Part shown: positions 1-40,609 of the stretch, piece by piece
How the letters are laid out: each line of letters opens with the position of its first letter
How positions within the stretch are numbered: position 1 is the first letter of the stretch
Source: a virus
IMG/VR virus record: IMGVR_UViG_3300038469_000278
Location: 1 to 40,609 of that record
Reading direction: 5' to 3' (one strand)
Length of the DNA stretch: 40,609 bases
Made by a program: the position numbers and the translations under genes
Notes under the pieces: generated by a model
What the model was told of the DNA's origin: nothing
What the model saw: the letters and a program-made list of their open reading frames with translations, nothing else
Databases searched by the model: none

Positions 1-101
1 CAGCAAATCCGCCGCCGCCGTGACTGATTCCAGCGCCGCTGTCCCCGCAAAATTGCCATAACGATTCAGGTCCGCAGCCGGCGTGGTGGTTATGAGGGCC
101 G
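1..101. repeat. Left copy of 101-bp terminal direct repeat (circular overlap)
   Basis: The first 101 bases are identical to the last 101 (40509-40609). The minus-strand reading frame passes through the overlap without a break, so the simplest reading is an assembly overlap of a circular molecule of about 40,508 bp. The overlap lies inside a repetitive gene, so the number of repeat copies at the join may be wrong. Confidence 0.9.
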
Positions 102-1008
102 CCGTGCCGGCGAAATCCTTATAGGTGACCGGCTCCAGCAGAGACAAATCCGCATCCGGCAGAGAGCTGTCCAGTGCCGCCAGGCCCGCCAGGTTGGCAA
201 AGCGCAGCAAATCCGCCGCCGCCGTGACTGATTCCAGCGCCGCCGCGCCCGCAAAATTGCCATACCGGCTCAGGTCCGCATTAGGAGTAGTGCTTGCCAG
301 AGCTGTCGCTCCGGCAAAATTGGCATACCGGTTCAAATCGGCGCTGGGAGTGGTGCTGGCCAGGGCCGCCGTTCCGGAAAAATCCTTATATGTTACTTCC
401 TGGAATGCCGCCATAATCATGGCCACATCATCTGAGGAGGCCAGGGTCCAGGACATGGTAACATTGCCTAGGGAGGCCTTGAGCATGTATTGACAATTGC
501 TGCTCCAGGACCCCTGATCAGTCTCCAGAATGGTGGTATGACTTCTGGCCGTGGGCGGGTCCTTATATCCATGTCCCAGGATACTGACACAGGCTCCCCC
601 GGCCGGAACATTGTTAATCGTACAAGACGGGGTAGCCGAAGAGGTCCCGCTTTGCTGCGGTGTGCCAAACAATAGGGCGGCGCCGCTGGTTGTAAAGGTA
701 TGGCAAGTCGCAAACAGGGTCAGGCTGCCGGTATTCGGGATACTTATCTGATAGGAACTGCCGGTGGGAGGATCAAGGAGATACCATAATTCCACATTGC
801 ATTCAGCCGCGCCGGCCTGGGCGCTGCCCGCCTGAGTGAACGGAAGACCGTTATAGGTGGGAGCAGTGCCGCCTCGGGCGCCTGTGGCGGCATTGAGGAT
901 ATGGAGTACCAGAACCTTGGCCGTGGCGCCGCAGGTAAAGTTGGCCGTCAGGGGATTGCCTGACCCCGTAAACCAACTACCATAAGCAGTACCATAAGCT
1001 AACGCCAC
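1..1008 (-). CDS. Repeat-containing putative tail protein, N-terminal part (crosses the circular join)
   Basis: A GTG start at 1008 follows the stop of the upstream gene directly and has AGAGGG eight bases before it. Residues 1 to about 195 form a non-repetitive, Gly/Ser/Thr- and Cys-containing domain of the kind seen in virion surface proteins. From about residue 200 a unit of about 21 residues with the pattern FAG-x-AAL-x-S-x-TP-x-ADL-x-RY-x-N is repeated. The frame runs off base 1 and re-enters at the other end, in phase, to stop at 40125, giving 463 aa on the circle. It lies between a gp80-like protein and the tail terminator gene, so a virion (tail or fibre) role is inferred from context. 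No enzyme motif is seen. Confidence 0.7.
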   Translation of the reverse strand, partial: MALAYGTAYGSWFTGSGNPLTANFTCGATAKVLVLHILNAATGARGGTAPTYNGLPFTQAGSAQAGAAECNVELWYLLDPPTGSSYQISIPNTGSLTLFATCHTFTTSGAALLFGTPQQSGTSSATPSCTINNVPAGGACVSILGHGYKDPPTARSHTTILETDQGSWSSNCQYMLKASLGNVTMSWTLASSDDVAMIMAAFQEVTYKDFSGTAALASTTPSADLNRYANFAGATALASTTPNADLSRYGNFAGAAALESVTAAADLLRFANLAGLAALDSSLPDADLSLLEPVTYKDFAGTAALITTTPAADLNRYGNFAGTAALESVTAAADLL

Positions 1009-1293
1009 TTATTGCGCCCTCTTGCAGAAATATTCCCGGCAGATAATCGGACGCGTCTCGTAAATCAGACAGGTAGCCCGGCCGGTCAGTTCATCAAATA
1101 CCAGTTCCTGACAGATTAAGGGAATCCGAATGCCCAAGGTTTCTCCGCCGGCAGTATGCATTTTTTCCACGCCGCAGCGGTGCAAGGCCAGCCAACGGCC
1201 CAACTCCCGATCATCCTGGTGAAAGGGCACATTATCCAGACCAATGCCGGCGCTCATACAACACTGTCCGCAACGATGACAATGGGGCGTCAT
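1009..1293 (-). CDS. YkgJ-type cysteine-cluster protein
   Basis: A 94-residue protein with a Cys pattern typical of the YkgJ zinc/iron-chelating family: CHRCGQCC at residues 5-12, a central Cys, then C-x(n)-RPIICREYFC near the C-terminus. Members are predicted to bind a metal ion or Fe-S cluster, and their biochemical role is poorly known. It is embedded between two putative tail genes: the upstream gene stops 3 bases before its start, and the next gene begins directly after its stop. Translation is therefore probably coupled with virion proteins, although the protein looks cytoplasmic. It may be a cargo gene, a protein-modifying or metal-handling factor, or a chaperone for the Cys-containing neighbour. 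Family call is good; function is unknown. Confidence 0.75.
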   Translation of the reverse strand: MTPHCHRCGQCCMSAGIGLDNVPFHQDDRELGRWLALHRCGVEKMHTAGGETLGIRIPLICQELVFDELTGRATCLIYETRPIICREYFCKRAQ

Positions 1294-1296
1294 CTC

Positions 1297-2067
1297 TTAA
1301 TTCAAAGTAACGTCCAGGGCCCCGGCGATGAACCGGCCGTATTCGCCGGAGAGCACCGTCAAGTCGTTGATGTCCAGATAGAGCCCGTAAACCGCATCCA
1401 TATAGAGTGCGGCATACACCGCCGTTGACCAATCCCCGGTAGCCTGGGGAAAGACAATGGCACTAGTGTTGGCGCTGGCCCCGCCGGAAGCCGCATCCCA
1501 GACATTGCAGGTCGTGCGGGCGTAGCCGTTCCCGCTAAGCTCCGTTCCGGCGGCGCTGTCGCTGCACGCCGTGGAAAACAAGGCCACCTGAATATTGGTG
1601 GGCTGGCTCAGGCTTTGGGCCCGGAACAGCCAATCCAGCACGCTGTTGGCATAGGCGGTGGAAATGCCCCCGCTATTGAGGGTTGGCTGGACTTCGCCGC
1701 TGGCCACAAAAGGGGTATAGCCGGTGCTTACTGTCTTGGCCGTGGTAAAGGCGCCATAAGCCAGCATATTGCCGGACCCTTCCACATCTCCATCCATCAA
1801 ACCCCAATGGGAGATAAGATTGGAGCCGCCGGTGCAGAGATCAAAGTCAACTTGGGCATTCTGGCTGATGGTCCGGCTGCCGGCCGCCCCGAAGGTGATG
1901 GCCTTGCGGGCGTAACCGGTATACGTGGCCTCATTTGTCAGGGTTCCCGCCTCGCCCGGATCATCGGTGAACAACGCCAGATAAATGGTAGCCGGCGGGC
2001 TATAGGATCCCACCTTGAGAATATGGTCCCATACCTCATTTTCAGCAAAATTGGTTAATGACCCCAT
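1297..2067 (-). CDS. Phage tail protein with duplicated gp80-like domain
   Basis: 256 residues made of two related halves. The first begins with SLTNFAENEVWDHILKVGSY and PPATIYLALFT. The second, from about residue 135, repeats the plan with ANSVLDWLFRAQ and PTNIQVALFS. This N-x-x-L(D)-H/W ... P-x-x-hydrophobic-ALF pattern resembles the phage tail-fibre gp80-like family (unverified), in which one copy is usual. It sits after the capsid and connector genes. It is probably a structural virion component, perhaps at the tail or head-tail interface. The start is an ATG with only a weak upstream G-rich stretch. Confidence 0.6.
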   Translation of the reverse strand: MGSLTNFAENEVWDHILKVGSYSPPATIYLALFTDDPGEAGTLTNEATYTGYARKAITFGAAGSRTISQNAQVDFDLCTGGSNLISHWGLMDGDVEGSGNMLAYGAFTTAKTVSTGYTPFVASGEVQPTLNSGGISTAYANSVLDWLFRAQSLSQPTNIQVALFSTACSDSAAGTELSGNGYARTTCNVWDAASGGASANTSAIVFPQATGDWSTAVYAALYMDAVYGLYLDINDLTVLSGEYGRFIAGALDVTLN

Positions 2068-2083
2068 GATTGACCCCGTTTCT

Positions 2084-2677
2084 TCATGATTTCCCGCCCA
2101 CGGTCAGCACCTTTTTCAAATCCGCCAGAAACCCGGGCTTGACCCAATGCAGCAGCACCTCCGGATGAATGCGCCGGCGGATGACCACGCGCTGTTTCAA
2201 AATATAGAGGGGCACCAGATCCCCCCGGGCATATTTCTCGCCCGCCGCGGCCCGGGCCCGGCGTCCCGGACCGCCGGCCCCGCCGACCCGGGCAAAGATG
2301 ATGCCGCGGTGCACGAATTTATAAGCTTGGGCATAATAGCCGGGGCTCACCGGATGGCCCCGGAAGCGTTTGACGAAATCCGTGGGCAACGCCAAAAACC
2401 GCCCCGCCTTGGGAGTAATAATGGTCATTGTGCCCCGGGGACCGATGTGCACCTTGGCCCAGCTCACCGGAGAGAACACCCGGGCCAGGAGTTTACCCCC
2501 TTCCCATTGGGCCGGCCGGGACAGGTAAGGAAAACGCCGCGGGCCGCGGGCTTTTAAGGGCTGATCGGCCCGCAGCTTTTCCTTGAGGCGCCGGGCGTGC
2601 TTGTTCAGCACCCCGGCTACCCGCTTGTCCAGTTGCCGTTCCAACCGGGCCAGGGTTTCAATGGGATTGCGCGCCAC
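2084..2677 (-). CDS. Putative head-tail connector / minor tail protein
   Basis: The 197-residue product starts at a GTG (2677) with AAGGAG six bases upstream. It is strongly basic, with long Arg/Lys/Gly stretches (for example GGAGGPGRRARAAAGEKYAR) and an N-terminal amphipathic helix (ETLARLERQLDKRVAGVLNK). Its place directly after the major capsid gene and before tail genes is where HK97-gp10-like connector or minor tail proteins occur. The assignment rests on position and general character. No specific motif was recognised. Confidence 0.5.
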   Translation of the reverse strand: MARNPIETLARLERQLDKRVAGVLNKHARRLKEKLRADQPLKARGPRRFPYLSRPAQWEGGKLLARVFSPVSWAKVHIGPRGTMTIITPKAGRFLALPTDFVKRFRGHPVSPGYYAQAYKFVHRGIIFARVGGAGGPGRRARAAAGEKYARGDLVPLYILKQRVVIRRRIHPEVLLHWVKPGFLADLKKVLTVGGKS

Positions 2678-2687
2678 AATCGGCTCC

Positions 2688-3650
2688 TTAACTCAAGGTG
2701 GCCAGAGCCGCGTGCTGCCACAGGCCATAGCCGGCGTTGCGGATGGCCTTCACCCCGTAAATGTGCCGGTTGTTTTTGATTTCCTCTTCCGAACCTTCGG
2801 CCAGCGCGGCGAGCGTTACGCCCTCTTCTTCTTCCTGGAGAATGAAGGGCCGGGCCCGGCCGTCGGTGCGAAAGACCGCAAACTGCGTCGTCCAGCTCAG
2901 ACGCGGGTTGGCCACCACGTCGATATTGATGCCCTGGCGGAATACCCCCTGCAGGGGATTGTCCAGAGAGCCCGCCGCCTTGTTCAGGAGATTGGCGCTC
3001 ACCGCGGTCACCGCGGCCCCCCAGAAGGGCACCGGGACCATGGCCAGAAAGCTCCTGGCCTCGCCGTTAATGGGCTCGCCCTGGTCATCCTTGTACCCGT
3101 ACATGTAGCCGATCACGCCGAGCAGGGCTTCGGCCATTTCCGCCGCAGTGGGCGCGGTGGCCGTGCCCACATTCAGGGCCGGCACCTGGGCCGCGGCCAG
3201 GGTGTTGAGCTGGGTCCCGGAATCGCCCTCGCTGTGATCGCTGTCAAAGAAATACTGGCCGTCATAGCAAGCCGCGGCCTCGCCCGCGGTGATCAGGTCG
3301 GACAGGAGCTTTTCCCAATGCTGGTTGGCCCGGTCCGCCATTTCATCCACGCGCACCAGAATCTGGCCGGTCTTGTCCCGCCTCAGATCATCCACGCTGA
3401 TGGCCAGGGTGGCCTCAAAGGTCAAATTCTTGATGGTATAGCCTACCGAGCGCAGGCCCTTGGCCTGGCGGCCATCCACCCATTCCCGCAGGGCCGGGCT
3501 CATGCCCAGCCATTTATACTCTTCGCTTTCCTGGTTGGATTGAAACAGTATGCCCAACCGGGACGCCCAGGAACCGGCAAAACCGGCCTCCAGGGTCTGG
3601 TAAAACCGGCCGATAATGGCCCGGCTGGAAAGTGCAAGTTTTTCAGCCAT
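2688..3650 (-). CDS. Major capsid protein, Mu gpT-like
   Basis: 320 residues. The N-terminal part (LSSRAIIGRFYQTLEAG, then SNQESEEYKWLG, then RQAKGLRSVGYTIKNLTFEA) is characteristic of the Mu-like major head subunit gpT family, whose members have the HK97 fold and form the icosahedral shell. The middle carries the usual FDSDHSEGDSGTQ segment. The start has a strong GGGGAGGA site. It follows the decoration protein, as expected for a head operon. A Mu-type capsid next to lambda-type terminase, portal and protease shows the modules are mosaic. No N-terminal scaffold-like pro-domain is visible; scaffolding probably comes from the nested product at 4266-4730. Confidence 0.85.
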   Translation of the reverse strand: MAEKLALSSRAIIGRFYQTLEAGFAGSWASRLGILFQSNQESEEYKWLGMSPALREWVDGRQAKGLRSVGYTIKNLTFEATLAISVDDLRRDKTGQILVRVDEMADRANQHWEKLLSDLITAGEAAACYDGQYFFDSDHSEGDSGTQLNTLAAAQVPALNVGTATAPTAAEMAEALLGVIGYMYGYKDDQGEPINGEARSFLAMVPVPFWGAAVTAVSANLLNKAAGSLDNPLQGVFRQGINIDVVANPRLSWTTQFAVFRTDGRARPFILQEEEEGVTLAALAEGSEEEIKNNRHIYGVKAIRNAGYGLWQHAALATLS

Positions 3651-3678
3651 TTTCTTATCCTCCCCTCAGGGTATCGAT

Positions 3679-4251
3679 TTACGAGCTCGCCAGCACGCCG
3701 GCGCTTTCCAGTGCCGCCAGCAGGGCATTGATCTTGCCATTGGTGGTGTTGAAGGCCGCGATGATTTCCGCCTCCAGATCCAGATCGCCGGTGGTGTAAT
3801 CCACCTTGGCGTCCGCGATGTGGGCCTGCTCGGCCACGGTGATCACCGTGGAGCCGATAGGGGTGAATTCCACGATGCAGGTATCCGTGGTCACATAACG
3901 GACCACCCGGCCCACGAGGCTATCCGAGGTGTTTACCAGGGCCAAGGTGCCGTCATCGCTGGCATAGACCGGATCGCCCACATTGGCCAGGGCCACCCCG
4001 GAAATGGTCACCTGGGCCCGGTAGGAACCCCGGCGGATGCGCACGTTCAAAGCGCCGCTGGCCCCATTGGTGTTGTCCGCCAAGGCGTCGGCGTGGCCTA
4101 AAAAGGGCAGGCCGCCGGCCAGATTGGTGACATAGCCGTCCGCCCGGAGGAACAGCATGGCCCCTTCATAAGCCTTGATGGCCTGATACAGGGGCAGGTC
4201 CGCGAAATCCCCCAAAACTTCCTTAATCGGGGTGTTAGTGCTCAGTGCCAT
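3679..4251 (-). CDS. Capsid decoration / head-stabilising protein
   Basis: 190 residues, beta-rich and Thr/Val/Ala-rich, with the segments FLRADGYVTNLAGG, GVALANVGDPVYASDDGTL and GRVVRYVTTDTCIVEFTP. These resemble decoration proteins of the lambda gpD / DUF2190 type, which bind the outside of the expanded capsid. A GGGAGGA site precedes the ATG. The order protease-scaffold, decoration, major capsid matches lambda C-Nu3-D-E. The last 40 residues form a helical tail that could be an assembly peptide. The family is inferred from pattern and position. Confidence 0.7.
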   Translation of the reverse strand: MALSTNTPIKEVLGDFADLPLYQAIKAYEGAMLFLRADGYVTNLAGGLPFLGHADALADNTNGASGALNVRIRRGSYRAQVTISGVALANVGDPVYASDDGTLALVNTSDSLVGRVVRYVTTDTCIVEFTPIGSTVITVAEQAHIADAKVDYTTGDLDLEAEIIAAFNTTNGKINALLAALESAGVLASS

Positions 4252-4265
4252 GGTTTCGTTCCTCC

Positions 4266-4730
4266 CTAAGTGGTTTTGATCTTGGCCCGTCCGGCCTCTT
4301 CGGCCCGGCGGAAGGCCAGATATGTTTCAAACTGCTTGAATTCTCCCACCAATTTGGGATCATTCTCCCAATCCACCAGGGCCCGCTGCTCCAGGGGCAA
4401 TTCCCGGCCCGGATGTTGGTGGGTTTCCACTTCCTGGCCCAGCGCCGGCGGCGCCGCCTCGGCCAGGGCGGCCAGGGCCTTGGCCTTTTCCACCTCTTGC
4501 TGATCCAGCATGAGCTTGAAGGCCTCCTTTGGTTCCAGGCCCTCCTGAACGGCCTGGAGCTTCAAGGCTGCCGCGCCAGGGGCCATAAGAATATCCAGGA
4601 CCCGGGCCCGTTCTCCATCCCGGCCCTCCGCCCGGAAATCATCGGCCGCGGCCTCGATTTCAGCCGCGCCTATGGCCTTGATTTCCTGGAACAGTTCCGG
4701 GTGTTGCGCTTCCAAGGTTTTCCGATCCAT
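4266..4730 (-). CDS. Nested in-frame scaffold protein (Nu3-like)
   Basis: Inside the protease gene, Met401 is preceded by a perfect GGGAGGG site (4737-4743) six bases from the ATG at 4730. Such a site inside an open frame argues for independent initiation. The product (154 aa, starting MDRKTLEAQHPELFQ) is Ala/Glu/Lys-rich and helical, as scaffolds are, and shares its C-terminus with the protease. In lambda, Nu3 is made from an in-frame internal start in gene C and forms the assembly scaffold; the same arrangement is inferred here. Confidence 0.75.
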   Translation of the reverse strand: MDRKTLEAQHPELFQEIKAIGAAEIEAAADDFRAEGRDGERARVLDILMAPGAAALKLQAVQEGLEPKEAFKLMLDQQEVEKAKALAALAEAAPPALGQEVETHQHPGRELPLEQRALVDWENDPKLVGEFKQFETYLAFRRAEEAGRAKIKTT

Positions 4731-5930
4731 ATTTTTCCCTCCCAATTTTCGGGCCAGCGCCAGCGCGGCCTCAAAGGTTCCCACTTTATCAATCAAGCCC
4801 GCCTGCCGGGCTGCATTGCCGATAAACAAGCGGCCGTCGGCCATAGTGGCCTGCACCGTATCCGGATCCTGCTGCCGCTGCCGGGCCACGGCCTCCACAA
4901 AAATGCCGTAGAGCTGATCCACCATGCCCTGCAAATAGGCCTGGCCCTCCGCGGACAGGGGCTTTTCATCGCTGGCGATACGCTTGTATTTACCGGCAAA
5001 GATGGCGGTGCGCTTGATGCCCGCCTGGGCGTCCCGGCCCGACAAATCATAGTGCATCATGGCCACGCCGATGCTGCCCAGGATCGCGGTCTCCGTGGCC
5101 ATGACCGTGGTAGCGGCCGAACCGATCCAATAGGCCCCGGAAGCCATTAAATCATTGCCGAAGGCCACCACCGGCTTCCGGCCCCGGGCCTGATAGATCA
5201 GATCCGCCACTTCCTTGACGCCGTCCACCGCGCCCCCGGGCGATTCGATGTCCAGCAGAATGGCGGTGGCCTCCGGATCAGCCAAGGCCTTCTTGAAATC
5301 CCGGGCCAACAATTCGGTGCTGGTTCCTCCGGACATGGCCATGAGCAGATTCATCCGTTTGTCCAGCACCCCATATACCGGCAGCACGGCCACCCCGTCC
5401 ACAATCTGGTAGGGCTCTTCCGCCCGGTTGCCGCTTTTGCCGGCTTCCGCCAGAGAAAAATCCAGCTTGTCCCCGGCCAGGCGGCGCTCCACCACACTGT
5501 TCAGCTCATCCAGCTTGGCCGGCAACAGAGCCCAGGCGCGCTCCTGAACCGTGCGGAAAAACTGGCTGGTTTCCGGACCGGTCAGGGGCGGGGCTTCCTT
5601 GTCCGCATCTTTCAGATGCTTGGCCAAATGGTTCCAAACGCCCTGACGGTCCGCCGCGGGGATGGTCGTGCCCCCCCGGCCGCCGTTCAAGACGCCAATG
5701 CCGGCGCTGCAGGCAGTCAAATTGGCCGGGCCGGGGGTTCCGTCCGCGGCCACTTCATGGTGGATGAATTTATACGTCTCTTTGGTCCCTTCCTCCCCGG
5801 CCGGATCGTACCAGGCAAAAATGCGGCTGTAGTAAGCCCGGTTCTCTCCGGATTTCACCCTGGCCTTGTGGGCCGGGCCATCCCAGGGGCCATCTGAAGT
5901 AACGGTCTTGTGCATTTTAAAGGCCGGCAT
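4266..5930 (-). CDS. Head maturation protease, S49 (SppA/ClpP-like), with extra N-terminal domain
   Basis: 554 residues in three parts. Residues 1-115 form a separate N-terminal domain (KFIHHEVAADGTPGPANL, GIGVLNGGRGGTTIP, WNHLAKHLKDAD) that I associate with phage prohead protease proteins. Residues about 180-390 are a peptidase S49 domain with LLDIESPGGAV, catalytic Ser264 in MASGAYW and a general-base Lys at 314 or 316 in FAGKYK. Residues 401-554 are Ala/Glu-rich, helical and scaffold-like. The enzyme should cleave scaffold and head proteins during prohead maturation, like lambda gpC. GGGAGGAG precedes the start at 5930. The fusion of the N-terminal domain with S49, rather than with an HK97-type protease, is less usual. 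Confidence 0.88.
   Translation of the reverse strand: MPAFKMHKTVTSDGPWDGPAHKARVKSGENRAYYSRIFAWYDPAGEEGTKETYKFIHHEVAADGTPGPANLTACSAGIGVLNGGRGGTTIPAADRQGVWNHLAKHLKDADKEAPPLTGPETSQFFRTVQERAWALLPAKLDELNSVVERRLAGDKLDFSLAEAGKSGNRAEEPYQIVDGVAVLPVYGVLDKRMNLLMAMSGGTSTELLARDFKKALADPEATAILLDIESPGGAVDGVKEVADLIYQARGRKPVVAFGNDLMASGAYWIGSAATTVMATETAILGSIGVAMMHYDLSGRDAQAGIKRTAIFAGKYKRIASDEKPLSAEGQAYLQGMVDQLYGIFVEAVARQRQQDPDTVQATMADGRLFIGNAARQAGLIDKVGTFEAALALARKLGGKNMDRKTLEAQHPELFQEIKAIGAAEIEAAADDFRAEGRDGERARVLDILMAPGAAALKLQAVQEGLEPKEAFKLMLDQQEVEKAKALAALAEAAPPALGQEVETHQHPGRELPLEQRALVDWENDPKLVGEFKQFETYLAFRRAEEAGRAKIKTT
4737..4743 (-). promoter_or_regulatory. Internal ribosome-binding site for the nested scaffold
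   Basis: On the minus strand GGGAGGG lies six bases upstream of the in-frame ATG at 4730, within codons for LGGK of the protease. It is as strong as the sites of the capsid and decoration genes, which supports a high-level second product from the same frame. Confidence 0.7.
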
Positions 5931-6258
5931 TCTGTGCTCCTCCCAGCGCCTGGCGAACTGCCCTGGTCATATTGTCCTGCTTTGCCTGTCTGCCTTGCTT
6001 GCCTGCCTGCCGGCGGCGATAAAAACGTTTCGCCTGATTCAGGCTCATCTGCATGATATCCATGCACCACTTCCTCTTGAGAAGTTTGACTATGCCGAGA
6101 TACTTCTTCCAAACCGCTACATCAAAAGGTGCACAACCGCCGGTATGATAGATGCCGCATTCGCCGCACTGCACTACCGAGCCCTGGCGGGAACCACCGA
6201 CCGGCTTGGCAACATCGACCGTCCGCAGCCGTTGCTCATTTTTCTGGCTGCCGGTCAT
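5917..6258 (-). CDS. Small basic Cys-containing protein between portal and protease
   Basis: 113 residues, not recognised. It overlaps the portal end by 23 bases and the protease start by 14, as real genes in this operon do. It contains a possible metal site (CGECGIYHTGGC) around residues 31-42 and a basic C-terminal half rich in Arg, Lys and Gln (KRFYRRRQAGKQGRQAKQ). A small gene at this place is common in lambda-like head operons. No strong Shine-Dalgarno site is visible, so translation may be coupled to the portal gene. Confidence 0.5.
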   Translation of the reverse strand: MTGSQKNEQRLRTVDVAKPVGGSRQGSVVQCGECGIYHTGGCAPFDVAVWKKYLGIVKLLKRKWCMDIMQMSLNQAKRFYRRRQAGKQGRQAKQDNMTRAVRQALGGAQNAGL

Positions 6259-7795
6259 TGGTGCTACCGATCCCGGAGGGCGGGCCGGAAACCGGAATGG
6301 TCAAGCCCAGGCCGGCGATTTTTTCCTGCTCCCGCTGCTTCTGCTCCAGGATTTCCTCCCAATCCCGGCCCTGGCCCGCCGCCTCCTCCGCCAGGGTGGA
6401 CAAGCCGTAATCAATGGCCAGTTTGCTGGCTTCCACCTCTTTCGTGGGATCCACCCAACCCCAGGAGCCGCCGATCCACTGGGCCCGGCAAATCTCCCGG
6501 CGCTGGCCGTAAAAATCCTGCACCGGCAAAAGCCCCCGCAGCCAGGCTTCCTCCAGCACCAACTCCCACACCGGCTGACAAAATTTGCGGCCAAACCAGC
6601 TCCGCCAGTGGGTAAACATGCGCCGCCCTTCCAAGAGCGCAGCCCGGGCGCTGCTGTAATTGGTCTTGGAGAAATCCTTCACCAACAGCTCATAGGGCAG
6701 GCCCAGGGCCAGGCCGATAAGGCGCAGGATGCCCTCCACAAAAGAATTAAAGGTTTCCCCGCCCCGCTTGGGATCAACCACCTTGATGTCTTCGCCCAGA
6801 TTCAGATAGCTGATCAATCCCGGCTGAATCTCCTGAACCCGCCGGTTTGTGCCGGATTCCACGGACGTGGATTGGGCCGTGGCTTCCAGAAAGGGATCGG
6901 TTTTGGTGATGAACACCGCCAGGCAGGCGGCCACCCGGGCCGCCACCAGTTCGGCTTCCAGGTACGAGGCCAGATCCTTGAAATAATCCAGCACCGGGGC
7001 GAAAAAGGGAATGCCGCGCACCTGCCCGGGTCGTTTCGCCTGGAAAACATGGAGCACCATGGGCCGGCCCCGGGCGTCCCGGGCCGGGATGCCCACGTAG
7101 TCCTGGCGGTCGATTTCATAGTCCCGCCGGATCGCCGCGGCCCGGCGCAGCCAATACTTCACCGGCTCCCGGCGATCCGGGCCCAGCTCCACCCCTTGCA
7201 GGATATTATCTTTGCCCGGCGGGCTAAGGAGCCGGTCCGCCTCGATGAGTTCCAGAGCCCGGCCGAAGGGCCGCCAGGCATCCCGCACAAAGGTGGGCAC
7301 CGCCAGGATCTCGCCGTCTTCCATGATCTTGCGCAAGGCCAGGAATTGTAGTTCCTGGAAATCATAGCGGTTGCCCGCGTCGGCATGGACGCTCCACAGA
7401 TCAAAAATGCCTTCCACCCGGCGGCGCAGTTCCTGGGCCTGCTCCTCGCTGATCCCCAAAAATTCGGCCCGCAAACGGCTCTGGGGCATGAGTCCCTGAC
7501 CGGCGATATTTAAGGTCAAGGTATCCGTGGCGCCGCTGGCCACCGGGTCGTTACAATTGAGGTCCCGGGAACGCTGCCGCAAGGTGTCCAGTTCCCAGGG
7601 CGGCGGGGTGGCCGCTCCCAGGGCCGAGGTGAGCCAGTCATCCCGCAGGCGGTTTTTCTCCCCGGTCCGGTAGCGCCCCGCGGAGGCCTCCACCAGATTC
7701 AGGGACAGGCGGGCCAGGCGGCGGCGCAGCGCGTAGGCCGGGGCCAAATAGCCGATGGCCCGGTCCAGGCGGGTGGGCGGCGGCAGGTGCTTCAT
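6236..7795 (-). CDS. Portal protein, lambda gpB family
   Basis: 519 residues, the usual length for lambda-family portals. Family features include the N-terminal RLDRAIGYLAPAYALRRR, NDPVASGATDTLTLNIAGQG at about 90-110, the WSVHADAGNRYDFQELQFLA region, and the C-terminal GLPYELLVKDFSKTNYSSAR with EGRRMFTHWRSWF. The portal forms the dodecameric ring at the unique vertex, through which DNA is packaged and ejected. The start overlaps the gpW-like gene stop as ATGA (7795/7792), so the two are translationally coupled, as lambda W and B are adjacent. Confidence 0.93.
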   Translation of the reverse strand: MKHLPPPTRLDRAIGYLAPAYALRRRLARLSLNLVEASAGRYRTGEKNRLRDDWLTSALGAATPPPWELDTLRQRSRDLNCNDPVASGATDTLTLNIAGQGLMPQSRLRAEFLGISEEQAQELRRRVEGIFDLWSVHADAGNRYDFQELQFLALRKIMEDGEILAVPTFVRDAWRPFGRALELIEADRLLSPPGKDNILQGVELGPDRREPVKYWLRRAAAIRRDYEIDRQDYVGIPARDARGRPMVLHVFQAKRPGQVRGIPFFAPVLDYFKDLASYLEAELVAARVAACLAVFITKTDPFLEATAQSTSVESGTNRRVQEIQPGLISYLNLGEDIKVVDPKRGGETFNSFVEGILRLIGLALGLPYELLVKDFSKTNYSSARAALLEGRRMFTHWRSWFGRKFCQPVWELVLEEAWLRGLLPVQDFYGQRREICRAQWIGGSWGWVDPTKEVEASKLAIDYGLSTLAEEAAGQGRDWEEILEQKQREQEKIAGLGLTIPVSGPPSGIGSTNDRQPEK

Positions 7796-8034
7796 TTGGG
7801 CCGTCCGAACTGCACCAGATTGGTGGCGCTGCCCTGTTCCATGGCCTCCAGGCGCTCATATTCCTTGAGCCAATACTGGCGCTCCCGGTACATGGCGTTC
7901 AAATCGCCCCGTTGGTGGTGCATCCCGTCGCCGGGCCCCCCGGAGGTGTAAGCCTGGTCCGTCTCCGCCTTGGCGATTTTGGCGTCCAGGGCCTCAATTT
8001 TGGCCGCGATCTGTTCTTTGGTATACAGGGGCAT
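7792..8034 (-). CDS. gpW-like head-tail joining protein
   Basis: 80 residues beginning MPLYTKEQIAAKIEALDAKI. A short helical protein directly upstream of and coupled to the portal gene is typical of lambda gpW, which fills the portal neck before tail joining. The C-terminal TNLVQFGRPK replaces the usual gpW ending. An earlier in-frame ATG at 8106 would place an intrinsic terminator inside the coding sequence, so the start at 8034, preceded by CAGGT, is preferred. Confidence 0.65.
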   Translation of the reverse strand: MPLYTKEQIAAKIEALDAKIAKAETDQAYTSGGPGDGMHHQRGDLNAMYRERQYWLKEYERLEAMEQGSATNLVQFGRPK

Positions 8035-8063
8035 ATACCTGCACCATAATCGGAGGCGCAGAC

Positions 8064-8089
8064 AAAAAAAAAGGGCGGGTTTCCGCCCT
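8064..8089 (-). terminator. Intrinsic terminator inside the morphogenesis operon
   Basis: Read on the minus strand: AGGGCGG, loop AAAC, CCGCCCT, followed by nine T. It is a seven-base-pair perfect G+C stem with a U tract, pointing in the direction of transcription, between the HTH gene (8123-8326) and the gpW-like gene. It should stop unmodified transcripts before the portal and all later genes. Confidence 0.75.
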
Positions 8090-8122
8090 CTTCCTATCTC
8101 TGCCACAAAAACTGTAGTGCGC

Positions 8123-8326
8123 TTAACTTTTTTCGACGGTTTCGGAGCTTGGCAGACGATTCTCCGCCAAGTAATGCTCCAGGGACTCCTGGGAGATGCG
8201 AATGCCTTGCTGCTGGCCGATCTTCACGCCTTCCAGCTTGCCGGCCCGCACCAGGTCATAGATGTGATCCCGGCTGCAATCCAGAAACTTGGCCACCCGC
8301 CACACCCTGAGCCAGCCTTTGCGCAT
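8123..8326 (-). CDS. Small excisionase/MerR-like HTH protein
   Basis: 67 residues with a winged-helix DNA-binding pattern: VAKFLDCSRDHIYDLVRAGK, then VKIGQQQGIRISQESLEHYL. This matches the helix-turn-helix domain 17 / excisionase type (AlpA-like). The ATG at 8326 follows a GGGGGGCGGG stretch. It lies between terminase and connector genes, immediately before an intrinsic terminator, so a regulatory role on the late operon is possible. It could also be a packaging-related DNA-binding protein. The fold call is good; the role is inferred. Confidence 0.7.
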   Translation of the reverse strand: MRKGWLRVWRVAKFLDCSRDHIYDLVRAGKLEGVKIGQQQGIRISQESLEHYLAENRLPSSETVEKS

Positions 8327-8339
8327 GTCCCGCCCCCCA

Positions 8340-8558
8340 TTAAATTACAAATGGATATTGATCAAATTCGTTATCTGCTAACCATGAACTGATAACAAAT
8401 CTCAGAATCACTTGTAACAGTTTAATCTGGGACTTGTAGGCAAACAAAGTCCGCCCCTTTACCAGTCCACAATGCGGACACCTCCCACCCTCCGCAACAT
8501 CTTGCCCGTGGCGCCCATTAGGAAAAACAAGTTCACCATTTTGGGTCAGCTTATTCAC
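8340..8558 (-). CDS. Small hypothetical protein with CPHC motif
   Basis: 72 residues, unrecognised. A GTG start at 8558 overlaps the stop of the upstream gene (GTGA) and is preceded by GGGGGAGGTGAT at good spacing, which makes the start convincing. The N-terminal half has GGRCPHCGLVKGRTLF, a single CxxC pair that would need a partner to bind zinc. The C-terminal half is hydrophobic (KLLQVILRFVISSWLA) and might be membrane-associated or a helix. Confidence 0.5.
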   Translation of the reverse strand: MNKLTQNGELVFPNGRHGQDVAEGGRCPHCGLVKGRTLFAYKSQIKLLQVILRFVISSWLADNEFDQYPFVI

Positions 8559-8878
8559 TTGGCATCACCTCCCCCGTCGTCCTGCAGGCATGATGTTATC
8601 CCCAGCCTCTTATGCCACTCCCGGATTGCCTCAAGGCATTTTCTCTGAGCATTATTCTCCTGAACCAAAATGTTTATCTCATTGGTCTTTCCCCGGTCCT
8701 TGATTTCAATATCCTTTTTCCATTCCCGGAAAAATTCGATTTCGTTCTTGAGAGCAGCGATTTGTGCTTCCAATTGTTTCACCTGCTCAAGATGCTGGTA
8801 TTCTCGGCAATCGCAGGCATGATGATGATTCCTACAATGTTGGGCTCGATAGCGTAATTCGTTAAGGTCCATGTTCAT
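8555..8878 (-). CDS. Small coiled-coil protein
   Basis: 107 residues starting MNMDLNELRYRAQHCRNHHH, with an ATG at 8878 after GGGAAGGAAAA. The N-terminus is His/Cys-rich (RNHHHACDCREYQH), which suggests a metal site. Residues about 30-90 have a heptad-like Leu/Ile pattern (LEQVKQLEAQIAALKNEIEF), predicting a coiled coil. The composition is less G+C-rich than its neighbours, suggesting later acquisition. Function unknown. Confidence 0.55.
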   Translation of the reverse strand: MNMDLNELRYRAQHCRNHHHACDCREYQHLEQVKQLEAQIAALKNEIEFFREWKKDIEIKDRGKTNEINILVQENNAQRKCLEAIREWHKRLGITSCLQDDGGGDAK

Positions 8879-8948
8879 TTTTCCTTCCCGCCTCTTCTAC
8901 ATGGTAAGGCTCAATGCTGGAGATGAGATAGTCGTCGAGAAATTTCAT
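8862..8948 (-). CDS. Possible 28-residue ORF after terminase
   Basis: A short frame (MKFLDDYLISSIEPYHVEEA...) starts in the 130-base gap after the terminase gene and overlaps the next gene by 17 bases. No Shine-Dalgarno site is seen. It may be real but is weakly supported. The rest of the gap (8949-9009) is A+T-rich and shows nothing definite. Confidence 0.25.
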   Translation of the reverse strand: MKFLDDYLISSIEPYHVEEAGRKNEHGP

Positions 8949-9009
8949 AATTTAGTCTTTTCGGGAGTCATCTATATAATTCCCCCAATTTGGAGGACTC
9001 TTAGCATAA

Positions 9010-10923
9010 TTATCTCTTGAGCCAATTTTGTCGCTTTCCCAGCCAGCCCGGCTGATTTTTCAGCTCCGTGGGGGCCGCGGGCGCCGGCGGCCGGGGGAGC
9101 ACCAAAAGCCCCCCCCAGCATTCCGGATCGGCCATGGCTGCGGCATAGACTTCGCAATCCAAGAGATGGTTGGGTTGATTGCCTTGCACCTTCCACGCCG
9201 TGCGGCCCCGTTCATCCCGCTCTTTGGCCTCGCTGGACAAATGCCGGGCATAATCCTCCCCGGTTTGGGCGTGCAGGAAAAACTGGCCTGTTTCGATGCG
9301 GCTGAAAATGGCGTCTTTGATCAGTCCGGTGTCCAGCAGCCAGAGACGGATGCCGCCGGGCAGGGGTCTCCCCGAAGGCATCCGGTCAATCAGGCTCATC
9401 TGCATCTTTTTGCCGCCAGCCAAGGCACGGGAGATGCCTTTAACCCCAAACACCCGGCCTTGGCCCTTGCGGCGCAGCCAGGCATAGACCTGCTCCGTCA
9501 TGGTGGCCTCGCCGGCCTCGCCCTCGCCGCCGCCGGTGTCAATCCCGGCCCGCCATACCGGCAAGGCCAGGCCGTCCTCCGAGGTGTAAACATCCTGGAA
9601 CAGCCAGCGCTCCACATCCTCAAACGTATCCAGCCAGCCGTAACGCACCAGGTGAGATTCCGGCGGCTCCAGCCGCCAGGCCCGGATCACGCACCAGAAC
9701 CCTCGTATGTGCGTGTCGAGGCCCGCGGTCAGAGCCGCCGCGCCGGCCGGGACCACCAGGGGCCGGCGTTCGGTGCGCAGTTGCAGGAGAGCCGAAGCCG
9801 GGCGCACATTGATCACCTCTTTCCAGGGTTCGGCCAGCCATTGGGTCTTGAAATTCCTGAGTTTGTCCCGATCCCCCCGGGTATCAAAAAACTCCGCGGC
9901 CGCCTCCGAAAAGTTTTTAAACGGCGAATATAGGACATTCCACCAAAAACCCGCATGCGACACCGCGGGAACAGGGGGCATGGCCCCGGTGGCCTGGTCA
10001 AACGGGTGATCTTCCGGGACCCAGCGGCCCTGCTGCAGCATGGCCGGCTTGTCCTTATCATCAATTTCCGCCCGGCAATGCTCGCATTCATAGCGGGCCG
10101 CCCGGGCGGCCTTGATATATTCCGGGTCCCGGTGGTTTTCCGGCCACTGGCCCAATATCTCCCCTTTATGCTTGACCTGCCAAAAGGACAGCACTTGAAA
10201 CCAACCGCAATGCGGGCAGGGCACCCAGAACTTGCGCCGGTCGCTGCGCAGATATTCCTGATATATATGCCCGTCCGGCACCGTAGGCCGGGAGAGTTTG
10301 ATGATCTTGCGGTTCCAATAAGTAGTGGAACGGTCCACCGCCATTTTGACGGCGCCGGGCGGATACAGGTCGGTTTCATCCAAGAGCAGCACCCGGGCCT
10401 CCACGAATTGCAAATCCGCTTCCGAGCCCGCAGTGCCGAAAAAAATCTCCATGCGATCCAGGTGAAAGCTCTCATACCGCAGATCATCCGGGTCAGAGGT
10501 CACATGGCCGAGGAGCTCCTGGCTGGCAAAGAGCATCTGGCGCAGCCGGCGGTTCACCTTTTTCAAAGTTTTCTGGGTGGGCATAATGACCAGGGCCGGG
10601 GCCGGGTCCTGACAGATGGTATAGGCCAGCATATTGTAGGCGCTTTCCGTTTTGGCGGACTGCACGCTGGCCATGATGGTGATCTGCTCCACTCGGCGGT
10701 CATTGAACGCGTCCATGACCCCTATGGCATAAGGAGTCAGGGAATTGCGCCAGGGGCCGGGGATGGCGCTCTGCTTGGGCAGCACCCGGTATTTCTCCGC
10801 CCATTGGCTCACGGTGATATCCTCCGGCGGCGCCCAGGCCGCCTGTTCAGAGGAGAACCAGCCGATAGGCTGCGCCGGCGCGCTGCTTTTTTCAGTAAAG
10901 GAAAGGAAAGAGCTATCCGCCAC
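9010..10923 (-). CDS. Terminase large subunit, lambda gpA family
   Basis: 637 residues, close to lambda gpA (641). The ATPase part has a Walker A-like SVQSAKT at 86-92, the lambda-type variant of the P-loop, and Walker B VLLLDETD at 178-185. CPHCGWFQ and CEHCRAE form a zinc-binding insert near 246-290. The nuclease part begins with AGLDTHIRGFW and includes AGIDTGGGEGEA. It translocates DNA into the prohead through the portal and cuts concatemers. It overlaps the small subunit end by 11 bases. Membership of the gpA family suggests packaging from cos-type ends, but no cos site could be identified by eye. Confidence 0.95.
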   Translation of the reverse strand: MADSSFLSFTEKSSAPAQPIGWFSSEQAAWAPPEDITVSQWAEKYRVLPKQSAIPGPWRNSLTPYAIGVMDAFNDRRVEQITIMASVQSAKTESAYNMLAYTICQDPAPALVIMPTQKTLKKVNRRLRQMLFASQELLGHVTSDPDDLRYESFHLDRMEIFFGTAGSEADLQFVEARVLLLDETDLYPPGAVKMAVDRSTTYWNRKIIKLSRPTVPDGHIYQEYLRSDRRKFWVPCPHCGWFQVLSFWQVKHKGEILGQWPENHRDPEYIKAARAARYECEHCRAEIDDKDKPAMLQQGRWVPEDHPFDQATGAMPPVPAVSHAGFWWNVLYSPFKNFSEAAAEFFDTRGDRDKLRNFKTQWLAEPWKEVINVRPASALLQLRTERRPLVVPAGAAALTAGLDTHIRGFWCVIRAWRLEPPESHLVRYGWLDTFEDVERWLFQDVYTSEDGLALPVWRAGIDTGGGEGEAGEATMTEQVYAWLRRKGQGRVFGVKGISRALAGGKKMQMSLIDRMPSGRPLPGGIRLWLLDTGLIKDAIFSRIETGQFFLHAQTGEDYARHLSSEAKERDERGRTAWKVQGNQPNHLLDCEVYAAAMADPECWGGLLVLPRPPAPAAPTELKNQPGWLGKRQNWLKR

Positions 10924-11512
10924 TTATGCCACTTCCTGACATCTGGGAAGGCAATGCCTCCCCTTTGAGATGTTTGGGCAAGGTCCGGCTGTAATCATCC
11001 AGCAAAGTCCGGACCGACTGCATGATAATTTCCTCCATATCCCGCTCATCCAGGCAGTGTATCAATTGCGGGGGGAGGCTCCGGGCCAGATTCAGCAAGC
11101 CCTGTTTGACCGCCATGATCCGGACCACGAAAAGCTGTTCCACTTCGGTGCGCTCCACCAGCTCCCCGCGGCGCTGGCGCAGATCCAGCTCCAGCAAATC
11201 CGCCCGGGCCTTTTTCATTCGGGCGTCTTCAAAATCCTTGCCGCGCTGCACCGGGAGCTCCGGCTGCTGGGCGTGCCCTTCACCAAGCGCCTTTCCTCCC
11301 GCCGGCCGGCCGTCCCGGTGATCCAGCCAGGCCTGGATCTGATGCAAATCAAAGCGCCGGCCCGACAATCTGGGGAAGGATGGATCACGGACCCAACGCT
11401 GCACCTGGCGCAGAGACTTCCCAAAGTGCTCCGCCACGGCTTTCAAGCCTTTGACAATGCTATCCGCTTGCGACATGGCATTTATGTCATATATCCCAGG
11501 AATACCCGACAT
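10913..11512 (-). CDS. Terminase small subunit (Nu1-like)
   Basis: 199 residues directly upstream of and overlapping the large subunit. An N-terminal winged-helix pattern (VAEHFGKSLRQVQRWVRDPS, RRFDLHQIQAWLDHRDG) fits DNA recognition at the packaging site. A helical middle (DARMKKARADLLELDLRQRR-GELVERTEVEQLFVVRI) resembles the Nu1 oligomerisation region. The start could be 11512 or Met13 at 11476; neither has a strong Shine-Dalgarno site, and the later start fits the domain edge well. Confidence 0.82.
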   Translation of the reverse strand: MSGIPGIYDINAMSQADSIVKGLKAVAEHFGKSLRQVQRWVRDPSFPRLSGRRFDLHQIQAWLDHRDGRPAGGKALGEGHAQQPELPVQRGKDFEDARMKKARADLLELDLRQRRGELVERTEVEQLFVVRIMAVKQGLLNLARSLPPQLIHCLDERDMEEIIMQSVRTLLDDYSRTLPKHLKGEALPSQMSGSGISGG

Positions 11513-11853
11513 TTAGTGACACCCGCAAAAAACTTCATAGGTAAAAAAAAATCGCACTTTTTTAACCTTGTTAGGTATTTGGCCAGGAAGGACCCGTTTA
11601 TAAATCAATTCCTTTTCTGTTGTCTTCGATATGCGCCACTCTTTGCCACCGTATCGGCCACACCTAATCATTTCTTTTTTCATTATCTTTTTAATAGGTG
11701 GCTGAAGTGGCTTAGATTTCCATAAATCAAATCCATATATCCCTTCGCGAGAAAAGAACCAGAATTCCAGGCCACCTTGCGCCATCTCATAATTAATAGA
11801 ATAAAATCATAATCTTATAGGTGGCCGCACCAGTGGCGCAGGTGGCTGAATCA
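11513..11853. other. A+T-rich intergenic region between replication and packaging genes
   Basis: About 340 bases, clearly richer in A+T than the surroundings. They hold the GTGGC repeat cluster at 11635-11846. A 90-codon minus-strand frame (11513-11785) is open here, but it has no ribosome-binding site and an amino-acid make-up unlike its neighbours, so I do not call it a gene. Confidence 0.6.
11635..11846. other. Putative replication origin with RGTGGC iterons
   Basis: Nine copies of RGTGGC or its complement (one as TGTGGC) occur in 212 bases. Plus orientation: 11697, 11706, 11820, 11832, 11841. Minus orientation: 11635, 11645, 11657, 11771. They flank very A+T-rich tracts. The cluster lies just downstream of a P4-type primase-helicase; proteins of that type can recognise iterated origin sequences beside their own gene. 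Origin function is inferred. It could also be a terminase or regulator binding region. Confidence 0.45.
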
Positions 11854-14109
11854 TTAAATCGACATCAAACCAAGCCCGCGCCACAAACGCAGTCCCTGCC
11901 TGCCCTTGTCCCGTTGAAAGCCCCGCTCAGATAAGAGAATGCCGAAGGTTCGCTGCTTCAATGTCTCTTTCTCCCGCAATCCCGCGTCCTCAGCCCAGGA
12001 AATATAGGCGTCATAGAGCTCCTTGGCCGTGGCGGTCAGACCAGGTCCCTGGAGGCAGCAGTCTTCCAGGAACTCGGCCAGCACATCCATTTCAGCCCGG
12101 TACGCGGCGCCGGCTTCCCGGACTTCTGGGGGCACCTCGAGGCCATACTGATACCAATACGTGCACCCGTCCACCAGCCAGGAGAGGATCCCCCGGGCCT
12201 CCGCCCGGAGCTTGTCGGGCAGCTCCTTATCTTGATCTTTCTCCGGGATCTGCACCAGAAAAGGCACGAACATAATGCGGCGCCAGATGGCGTTGTCCAC
12301 CCCCCGGATCACCGGCTTGTTATTGGTGGAAAGGAACAGCTTGAACTGGGGCACAAAATCAAAATATTCCCCATAGAGAAACCGGGCCGCCACCGTGTCC
12401 CGACCGGTCAGGGCCTTGACTAGGGACTCGGCCAGGCGCTGGCCCTTATCGATTTCCGAGGCGGTCACGAAACGGGGGCCATCCAACCGGGCCACGTCCG
12501 TGGGAATCTCCCCTCCCTTGCTCTTGGCCAGGAGCGTCTCCGTGGGCGTATGCCGGGCATAGGTCCCCATAATATCCCGGACCGCATTCAGGAGAGTGGA
12601 TTTGCCATTGGCCCCGCCGCCCCAAAAGATGAAAAAGCACTGCTCCCGGATATCGCCGGTCAAGGCATAGCCCAGACTGCGCTGGATGAAGCTGTAGAGA
12701 TTGATATTGTTTTTCAGGATTTCGTAGAGAAATTTTTCCCAGCCGGGACATTCCGCCTTCCGGTCATAGGCTTCCGGCGCCAAACAGGTCATGAGATATT
12801 CCCGCTTGTGGGGCAAGAGCGCGCCCTGGCGCAGATCCACCACGCCGTTATCGCAATTTAACAGCCAGGGGTCCGCGTCCAGCTCCTGAGGCTGCACCGG
12901 AATCCCGGCCTCGCTTTGGGCCAGACGCACCATGGCCAGAAGGCGGTTATGATTTTCACTGGTCAGGGCGAAATGCGCCAATCTTTTGCGATCATCCCGG
13001 TCGGCTTGTTTGCCGGCCTCGTGATATATGCTGGCCACGGTCAGTTTGGCCCGGCGCTCCACCTCCCCGGAGAAATCCCATTCCCAGGCCTTGCCGTTCC
13101 AAACCAGCCATTTCTTGGCCTTGAAGCTGTAGTGCAAGTCCTGGCCGTGCAGGGCCACCAGGCGCTTGGCATTGCCCAAATCGCTCCAGGAAAATCCCCC
13201 GGTAACCACCGGCGGCGGCAACGGTGTCCGGGCCCCCTGTTTTAATTCCTCCACCAGGGCGGCCACATCCTGCCCGGCGAGATGGGCTGCGCTCAGGTCT
13301 TTCCAGGAGCTGGGGGCCTGAATTACCTTCACGTGGGGCAAAATGTCGGCCACCTTGGCCCCCAGTTGCACCGCGTCCGGCTCCTGCCACAGATAAACCG
13401 CCAAATCCATAAGCGCCTTCACGGGGCGCAAGGTGGCATAATTCTCTTTTCCTGGAACACCCAAAGCCGGCACGCCGTGAAGCCAGCAGGTCAGCGTATC
13501 GCTCTCGCCCTCCACCACCAGCACCCACCCCGTCTTCTTGAATTCCGCCAGGCGCCAGAGGCCGTAAAGCCGGGGCTTGTCCTCCTTGCGCCAGAGAAAC
13601 TTCACCTCCTGGCTGGTTCGGCCCCCGTACCGCTGCCTGACGGCGCGCTCGGTTTTTTTGCCGTCGTAATAAGGGAATTCCACCCGGCTGGTGCCGTAGT
13701 GCTCGTGGGTATGCTGCCGGACGCCGTGCTCCTGCAGAAAGGCCGGGGGCAGCTTTTTTTGCTGGGAAAATTCCGCCAGGGTGAGTGAAACAAACTTTTT
13801 CCCCTGATTTTTTGACCCGAATCCTGGGCTCGGGTATTTATCCAATGCGGCCCGTCCGGCCAGCTCGTGCAGGGCCGCCTTGAATTCCAGGCCATAACGC
13901 CGCATGTGAAAATCGATGACCGAGCCGCCGGCGTCGCATCCGAAACATTTGAACAATCCCTTTTCCAAATCCAGGCTCAGGGAGGGCTCGTTATCCGCAT
14001 GGAACGGGCACCGGGCGAACCATTTGCTGCCGCTTTTCTTGAGCTCTCCCAGTTCGCTCCGGAAATAGCCCTCGATATTCAGCGCCGCCAGGATGTCGGA
14101 TTTATCCAT
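11854..14109 (-). CDS. Primase-helicase (CHC2 primase / toprim / SF3 helicase, P4 type)
   Basis: 751 residues. A CHC2-type zinc site is formed by Cys34, His37, Cys55 and Cys58 (CPFHADNEPSL, FKCFGCDAGG). A toprim core has Glu200 and GESD at 201-204 (VLVVEGESDT). A D5-like linker leads to an SF3 helicase with Walker A GGGANGKST at 497-505, then RFVTASEIDKG and KLFLSTNNKP. It should unwind the phage origin and prime DNA synthesis, the only dedicated replication enzyme in the window. The start at 14109 lacks a clear Shine-Dalgarno site. It is followed by the putative origin. Confidence 0.92.
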   Translation of the reverse strand: MDKSDILAALNIEGYFRSELGELKKSGSKWFARCPFHADNEPSLSLDLEKGLFKCFGCDAGGSVIDFHMRRYGLEFKAALHELAGRAALDKYPSPGFGSKNQGKKFVSLTLAEFSQQKKLPPAFLQEHGVRQHTHEHYGTSRVEFPYYDGKKTERAVRQRYGGRTSQEVKFLWRKEDKPRLYGLWRLAEFKKTGWVLVVEGESDTLTCWLHGVPALGVPGKENYATLRPVKALMDLAVYLWQEPDAVQLGAKVADILPHVKVIQAPSSWKDLSAAHLAGQDVAALVEELKQGARTPLPPPVVTGGFSWSDLGNAKRLVALHGQDLHYSFKAKKWLVWNGKAWEWDFSGEVERRAKLTVASIYHEAGKQADRDDRKRLAHFALTSENHNRLLAMVRLAQSEAGIPVQPQELDADPWLLNCDNGVVDLRQGALLPHKREYLMTCLAPEAYDRKAECPGWEKFLYEILKNNINLYSFIQRSLGYALTGDIREQCFFIFWGGGANGKSTLLNAVRDIMGTYARHTPTETLLAKSKGGEIPTDVARLDGPRFVTASEIDKGQRLAESLVKALTGRDTVAARFLYGEYFDFVPQFKLFLSTNNKPVIRGVDNAIWRRIMFVPFLVQIPEKDQDKELPDKLRAEARGILSWLVDGCTYWYQYGLEVPPEVREAGAAYRAEMDVLAEFLEDCCLQGPGLTATAKELYDAYISWAEDAGLREKETLKQRTFGILLSERGFQRDKGRQGLRLWRGLGLMSI

Positions 14110-14141
14110 ATAAGGGACAACAATCAGCGGAAAAGACTGCT

Positions 14142-14396
14142 TCAGCCCCGCAGATTGCGGGGCAGCCGCAGGCCGGGGACCTGAATCAACGGTTTATCCT
14201 GGCCCATCTTCTTCGGGTTCCCGGCGGCATGGCTGGCGATGATCTTCACCGCCTCGGCCAGCATCATCAAGATCAAGGGAAAATTATTGGGGCCGTTGAC
14301 CTGCACCCGGCCATCGGCCAGCAGCTGGACGATCACCTGGCCCTTGAGCGGGCTGTCAGCCGGGGCCTCCGGTGCCTTCTCATCATTATTTCCCAC
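14142..14396 (-). CDS. Small hypothetical early protein
   Basis: 84 residues, not recognised. A GTG start at 14396 has AGGAG at good spacing. Residues about 18-60 (KGQVIVQLLADGRVQVNGP, then LILMMLAEAVKIIASH) look like a small alpha/beta domain of a type often seen beside phage replication genes. It precedes the primase-helicase by 32 bases and probably belongs to the replication operon. Confidence 0.6.
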   Translation of the reverse strand: MGNNDEKAPEAPADSPLKGQVIVQLLADGRVQVNGPNNFPLILMMLAEAVKIIASHAAGNPKKMGQDKPLIQVPGLRLPRNLRG

Positions 14397-14419
14397 CGTG
14401 TCTCCTAAAGATCCTATTT

Positions 14420-15037
14420 TTAATATCCGGAATAAATATCTGATTTATTCAGACATTTTTTACAGAGACGGTTGTGGGGACCGCGACTCAAAAAACTTTG
14501 GTCACATCCCAGACAGGTGCTGGTAGCGGGCTTAATTCCTATCTCCCGCTTGAATGCGGCCACTTTTTCCTTGTTCGCCTCTCTGTACCGGCGCTGAGTC
14601 TCGGCCACTTTTTCCTTGTTCGCCTCGTAGTACCGGCGCTGAGTCTCGGCCACTTTTTCCTTGTTCGCCTCGTAGTACCGGCGCTGAATCTCGGCCACTT
14701 TTTCCTTGTTCGCCTCTCTGTACCGGCGCTGAGTCTCGGCCACTTTTTCCTTGTTCGCCTCGTAGTACCGGCGCTGAATCTCGGCCACTTTTTCCTTGTT
14801 CGCCTCTCTGTACCGGCGCTTAGTCTCGGCCACTTTTTCCTTGTTCGCCTCGTAGTACCGGCGCTGAATCTCGGCCACTTTTTCCTTGTTCGCCTCTCTG
14901 TACCGGCGCTTAGTCTCGGCCACTTTTTCCTTGTTCGCCTCGTAGTACCGGCGCTGATACTCGGCCACTTTTTCCTTGTTCGCCTCGTAGTACCGGCGCT
15001 GATATGCCCTGTTTTTTGCCGCCCCCGGGCCCTTCAT
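14420..15037 (-). CDS. 15-residue-repeat protein with C-terminal zinc-binding motif
   Basis: 205 residues: an 11-residue leader, ten tandem 15-residue units of the form x-Q/K-RRY-Y/R-EANKEKVAE, and a 44-residue tail with CLGCDQSF...CKKC (CxxC-x13-CxxC). The repeats predict a long, highly charged single helix. The tail resembles the small zinc modules (F-x-SRGP-x-NR-x-CxxC) of phage DNA-binding proteins and of HNH-associated proteins, but no HNH catalytic residues are present. The start overlaps the upstream stop as ATGA. Unit number is likely to vary between relatives. Function unknown; DNA binding is inferred. Confidence 0.7.
   Translation of the reverse strand: MKGPGAAKNRAYQRRYYEANKEKVAEYQRRYYEANKEKVAETKRRYREANKEKVAEIQRRYYEANKEKVAETKRRYREANKEKVAEIQRRYYEANKEKVAETQRRYREANKEKVAEIQRRYYEANKEKVAETQRRYYEANKEKVAETQRRYREANKEKVAAFKREIGIKPATSTCLGCDQSFLSRGPHNRLCKKCLNKSDIYSGY
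14555..15004 (-). repeat. Ten 45-bp tandem repeats inside the zinc-tail protein gene
   Basis: Each 45-base unit encodes 15 residues. Units alternate between YYEANKEKVAE and YREANKEKVAE types, with first residues Y, T or I, so the array also has a 90-bp higher-order period. Near identity between units points to recent expansion, and read-based assembly may have collapsed some copies. Confidence 0.9.
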
Positions 15038-15351
15038 TTCACCAGCCCCTCCGCCAGGGCCACCGCCTTGCTCATGCCCGGGGGCCAGCGTTTGCGTTCT
15101 TGCTTTCGGCCGGTCTTCCCGCCCGGTTTCGGTTCCACCACCGTGAGGTCTGCGCCCCGGCGGATCCTTGCCCCTTCGCCACTGAGCGCAAGGGTCACCA
15201 TCGTGTCACACGTCCAGCAGGGCCAGCCCGGCAAACAATAATCGCTCAACTGGTTCTGCAGGCACCGCCAGGGGGACATCCGCATTCGGTAGCCCGCGCA
15301 GACAATCTCAGTCAGATTCATGACCACTGCCCCGCCCCCGATTGCCAACAT
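15034..15351 (-). CDS. Hypothetical early protein with CxxC motif
   Basis: 105 residues, unrecognised. The start may be 15351, next to the upstream stop, or Met11 at 15321 (MNLTEIVCAGYRMRMSPWRC). The second reads more like a natural N-terminus. The middle has CLPGWPCWTCDTM, a possible metal site with the earlier Cys residues. The C-terminal third is basic (GGKTGRKQERKRWPPG). It overlaps its downstream neighbour as ATGA, supporting that it is translated. Confidence 0.55.
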   Translation of the reverse strand: MLAIGGGAVVMNLTEIVCAGYRMRMSPWRCLQNQLSDYCLPGWPCWTCDTMVTLALSGEGARIRRGADLTVVEPKPGGKTGRKQERKRWPPGMSKAVALAEGLVK

Positions 15352-15552
15352 TCAATCTTCCCGGCAGCCGGACTGCACCTTGACCGCCCTCCTCCAGGCC
15401 GGATCCGCAATAAATTCCCGGCACAGGTCCGCCACCGCCAAATCAAAACTGGCGCGCAGAACCTCAGGGGCCCGTTGCAGACCGGCCTCTTCCAGGCGGC
15501 GCACATCCACCTCCAGGGTGAGCCAGAGCCGCAGCATCCTGATCTCCGCCAT
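15352..15552 (-). CDS. Small helical hypothetical protein
   Basis: 66 residues beginning MAEIRMLRLWLTLEVDVRRL. The start at 15552 is fixed by a TGATG overlap with the preceding membrane microprotein; a longer frame upstream (to 15771) would run over two coupled genes and is rejected. It is a charged, helical product with ADLCREFIADPAWRRAVK near the C-terminus. Unknown function, early leftward operon. Confidence 0.6.
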   Translation of the reverse strand: MAEIRMLRLWLTLEVDVRRLEEAGLQRAPEVLRASFDLAVADLCREFIADPAWRRAVKVQSGCRED

Positions 15553-15719
15553 CAGGGCCGCCAGATCAGGAGTAGCTGGCCGCCCAGGGCCGTGATCGCC
15601 AGGAGAAACATGAGCAGCAGGCCGAACCCGGCCAGGGCATGATCCGCTTCCCAATCCCGCAGCAACCACCAGCGCTCCAGCGCAAACCAGCCCAATACCG
15701 CCAAAATCAGCCATTTCAT
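15552..15719 (-). CDS. Membrane microprotein (55 aa)
   Basis: A short gene joined to both neighbours by overlaps: ATGA at 15719/15716 and TGATG at 15554/15552. The product begins MKWLILAVLGWFALERWWLL and has a second hydrophobic stretch (GFGLLLMFLLAITALG) before LLLLIWRP, predicting two membrane segments. Tight coupling supports it as a real gene. Function unknown. Confidence 0.65.
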   Translation of the reverse strand: MKWLILAVLGWFALERWWLLRDWEADHALAGFGLLLMFLLAITALGGQLLLIWRP

Positions 15720-15904
15720 GGCCGGCCCCCGTGGCGCCGCTTGGCGTGTTGATAGGCCCGGCGACGTTCATCCGCCTGGATGCCGCCCACCAGGAGCCGG
15801 CGGCCGCGGCTATCCCGGCCGGTCCGGACCGCGTAGCGCCCCTCCCGGTAGGACAAATCCCCGTAGATCTCCCGCCGCAGGCGTTTGGCCACAGTCCCTC
15901 TCAT
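15716..15904 (-). CDS. Small basic conserved phage protein
   Basis: 62 residues, strongly basic: MRGTVAKRLRREIYGDLSYR, then YQHAKRRHGGRP at the end. I recognise the GTVAKRLRRE-x-YGD pattern from short phage proteins in other genomes, where the function is also not known. It overlaps the previous gene by 4 bases (ATGA) and the next by 4. Nucleic-acid binding is plausible from charge only. Confidence 0.65.
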   Translation of the reverse strand: MRGTVAKRLRREIYGDLSYREGRYAVRTGRDSRGRRLLVGGIQADERRRAYQHAKRRHGGRP

Positions 15905-16269
15905 GGCACTTCCCCTCTCCCGGCCCGATATGCCGCCAGCAAGACGTCCAGGGCCCCGGCCAGGTCATCGACCGGCACGGCGATATAACCGCAGGCCCGG
16001 CCCACTTCAATAAACGGTTCGCAATTTTCCGTATGCTTGATCAACAAAAAGAATTGTTCCAGGTTGGGGATCTGCACGTCATTGGGGTTGGCCCACTTAT
16101 AAAGCAGAGAGTCGGAGCAGCTTACCCCCTCCTCCCGCAGCCGGGCCGCCAGCCGGGCCACATCCCGGCCCACCAGGAGATCCCGCACGAGAAAGGAGCT
16201 GCTGCGCTTCAGGTTCTGCCAGAACTCCCGGTTCAGGTGCAGGCGGAATAACTTTTTTTGGACAGCCAT
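15901..16269 (-). CDS. CII-like regulatory protein
   Basis: 122 residues. A helix-rich core runs SSFLVRDLLVGRDVARLAARL, then LLYKWANPNDVQIPNLEQFFLLIKHTENCEPF. The pattern 'LLYKW-x-NPNDV-x-I-x-NLEQF' resembles phage regulatory CII/CP76-type proteins, in which an HTH is followed by a helical domain. It is the second gene of the leftward early operon, where lambda-like phages place cII-type regulators, so a role in the lysis-lysogeny decision is inferred. The target is unknown. Confidence 0.5.
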   Translation of the reverse strand: MAVQKKLFRLHLNREFWQNLKRSSSFLVRDLLVGRDVARLAARLREEGVSCSDSLLYKWANPNDVQIPNLEQFFLLIKHTENCEPFIEVGRACGYIAVPVDDLAGALDVLLAAYRAGRGEVP

Positions 16270-16324
16270 TGGACAATCATCCCCGCCGGCCGGCCCCCCT
16301 TGTCCAAAGACCGGCCCGGAACAC

Positions 16325-16594
16325 TTAACCGCCTGGATTGGCGGCGGTATTTTTGGATAACGCCGCGGCTTCCGGACTGGTATCCTGGGAGGCGTGGCCT
16401 GGAAAATCCCCGAACAGTTCCGCGGCCGGCTCTCCCAGAAAGGCGGCGATCTTCCGCCGCACTTCCGGGTTGCTCCGGTAGCCGTTGATGGTGTTCACCA
16501 CCGTGCCGTAGGGGAGCTGGAGTTCCTGGGCCAGGCGGCTCATGTCCAGGCCCCGCATGCGCAGGAGTCCTTTGATGTAGTTGCTTTTCGTCAT
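16325..16594 (-). CDS. Cro-like HTH regulator
   Basis: 89 residues. Residues 1-60 form a helix-turn-helix: YIKGLLRMRGLDMSRLAQEL, PYGTVVNTINGYRSNP, VRRKIAAFLGEP. The C-terminal 30 residues are low-complexity. It is the first gene after the leftward promoter and divergent from the repressor gene, the position of cro in lambdoid phages. It probably binds the shared operators to reduce repressor synthesis during lytic growth. No strong Shine-Dalgarno site precedes the ATG. A perfect DnaA-box-like nonamer lies 5 bases upstream of the start. Confidence 0.75.
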   Translation of the reverse strand: MTKSNYIKGLLRMRGLDMSRLAQELQLPYGTVVNTINGYRSNPEVRRKIAAFLGEPAAELFGDFPGHASQDTSPEAAALSKNTAANPGG

Positions 16595-16598
16595 ATTT

Positions 16599-16607
16599 TG
16601 TGGATAA
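16599..16607 (-). other. DnaA-box-like nonamer
   Basis: Reads TTATCCACA on the minus strand, a perfect match to the DnaA consensus, just upstream of the Cro-like gene. A single match can occur by chance; no second box was found nearby. Confidence 0.3.
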
Positions 16608-16764
16608 TCCCTATTCCTTATGGTATTTCAGAAAAATCCCCCCCGGGACGGCCTGGCCCGCCAAGACTGCGCCGCCCCCGGGGGGCGCCGCCTCACCTGT
16701 CCGGCCAGGCCGGGTCAGGAGGGTGCCGTATTAAACAGGCTACTAGCATCTTGCTGGGGTTAGG
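16608..16764 (-). promoter_or_regulatory. Structured G+C-rich leader between the leftward promoter and the Cro-like gene
   Basis: About 160 transcribed, non-coding bases. They contain two strong inverted repeats: one around 16,668-16,692 built of GCGCC and GGGGG/CCCCC blocks, and CCGGCC/GGCCGG around 16,698-16,712. Such a leader could hold an antitermination or attenuation element for the long leftward operon. No named element was recognised. Confidence 0.35.
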
Positions 16765-16792
16765 ATAATACAGGCATACAAGTATATGTCAA
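16765..16792 (-). promoter_or_regulatory. Leftward early promoter with operator
   Basis: Read on the minus strand: TTGACA (16787-16792), 16-base spacer, TATTAT (16765-16770). The spacer TATACTTGTATGCCTG contains the imperfect dyad ATAC-N10-GTAT and is identical to that of the rightward promoter at 17710. It lies 29 bases from the repressor start and points to the lytic operon. Repressor binding across the spacer would block RNA polymerase. Confidence 0.8.
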
Positions 16793-16820
16793 GAAAAATT
16801 TTCTGGCATACCTGATTTTT

Positions 16821-17297
16821 ATGGAATATTCGCACGAAAAATTTTTTCGCCATCTGAAAATCTTAAAAGATAAAGCTGGCATAGATACCTGGCAAAAATT
16901 TGAACAGGAAATCAATATGCTCGGCGCGGTATACCGTTGGAAAACCGGCAAAGATGCGCCTACTCCCGAAAGTCTGTTAAAAATCGCCCGGCGCTTTCAG
17001 GTTTCCCTCGACTGGCTGCTCACCGGAAAAGAACCGCAGCCCGGTTTCCATGAACCCCGTGCGGAAGCGATCCAGGCCGGCCCCACCATCTCCCGGGACG
17101 CCCGCATGAAAATAAAATTGCAAATCCGCACTTATCTGGACAAATATAAAGAGACATTGTCAACGGATGCTTGGGTGGAGCTGGAATTATTACTGGAGGA
17201 TTATTATCGGGACACCTTCGAGCTCCCCGATGATCAGGTGATCAAGGCCTATCTGCTCCTTTGCCGCCGGCCCCCCGCCGGGCAGGACCGCCGCTAA
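16821..17297 (+). CDS. Phage repressor (CI-like, HTH)
   Basis: 158 residues. Residues 15-70 carry an HTH domain (DTWQKFEQEINMLGAVYRWK, then PTPESLLKIARRFQVSLDWL-LTG) typical of phage repressors with a 'VSLDWLLTG' end. The C-terminal half is helical and probably mediates oligomerisation. It has no visible S24 peptidase (LexA-type) domain, so induction may not follow RecA-stimulated self-cleavage. It lies between two promoters sharing one operator sequence and should silence both in the lysogen. Its own promoter was not clearly seen; TTGCTG at 16751 with CATACA at 16775 is a weak candidate. Confidence 0.8.
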   Translation: MEYSHEKFFRHLKILKDKAGIDTWQKFEQEINMLGAVYRWKTGKDAPTPESLLKIARRFQVSLDWLLTGKEPQPGFHEPRAEAIQAGPTISRDARMKIKLQIRTYLDKYKETLSTDAWVELELLLEDYYRDTFELPDDQVIKAYLLLCRRPPAGQDRR

Positions 17298-17642
17298 ATG
17301 GAACTTCTCTTTCTCTGGCTGCTTTTCGGATTGGCTGCGGCCCTCATCGGCCGCGGCCGCGGCCGGAGCGGTTGCGCCTGGTTTTTCATCGGTTTTCTGG
17401 CCGGACCCTTCGGCTTGATCGCGGCCCTTCTTCCCGCCCGAAACCAGACAAATCGGCGCCAGTACCGCGCCTGCCCCTGGTGCGCCGAAGCCATACGCCG
17501 AGAGGCCGTGAAATGCCGTTATTGCGGCAATCCGGTGAACCCGGAAGCCGAATCGCAACGCACCAAGCGCTGCTCCCAATGCGCCCAGATGAATCCGGAA
17601 CATTCCCGCCGCTGCCTAAAATGCGGCCATCTATTTGCCTGA
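17298..17642 (+). CDS. Membrane protein with two zinc-ribbon motifs, in the repressor operon
   Basis: 114 residues beginning directly after the repressor stop. Residues 1-18 and 26-45 are hydrophobic (LLFLWLLFGLAAALIG and WFFIGFLAGPFGLIAALL), followed by two CxxC...CxxC zinc-ribbon modules (CPWCAEAIRREAVKCRYC; CSQCAQMNPEHSRRCLKC). It is probably an inner-membrane protein with a cytoplasmic zinc domain. Being on the repressor transcript, it should be expressed in the lysogen, so a superinfection-exclusion or host-fitness role is a reasonable hypothesis. No direct evidence. Confidence 0.7.
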   Translation: MELLFLWLLFGLAAALIGRGRGRSGCAWFFIGFLAGPFGLIAALLPARNQTNRRQYRACPWCAEAIRREAVKCRYCGNPVNPEAESQRTKRCSQCAQMNPEHSRRCLKCGHLFA

Positions 17643-17709
17643 GCGCAGCCGAAATTTTTCCCTGATTTACTAGGTCCCCCAAAAAATAATTGCATAGTGC
17701 ATTTTTTTC
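17643..17709 (+). other. Short A+T-rich intergenic segment upstream of the rightward promoter
   Basis: Contains TGCATAGTGCA followed by seven T (17691-17708), which could act as a weak terminator for the repressor transcript. The stem is only about four pairs, so this is tentative. Confidence 0.25.
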
Positions 17710-17737
17710 TTGACATATACTTGTATGCCTGTATAAT
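17710..17737 (+). promoter_or_regulatory. Rightward early promoter with operator
   Basis: Perfect TTGACA (17710-17715) and TATAAT (17732-17737) with a 16-base spacer TATACTTGTATGCCTG. The 31 bases from TTTTTC through the -10 region match the leftward promoter except at one -10 position. It fires into the plus-strand accessory operon. With consensus hexamers it should be very strong when not repressed. Confidence 0.85.
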
Positions 17738-17777
17738 CCCCCCTCAGTAAGCACGAAAAAACAGGATTCATCACAGT

Positions 17778-17960
17778 ATGCAAACCATCTGCGCTTGGTG
17801 TTCCAGGGAAATGAAAGACGACGGCCAACCCGACGGCCTGGTGAGCCACGGCATTTGTCCGAACTGCGCCGCCCGGGTGGAGGCCGATCTTCAAGAGCGC
17901 CGGGACTTCCCCGGCCTGGAGGAGCCATGTGGACCTATTTGCTCCAGCCCCCGCTTTTGA
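17778..17960 (+). CDS. Small zinc-ribbon protein
   Basis: 60 residues. The motif ICAWCSREMKDDGQPDGLVS followed by HGICPNCAARVEADL has two CxxC pairs about 22 residues apart, forming a likely zinc ribbon. The same 'ICAWC...SHGICPxC' pattern occurs at the end of some bacterial signalling proteins and in small Com-like regulators. It is the first gene after the rightward promoter. RNA or DNA binding is possible. The last 10 residues overlap the next microprotein gene. Confidence 0.6.
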   Translation: MQTICAWCSREMKDDGQPDGLVSHGICPNCAARVEADLQERRDFPGLEEPCGPICSSPRF

Positions 17961-18025
17961 TCGGCCTGATCCTGGGCCTGATCCTGGGCGCGCTGATTAC
18001 CGCCCTCTGGTTCAGCCTCTGGTAA
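17927..18025 (+). CDS. Single-pass membrane microprotein (32 aa)
   Basis: MWTYLLQPPLLIGLILGLIL followed by GALITALWFSLW: nearly the whole protein is one membrane helix. The ATG at 17927 has GGAGGAG just upstream and the gene overlaps the previous one, which supports translation. Such early membrane peptides may modulate host membrane enzymes or exclusion. Function unknown. Confidence 0.55.
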   Translation: MWTYLLQPPLLIGLILGLILGALITALWFSLW

Positions 18026-18027
18026 CC

Positions 18028-18189
18028 ATGATCATGCTCCCTCATCAACCCCCATATTCACCCTCCACCCCGGCCAGCTCCCCCGGCCGGGCCTGCGTGC
18101 CGGCCCTTTACCCCTTACCCCGGCGCTCCGGGAATGAACCCGGTATCGATGGTGCAGGATCCGGGCGGGAGCGCCCGCCCGGAATTTGA
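18028..18189 (+). CDS. Doubtful 53-codon ORF
   Basis: Starts two bases after the previous stop (MIMLPHQPPYSPSTPASSPG...), Pro/Ser/Gly-rich with no recognisable fold or strong ribosome-binding site. It ends just before the first GGC array. It may be leader RNA and not coding. Confidence 0.25.
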   Translation: MIMLPHQPPYSPSTPASSPGRACVPALYPLPRRSGNEPGIDGAGSGRERPPGI

Positions 18190-18199
18190 ACAATGAAGC

Positions 18200-18331
18200 A
18201 AGGCACGGCAGGCATGGCGTGGCTTGGCCAGGCGAGGCAAGGCAAGGCGTGGCACGGCCAGGCGGGGCAAGGCAGGCGCGGCTTGGCTGGGCGTGGCTTG
18301 GCTGGGCGAGGCCAGGCGAGGCGTGGCAAGA
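18200..18331 (+). repeat. GGC-phased degenerate pentanucleotide array 1
   Basis: About 26 units of NGGCN (for example AGGCA, CGGCA, TGGCG, TGGCT, AGGCC). GGC is invariant at a 5-base period and the two other bases vary freely; two units are shortened to 4 bases. The array ends 31 bases before the next gene. It is not a coding repeat: the period is not a multiple of three and phase slips occur. Array 2 (19001-19154) has the same pattern and orientation. Confidence 0.9.
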
Positions 18332-18362
18332 CCAATAAATTACTGAAATCGGAGAAAATTTC

Positions 18363-18998
18363 ATGACTACGAACAAAAGCAAAAAGGCCGAAGACGGTCA
18401 GTTCAAATCTAAGTTTGAGGTTCAAAACCTTTTTCTTATCCTGCAAGGGCGTCCCGGGTCTTTATTGGTGGTGCATAATTTTTCCGAAAAAGCCAAGCAG
18501 GAAATCCGGGACAAACATGCCAAGAAAGCCCGGCAAAAGAAGGAAGAACGTAGCCCGGGAGAAGAATATCAGGCCGCTAAATACCTCGATGCCGCGGGTC
18601 GGGAGTGCATCCCGGTTACCGCTTTGAAAAAATCCTTTATCAGCGCCGCCACGGCTTTTGACGATATCACCAAAGTCGGATTGCGCCAGGCCCTGTTTGT
18701 CTCCGGCATCAATGGCGCCGGACCGCTGATCCCCATTGAAACGCTGGAAGGCAAGCCCGCAGTCGGCCTCATGCGTGAGGATGCCGTGACCATCGGGCTA
18801 AACACCCGTAACCTCACTTATCGCCCGGAATATTCGGACTGGCAAATCCGCATACGGGTGGAATTCAATCCCCGCATCATCAGCAAAGAACAGCTTTTAG
18901 CCCTCGTCGATCAGGCAGGCTGGGGCGTGGGCATCTGTGAAGGCCGCCCGGAAAAAACCAGCGCCCTGGGCTGGGGCCGCTTCCAGCGGGCTGAATAA
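18363..18998 (+). CDS. Conserved phage early protein of unknown function
   Basis: 211 residues, with GGAG eight bases before the ATG. The C-terminal half carries a pattern I recall from many temperate phages: MREDAVTIGLNTRNLTYRPE, DWQIRIRVEFNPRIISKEQL, GWGVGICEGRPEKTS and a final GWGRFQ. The N-terminal 70 residues are Lys-rich and probably disordered or nucleic-acid binding. No catalytic motif is evident; the alternating beta strands and a Gly-rich C-terminus would fit an RNA/DNA-binding fold. It is the only gene between two GGC pentamer arrays, which suggests it moves as a unit or acts on them. Function unknown. Confidence 0.75.
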   Translation: MTTNKSKKAEDGQFKSKFEVQNLFLILQGRPGSLLVVHNFSEKAKQEIRDKHAKKARQKKEERSPGEEYQAAKYLDAAGRECIPVTALKKSFISAATAFDDITKVGLRQALFVSGINGAGPLIPIETLEGKPAVGLMREDAVTIGLNTRNLTYRPEYSDWQIRIRVEFNPRIISKEQLLALVDQAGWGVGICEGRPEKTSALGWGRFQRAE

Positions 18999-19000
18999 TT

Positions 19001-19154
19001 TGGCCAGGCGAGGCAAGGCGAGGCATGGCGTGGCACGGCTTGGCTTGGCAAGGCAGGCTTGGCTTGGCAGGGCAAGGCAAGGCACGGCTTGGCCAGGCAA
19101 GGCAGGCTTGGCTTGGCAGGGCGAGGCCAGGCAAGGCATGGCACGGCTCGGCAT
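19001..19154 (+). repeat. GGC-phased degenerate pentanucleotide array 2
   Basis: About 30 NGGCN units directly after the stop of the 18363-18998 gene. It contains a longer internal repeat (GGCAGGCTTGGCTTGGCAGG occurs twice), consistent with growth by duplication of multi-unit blocks. As in array 1 a few 4-base units break the phase. GG every five bases on the coding strand would permit two-layer G-quadruplexes in RNA or DNA; this is inference. Confidence 0.9.
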
Positions 19155-19157
19155 AGT

Positions 19158-19364
19158 ATGACGCTTTATTTATGGCTGGCGGAATTAATCCATTGCACCT
19201 GGGGGGTTTATTTTCCTCCTTCCTGCCGGCACTGCGGGGCCTTATTCACCACTGGCCAGCTTTGGCAGGGGATCTGGGAAAATCTTTGCCGGCAAATGCA
19301 GGCACGCCAAATGCGCCCCGGGGCTTTTTACCAGCAGATTTACTGGCTGCGTTTTGGGCTGTAA
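19158..19364 (+). CDS. Small Trp/Cys-rich protein
   Basis: 68 residues beginning MTLYLWLAELIHCTWGVYFP, then CRHCGALFTTGQLWQGIW and QQIYWLRFGL. It starts right at the end of array 2 with no visible Shine-Dalgarno site. The amino-acid composition (many Trp, Tyr, Cys) looks like a true small protein and the frame is better than the overlapping alternative from 19172. One CxxC plus another Cys could bind metal. Function unknown. Confidence 0.45.
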   Translation: MTLYLWLAELIHCTWGVYFPPSCRHCGALFTTGQLWQGIWENLCRQMQARQMRPGAFYQQIYWLRFGL

Positions 19365-19375
19365 AGGGAGCCACC

Positions 19376-19564
19376 ATGCCCATCCTGAATTTTCCTTGCG
19401 TTATGATTGATGCCACCGGCAAACGTACCCTGCGCATCTGCTCTGTGCTGGATAATGCAGAAGGCCGCCTCCTCACCCGGACCTTAACGGGGCGCTTTCG
19501 CATCCTCCGCTGGGCTCGGGATGAAGATTTTCAGATCAAAGAAGGAGCCTCCCATGGCCTGTAA
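19376..19564 (+). CDS. Small hypothetical early protein
   Basis: 62 residues (MPILNFPCVMIDATGKRTLR..., then GRFRILRWARDEDFQIKEGA), beta-rich in appearance. AAAGGGAG precedes the ATG. A longer frame from 19172 has no ribosome-binding site and is rejected. The end overlaps the next gene by 11 bases. Not recognised. Confidence 0.6.
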   Translation: MPILNFPCVMIDATGKRTLRICSVLDNAEGRLLTRTLTGRFRILRWARDEDFQIKEGASHGL

Positions 19565-19940
19565 ACCCTGCGCCGAGAAACAAATCGAGATCGACCGCCT
19601 GCGCGCCGAGAAGGCGGCGCTGCAATCTGGATTCCTGGAGCAGGCCAATCAACTCTTACATATCCGCCGGATCCTTTTTGACAGGCCGGATGCCTGCGCC
19701 GCCAGCGCCGGGGCCGGATCCACCTCAATACCTATCAGGGAGATCGGCGCCAGTCTGGCGGATGCGCTGAGCCCCACCAACAACTGGCTGGATAAAATTG
19801 AGTGCCATACTCGGCCGCTGAGCGTCAAGAGTGCCGGCCTGGATACCGGGCCATTGGTCAAAATTCTGGCCGAGATAAACGCGTCAATCATTTCCTTGGG
19901 CAGGGCGATAATGATTCTCTACAAGATCAAGAAAGATTAA
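19554..19940 (+). CDS. Early protein carrying a copy of the tape-measure C-terminus
   Basis: 128 residues. The start at 19554 has AAGGAG six bases upstream, better than the longer frame from 19521. The N-terminus is MACKPCAEKQIEIDRLRAEK with a short coiled coil. From residue about 55, GEIGASLADAL-type sequence follows: EIGASLADALSPTNNWLDKI aligns with EIGASLADALIPTNNWLDKI at the end of the tape measure protein (34786-37227). At DNA level 19742-19802 differs at about two positions in 60 from the complement of 34891-34951. The tail (NASIISLGRAIMILYKIKKD) is hydrophobic and then basic. Because the source is the injection-related tape measure, this may be an exclusion protein; unproven. Confidence 0.75.
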   Translation: MACKPCAEKQIEIDRLRAEKAALQSGFLEQANQLLHIRRILFDRPDACAASAGAGSTSIPIREIGASLADALSPTNNWLDKIECHTRPLSVKSAGLDTGPLVKILAEINASIISLGRAIMILYKIKKD

Positions 19941-19953
19941 ATGGAGGTGCGCC

Positions 19954-20139
19954 ATGCCGCTCTATCCGTATGAATGCATCCTGTGCCGCCAGATGAATGA
20001 CCGCTGGGCCGGTGTGGATGACCACCGCGCCGTCTGCCATGCCTGCGGCGGCTTGATGCTGCGCCGTGACACCGATCTGTTCGGCCCCTATTTTGCCGGC
20101 CGGGAGGAAAAATCCCATGAAGATGAAGCTGCGCTTTGA
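19954..20139 (+). CDS. FmdB-like zinc-ribbon protein
   Basis: 61 residues: MPLYPYECILCRQMNDRWAG, then CHACGGLMLRRDTDLFGPYF. The 'MPLYxYxCxxC...CxxCG' layout is that of FmdB-type zinc ribbons. TGGAGG precedes the ATG. It is very short, so it is probably one zinc module with an acidic tail. Role unknown; small regulators of this kind are frequent in phage early operons. Confidence 0.65.
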   Translation: MPLYPYECILCRQMNDRWAGVDDHRAVCHACGGLMLRRDTDLFGPYFAGREEKSHEDEAAL

Positions 20140-20299
20140 CCGGCGGCCTCTGCTGGCCCGCTATCTCCAGGATTTTAACCACGATTACCTGGAAACCGGC
20201 CCGGACCGGCGCCGCACCGGGCAGACCCTGCTCTACGTGGCCGCCGGCTGCTTCCTGACGGCCGGCATCATCGCGGCCATCGGCATCTTGGGAATGTAA
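20117..20299 (+). CDS. Small protein with C-terminal membrane segment
   Basis: 60 residues starting at 20117 (MKMKLRFDRRPLLARYLQDF) after GGGAGG at nine bases; the longer frame from 20066 is not supported. Residues 38-60 are hydrophobic (LLYVAAGCFLTAGIIAAIGI), giving a tail-anchored topology with a basic cytoplasmic head. It overlaps the FmdB-like gene by 23 bases. Function unknown. Confidence 0.55.
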   Translation: MKMKLRFDRRPLLARYLQDFNHDYLETGPDRRRTGQTLLYVAAGCFLTAGIIAAIGILGM

Positions 20300-20303
20300 T
20301 TCC

Positions 20304-20564
20304 ATGAGCCGGGATGATACCCTGCAAGAGCCACTTACAGCTCTGCTCCGGGATCGCTGGGATTTGATCAATCAAGACCGGCGCGGTTTCCTGTTTCAAT
20401 CCACCTGCGGCAGCCAGCGCCTTTATGTGGATCACATCGGCATTTTTTATTATGTCAATACCAACGGTCACCTCTGGCGCCGGGCCGGGGCCGCCTCCTG
20501 GAACCGTCTCAGCCTGCGCCCGGACGCCCTCATCCTCCCGGACGGCCAAGAGGTCTGGCTGTGA
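20304..20564 (+). CDS. Small hypothetical early protein
   Basis: 86 residues (MSRDDTLQEPLTALLRDRWD..., FQSTCGSQRLYVDHIGIFYY, ending ILPDGQEVWL). Likely a compact beta-rich domain; not recognised. It is coupled to the next gene by TGATG at 20562-20566, which supports translation. Confidence 0.55.
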   Translation: MSRDDTLQEPLTALLRDRWDLINQDRRGFLFQSTCGSQRLYVDHIGIFYYVNTNGHLWRRAGAASWNRLSLRPDALILPDGQEVWL

Positions 20565-20725
20565 TGGCCGAAATCCGCCTGCTCCTGGCCGAAACCCTGG
20601 GCTGGATGTGCCTTTTCTATGCCGGCCTGGGCCTGCTCCTGATCTGGCGCCAGCACCGCCGGGAGCTGCGTCTCCAGGCCTGGGTCCGCCGCCGGGAGCG
20701 CCTGCGGCGGCGCCTGGGGGAGTAA
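20564..20725 (+). CDS. Membrane microprotein with basic tail (53 aa)
   Basis: A short gene fixed by overlaps at both ends (TGATG at its start, TAATG at its end). MAEIRLLLAETLGWMCLFYA then GLGLLLIWRQ forms one membrane helix, followed by an Arg-rich cytoplasmic tail (RRELRLQAWVRRRERLRRRL). Function unknown. Confidence 0.6.
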   Translation: MAEIRLLLAETLGWMCLFYAGLGLLLIWRQHRRELRLQAWVRRRERLRRRLGE

Positions 20726-21750
20726 TGTTTGACCGTTTATCTCAAGGCCTCTGGTGGGATCGTGCTTGGTCCCTGGTGGAAGGTTGCACCTGGGTTTCCC
20801 AAGCCTGCGATCATTGCTGGTCTGCCGCCATGACTGCCAGGTTCGGCGGCTTTAAAAAAGGTCTTACCGGAAATTGGCCCGGTGAACCAGGAGAGCAGGG
20901 TGGACGGGGCAACCATTTCACCGGCAAAATCATTTGTCGGGAAGACCGCCTGAGCCTGCCCCTTAAAGTCCAAAAGCCCACCGCCTGGGCAGTCTGGAAT
21001 GATCTATTCCATGAAGATGTGCCCATAACTTTTATTGCCCGGGCTTTTAACACCATGGCCAGCGTGACGCCGGGCTGCGGCAAACGCCACCGGCATCAAG
21101 AGGATTGCTGGACAGGCGACCCCCACATTTTTTTGGTGCTCACCAAGCGGCCGAATAGAATGTTCCAGGTTCTTACCGAAGTTTTACCCAATTATGTTGG
21201 GGAATTTTTTCCCGGCGATTCGCCTTTGTGCTCGGCCTTGGAAGCCGGGCGCTGGCCCTTGGCCAACGTCTGGCTCGGCGTCACCGTTGAAGATCAAGAG
21301 CAGGCTGACAAGAGGATACCCTTGCTCCTGCAAGCTCCCGCAACGCTGCGATTTCTGAGCGTAGAGCCGATGCTGGGAAGGATTGCTTTGGAACAATCAT
21401 GGTGGAAAGGAAGCCCTCCATATCTACCCTGGCATGGAGCTATCCCTAACACATGGCTTCATTGGGTCATCTGCGGCGGTGAATCCGGCCCCAGGAGCAA
21501 ACCCATGCACCCTGATTGGGTCCGAAATCTGCGGGATCAATGTCAGGAGGCGAGGGTGCCATTTTTCTTTAAGCAGTGGGGAGAATGGGCACCGGATTGT
21601 TTCTGTCAAACTCTTTTCCCTCATAAAAATATACCCAGGCCAGAACCTGGGAGAATGGGTATCATGTTTCGTTGTGGCAAAAAAGCCGCCGGCCGTCTCC
21701 TGGATGGTCGCACCTGGGATGAAATGCCTTTTATCGAAAACCCTCTTTAA
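20725..21750 (+). CDS. Phage Gp37/Gp68-family protein (DUF5131-like)
   Basis: 341 residues starting at 20725, where TAATG couples it to the preceding gene. The N-terminal GCTWVSQACDHCWSAAMTAR matches the family's Cys signature (C-x6-C-x2-C) and later motifs fit: FLVLTKRPNRM, NVWLGVTVEDQEQADKRIPL, LRFLSVEPMLG, WVICGGESGPRSKPMHPDWV and PFFFKQWGEW. The fold is thought to be related to radical-SAM barrels, but the reaction is not established. The usual WNP-x-TGC entry is altered here (RAWSLVEGC). The sequence around 21180-21700 has lower G+C and rarer codons, suggesting recent acquisition. Confidence 0.85.
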   Translation: MFDRLSQGLWWDRAWSLVEGCTWVSQACDHCWSAAMTARFGGFKKGLTGNWPGEPGEQGGRGNHFTGKIICREDRLSLPLKVQKPTAWAVWNDLFHEDVPITFIARAFNTMASVTPGCGKRHRHQEDCWTGDPHIFLVLTKRPNRMFQVLTEVLPNYVGEFFPGDSPLCSALEAGRWPLANVWLGVTVEDQEQADKRIPLLLQAPATLRFLSVEPMLGRIALEQSWWKGSPPYLPWHGAIPNTWLHWVICGGESGPRSKPMHPDWVRNLRDQCQEARVPFFFKQWGEWAPDCFCQTLFPHKNIPRPEPGRMGIMFRCGKKAAGRLLDGRTWDEMPFIENPL

Positions 21751-22101
21751 ATGTGTCCCCAAATCTGCCATACTGATAATCACGAATCCCCCCTCCTGAC
21801 CCTGGAGGAAGCCGCGGCCCGGCTCCGGGTGTCGCCCCGCTGGCTGCGCTACCGGGCCCAGGAATTCGGGGGCACCACGGCCTTCGGGCCTTTAAAGTTT
21901 TTCAAGCAGGTGATTCATGACCGTCTCCAGGCGGCCCAGCGGCAAGTGGAGTTACGAGTTCCAATATCAGGGGAAAAGACACGGCCGTTACGATTTTCAG
22001 AACAAACGGGAGGCCGCCGCGGCCGAAGCCGTCCATCGGGCCGAACTGCTAAGATCCCGGACAAGTATCACCTTCTTGACCGCGGCGACCCGGAGACTTG
22101 A
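21751..22101 (+). CDS. Excisionase-like HTH protein, overlapping integrase
   Basis: 116 codons starting directly after the previous stop, with no clear Shine-Dalgarno site. Residues 15-62 carry an HTH of the excisionase type (LLTLEEAAARLRVSPRWLRY, then FFKQVIHDRLQAAQRQVE). The frame then continues for 185 bases over the integrase start, giving a basic, low-complexity tail that is probably not conserved. Position before integrase fits Xis/RDF. The unusually long overlap may reflect a lost stop codon or a frameshift. The HTH is convincing; the length is not. Confidence 0.5.
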   Translation: MCPQICHTDNHESPLLTLEEAAARLRVSPRWLRYRAQEFGGTTAFGPLKFFKQVIHDRLQAAQRQVELRVPISGEKTRPLRFSEQTGGRRGRSRPSGRTAKIPDKYHLLDRGDPET

Positions 22102-22921
22102 GGATTTGGAGGCTTACCGTTCCCCCGCTCATTTCCGGGACAACCGGGCCATGCTCAAGCGTTTCATGAGCTGGGCCCAATTCCCGGTGAACGCCCTCAC
22201 CCCGGACATGCTCAAGGACTACCTCAAGGAACTGGCCCGGGAGCTGGGCCCCAACAATGCCAACCGCCACCTCATCGCCCTCAAGGCCTGTCTGGGCCAG
22301 GCCGTGGCCGAAGGTTTTCTCCTGAGAAATCCGGCGGCCGGGCTACCCAAGTTCCCTGTGGCCCGCCGGGCCAAATTCGTGCCTTCCCGGCAGCAGATCA
22401 ATGTAGTCTTGCTCCTGGCCCAGCCTTTGGACCGGGCCTATCTCACGGTGATCTGGCAGCTTGGGGCCCGGGTCCGGGAAATCAACCGCCTGGCCTGGGA
22501 AGACGTCAACCTGGAGCGGCGCTTGGTGCGCCTGCATACCAAAAAGAAGCGGGGCGGCGATCTCACCCCCCGTCTGGTGGAAACCTCGGATCTGGCCGTC
22601 TCCGCCTTATCCCTGGCCTGGCGGCGGCGCCATCCGGGCAGCCCCTGGGTCTTTACCAACCCGGCCATGGCCGCCCGGCATCCCGATAATTCCCAAACAT
22701 GGGCCTATGACTACCGGGACAAATTCTTCGCCCGCCTTTGCCGCCTGGCCGGCGTGCCGGCCATGGGCTACCATGCCCTGCGCCATGCCCGGGCTTCGGA
22801 GCTGGCCCTGGAGCGCCTGCCCCTGACCCGCATCCGGGATTTCCTGGGCCACGAGGATATCACCACCACCTCCAGATATCTCCACAGCCTGGGGATTGAT
22901 TATGATGCCGGGAACTGGTGA
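21917..22921 (+). CDS. int: Tyrosine integrase
   Basis: 334 residues. An N-terminal arm-binding domain (SGKWSYEFQYQGKRHGRYDF) is followed by a core-binding domain (about 60-150) and a catalytic domain with Arg185 (LGARVREI), a Lys near 209-211, His286 and Arg289 (YHALRHARAS), His312 (LGHED) and nucleophile Tyr321 (TSRYLHS). The ATG at 21917 has AGCAGGTGAT upstream. It recombines attP with a host tRNA-Arg gene; the attP core (23618-23663) lies 0.7 kb downstream on the same side, with arm-type repeats. All catalytic residues are present, so the enzyme should be active. Confidence 0.95.
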   Translation: MTVSRRPSGKWSYEFQYQGKRHGRYDFQNKREAAAAEAVHRAELLRSRTSITFLTAATRRLEDLEAYRSPAHFRDNRAMLKRFMSWAQFPVNALTPDMLKDYLKELARELGPNNANRHLIALKACLGQAVAEGFLLRNPAAGLPKFPVARRAKFVPSRQQINVVLLLAQPLDRAYLTVIWQLGARVREINRLAWEDVNLERRLVRLHTKKKRGGDLTPRLVETSDLAVSALSLAWRRRHPGSPWVFTNPAMAARHPDNSQTWAYDYRDKFFARLCRLAGVPAMGYHALRHARASELALERLPLTRIRDFLGHEDITTTSRYLHSLGIDYDAGNW

Positions 22922-22927
22922 GAAAAA

Positions 22928-23029
22928 ATGAATCGTTATGCTGAACGCACTGCGGAAAAGGCGGTTAATCGTAATGCCTTATATATTAAATGGGTTGAGC
23001 TTTATCAGCGACGATCAGAGAATACCTGA
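22928..23029 (+). CDS. Possible 33-residue ORF after integrase
   Basis: MNRYAERTAEKAVNRNALYI then KWVELYQRRSENT: charged and helical. It starts 7 bases after integrase. The upstream GGTGAG could serve as a weak ribosome-binding site. Possibly real, weakly supported. Confidence 0.35.
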   Translation: MNRYAERTAEKAVNRNALYIKWVELYQRRSENT

Positions 23030-23083
23030 CTTGCCGGCTTGGATGGTGGGCATCGCCAAGGTAGGGAAGGAGCCAGTATTTTG

Positions 23084-23335
23084 ATGAAGGAAAAAGATCC
23101 TATCCAAAGCAAGACTATCATGCCTGAAATTCTTCATGATATGAAACAGGATGCTATATATCGAAGCGGTTTGGGGATTTGTAAAAAATGCGCAGATTTC
23201 CAAATAATGTTGGAAATCGAATATGAAGAAATGAGGCCAACAAAGATCTGGAAAACCTTTGGTTATCTGATACAAAGGATATGTCTTTATTGCGGCGCAT
23301 GTGAGGAAGTTATATTAATTCCAATAAAGAAATAA
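23084..23335 (+). CDS. Small protein with two CxxC pairs
   Basis: 83 residues starting MKEKDPIQSKTIMPEILHDM, with AAGGAG eleven bases upstream. CKKCADF and CLYCGACEE give a likely zinc site joined by a beta-rich middle (IMLEIEYEEMRPTKIWKTFG). It is A+T-richer than the phage average, as is 22.9-23.6 kb generally, suggesting a later insert between int and attP. Function unknown. Confidence 0.55.
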   Translation: MKEKDPIQSKTIMPEILHDMKQDAIYRSGLGICKKCADFQIMLEIEYEEMRPTKIWKTFGYLIQRICLYCGACEEVILIPIKK

Positions 23336-23365
23336 TTCACTTTTTGAACAAATGGAGGGAGATAA

Positions 23366-23572
23366 ATGAAACTTTCCGAGTTAATCAAAGAGATGCAAAA
23401 AATATTAGAAGATCAGGGGGATATGGATGTTACTCATTGGTTGATGGCCGAAGGTCCTCCTCAAAAAGTGGATCCAATAATAAAGGCATGGGAGGAAAAA
23501 AGATCGGGCTCACATCTCCATGAAGAGATTGATTCCCAGCAACCCACGACTGAATCCACGACCAAAAAATAA
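23366..23572 (+). CDS. Small hypothetical protein next to attP
   Basis: 68 residues (MKLSELIKEMQKILEDQGDM...). GGAGGGAG precedes the ATG, so it is well supported. The N-terminus resembles a widespread type of small phage protein that opens with a 'LSELIKEL-x-K' helix. The last codons contain the left attP arm repeat (23544-23563), so its C-terminus is shaped by an integrase site. Confidence 0.6.
   Translation: MKLSELIKEMQKILEDQGDMDVTHWLMAEGPPQKVDPIIKAWEEKRSGSHLHEEIDSQQPTTESTTKK
23544..23563 (+). other. attP arm site, left
   Basis: CCACGACTGAATCCACGACC: two direct copies of YCACGACY twelve bases apart. A near copy (17/20 identical) occurs at 23792-23811, on the other side of the tRNA-like core. 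Paired direct repeats on both flanks are the layout of integrase arm-type sites. Confidence 0.65.
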
Positions 23573-23617
23573 CGAGAGCTGGATATCATTTCCAAGCCTC
23601 TTATTTCTTTGCTATTC

Positions 23618-23663
23618 TGGCGCGCCTGGCAGGATTCGAACCTGCGACCCACGGATTAGAAGC
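23618..23663 (-). other. attP: attP core: 3' end of tRNA-Arg (anticodon TCT)
   Basis: Read on the minus strand it gives the anticodon loop CTTCTAA, the variable loop, a perfect T arm (GCAGG-TTCGAAT-CCTGC), the 3' acceptor strand and the encoded CCA. No matching 5' half (GCGCCTG acceptor strand, D arm) precedes it, and the anticodon stem does not close, so it is a tRNA fragment that would restore the host gene on integration. About 46 bases are available for identity with attB. Its neighbours, integrase and arm repeats, confirm the role. Confidence 0.88.
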
Positions 23664-23791
23664 CTGATGCTCGGCGCCCCCAACAATGGTATTTCATTCA
23701 GGAATGGCGGCATTAAGCCGCCTGATGGCGTTGCCGCCGGCAATGCAAAACCGCCCTATTTGTGCAGCCTTTTTTTCTTGCCGCAGAAGAG

Positions 23792-23811
23792 TCACGACTC
23801 AATCCACGACT
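23792..23811 (+). other. attP arm site, right
   Basis: TCACGACTCAATCCACGACT, the partner of 23544-23563 in the same orientation, 129 bases beyond the core. The bases between the core and this site (23664-23791) hold no convincing gene. Confidence 0.65.
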
Positions 23812-23834
23812 GAGAATGATCGATTTTCTGGCCC

Positions 23835-23864
23835 AAAAAATCAAGGCCCTGGAATCCAGGGCCT
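23835..23864 (-). terminator. Intrinsic terminator at the end of the leftward operon
   Basis: Minus strand: AGGCCCTGG, loop ATT, CCAGGGCCT, then TGATTTTTT. A perfect nine-base-pair stem that includes the stop codon of the last gene. It should stop leftward transcription before it runs into attP and the convergent plus-strand operon. Confidence 0.9.
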
Positions 23865-24284
23865 CAGAGTTGCCGGTTTAGCCGGGACTTTCGGGCCGCA
23901 CTCGATTACCCGGATCTGACAACGCTTGATGCCGAAGACCCTGGCCTCCCGGCAGGTAGGATAATAAATATCCACCCGGTAATGCCGCCATTGGGGGGGC
24001 ATCAAATCCGCAAAAATGAAGCGCCCCACACCTATGACTTCAATAATTGCGCCGAATTTATAAGCATACTGCCCCGGACCGCGTTTTAGGCCCAGATCCT
24101 GCGCCAGACTCCGGGAGAGGGCGATGCAGCCGCCGAGCTGGTGAACCTCGACGGTAGTCGGCCCGCTCGTGGTAGGGCCTTTCAGGCAATAGGCCGTGGC
24201 AACCACAACGGGTTGCCCGGGTTGGCAAGAACCGGAGCCTGGATAAAAGGTGAACAGCAAAAATCCGAGAAGCACCCCGATCAT
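23841..24284 (-). CDS. Secreted 3D-domain protein
   Basis: 147 residues. The N-terminus MIGVLLGFLLFTFYPGSGSC is a short signal-like hydrophobic segment. The rest follows the 3D (double-psi beta-barrel) pattern: VVVATAYCLKGPTTSG, GGCIALSRSLAQD, GAIIEVIGVGRFIFAD, YRVDIYYPTCREARVFGIKR. Related domains occur in MltA-type lytic transglycosylases and cell-wall proteins. Placed last in the lysis region, it may help degrade peptidoglycan at lysis. Its start overlaps a 14-residue leader ORF (ATGA). The domain call is good; activity is inferred. Confidence 0.75.
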   Translation of the reverse strand: MIGVLLGFLLFTFYPGSGSCQPGQPVVVATAYCLKGPTTSGPTTVEVHQLGGCIALSRSLAQDLGLKRGPGQYAYKFGAIIEVIGVGRFIFADLMPPQWRHYRVDIYYPTCREARVFGIKRCQIRVIECGPKVPAKPATLRPWIPGP

Positions 24285-24325
24285 TCAGGCATTTTGTGGG
24301 CCAACCCTGAGATAAGTTTCGTCAT
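24281..24325 (-). CDS. 14-residue leader peptide coupled to the 3D gene
   Basis: MTKLISGLAHKMPE, with AAGGAG seven to eight bases before the ATG, ends in ATGA with the start of the 3D gene, which itself lacks a strong ribosome-binding site. It probably brings ribosomes to the 3D gene by translational coupling. Too short for an own function to be claimed. Confidence 0.5.
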   Translation of the reverse strand: MTKLISGLAHKMPE

Positions 24326-24326
24326 G

Positions 24327-24494
24327 TCAATCTCCTTCATGTGAAGGTTTGAAATATTCATCCGGGGGTTTGGTAATATAGGCCTCCCGGATTTGTTCCG
24401 GTGTCGGTTCGCCGGAACGCTGCCAGCCCTGAATAATATTCAGCACCGTCTCGAAACCGTATTTGGCCAGGAGGGCCAGAAAGACCGGATCCAT
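24327..24494 (-). CDS. Small hypothetical protein of the lysis region (55 aa)
   Basis: MDPVFLALLAKYGFETVLNI then IQGWQRSGEPTPEQIREAYI. The ATG overlaps the lipoprotein stop (TAATG) and AGGAG lies eight bases upstream. Small acidic helical proteins with this 'LAKYG-x-E/T-V-L' start are frequent near phage lysis genes. Function unknown. Confidence 0.6.
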   Translation of the reverse strand: MDPVFLALLAKYGFETVLNIIQGWQRSGEPTPEQIREAYITKPPDEYFKPSHEGD

Positions 24495-24862
24495 TATTTT
24501 TTCTCCTGATAAGCGATGGCAAAGGCCAAGAAGGCATCCAGCGCACTCTGCACCGCAGCCAGACCCGGATCTTTGCCGGCCAAAAGATCATCCACGGCCC
24601 GGTTGTGTGCCTGCATATACAGGTTCCCCAATTGAATCGCCGTGGCCTTGGCCTTGGGTGGCAATTTTCCCAATGCCTCGGCCTGGGCCAGCATCCTGAA
24701 GGTGCTGTCATAGGTCTGCTTGCCGGCCATCAGGGTTTTCCAGGCCGTCTCTTTAGCCGAGGCCTTAGCCGACGGCTGGCTCATCCCCCCCAGGCTTTGA
24801 CAGCCGCACAGCAGGAACGCCAGAACCAGCAGCAGGGCCAGGTATTGCCGGTGTCTTGCCAT
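24494..24862 (-). CDS. Lipoprotein, possible outer-membrane spanin
   Basis: 122 residues from Met at 24862: MARHRQYLALLLVLAFLLCG-CQS is a lipoprotein signal with lipobox LLCGC. The mature part is Ala/Lys-rich and helical. It overlaps the 2-TM protein gene (24765-25067) by 98 bases in another frame, an arrangement like that of Rz/Rz1. It may act as o-spanin, connecting outer membrane disruption to lysis. It is longer than typical Rz1, so it could be another phage lipoprotein. A lipoprotein here indicates a Gram-negative host. Confidence 0.6.
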   Translation of the reverse strand: MARHRQYLALLLVLAFLLCGCQSLGGMSQPSAKASAKETAWKTLMAGKQTYDSTFRMLAQAEALGKLPPKAKATAIQLGNLYMQAHNRAVDDLLAGKDPGLAAVQSALDAFLAFAIAYQEKK

Positions 24863-25067
24863 TGATCGCCCCTCCGATAATCTTATTTTTGTCACTGCTT
24901 CCCAAGGATGATCCCAGCCAATAGCTCACTACCGCACTCAGCACATTCGTGGCCAGGATCATGTGAGGATTGCTGTCTGGGAAGCGCCAGATAACCAACC
25001 AGGCCGGAAGAATGAAGGCCAGGCTTATCCAGAATTTCTCATCTCGTAAAAAATTCATAGTGGCCAC
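24765..25067 (-). CDS. Holin-like membrane protein
   Basis: 100 residues with two hydrophobic segments (FWISLAFILPAWLVIWRF at 11-28 and MILATNVLSAVVSYWLGSSL at 36-55) separated by a short loop, then a Gly/Pro-rich polar tail. It overlaps the endolysin end by 13 bases. Size, topology and place fit a class II holin that forms inner-membrane holes for endolysin release. The tail is longer than usual because the lipoprotein gene begins inside it. Confidence 0.6.
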   Translation of the reverse strand: MATMNFLRDEKFWISLAFILPAWLVIWRFPDSNPHMILATNVLSAVVSYWLGSSLGSSDKNKIIGGAINGKTPAIPGPAAGSGVPAVRLSKPGGDEPAVG

Positions 25068-25690
25068 CTATACGCCAATATTTCTTCAATTCCATAAGGC
25101 GCGATGGAAACCCGGTTGCTCTGATTGCCGCCCAGCAGATCAATACGGCCGTCATCGCGCCGGCCCATAAAAAAGCCGACATGATGGGGAAAAACCACCA
25201 CCGCGCCGAGCCGGGGTTCGGTTTCCCGGCCCCAACTCCGCCAACTGATGGCCCGGGCATCCCGGGGCGACCGATAGCCGCCCTGCTCCATGCACCAGCA
25301 GGCAAGGCCGCTGCACCATGGATCTTCATCTCCCCGGCTGGGCCGGAAAGACGTGGCCATGAAATAATTGAGAATCTGGGGATTGGCCCCGGCGCCGGGC
25401 ACCTCGCTCACCCCGATCTGACTCTTGGCGACGGTCACCCACGGCGGTTCACCTGCGGATGGAATGGGCTGGGGCTCCGGCTCAATTGCTTCTTCCACGG
25501 TTTCCACGTATCGGGCGGAAACCCAGCCCACCGCCGCCGGTTCTGTCCCTGGTTCGAGCCAAACCGGCAGCCAATCGATGACCGGATAGAGCAAATCCCC
25601 CCGTTTCAGGACTTCCGTGACGTCATGATCCGTGCCGGGCCCGGACCGCACATTTAATCGAGCTACCTGCACTTCATATAGTTTAGTCAT
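25055..25690 (-). CDS. Endolysin: SH3-like domain plus CHAP/TIGR02594-type amidase
   Basis: 211 residues. Residues 1-62 form a bacterial SH3 domain (ARLNVRSGPGTDHDVTEVLK, GWVSARYVE). After an acidic/Pro linker, residues 82-211 show the TIGR02594 pattern: AKSQIGVSEVPGAGANPQIL, catalytic Cys126 in DPWCSGLACWC, His170 in HHVGFFMG, and LLGGNQSNRVSIAPY. It should cleave peptide bonds or amide links in peptidoglycan at the end of infection. N-terminal placement of SH3 is the reverse of many endolysins. Neighbouring membrane proteins complete the lysis set. Confidence 0.88.
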   Translation of the reverse strand: MTKLYEVQVARLNVRSGPGTDHDVTEVLKRGDLLYPVIDWLPVWLEPGTEPAAVGWVSARYVETVEEAIEPEPQPIPSAGEPPWVTVAKSQIGVSEVPGAGANPQILNYFMATSFRPSRGDEDPWCSGLACWCMEQGGYRSPRDARAISWRSWGRETEPRLGAVVVFPHHVGFFMGRRDDGRIDLLGGNQSNRVSIAPYGIEEILAYRWPL

Positions 25691-25871
25691 GTGACACCGT
25701 CCGGCTGGATGCTCCGTGGATTTCCCCAGAGAAACGCCCCCGGGTTATACAAGGTTGATTCGTCAACCGGCAAAGCCCTTCAAAAAAGAAGAGAAATCCC
25801 TGAACCTCTTGATAATACAAACAGGTATAATCCAGCAGGGCCAAACTGAACGGCTGATAACGATCGCACAT
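25683..25871 (-). CDS. Doubtful 62-codon ORF before endolysin
   Basis: Open frame (MCDRYQPFSLALLDYTCLYY...FFFEGLCRLTNQ...) in the 210-base gap before the endolysin, ending 8 bases inside it. No ribosome-binding site is seen. It could be a small membrane-active peptide or simply leader RNA. Confidence 0.25.
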   Translation of the reverse strand: MCDRYQPFSLALLDYTCLYYQEVQGFLFFFEGLCRLTNQPCITRGRFSGEIHGASSRTVSHD

Positions 25872-25900
25872 CGTTATTTTGGAGAATTTCCATTATTGTT

Positions 25901-26236
25901 CTATTTTTTATTGTTTTCCAAAGGATATGAGCGCACGCCATATTTTCTGAGAAAATAGCGTTCCCGCTCCTGATATGCCATGTGAAGCAACAATTCATGT
26001 TCATTAACTGTTTCGCATAACTTGCGCACCTCACGGCTGGTTTGAATCAGTTCCGATCGGGTTTCTTGAGCTTGTTCCTTAAGAGCCTTTTCCATTTTTT
26101 CCTGACCGATCAAGATATTATTGATGCCTAATTGTGTTAAAAAGGCGATCAGACCCAATAATACGGGCGTCGCCAATATAAAAGCCGCTTGCCAGGTGAT
26201 AGTTTTGCCATTATGTTCCGAAATTTCTGGTTTCAT
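25901..26236 (-). CDS. Membrane-anchored coiled-coil protein of the lysis region
   Basis: 111 residues starting at 26236 (MKPEISEHNGKTITWQAAFI), fixed by an ATGA overlap with the upstream stop; the longer frame from 26410 is rejected. One membrane helix (AAFILATPVLLGLIAFLTQL at 16-35) is followed by a long charged coiled coil (EKMEKALKEQAQETRSELIQ...). This topology resembles i-spanins and some holins. With the lipoprotein at 24494 it could form a spanin pair, although the genes are not adjacent. Confidence 0.55.
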   Translation of the reverse strand: MKPEISEHNGKTITWQAAFILATPVLLGLIAFLTQLGINNILIGQEKMEKALKEQAQETRSELIQTSREVRKLCETVNEHELLLHMAYQERERYFLRKYGVRSYPLENNKK

Positions 26237-26682
26237 GAGAAAAATCCTTTGAATCGGGACCACCAGGTGGGAGATTGAGCCAATCGCGTCCGAGAATAAT
26301 TCCATGAAAGCACGGGCCAGCCCAAAGTAAACAAATATCGCACCAAAGAATTGGCTTTGAAATAGCGGCAGGAATGCACGATCACATAGAATCCGTCCAG
26401 TTCCTGCCACGTGTCAATGGCCGCGCTGCCCGGGATGATCTGACTCAAAGATTCCACCAGGGGCTGCACCAGGGTGAAACAGGGCTGAATGATACTCTGC
26501 CCGGCGCCGCCCTCTCCCGCGGCTGTAGGGTAATCCCAAACCTGGGCGGGCATTCCGCCGGTGCGCATTTTGATGTTTCGGATAATCAAGGCCAAAAGCC
26601 GCAGGGCCTCTGGTTTGCTTATCCGGCCTTGCACCGCCAAGACCGCGGAATAGAGTTCCTGGCCAAGAGCTTGCTGGATCAT
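26233..26682 (-). CDS. Hypothetical protein before the lysis genes
   Basis: 149 residues, unrecognised. A helical N-terminal part (IQQALGQELYSAVLAVQGRI, LRLLALIIRNIKMRTG) is followed by DTWQELDGFYVIVHSCRYFK and a Trp-rich C-terminus (TWWSRFKGFFS). It sits between the last fibre genes and the lysis cassette and is coupled to the following gene, so it may be a late accessory protein. Confidence 0.5.
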   Translation of the reverse strand: MIQQALGQELYSAVLAVQGRISKPEALRLLALIIRNIKMRTGGMPAQVWDYPTAAGEGGAGQSIIQPCFTLVQPLVESLSQIIPGSAAIDTWQELDGFYVIVHSCRYFKANSLVRYLFTLGWPVLSWNYSRTRLAQSPTWWSRFKGFFS

Positions 26683-26706
26683 GCCCTAAACCCTCCGCAG
26701 CAGAAG

Positions 26707-26961
26707 TTATTGCGTACCCGGTAAAGGAAAAACCCGCCGATCTGCCTGGCTTTGCCATATTGTCTGGCTCTTGGGTATAGGAAAAACCCGCTGGCCCACC
26801 GGCGGCGTGGGCAGCGTGATCACGGTCAAGCCGGTACAAGCCACGTTGATACCAGGTTCCAAGACGGAGATGACCGTAAGGCCCACCGCGGCCACCTGCA
26901 CCCCTTCCAAGGTGGATATGACGGTAACACCAGCCCCGGCTACCTGAACAAAATCAGCCAT
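26707..26961 (-). CDS. Small beta-repeat virion-like protein
   Basis: 84 residues with three short repeats (VQVAGAGVTVISTLE, VQVAAVGLTVISVLE, INVACTGLTVITLP), followed by two related segments ending QRVFPIPKSQ and RRVFPLPGTQ. This predicts a small beta-solenoid or sheet, as found at fibre tips. It starts 3 bases after the preceding gene. Function inferred from position. Confidence 0.5.
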   Translation of the reverse strand: MADFVQVAGAGVTVISTLEGVQVAAVGLTVISVLEPGINVACTGLTVITLPTPPVGQRVFPIPKSQTIWQSQADRRVFPLPGTQ

Positions 26962-26964
26962 GGT

Positions 26965-27990
26965 TTATGTCCCAGACGCCGAAACCAGCCGGAGCTTGGC
27001 CGCGTCAACATCGGCTTCGGTAAATAGGTTGCTGGTACCGGGATGTTCCTCCCAGAGTTTTTCCACAATGCCCAGGGAGGTTCCCAGGGTTAAGGCGGCG
27101 CTGTCATAATCCGTGCCGCCCAAATCCAAGCCCAGTTTTAATTTCTGCGGGTCCACCTCAGACCCCCGGTAAGCCCAGGCATGGGCGACAACCGCCTTGA
27201 TGGTGCCCACGTCCACCAAATCGGTGAGTCCCAGCTCATCTTCATCATCATTGGCGGTGGAACGGATATAATCGGCATCCGCAGGCGTATCCTCATCCAG
27301 CACCCCGTAATGATTCGCCCCGCTGGTGGTCCATTCCAGGGGCGTGGAATCGCTGGTGGGCCTGAGCCGCCAGACCCGGGCCGGGCCGACCCAGGAATTG
27401 TTTCTGCTTCCTGAGGTATCGTGGAACACCACATCATCCCAGTATAAAGTTACAACGTCATAAGCATTCCCGAGCTGGGTCTGATCAATACCTGTGTCGG
27501 CTCCCGGCTTGGTATCGCCAGTAAATGAGATGCTGTCTTCACTCCCATTGACCAAAAGATTTAAAACACCATCGGGGTCATCAGCAATTTTTACCCGAAA
27601 TTCAAGATGATGCCATGTAAGATCACTTGGAGCACCAGAGGTCTCGCCTACCTTTGAAGCAAAATTTCCGGTATAAAAAGCCAATTTGCCGGTGGTTTCT
27701 AAGGCCAGACCACCTAAAACAGTGCTACCTTTCATCCATTGGATAATCTTGCTTATTGTTGTGCAGTTTCCGGCAGTTTTGTACCACCTGAGGCTAAAGA
27801 ATATTTCAGAGTAATTCTGGCCAGACCACACAAAGCAATACTTACGATAGAAATAAGTGGTGTTAGGAGCACAAGAAAGAGAAACTCCCCCCGTAAAATA
27901 CGTTACAGCAGACCAAGAGCAATTTGAAGGTACGTGGCCCTCTCTCTCTTTAACATTATAAAAATTGAAGCCCGCCCAATCTATCAGCAT
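26965..27990 (-). CDS. Tail fibre/tip protein with lectin-like fold
   Basis: 341 residues. The N-terminal two thirds resemble a LamG/concanavalin-like beta sandwich (YSEIFFSLRWYKTAGN, LTWHHLEFRVKIADDPDGVL, DVVTLYWDDVVFHDTSG), a type often used for carbohydrate binding in phage fibres. The C-terminal part is alpha/beta (LVDVGTIKAVVAHAWAYRGS). It probably contacts the cell surface. The 5' half (27450-27990) is more A+T-rich than the rest, consistent with exchange of a receptor-binding domain. Confidence 0.6.
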   Translation of the reverse strand: MLIDWAGFNFYNVKEREGHVPSNCSWSAVTYFTGGVSLSCAPNTTYFYRKYCFVWSGQNYSEIFFSLRWYKTAGNCTTISKIIQWMKGSTVLGGLALETTGKLAFYTGNFASKVGETSGAPSDLTWHHLEFRVKIADDPDGVLNLLVNGSEDSISFTGDTKPGADTGIDQTQLGNAYDVVTLYWDDVVFHDTSGSRNNSWVGPARVWRLRPTSDSTPLEWTTSGANHYGVLDEDTPADADYIRSTANDDEDELGLTDLVDVGTIKAVVAHAWAYRGSEVDPQKLKLGLDLGGTDYDSAALTLGTSLGIVEKLWEEHPGTSNLFTEADVDAAKLRLVSASGT

Positions 27991-28002
27991 GGTCTTACTC
28001 CT

Positions 28003-29856
28003 TTAAGCGAATTGCTCCGCCTTGATGGTGAAAGTAAAGGTGCCGCCGTTGCTGCCGTCATTGTTGATGATCTTGATGTGCAGCTCTGAGGTCTCATCGT
28101 TATCCCTAACCCAAAAGGGCAAATGGTCAATGAAGGCTAAAGTCACCCCGATATTGATGGCCTTGTAAATCAAATCCTCATTATCGGTGCCTGGCAGAAA
28201 GGTATCCTTGGCATAGATTTCCACACCATAGGTCCCGGTCATCACCCCGCCGGTCTCATCAATCTTGAAGTACCAACATTCGCCCCGATTGAGCCAGCCA
28301 GGGTAGTTAAGGGATTGACTTGAACCTGCCCCCACCGAAATGCCGGATTTGGTCATGGTCTTGACCGCGGTGCCCACCCCGGGAATCTTGGCGGTGTAGG
28401 CCACCAGGTAAATCTGCAGGTCCGCGGTATCGACGCCCGACGCGGTGACCAGAAATTCCACCTGGCCGGCCGCATCCATTTCCACCGGGATCAAATCGGT
28501 GTTTTTCTGGCTGTCATAGACCCAGACGGTAAGAGCATCATTGGCCGAAGCCCCGGAGCCCGGCCGCCGGAATACCACGTTGATGCCGGCCCCCGGCGCA
28601 TCATCATAAAAAAACACCCGCAACCACGCGGTCTTGCCCGTATCCCCCGCGGCTATCTGGCTGCTTAAATCCAGGGTTTCCCAATCCGAAGACGTCCCCC
28701 GGTTGGTCTCATCATGGACCTTGGGGGGCTCATCGAAGTGCACCAGCTTGTCGAATTCCTGCTCCCCCAGGATGGCGCTATAATCCACTTCGCCCAGCTC
28801 GTAATAGGTCGTGCCGTCGTTGGTGTATTCCCATTTGTCCGTGGCCTCGTTCCAGCGGATCCGGACATTGGCGGAGGTACCCCGCTCCACTTCCAGGGCG
28901 CAGTTTTCCGAGGGCGTCCCGGCTTCATCATTATTCAGGGTGAACGTGGGGCTGGTCGTGCCGGTGTCGGTGTTCTGAGTATGGCTGCCGCCCCCGGAAC
29001 CGCTGACCAGGGCCGCGGTGCGCTTGTCCGTGACCGTGGTGATGGCCCCCGACGCGGTGACCACCTGGTAGAGGGGAATCTTGCCGGACGTGAAGCCGGT
29101 GGTATTGGCGCTGACCGTGCCGGTGGAGGGGTCCACCTCCACATAATTGGTCTGGTCATCGGTCAGGGCCACCTGGCCCGCGGTGGTATCGGTGATGGCA
29201 CTGTCGTTGCGGACCTTCCCGGCCCGGTACTTGAAGTTCAGCCCGGAATGGGGCAGATCCTGGCCATAGAAACCGGCAAAGGGGTCCAGGTCCTGCTCGA
29301 TGGCCTCCAGGCGGTCGGCGGCCTGGTCAAAGCTGGTGCCTTTCCATGCACTATCAAGTAAATCTTGATATTCATCGCCGTCAAAAAGAATAGAAACGCC
29401 GGTATAGAGGGCCTTACTGCTTACTTCATGGGTGCTGGCATCCCAATAGAATTGCCGGGTGGTGCTGGCATCTGCGGAAGTGGCAATGGTGGGATTTCCC
29501 GACGCATCGATATTGACGTACTTGGTGCCGGTGCTTTCCCCAGAAAGGGCCAAATCGGTATAGGTGGCCTTGCTGTAAAACTGGAGGGAGGCATTGAGAT
29601 AGGCCCCGGCTGCCACCCGGAGATAATAATTGGGGCCGGTGAGCGTGCCTTCATCGAAATCGTAGGATGCTATCCCCACGATGCCCCGGCGGTCCAGGAT
29701 TTCATTTAGTCCCTGGAATAGACCCGATCCCATGGCCCCGGAAACCTTGGCAGCCAAATTATTGATGGCCGACTGGATGGCCGTATAGTTTTGTATATGC
29801 CTGACCACATAGTCGGCCTTTACATTAAGCCAATCCAAAAAGAGAATTAAATCCAT
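28003..29856 (-). CDS. Large tail fibre / tip protein
   Basis: 617 residues. Residues 1-60 are helical (attachment region). A beta-rich, Thr/Ser/Asp-rich body follows with a GSGGGSHTQNTDTGTTSPTF segment near 290-310, typical of phage fibre modules ('HTQNTDTGT' with later 'ALEVERGTSANVRIRWNEAT'). The C-terminal 200 residues form another beta domain (TAWLRVFFYDDAPGAGINVV). Order after the hub genes supports a fibre or tip role in host recognition. Confidence 0.7.
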   Translation of the reverse strand: MDLILFLDWLNVKADYVVRHIQNYTAIQSAINNLAAKVSGAMGSGLFQGLNEILDRRGIVGIASYDFDEGTLTGPNYYLRVAAGAYLNASLQFYSKATYTDLALSGESTGTKYVNIDASGNPTIATSADASTTRQFYWDASTHEVSSKALYTGVSILFDGDEYQDLLDSAWKGTSFDQAADRLEAIEQDLDPFAGFYGQDLPHSGLNFKYRAGKVRNDSAITDTTAGQVALTDDQTNYVEVDPSTGTVSANTTGFTSGKIPLYQVVTASGAITTVTDKRTAALVSGSGGGSHTQNTDTGTTSPTFTLNNDEAGTPSENCALEVERGTSANVRIRWNEATDKWEYTNDGTTYYELGEVDYSAILGEQEFDKLVHFDEPPKVHDETNRGTSSDWETLDLSSQIAAGDTGKTAWLRVFFYDDAPGAGINVVFRRPGSGASANDALTVWVYDSQKNTDLIPVEMDAAGQVEFLVTASGVDTADLQIYLVAYTAKIPGVGTAVKTMTKSGISVGAGSSQSLNYPGWLNRGECWYFKIDETGGVMTGTYGVEIYAKDTFLPGTDNEDLIYKAINIGVTLAFIDHLPFWVRDNDETSELHIKIINNDGSNGGTFTFTIKAEQFA

Positions 29857-29867
29857 TGACGTTTTCC

Positions 29868-30347
29868 TCAGACCAGGAGTGCCACCAGTTCATCCTGCGC
29901 ATTAAACCGCCCCCGGGCGCCGTACGGCACCACCCCGTAGCCGCCATAGGTATCCAGCTCGTCATAGGTCAAGAGGCGCACATAATAGCCGATAGTCTCT
30001 TCGCTGACCACCTGCCCCAGGGTCTCGGTAAAGCTCACGTACATGATATGTTTGGTGCCCACCGCGGTCTTGGCGATGCCCACCACCTCGTATTTGCCTT
30101 TGCCCACCTGGCGCAGTTCCACCGGCTTGCCCACATCGGCATAGAAAAGTTGATCATTCATGGAGGCAAGCGGCACAGCTATTAATATTTCTTCCTGGCC
30201 GATATCCACATCCACCGCCCAAATCCAATGCTCCTGATCAGCATAATACTGATAGGGCACGCTGGCGGTCTTGCCGATGATGGTCTTGCCGGCCTTGGTA
30301 ATCTTGGCCTCAATGACCTGACCCAAATTTTCCCTGATGGAACTCAT
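29868..30347 (-). CDS. Tail-tip associated protein
   Basis: 159 residues, not recognised. Beta-rich (AGKTIIGKTASVPYQYYADQ, EILIAVPLASMNDQLFYADV, KPVELRQVGKGKYEVVGIAK). The last segment would fit an OB-like fold as in tail-tip spike or connector domains. It overlaps the upstream hub-like gene by 4 bases (ATGA). Role from position only. Confidence 0.5.
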   Translation of the reverse strand: MSSIRENLGQVIEAKITKAGKTIIGKTASVPYQYYADQEHWIWAVDVDIGQEEILIAVPLASMNDQLFYADVGKPVELRQVGKGKYEVVGIAKTAVGTKHIMYVSFTETLGQVVSEETIGYYVRLLTYDELDTYGGYGVVPYGARGRFNAQDELVALLV

Positions 30348-31897
30348 ACCAGGGCCCCCTGCAGGACTTTGAAGCCGTCCAGGTTCAGCCGGGGCACCTG
30401 GCCCCGCTCAATCTGCTTGCTCAGGTTGGTGATGAACATGCGGCGGCCATCCGGAAGCTGAACAATATCCCCGGTCTCCAAAGCCAGATCATCGTCCAGG
30501 CTGAGTTTGCGGGCGTTCAGGCTGGATTTCTGATAGATCAGCTCGGTCAGGGCCACGCTGTCGGCCTGGTCCTGGGAGCCGATGAAGTCGTTCCGGATTT
30601 CCAGCTCATTCTCCTGCCAGTATTCCAGGCCGTCCTCAATGGCGATGCTCTGCTTCTCCAGATAGACGAAATCGTAAGGCACCCCCCAAATTTCATATTG
30701 GGCCGATCCCAAAGACATCATGATTAGCAAGATGCCTATGAGATTTGCAGCTTCTAAAGCTCTGCCCACCGGAATGGTTTCCCACATCACTACACTATCG
30801 GGAATCCAGGCTGACGCTAAATACCCGGCCAAAAGCGCCCCGGCCAGAATGGGCACCCAGACAGAGATTTCAATGGTGATGGTGCCATGGAAGGCGTCGT
30901 TCTGCTGATAGCTTTCTTCGCCTACCGGCAGCAAATTGTCATTGACACTTTTAATGACGTGCATCTCGGTGCGCTTGGCCCGCTGGCGCCGGTCTTTAGA
31001 CCAATAACAGGGGAGTTTTTCCTCGAAAGTAAAAAAGCCCGTGGTGATGCTGGCCTGGCCCAATACCTGGAAATCCCCTTCGATTTCCGTGAGTTCCGAA
31101 TCCAGATAGGTGACGATCACCTTGTTGATGCCGTCCTGGGTCACCGCGGGAATCTGATAATCAAACACCCGAATGTAATCCGGCAGGAGGCGGTCCGGCG
31201 GGCGGGACAGGTTCTTGGACCACAGGGTGAGCTTGCCCTCGCCGTTAAACACGGGCACCGCGGAGACGACCTCCAGGCAGGCGCTCACCATGTCCCAGGG
31301 AGCCATCTGCACCATCTGGTTCTCTTTGTGCATCAAGGCCCGGCCCAGGACCTTGGGGATGAGGTATTCCCAATCCTCTAATCCCAGGAACACCCCGGCC
31401 ACGTCCTCCACTAAAATGCCTAGGTCGGTGCCCGCGGTATAGTTCTTAGAAGTGCATTTGCGGCGCTTGAAAGCCTGATTATTGTCCCGGGAAAACGCCG
31501 CCACCTGGGCCTTGAAGGTCTGCGTGGTGCGGGAGTGGATCCAGCCCACCTGTCCTTTGAGAAATCCTGTGAATGTCCATATCCAGTTGGCTTCGGCTAC
31601 CCGGCTGTCGCCTTCCTTGAGACGGATCAGGCAGCCGTCTGCCAAATAGTGGGCCTCCGCGCCCGTATCCGGGTGAAAATCTCCGGCGCTGTCAGCCAGG
31701 CTAAAGGCCATCTGGGCCGGCGTCCAGGCAATGGGACCCACGATATATTCCGTCAAATCCTTGGGCGTCTGCGTATAGGTCCCGGCAATGATGGCGCTCA
31801 CCTCATCCAGCTTGGTGTCAAAGGCATAAACCCGGTAAGCGGGGCGGCGCACCCCGGCGCTCAGCGCGGCTTCCAGGTCCGGGTGCAAGGCCCTCAT
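30344..31897 (-). CDS. Tail hub-like protein with internal membrane-like segments
   Basis: 517 residues. The plan (N-terminal strand-rich domain, Cys/Lys-rich FKRRKCTSKNYTAGTD middle, C-terminal DDDLALETGDIVQLPDGRRM) resembles phage tail hub or baseplate proteins (T4 gp27-type). Residues about 355-405 contain two hydrophobic stretches (WVPILAGALLAGYLASAWIP and LIGILLIMMSLGSAQYEIW), which may enter the inner membrane during ejection. It is coupled to both neighbours. The hub assignment rests on order after the tape measure and on length. Confidence 0.6.
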   Translation of the reverse strand: MRALHPDLEAALSAGVRRPAYRVYAFDTKLDEVSAIIAGTYTQTPKDLTEYIVGPIAWTPAQMAFSLADSAGDFHPDTGAEAHYLADGCLIRLKEGDSRVAEANWIWTFTGFLKGQVGWIHSRTTQTFKAQVAAFSRDNNQAFKRRKCTSKNYTAGTDLGILVEDVAGVFLGLEDWEYLIPKVLGRALMHKENQMVQMAPWDMVSACLEVVSAVPVFNGEGKLTLWSKNLSRPPDRLLPDYIRVFDYQIPAVTQDGINKVIVTYLDSELTEIEGDFQVLGQASITTGFFTFEEKLPCYWSKDRRQRAKRTEMHVIKSVNDNLLPVGEESYQQNDAFHGTITIEISVWVPILAGALLAGYLASAWIPDSVVMWETIPVGRALEAANLIGILLIMMSLGSAQYEIWGVPYDFVYLEKQSIAIEDGLEYWQENELEIRNDFIGSQDQADSVALTELIYQKSSLNARKLSLDDDLALETGDIVQLPDGRRMFITNLSKQIERGQVPRLNLDGFKVLQGALV

Positions 31898-32445
31898 GAG
31901 GCCTCGCCCACCACGTAAAAGGTGAAGACGATTTCCCCGGCCACCGCGCCGTTCAGCAGGGCCTGGTAAGCCAGGGTGATGTCCTGGCCGTCCACCCGCA
32001 GGGATTCAATGACGATATTGTAGCCCGTAGTGGTGCGGTCCTTGGGCCACCAGGTGATATATCCGGAAGCCGGCGGATTCAAAACGTATTGCAGCAGTTC
32101 CGCAAAGAAGGGCAGTTCCGGCAGCCGGGCAGTTCTCTCTGATCCGGACCAGGTTTCCACCACCGGCCGGTCCGCCACATAACCGGGCCATTGGGCCAGC
32201 TTATTCCCGGCCAGGGTCATTTCCGCTTTGGTTATGGGCCGGCCGCCGATGGGCGTGGTATAGAAATTCGCGGTCTTATCCGGATTGCCGTAATAGGTCA
32301 GCACGGGCAGGGCAGCCCCGGGATAATGCAGCTCCCGGGGGGCATTGCTGCCTACGGCCACCGGCAGGAGCACCAGATCCACACTTTCCTCAAAGCTGCT
32401 GGCATCCTGAATGGTGAAGTTGGTAAAGGCGGAAATAGTGGCCAT
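31894..32445 (-). CDS. Tail-tip protein
   Basis: 183 residues, beta-rich (ITKAEMTLAGNKLAQWPGYV, GYITWWPKDRTTTGYNIVIE, GAVAGEIVFTFYVVGEAS). Unrecognised; four-base overlap (ATGA) with the hub-like gene suggests the two products work together, perhaps as distal tail protein and hub. Confidence is moderate for translation and low for role. Confidence 0.5.
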   Translation of the reverse strand: MATISAFTNFTIQDASSFEESVDLVLLPVAVGSNAPRELHYPGAALPVLTYYGNPDKTANFYTTPIGGRPITKAEMTLAGNKLAQWPGYVADRPVVETWSGSERTARLPELPFFAELLQYVLNPPASGYITWWPKDRTTTGYNIVIESLRVDGQDITLAYQALLNGAVAGEIVFTFYVVGEAS

Positions 32446-32446
32446 G

Positions 32447-33586
32447 TCAAATCCCGTCGGTATATTCCGTGGTAACGGTCAACGTGTCCGTAGCCGGGCT
32501 GGCCGGAGCCAGATAATCCACCATGACCTGGCCGTTCAGCCGGGTCATGATATTGCTCTGCAACAGGGCCCCGTCCGCGCCCGGATCTTCCAGGCTGGCT
32601 TGCACCCGGTAGGGCGAGATGCCTTCTCCGGCATCGCCTACCAGGAAACTCTCAAAGGGAATGGTCTTGCCCACCCGCAGGGAATCCAAGGGCACCGGCT
32701 CAGTCAGGGTATCCAGCTTGGGAATGGGCCGGTAGGCCTCCAGGGTGCAGCGGTTGGCTCCGGTGGCCGGATCATCGGTCTTCTCGCGGAAGAGCACCAG
32801 ACGGCCTCGTTTGGGATCGAAACTAAGCAGGTATTTTCTATCGCCTTCGGCCTGGGGGTCATTGATGCGGGACAGGAGTTCAACCCGGGGCCGGGTGTAA
32901 TCAATCTTCATCACCGTACCCTGGCTGCCCACGGCCCAGCAGTAATTCAGGTTTTCATAGGCCATGTCCATGAGATTGGCAATGGGCGCATAGAGCCATC
33001 CCAGGTAAGTCGGGGTGGTGTTTAAATCCTTCCAGAAGTGCAACATGCTGCTATGACTGAGGACCAGATAGCCGGTCTGCAAATTGACGATGCCGCCATT
33101 GGGCGCGCCCCGGGACAGGTCCGGGCAGTTGGGCAGATCATCATCTTCGATGAACCAGGCGCCGTCAAAGGTTTGGAGATTATAGGGGGATACTTCAAAG
33201 ATTTTGCCGAAATTCCAGCGGTTATACATAAAGCACTTGCCGAACGCGCCGCTCTCTACAAACATCGTCATGTTCAGCCAGACTTCCCCGAAGACGGAAT
33301 AGCCGCCCGGGACCGAGGCATCCAAATCTGGGCGGTGTTCCAAAGTATCGGCGTCGAAAAACAGGCGCTTGATACCGCCCCCGACTATCCCGTAGGGCTC
33401 TAAATACATGATAAAGGCCACGTGCGCGTCCAGGGGCGGGCAGTAGTAGAACCAATAAACCGTATACCAGGTTTCGGCGTGGGGATTGTCCGGGGTGCAG
33501 AGGATATCGCCGTGCTTGATTACCGGCCGGCCATCGCATAGGGGGTATTCATAAGGAGTGGTCTGTTTGATCTTCCACAGGGCCAT
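32447..33586 (-). CDS. Tail-tip protein, possible beta-propeller
   Basis: 379 residues starting at 33586 (MALWKIKQTTPYEYPLCDGR), fixed by TGATG with the upstream gene; the longer frame from 33739 runs inside that gene and is rejected. Repeated strand pairs with bulky aromatics (WFYYCPPLDAHVAFIMYLEP; YLLSFDPKRGRLVLFREKTD) suggest a propeller-like domain. The C-terminal 70 residues (ISPYRVQASLEDPGADGALL) form a separate module, probably Ig-like. Function from position. Confidence 0.5.
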   Translation of the reverse strand: MALWKIKQTTPYEYPLCDGRPVIKHGDILCTPDNPHAETWYTVYWFYYCPPLDAHVAFIMYLEPYGIVGGGIKRLFFDADTLEHRPDLDASVPGGYSVFGEVWLNMTMFVESGAFGKCFMYNRWNFGKIFEVSPYNLQTFDGAWFIEDDDLPNCPDLSRGAPNGGIVNLQTGYLVLSHSSMLHFWKDLNTTPTYLGWLYAPIANLMDMAYENLNYCWAVGSQGTVMKIDYTRPRVELLSRINDPQAEGDRKYLLSFDPKRGRLVLFREKTDDPATGANRCTLEAYRPIPKLDTLTEPVPLDSLRVGKTIPFESFLVGDAGEGISPYRVQASLEDPGADGALLQSNIMTRLNGQVMVDYLAPASPATDTLTVTTEYTDGI

Positions 33587-34530
33587 CAGAGCACCACCTG
33601 GGCGGTCAGGGTTTCGGCTCCCAACTCCCCGGCCAGACTGGGCCCGAAATAATAATTCCGGGCATAGCCGTCCGCATCCGTCTTGCTGTAGGGTTTCTCC
33701 AGGTCGCCCTTGCCACTGGTTAAAGCCCAGGTGATCCACCAGTCAGCGCACGGTTCTCCTATGCTGCCGGTAAGCTGCACGGTGACCTCGTGGCCCTGGT
33801 AGCGTTTCACCGTGGCCGGGCTGAATACCGGGGCGGACAAGGCCGCAGGCAGGGGCGTGGGTAGATAGACGTCCACCACCACGTCCCGGACGCCCACGGC
33901 GCTGTAAACGCAGCGCAAGGCCAACAGCAGATGGTTCACCGGATCATAGGCCAGGCCCCGGTTCTCGAATTGCGAGCTAACGCGGGTCTCCAGTTCCACG
34001 GTCTGAGTCAGGGTATTGATAAAGGCGATCTGGCCGCCGTCCCAATGGCCCACCACCACCCGGCTCCGGTCTATCCAGGCGATGGCTTCAAAACCGAACG
34101 GCACGCTCATGGACCACAGCAGGCTACAATCGGCGAGGGCATACGCCTTGAGGCCGTTATCACAGACCAGCAGCCAGCCGTTCTCATCATCCACCAGGGC
34201 GCAGTTGCCGTAGGGCAAGGTCACGCCCAGGGTATAGGTGCACAAGGGCGGCTGGATGCCCTGCAGGGAGAGCTGGGTAAATTCATCCACCGCATAGAAG
34301 TGCAGGCCCACCCCGGTCTCCTGCACCCCCTGCACCAGGCGGCCCCGGCTGCGGGGATAGAGCAGATAGCTGCGCTTTTCGGCATACGGAAAGTTGGAGC
34401 CGTCCTTGAAGGCTTTGAACAGGGTGCCTTTGTTGTGCCAGAACATGGCGCCCCAGGCCGAAATGAAGCAGCACTGTCCCAGGTTGGAAGCATTGAAGGT
34501 CTTGGTGGAGGTGTAAATCTTCTCAAGCAA
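33586..34530 (-). CDS. Tail-tip protein with propeller-like repeats and C-terminal Ig-like domain
   Basis: 314 residues. Segments such as NCALVDDENGWLLVCDNGLK, LLWSMSVPFGFEAIAWIDRS, VVVGHWDGGQIAFINTLTQT and GLAYDPVNHLLLALRCVYSA repeat a strand-turn-strand plan of WD/propeller type. Residues about 240-314 (GHEVTVQLTGSIGEPCADWW... SKTDADGYARNYYFGPSLAG) resemble an Ig-like domain. Together with the next gene it may form the tail-tip ring. No enzyme motif. Confidence 0.5.
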   Translation of the reverse strand: MLEKIYTSTKTFNASNLGQCCFISAWGAMFWHNKGTLFKAFKDGSNFPYAEKRSYLLYPRSRGRLVQGVQETGVGLHFYAVDEFTQLSLQGIQPPLCTYTLGVTLPYGNCALVDDENGWLLVCDNGLKAYALADCSLLWSMSVPFGFEAIAWIDRSRVVVGHWDGGQIAFINTLTQTVELETRVSSQFENRGLAYDPVNHLLLALRCVYSAVGVRDVVVDVYLPTPLPAALSAPVFSPATVKRYQGHEVTVQLTGSIGEPCADWWITWALTSGKGDLEKPYSKTDADGYARNYYFGPSLAGELGAETLTAQVVL

Positions 34531-34786
34531 GGCGTTTCACCTTCACCCGGTCAATATGTCCGGCCAGACCGGCGTCCGTCGGGGCGAAATAGACATTGGT
34601 GGCCAGCCCCGCGGCGTCCGCCTGCACCAGGGCCGTTTTCAGGGAGCCGTGCGGCGCTTCTTCCTCCTGGGTCAGGTGATTGATGCCCACCAGTTCCCAA
34701 TAGGTGGCCAGGCCCGGGGCGCCGGCGTCAAAGGTCAGGTTGCCCCCGCCGCCGATGTAGGGCCGGAAGCCGTAAATAATCGCCAT
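34523..34786 (-). CDS. Small protein after the tape measure with Ig-like end
   Basis: 87 residues, coupled to the tape-measure stop by TGATG. The segment SLKTALVQADAAGLATNVYF-APTDAGLAGHIDRVKVKRL resembles the end of the next protein (SKTDADGYARNYYFGPSLAG), so the two share a module. It may bind the tail tip next to the tape measure. Function unknown. Confidence 0.5.
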   Translation of the reverse strand: MAIIYGFRPYIGGGGNLTFDAGAPGLATYWELVGINHLTQEEEAPHGSLKTALVQADAAGLATNVYFAPTDAGLAGHIDRVKVKRLA

Positions 34787-37227
34787 CAGGCCCCCTGCAT
34801 CAAGGCCGCGGCCAGGTAATCGGCCAGAAGTTGGGCCAACTGCCCGGCATCCAGGCCGGTGATATTGATGCTCAGCTGCCGGGTATTGCGCTCAATTTTA
34901 TCCAGCCAGTTGTTGGTGGGGATCAGCGCATCCGCCAGACTGGCGCCGATTTCCCCGATGGATATTGAGGTGGGCCCGGCCACGATGCCCCGGACCGCCT
35001 CATGCGTAGTCACCCCGATGCCGGCCCCGGATGGAGAGAAGGAGCCGCCCCCACCGCCGCCCAGGAACATCATGCCGATGAGGCCCAAAACGCCCAAAGC
35101 CGCGTTGGCAATGGACTTGCCCACGCTGCCGAACAAATCCAAAAACAGGTTTTCCAGCCCGGCCTTCAGGGCCTTGAAGCCCGGCTCCAGGGACTGCTTA
35201 AACAGATCGCTGAAAAAGCGGTGCAGGGCCTGTTGAAGGTCCCGGCCCCCCTGGATGAGGCTGTCCACCAGGTTGCTGATGCCGCCGGCGATGGTCTGGG
35301 CCCAAACCTTGGCCTCTTCGCCGAACCGGGCGATCTGCAGTTGGCGGCCGGCGGCCACATCAAACCGGGCCATAGAGGCGGCGGTCTCCTCCGGCGTGGC
35401 CCCGGCCTGGCCTAATAGTTTCAGCAGTTCTTCCCGGCGCTTTTTTTGCTCTTCCAGGAGCTTGAGAATGGCGAATTCCCGCTGTTCCAGTTCGGTGAAC
35501 GCGGCCTTGCCTTCTTCATCCAGGATCAGATCGGTGATTTTCTGGCGGGCCTCGATCTGCTCCTGTAAAATTTCCACCAGGCGCTTTTCATCTTCCAGGC
35601 GGGTCCGGGTCTTTTCGGCGTTCAGGGAAATAAGCCGGGTCTCATGCTCCAGGAGGAGTTTCTTGCCCATGAGGTCCCCGGCCTCAGGGCTCACCTGGCT
35701 CGATGCGATACGGGCCTGCAACTCCTTGACGGCCAGGTCATAGGCCTCTTTTTCCTTGGCGATCTTCAGATCCAATACCGCCAGAGTTTCCCGGGTCAAG
35801 TCCGCTCCCAATTGGTTGACTTGGCGGTAATAATCCTCCGCGGCAATCAGGCCCGCCTCCAGGTTTCGGGTCAGCTCCGCCTTTTTCAGATCATATTCGC
35901 TCTTCAGGGTCTTGAGGGCTTCTTCCGCGGCCTTGACTTCCTTGTCCCGCTTGGCTTCCAGATAATCGGCCAGGATTTTCAGCAAATCTTCGGCATGCCC
36001 TTTGGTTGCGGCTTTCTCTTCCTGGCGTTTGCGGTCTTCCAGTTCGGGCACGCCGCTGGGCGGCGGGATGCTGACCTTGACCCGGCCCGCCAGGATATCT
36101 TCCGGCGTCCAGCCCCGGCCCGGCCCCACGGGCAGGCCCTCGGCCTGGGCCCGTTTCAGGGCCGCGGCCTGGGCGGCCGCCAAATCGCCCCGGGCCAGGG
36201 ATTTCAGCATCTGAAAATTGGCTTCATCAATCTGCAACGCCTTGGAGAAAGCCTTGGCCCAACCGACGATATTCGGCATGATGTCCCGGATAAATACCAA
36301 GACATCGTAAATGCCGTCCAGGGCCGCTTTGACGCCCTTCAACACCTCCTTCAGGTCGGCCCAGGCATTGCGGATACCGACGATTAGCTCATCCTTGTGT
36401 TCTTTCAGATAGGCATTGATATCTTTGAGCAGATCCACCACATCATCATACAGGCCGGCCAAACCTTCCCGGCCGATGAGCTTCAGATGGGACTGCAGGG
36501 TGTTCTTTTGGGCTTCATAGGTATTCTGGATTTTTTCCAGGGCCGCCTGCAGGCCGGGAAACAGGGAGGCCAAAAACTGCAGGAGATCGCCGGCTTCCCG
36601 GTGCTCTGCGACAATCTTTTCCCAATCCGGGCCGATCCGGTCTTTCAGCATCATGGCCACCGCGCTGGTGGCCTTGGCCTGGCCGTCCACGATGGCCCGG
36701 AGTTCCTGGGCGATCTGAATCTGCTGGTTCATGCCCTGGGTGGATAACTTGATCTGATCCACCAGCAGACCCAGGGCCTGCACGTCCTCCTTGCGGGCCA
36801 CCACCCCCTTTTGCACCAGAATGTTAAAGGCCTGCTGGAGGTCTTGAGCCGTGCCGAAATGCTTGGCCGCCTCCTCCTCCAGGGCCTCGTACATCTCTTT
36901 GGCGAATTCCAGATTCTGGGCCAAGGTGAGGCCGGGATCGCTCTTGTCTTTGGCCAGATTGGTGAGGGTGGCGGCAATGCCGATGGTGGTGACTTGGAAT
37001 TCATCCGCGGCCTGGAACGCGGCCTGGAAGCCTTCCTTGATCTTGCTCAGGGCCAGATACAGACCTGCGCCCAGGGCTACGAAGCTCAGGGCCTGCTTGA
37101 CCTTCTCCCCGGCCCGCTCCGCCATGCCCTGAAAGGAGGCGAGCTGGCCCCGGCCCTCGGCCAGGCCCCGTTTCAGGTCGCTCAAATCCGCGCCCAGTTT
37201 AGCGATTAAGGAGCCTAAGTCTTCCAT
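34786..37227 (-). CDS. Tape measure protein
   Basis: 813 residues, the longest protein in the window and placed after the G/GT chaperones as expected. Long helical coiled coils (residues about 390-600, for example EARQKITDLILDEEGKAAFT), an N-terminal amphipathic part (MEDLGSLIAKLGADLSDLKR), hydrophobic FVALGAGLYLALSKI near 50, and a Gly/Ala membrane-like segment ALGVLGLIGMMFLGGGGGGS near 730-750. It sets tail length and is ejected with DNA. At 813 residues a tail of about 120 nm is expected from the usual 1.5 A per residue. Its last 60 residues are duplicated in the early gene at 19554-19940. Confidence 0.92.
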   Translation of the reverse strand: MEDLGSLIAKLGADLSDLKRGLAEGRGQLASFQGMAERAGEKVKQALSFVALGAGLYLALSKIKEGFQAAFQAADEFQVTTIGIAATLTNLAKDKSDPGLTLAQNLEFAKEMYEALEEEAAKHFGTAQDLQQAFNILVQKGVVARKEDVQALGLLVDQIKLSTQGMNQQIQIAQELRAIVDGQAKATSAVAMMLKDRIGPDWEKIVAEHREAGDLLQFLASLFPGLQAALEKIQNTYEAQKNTLQSHLKLIGREGLAGLYDDVVDLLKDINAYLKEHKDELIVGIRNAWADLKEVLKGVKAALDGIYDVLVFIRDIMPNIVGWAKAFSKALQIDEANFQMLKSLARGDLAAAQAAALKRAQAEGLPVGPGRGWTPEDILAGRVKVSIPPPSGVPELEDRKRQEEKAATKGHAEDLLKILADYLEAKRDKEVKAAEEALKTLKSEYDLKKAELTRNLEAGLIAAEDYYRQVNQLGADLTRETLAVLDLKIAKEKEAYDLAVKELQARIASSQVSPEAGDLMGKKLLLEHETRLISLNAEKTRTRLEDEKRLVEILQEQIEARQKITDLILDEEGKAAFTELEQREFAILKLLEEQKKRREELLKLLGQAGATPEETAASMARFDVAAGRQLQIARFGEEAKVWAQTIAGGISNLVDSLIQGGRDLQQALHRFFSDLFKQSLEPGFKALKAGLENLFLDLFGSVGKSIANAALGVLGLIGMMFLGGGGGGSFSPSGAGIGVTTHEAVRGIVAGPTSISIGEIGASLADALIPTNNWLDKIERNTRQLSINITGLDAGQLAQLLADYLAAALMQGA

Positions 37228-37234
37228 TTCCGCC

Positions 37235-37968
37235 TCAATGGTGCGGGGGTTGGCCAGGGCCCCGGGGCTGCCCGGCGAACCAGGCCAGGGCCGGAGTCAG
37301 GACCGGGCCGGATGGCCGGGCCGGCGGCGACGCATCAGCCAAATCCGCCAGCCAGGCTTTCAGCAGCCGGCCTTCTTTGCTGAAGGCCTCATTGATGCCC
37401 AAAGCCACTCCCAGGGCCCGGCGGATCACCTCGAGGTGCTTGTTCCGCCGGGCTGCCCGGGCCATCAGTTTTACCTGGGCCAGGGTATAGCTGTGCAGGA
37501 GCTCGGGCAGACTGCCGTGGCCCCGGCTGATCAGCTCCTCCAGGGCCTCGCTTAGCTCAAAATCGCCCCGGCCTTGACGACGTTCCTTAAGGCCAGGGTC
37601 AAGAAGTTTTTTAGGTTGTCCCTGTTCACCAGGAGAATGCGCAAGCCCACAGCCGCCTGGGTGCCGGCGTCCACTCCCGCCAAATCAATATCCGGCAAGG
37701 TCAAGCCGATAAGCGGGGGAAAGTGCGGCAAGACGAGAGGTAAGAATTCGACCCAGCGCCGGCGCAAAAACTCTTCGGCATTGTCGAAAGTCAGCCCCAA
37801 CGGCGTCAATTCCTCAATCATGGCCATGAGCACCGCCGCGGCCTTGCCGAACTGGGCCAAGTTCCAGGGCCGCAAAATCAAACGGCGGCTGTCCGGCAGG
37901 GTGATTTCCTCTTCGGGCAGCAGGATCTGAAGCTCATCCGTTTCCGGCGCTTTCTGCAGTTTCGCCAT
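37235..37968 (-). CDS. Tail assembly chaperone GT fusion made by -1 frameshift
   Basis: Reading starts at 37968 and shifts -1 at the slippery site 37606-37612 (A AAA AAC in frame), giving 121 + 123 codons (about 244 aa). After the shift the frame stays open through LLDPGLKERRQGRGDFELSE, ELLHSYTLAQVKLMARAARR to the stop at 37235, without using any start codon in that frame. The T-part (HSYTLAQVKLMARAARRNKH) is typical of GT extensions, which bind the tape measure while G coats it during tail assembly. Only a fraction of ribosomes should make it. Confidence 0.85.
37552..37968 (-). CDS. Tail assembly chaperone G
   Basis: 138 residues (MAKLQKAPETDELQILLPEE..., NVVKAGAILS). Position between the tail tube gene and the tape measure, mostly helical character and the frameshift signal near its end identify it as the lambda gpG equivalent. 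It keeps the tape measure in solution during tail assembly. It starts 17 bases after the tail tube stop, with GGGGGTGA upstream. Confidence 0.85.
   Translation of the reverse strand: MAKLQKAPETDELQILLPEEEITLPDSRRLILRPWNLAQFGKAAAVLMAMIEELTPLGLTFDNAEEFLRRRWVEFLPLVLPHFPPLIGLTLPDIDLAGVDAGTQAAVGLRILLVNRDNLKNFLTLALRNVVKAGAILS
37582..37612 (-). promoter_or_regulatory. Programmed -1 frameshift signal
   Basis: The slippery heptamer A AAA AAC (37612 down to 37606) is in the zero frame of G. Seven bases later CCCTGGCCTT can pair with AAGGCCGGGG (ten pairs, one G-U), forming a hairpin that extends to about 37567 and would stall the ribosome. Site, spacing and hairpin fit a classical bacterial -1 signal. 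Confidence 0.85.
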
Positions 37969-37984
37969 AGATCACCCCCTCAAG

Positions 37985-39145
37985 TTATTCCGACAACGCT
38001 TCCCATTTTCCGAAAGGATACGTGGGATTGTTGTCGTAATCATCCAGGACTACCAGGCTCATGGGCACCTTGAGCGCGTCCCGGGGGTTGAAGGCTAACT
38101 CCCCGTTCGGCTTGAGCTGGCATTTGGGGATGTGGTAATTGCCCTGGAGCCCGGTGCTGGGATGGAACTGCAAGCGGGCCGCCCCCTCTTTGAAGCCCGT
38201 GGTGGCAATGGGCATGGTCAAAGAAGTCCAGGTGGTGTAGGTATAGCTCACCTTGACCTCTTCGCCGTCCACCAGCTTGCCCGCGGCCAGACGGCCGATA
38301 CGGCCCACCTGGAGCTCGCCCGAAGCCAGGCCCGGATCCACGATGTAATCGGTGTTCTGGGTCAAGTTCTGGCGGATGCAGTTCACCGTGGCCGGCGTGT
38401 TCACCGTAGCCGCAGAGGCCCGCAGCCAGTAAGCATTATAGCCGTTCACCGTGGTCTTGGCCCAGTTGGTCTGCGGCGTATGGGTAAAGGCCCCGTCCGC
38501 CTCCATATCCAGGCCCGCGCCGCCGCCGCCCACAATCGCGGTCCAACTGGCGCCGTTCCAATATTCCCAGGTCAGCCCCGTGCCGTAGTCGCCGTTCACC
38601 GACAGGTTGAAATACACTTCCTGCCATTTGGTGTCTTTGCCCAGGTACAGATAATCACTGGTTGCGGCCAGGCCCTCAAAGGGCGTGCCCGCTTCGCTGT
38701 CGGCCTCAATGCTGTTGTCCACCCAGGCGGTCCCGGCATCATGGAGAAAGCACTTGTCCAGAAACTGGCGCACGGTCACGGAACTGATGCCGTACTGCCC
38801 CACGCTGGCCAGCTGCGTTCCGGTCAGGGTCACCTGCTGGTCCGTGACCGTATCCGAGCCCGCGCCCACCGCGGTGATGTCCCCGCCTTTGAAATAATAC
38901 TGGAGATGTTCCAGCACCGGTTCCAGGAGGCGGAAATCGAACTGCACCTCTTCGGAAATGGGGAAGGTCTTGAGCGGGCGCAATTTCCCGGAGCGCTGGG
39001 TTTCCACTTTCAGCTCTTCGGAAGTCGTGCGCATAGTTATATCCGCCGGGTCGATATGCCCCAAATCCCGCATTCCCGAACCCTCATCGAAATACAGAAT
39101 GATGCCGCCCGGGATGGTCAGATTGTCAGTGTTGGGAGGCTGCAT
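37985..39145 (-). CDS. Major tail (tube) protein with inserted beta-sandwich domain
   Basis: 386 residues. The ends look like a tail tube protein (LTIPGGIILYFDEGSGMRDL near the start; NYHIPKCQLKPNGELAFNPR and PMSLVVLDDYDNNPTYPFG at the end). Between about residues 160 and 265 there is an inserted domain (YLYLGKDTKWQEVYFNLSVN, LTWEYWNGASWTAIVGGGGA, NGYNAYWLRASA), a carbohydrate-binding-like or decoration sandwich known from phage virion proteins. The insert would project from each tube ring, like lambda gpV's C-terminal Ig domain. It precedes the G/GT genes, as expected. Confidence 0.82.
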   Translation of the reverse strand: MQPPNTDNLTIPGGIILYFDEGSGMRDLGHIDPADITMRTTSEELKVETQRSGKLRPLKTFPISEEVQFDFRLLEPVLEHLQYYFKGGDITAVGAGSDTVTDQQVTLTGTQLASVGQYGISSVTVRQFLDKCFLHDAGTAWVDNSIEADSEAGTPFEGLAATSDYLYLGKDTKWQEVYFNLSVNGDYGTGLTWEYWNGASWTAIVGGGGAGLDMEADGAFTHTPQTNWAKTTVNGYNAYWLRASAATVNTPATVNCIRQNLTQNTDYIVDPGLASGELQVGRIGRLAAGKLVDGEEVKVSYTYTTWTSLTMPIATTGFKEGAARLQFHPSTGLQGNYHIPKCQLKPNGELAFNPRDALKVPMSLVVLDDYDNNPTYPFGKWEALSE

Positions 39146-39166
39146 GGTTATTTCCCTCCATTCCTT

Positions 39167-39691
39167 TTAATTTACGGCGAAGGCATCGCCGTAATTGTGC
39201 ACGTACGTCAATTGATAGGTCAGGAACAGCACTCCCCACTCCGGGTTATGCTTGGCCTTGACCACCCGGCCGGGCAGGGCCTTGACCAGGCCCGCGCTCT
39301 TCAGGCTGCTCAGATCGCCGGCAAACAGATTCCAGAGGCGCCCGGCCACCGTATCCGCGTCTTCGGTAAATCTGGTGTAATCCGGCTCATTGTCCATGGC
39401 CAGCGGAAAAAACACCTCAATCCAGAAGTCCAGAGTGCCCTGGGCCAGGCGGTTATAGGGTTCTTTTTCCTCATCCTCCCAGAAGAATAGCACCGGCGGA
39501 GTAAAGTCGCTCAAATCCACCGGGATATCCTGCCAGCGCAGCACCGTGCCGATCTCCGGGATCTCCTGCAGCTCTAATTCGATGGCCTTGAGGAGCTGAG
39601 TTTTGACGGCTTCCCCGGCCGCGGCCGGAAAGGGCGGAAACCATAGACCGTTGCTCAATATGCCGATAGCGGCGCGATCACTCAAGGGCAT
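39167..39691 (-). CDS. Tail terminator / completion protein
   Basis: 174 residues. The pattern of a helix (KTQLLKAIELELQEIPEIGT) followed by strands (FTPPVLFFWEDEEKE, LAQGTLDFWIEVFFPLA) and a C-terminal EWGVLFLTYQLTYVHNYGDA is typical of tail terminator proteins (lambda gpU type), which cap the tail tube before head joining. It lies immediately before the tail tube gene. The stop/start with the previous gene overlaps by one base. Confidence 0.65.
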   Translation of the reverse strand: MPLSDRAAIGILSNGLWFPPFPAAAGEAVKTQLLKAIELELQEIPEIGTVLRWQDIPVDLSDFTPPVLFFWEDEEKEPYNRLAQGTLDFWIEVFFPLAMDNEPDYTRFTEDADTVAGRLWNLFAGDLSSLKSAGLVKALPGRVVKAKHNPEWGVLFLTYQLTYVHNYGDAFAVN

Positions 39692-40128
39692 CAGTCAGGT
39701 ATCCTTTGCACGATGGTGGGCGTCGCCGTAATCGTGCCGGTTAGGAGCGGGGTGACGCCGTCCAGCTCATAAACGGTAAAGCCGCCGGTGGCCTTGTTGA
39801 TCACGGTTTTGGCCCACATGCCCCGCATAATGGCGTCCAGGCTCAAGCCGCTGACTCCGGCCAACGCAGCCAGAATGGCGGCGGCGGCGTCGTCTTCCGG
39901 GGTAAACCGCCCGAAAATGGTGCGCACATCCAAATCCGTGCCGCCATCCAGGACAAAGACAATATCGGCCGCGGGCGCATAATCGCAGTAATACAGACCA
40001 TCCGAGACTTCATGGATGGTGGGGGCCGCCTGATCGCTCAGATCGGATTCCTTTTTGAACAGCAGAAACGTGGGGCTCAAGCCCTCCTGGCCCACTTTGC
40101 TCTGGGTAAAGCCGAAAAAATATCTCAT
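39691..40128 (-). CDS. Hypothetical virion-module protein
   Basis: 145 residues (MRYFFGFTQSKVGQEGLSPT, VSDGLYYCDYAPAADIVFVL, LSLDAIMRGMWAKTVINKAT). The N-terminal part looks like a small beta domain common in phage neck/tail genes; the C-terminal part has TGGFTVYELDGVTPLLTGTI. ATGA overlap with the repeat protein upstream suggests related function, perhaps at the neck or tail attachment. Not recognised more exactly. Confidence 0.5.
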   Translation of the reverse strand: MRYFFGFTQSKVGQEGLSPTFLLFKKESDLSDQAAPTIHEVSDGLYYCDYAPAADIVFVLDGGTDLDVRTIFGRFTPEDDAAAAILAALAGVSGLSLDAIMRGMWAKTVINKATGGFTVYELDGVTPLLTGTITATPTIVQRIPD

Positions 40129-40609
40129 GACTGCACCGTGTTCACGCCGAAATAGCGGAACGCGTCCGCGTATTTGCCGGTGGGAATGGGCCGCTCCGGC
40201 CGGAGATTGTCGCCGCCCAGCATAAATTCCCCACCGGAAAGCCGCAATTCCGCATCAGGGAGATAGCTGTCCAGCGCCGCCAGGCCCGCCAGGTTGGCAA
40301 AACGCAGCAAATCTGCCGCCGGCGTGACCGATTCCAGCGCCGCCGCGCCCGCAAAATTGCCGTAACGGGACAGATCGGCAGCCGGCGCGGTGGTTATGAG
40401 GGCCGCCAGCCCAGCGAAATCCTTGTAACCGGCCGGCTCCAGCAGGGACAGGTCCGCGTCCGGCAGATAGCTGTCCAGCGCTGCCAGGCCCGCCAGGTTG
40501 GCAAAGCGCAGCAAATCCGCCGCCGCCGTGACTGATTCCAGCGCCGCTGTCCCCGCAAAATTGCCATAACGATTCAGGTCCGCAGCCGGCGTGGTGGTTA
40601 TGAGGGCCG
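40125..40609 (-). CDS. Repeat-containing putative tail protein, C-terminal part
   Basis: This is the continuation of the gene that starts at 1008. It holds the last repeats, including variants LAGLAALDSYLPDADLSLLE and FAGAAALESVTPAADL, and then a short unique tail ending FRYFGVNTVQS. About ten units are present in the whole protein, arranged in a higher-order block of roughly 68 residues (about 204 bp). A regular helical or beta solenoid is plausible. The stop overlaps the next gene (start 40128) as ATGA, which implies translational coupling. An internal ATG at 40514 exists but is not needed, since the frame is open upstream. Confidence 0.7.
   Translation of the reverse strand, partial: ALITTTPAADLNRYGNFAGTAALESVTAAADLLRFANLAGLAALDSYLPDADLSLLEPAGYKDFAGLAALITTAPAADLSRYGNFAGAAALESVTPAADLLRFANLAGLAALDSYLPDAELRLSGGEFMLGGDNLRPERPIPTGKYADAFRYFGVNTVQS
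40509..40609. repeat. Right copy of 101-bp terminal direct repeat
   Basis: This is the exact counterpart of bases 1-101. The nearest internal paralogous stretch (about 40305-40405) differs at many positions, so the exact identity is not simply the internal gene repeat recurring. It marks the circular join. It could also be a true short terminal repeat of the virion DNA, but a 101-base match in the middle of a gene fits assembler overlap better. Confidence 0.9.

What the first reader, a model, noticed from the sequence alone, without database searches (positions are those of the whole stretch)
18200..19154. A conserved early phage gene enclosed by two GGC-phased pentanucleotide arrays
Two arrays of about 26 and 30 NGGCN units, in the same orientation, flank exactly one gene (18363-18998). 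GGC is fixed every five bases while the other two positions vary, with occasional 4-base slips. No coding constraint explains this, since the period is not a multiple of three. The pattern suggests selection on GG/GGC spacing in DNA or RNA: a multimeric protein-binding array, a two-layer G-quadruplex former, or a recombination substrate that moves the enclosed gene as a cassette. I have an unverified memory of similar arrays beside related genes in other phages, so this may be a recurrent undescribed element.
Basis: partly seen in the sequence, partly recalled or inferred. Interest (0 to 1): 0.8.

Follow-up and report, generated by a model that had tools for sequence, protein, structure and literature searches.

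The report
Phage RNA-guided VIPR system with guide arrays
The gene and the two odd five-letter repeat arrays around it are a VIPR system, a recently reported virus-borne relative of CRISPR in which a small protein uses five-letter-repeat RNAs to find the DNA of rival phages; the '4-letter slips' in the arrays look like marks that separate one guide from the next.

Summary
Two same-strand GGCNN arrays (18202-18327, 26 GGC; 19002-19152, 31 GGC) flank one gene (18363-18998). It is a VIPR (Viral Interference Programmable Repeat) system. A profile of 76 homologues matches the solved 'SUSP1 Vipr protein' (PDB 36pp, E=2e-43); the model resembles Cas7/Csm3 RAMP proteins; the arrays have the GGY/NN form described in preprint PMC13142463 (2026). 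Of 40 genome loci chosen by protein alone, 33 carry arrays within 2 kb on the gene's strand, none on the other. G-quadruplex and cassette-moving ideas are not supported. Beyond the preprint's main text: the '4-base slips' are a fixed GGCA junction (85/87 and 60/65 are A), spaced 7-13 repeats apart, with conserved neighbouring dinucleotides. In related mycobacteriophages whole GGCA-to-GGCA segments are gained or lost, so they delimit guides. One such guide (phage Quico) matches 19/20 positions, only under the 1-nt-skip code, in the tape-measure gene of Che8, Squirty and Wachhund, with skips on codon wobble bases. The window carries about five guides of 9-12 units; no convincing target was found. 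Supplement fig. S18 of the preprint ('staggered arrays') may already cover the junction; I could not read it.

The parts
18363..18998 (+). vipr gene: 211-aa RAMP-fold guide-RNA-binding protein (Vipr), phrog_4652
   Evidence: Profile of 76 homologues hits PDB 36pp 'SUSP1 Vipr protein' E=2e-43; single sequence E=1.9e-4; phrog_4652 E=7e-19; AlphaFold2 pLDDT 93, Foldseek best hits Csm3/Cas7
18202..18327 (+). upstream vrRNA (guide) array, 26 GGC
18207..18210 (+). GGCA guide junction (handle GGCAC-GGCA-GGC)
   Evidence: family statistics
18211..18270 (+). guide LA, 12 units: AT.GT.TT.CA.GA.AA.AA.GT.AC.CA.GG.AA
18271..18274 (+). GGCA guide junction (GGCAA-GGCA-GGC)
18275..18324 (+). guide LB, 10 units: GC.TT.TG.GT.TT.TG.GA.CA.GA.GT
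19002..19152 (+). downstream vrRNA (guide) array, 31 GGC; R2 and R3 share a diverged 49-bp tandem duplication
19002..19051 (+). guide R1, 10 units: CA.GA.AA.GA.AT.GT.AC.TT.TT.AA
19052..19055 (+). GGCA guide junction
19056..19100 (+). guide R2, 9 units: TT.TT.AG.AA.AA.AC.TT.CA.AA
19101..19104 (+). GGCA guide junction
19105..19149 (+). guide R3, 9 units: TT.TT.AG.GA.CA.AA.AT.AC.TC
17710..17737 (+). perfect sigma-70-type promoter (TTGACA-16-TATAAT), candidate promoter of the early transcript reading into the arrays and vipr
   Evidence: consensus match only, 12 of 12

Best explanation
The locus is a VIPR system. The arrays are transcribed in the sense of the gene and cut or terminated into guide RNAs (vrRNAs) of about 9-12 GGCNN units. 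Vipr subunits, which are Cas7-like RAMP proteins, line up along the RNA, probably one per 5-nt unit. The fixed GGC is held by the protein, and the two variable bases of each unit pair with DNA that has one skipped base between pairs (NNx). The complex then binds and represses genes of competing phages. In this clade the 4-nt GGCA unit with its flanking dinucleotides is the boundary (handle) between adjacent guides. Shown here: protein family, fold, arrays, association, boundary and one natural target in a relative. Reported elsewhere for other VIPRs (PMC13142463): RNA binding, the skip code, repression. Inferred: expression and action of this particular copy, and its targets.
For: Vipr identity: (76 of 76 members hit phrog_4652); RAMP fold. 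Mechanism from PMC13142463. Association: 85 of 120 array-bearing viral contigs encode a homologue; 33 of 40 protein-selected genome loci carry arrays nearby, same strand only; 17 of 17 vipr+ phage records have arrays and 3 vipr- records have none. Junction: GGCA in 85/87 and 60/65 four-nt units, mostly 39-69 nt apart; NN next to the junction conserved within loci (0.18 and 0.16 against about 0.08 elsewhere); whole GGCA-to-GGCA segments gained or lost among cluster F mycobacteriophages; the trait clusters on the Vipr tree (10 changes against 37.7 shuffled). Code: NN composition best fits codon positions 1-2; a Quico guide matches 19/20 in the tape-measure gene of Squirty, Che8 and Wachhund, 1-nt skip only, on wobble bases; shuffles of that guide reach 15 at most in 3,000; Quico's own allele matches only 14/20.
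Against: No target was found for the window's five guides: 8-unit cores gave chance-level hits in 2.9 million viral contigs. No conserved 3' tail is visible after either array, unlike the SUSP1 and P. fulva vrRNAs. No accessory (vap) gene shared with other loci lies within 3.5 kb. The window protein is divergent (single-sequence E only 1.9e-4 to 36pp; long branch). The skip code was tested on one guide of a relative, not on the window.
Confidence: 0.95

Rival explanations
1. DNA-binding array: the protein binds the double-stranded GGCNN repeats as an operator, partition or origin site, and the variable bases carry no information.
For: Protein gene and arrays are adjacent and co-occur; phased short repeats are typical of such sites.
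Against: RAMP fold and match to a protein solved as Vipr; strict strand bias relative to the gene; NN composition follows codon positions 1-2; a guide of a relative matches a rival phage gene under the skip code; turnover of whole guide segments.
Confidence: 0.03
2. Two-layer G-quadruplex or RNA-structure element that regulates the gene between the arrays.
For: GG every 5 nt permits a two-tetrad G4; the downstream array folds somewhat better than shuffles as RNA (z -2.8).
Against: Does not explain the fixed C, the GGCA junction at regular spacing, the dinucleotide hypervariability or the tie to a RAMP protein.
Confidence: 0.01
3. Recombination substrate: paired arrays move the enclosed gene as a cassette.
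For: Direct repeats on both sides of one gene; a 49-bp tandem duplication in the right array.
Against: Most genome relatives have arrays on one side only, and what varies between close relatives is single guides, not the gene.
Confidence: 0.01

Closest known systems
VIPR systems (Viral Interference Programmable Repeat; preprint PMC13142463; PDB 36pp)
   Same: RAMP-fold protein of about 200 aa encoded by a phage; flanking noncoding arrays of GGY/NN pentanucleotides on the gene's strand; 9-12 units per guide; sits in a temperate phage near repressor and integrase genes
   Different: No obvious conserved 3' tail; guides follow each other directly and are separated by a 4-nt GGCA unit; no recognisable accessory gene next to vipr; GGY is GGC in every unit
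Class 1 CRISPR-Cas (Cas7/Csm3 RAMP backbone)
   Same: Predicted fold and glycine-rich loop; protein expected to oligomerise along a guide RNA; guide segments that come and go between relatives
   Different: No CRISPR repeats and spacers and no other cas gene among the neighbours scanned; one small protein; the guide is read two bases at a time with fixed GGC between

Membership tests
VIPR | Vipr protein: single-RRM RAMP homologue with glycine-rich loop | tested here: met
   36pp profile match E=2e-43; Csm3/Cas7 fold matches; C-terminal GxGxxxRPxxxxxxGxGRF loop conserved in the family. The thumb domain was not examined separately.
VIPR | Intergenic tandem repeats of GGY alternating with hypervariable NN beside vipr | tested here: met
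VIPR | 9-16 repeats per vrRNA | tested here: met
   GGCA-delimited segments of 12, 10, 10, 9 and 9 units, taking the junctions as guide ends
VIPR | Encoded mainly by phages or proviruses | tested here: met
   Window is a virus record with portal, CI-like repressor and integrase
VIPR | 1-nt-skip (NNx) recognition of DNA of competing elements | tested here: inconclusive
   No target found for the window's guides; met for one guide of the relative Quico
VIPR | vrRNA expressed and bound by Vipr | not testable with these tools
   needs RNA sequencing and pull-down
VIPR type II (SUSP1 / P. fulva) | Invariable structured 3' tail after each repeat tract | tested here: not met
   Sequences after the two arrays share nothing obvious; only sub-threshold Rfam matches. 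Not filed as type II.
VIPR type II (SUSP1 / P. fulva) | Adjacent vap gene | tested here: inconclusive
CRISPR-Cas class 1 | CRISPR array of identical repeats and unique spacers plus several cas genes | tested here: not met
   Tandem-repeat scan and neighbour annotation show none near the locus

The most novel reading that the evidence does not exclude
In the large Vipr clade that includes this window, guides are stored head to tail without tails, punctuated by a minimal 'NN-GGCA-GGC-NN' junction that plays the part of a CRISPR repeat, and whole guides are gained and lost between close phage relatives. That would make it a CRISPR-like guide memory within VIPR and implies a way of acquiring or exchanging guides. 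[quoted passage not shown] S18, not readable here), so this may be partly described already.
Probability: 0.45. Interest if true: 0.75.

Novelty: new member of a known kind. Interest (0 to 1): 0.55.

Why it matters
VIPR is a newly reported RNA-guided system thought to predate CRISPR. This locus adds a divergent member. The comparison shows how guides are delimited in the tail-less arrays and gives a natural phage-against-phage guide and target pair in mycobacteriophages that grow on the laboratory strain M. smegmatis mc2 155 (Quico or Florinda against Che8, Squirty or Wachhund). The biology could be tested there directly.

Tried and rejected
Pfam, NCBIfam and Rfam gave no family. A first target search of all arrays against the fetched contigs showed no excess for the 1-nt skip; that set holds the VIPR contigs themselves, not their likely rivals. 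Five viral-contig scans with 8-unit cores of the window's guides and one with a BobaPhett guide gave chance-level hits without convincing extension. A 10-unit match of guide R2 to a freshwater phage capsid gene (L353, L355) was rejected: skip not on the wobble base, AT-rich guide, 95 hits. A match of an L030 guide to L025 was left as weak. No vrRNA tail was found after the window's arrays. A profile search of genome contigs with the wide alignments failed; a narrower one worked.

Full report
The observation. Two arrays in which GGC recurs every five bases lie at 18202-18327 (26 GGC) and 19002-19152 (31 GGC), both on the + strand, on either side of one 211-aa ORF, 18363-18998. Exact five-unit matches number 35 in the window and 0 in 100 shuffles. 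Elsewhere in the window the longest such run is three units.

The protein. The single sequence matches only phrog_4652, of unknown function. Homologues gathered from array-bearing viral contigs gave an alignment of 76 sequences that hits PDB entry 36pp, 'SUSP1 Vipr protein', at E=2e-43. The window protein alone reaches 1.9e-4. The AlphaFold2 model (pLDDT 93) is closest in the PDB to Csm3/Cas7 subunits of type III and type VII CRISPR complexes (E down to 1.4e-5, TM about 0.4-0.5). The conserved C-terminal G-W-G-x-G...RP...G-W-G-R-F loop lies where RAMP proteins have their glycine-rich loop (inference from the alignment and model).

What is known. A 2026 preprint (PMC13142463) reports VIPR systems: a phage-encoded ancestral RAMP protein, Vipr, and vrRNAs of alternating GGY/NN. 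The NN pairs read double-stranded DNA with one skipped base between them, and the complex represses competing phages. The window locus fits this in protein, fold, array form, strand, array position and phage context.

Association. Of 120 viral contigs fetched by array pattern alone, 85 encode a homologue; some of the others are cut at the array. The converse is unbiased. Forty loci in GTDB genomes were chosen by protein only. Of these, 33 carry five-unit arrays within 2 kb on the gene's strand; in total 304 matches lie near the gene on that strand, none near it on the other strand, and 7 farther away. Seventeen of 17 vipr-bearing phage records have arrays. Three records chosen without vipr have none, and five further phages chosen by name have none apart from one simple-repeat match in Fruitloop.

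The 4-base 'slips'. Across 90 vipr loci, 87 clean four-nt units occur; 85 are GGCA, in 25 loci, and successive ones are mostly 39-69 nt apart, i.e. 7-13 five-nt units plus one four-nt unit. The independent genome set repeats this: 60 of 65. The dinucleotides just before and after the junction are alike within a locus (identity 0.18 and 0.16), while all other positions are near 0.08. Among cluster F mycobacteriophages, whole GGCA-to-GGCA segments are present or absent while neighbours stay the same: ByChance lacks exactly one segment of BobaPhett, and Donkeykong has two that Brocalys lacks. The trait clusters on the Vipr tree: 10 changes against 37.7 for shuffled labels. I read GGCA as the boundary of successive guides. 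The window then holds five guides, of 12, 10, 10, 9 and 9 units.

The code in this clade. NN composition over 3,718 units is best explained by codon positions 1-2 (sense and antisense mixed) of the same loci, better than by base composition or other frames; a scarcity of C after GGC is a separate bias. Twenty-three delimited guides were searched against 737 kb of 14 phages with 0-3 skipped bases. One match stands out, with one skipped base: guide AA.TT.AT.TT.TT.AT.GC.CC.TC.AT of Quico (also in Florinda) against Squirty 10286-10314, 19 of 20, where the next best score with any skip is 15. It lies antisense in the tape-measure gene, with the skipped bases on codon third positions. Shuffling that guide reached 15 at most in 3,000 trials. 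Che8 and Wachhund carry the same site and differ only at skipped bases. Quico's own tape-measure gene is diverged there and matches only 14 of 20. The single mismatch falls in the unit next to the junction, as expected if that unit belongs to the handle.

Limits. The window's own guides have no convincing target in 2.9 million viral contigs, using exact 8-unit cores, and none in the window itself. No conserved tail or accessory gene was found. Expression was not tested. The host of the phage is unknown; its portal protein is at best about 38% identical to those of known phages. The preprint's supplement could not be read, so its description of 'staggered arrays' may already include the GGCA junction.

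Verdict. The locus is a divergent VIPR system.

Noticed in passing
L245:6582-7166 and similar genes in 34 vipr loci: A same-strand gene of about 130-180 aa follows vipr directly in 34 loci but not in the window; a candidate accessory (vap) gene with no Pfam family.
   Followed up: partly
window 20425-21750: DUF5131 protein (E=1.7e-71) between the VIPR locus and the integrase; its DNA is about 70-74% identical over 140 bp to genes in actinobacterial and cyanobacterial phages.
   Followed up: no
window 14557-15002: Ten tandem copies of a 45-bp unit (91% matches), period a multiple of three, probably a coding repeat.
   Followed up: no
L442:17893-18110, L454:16935-17215 and relatives: Cluster F mycobacteriophage vipr arrays share a conserved first full guide (AT.TC.AT.GC.TT.AG.AT.TG.GC.GA.AT) while later guides turn over.
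   Followed up: partly
L436 (Mycobacterium phage Gorge, gene 54): The annotated vipr gene of Gorge is much longer (37003-38220) than its relatives, and only its first part matches the window protein.
   Followed up: no
L089, L020: Other vipr-linked arrays have no GGCA junction but repeat a fixed spacer between guides (a short TACCTCA-type one in L089, a roughly 45-nt one in L020), another architecture.
   Followed up: no
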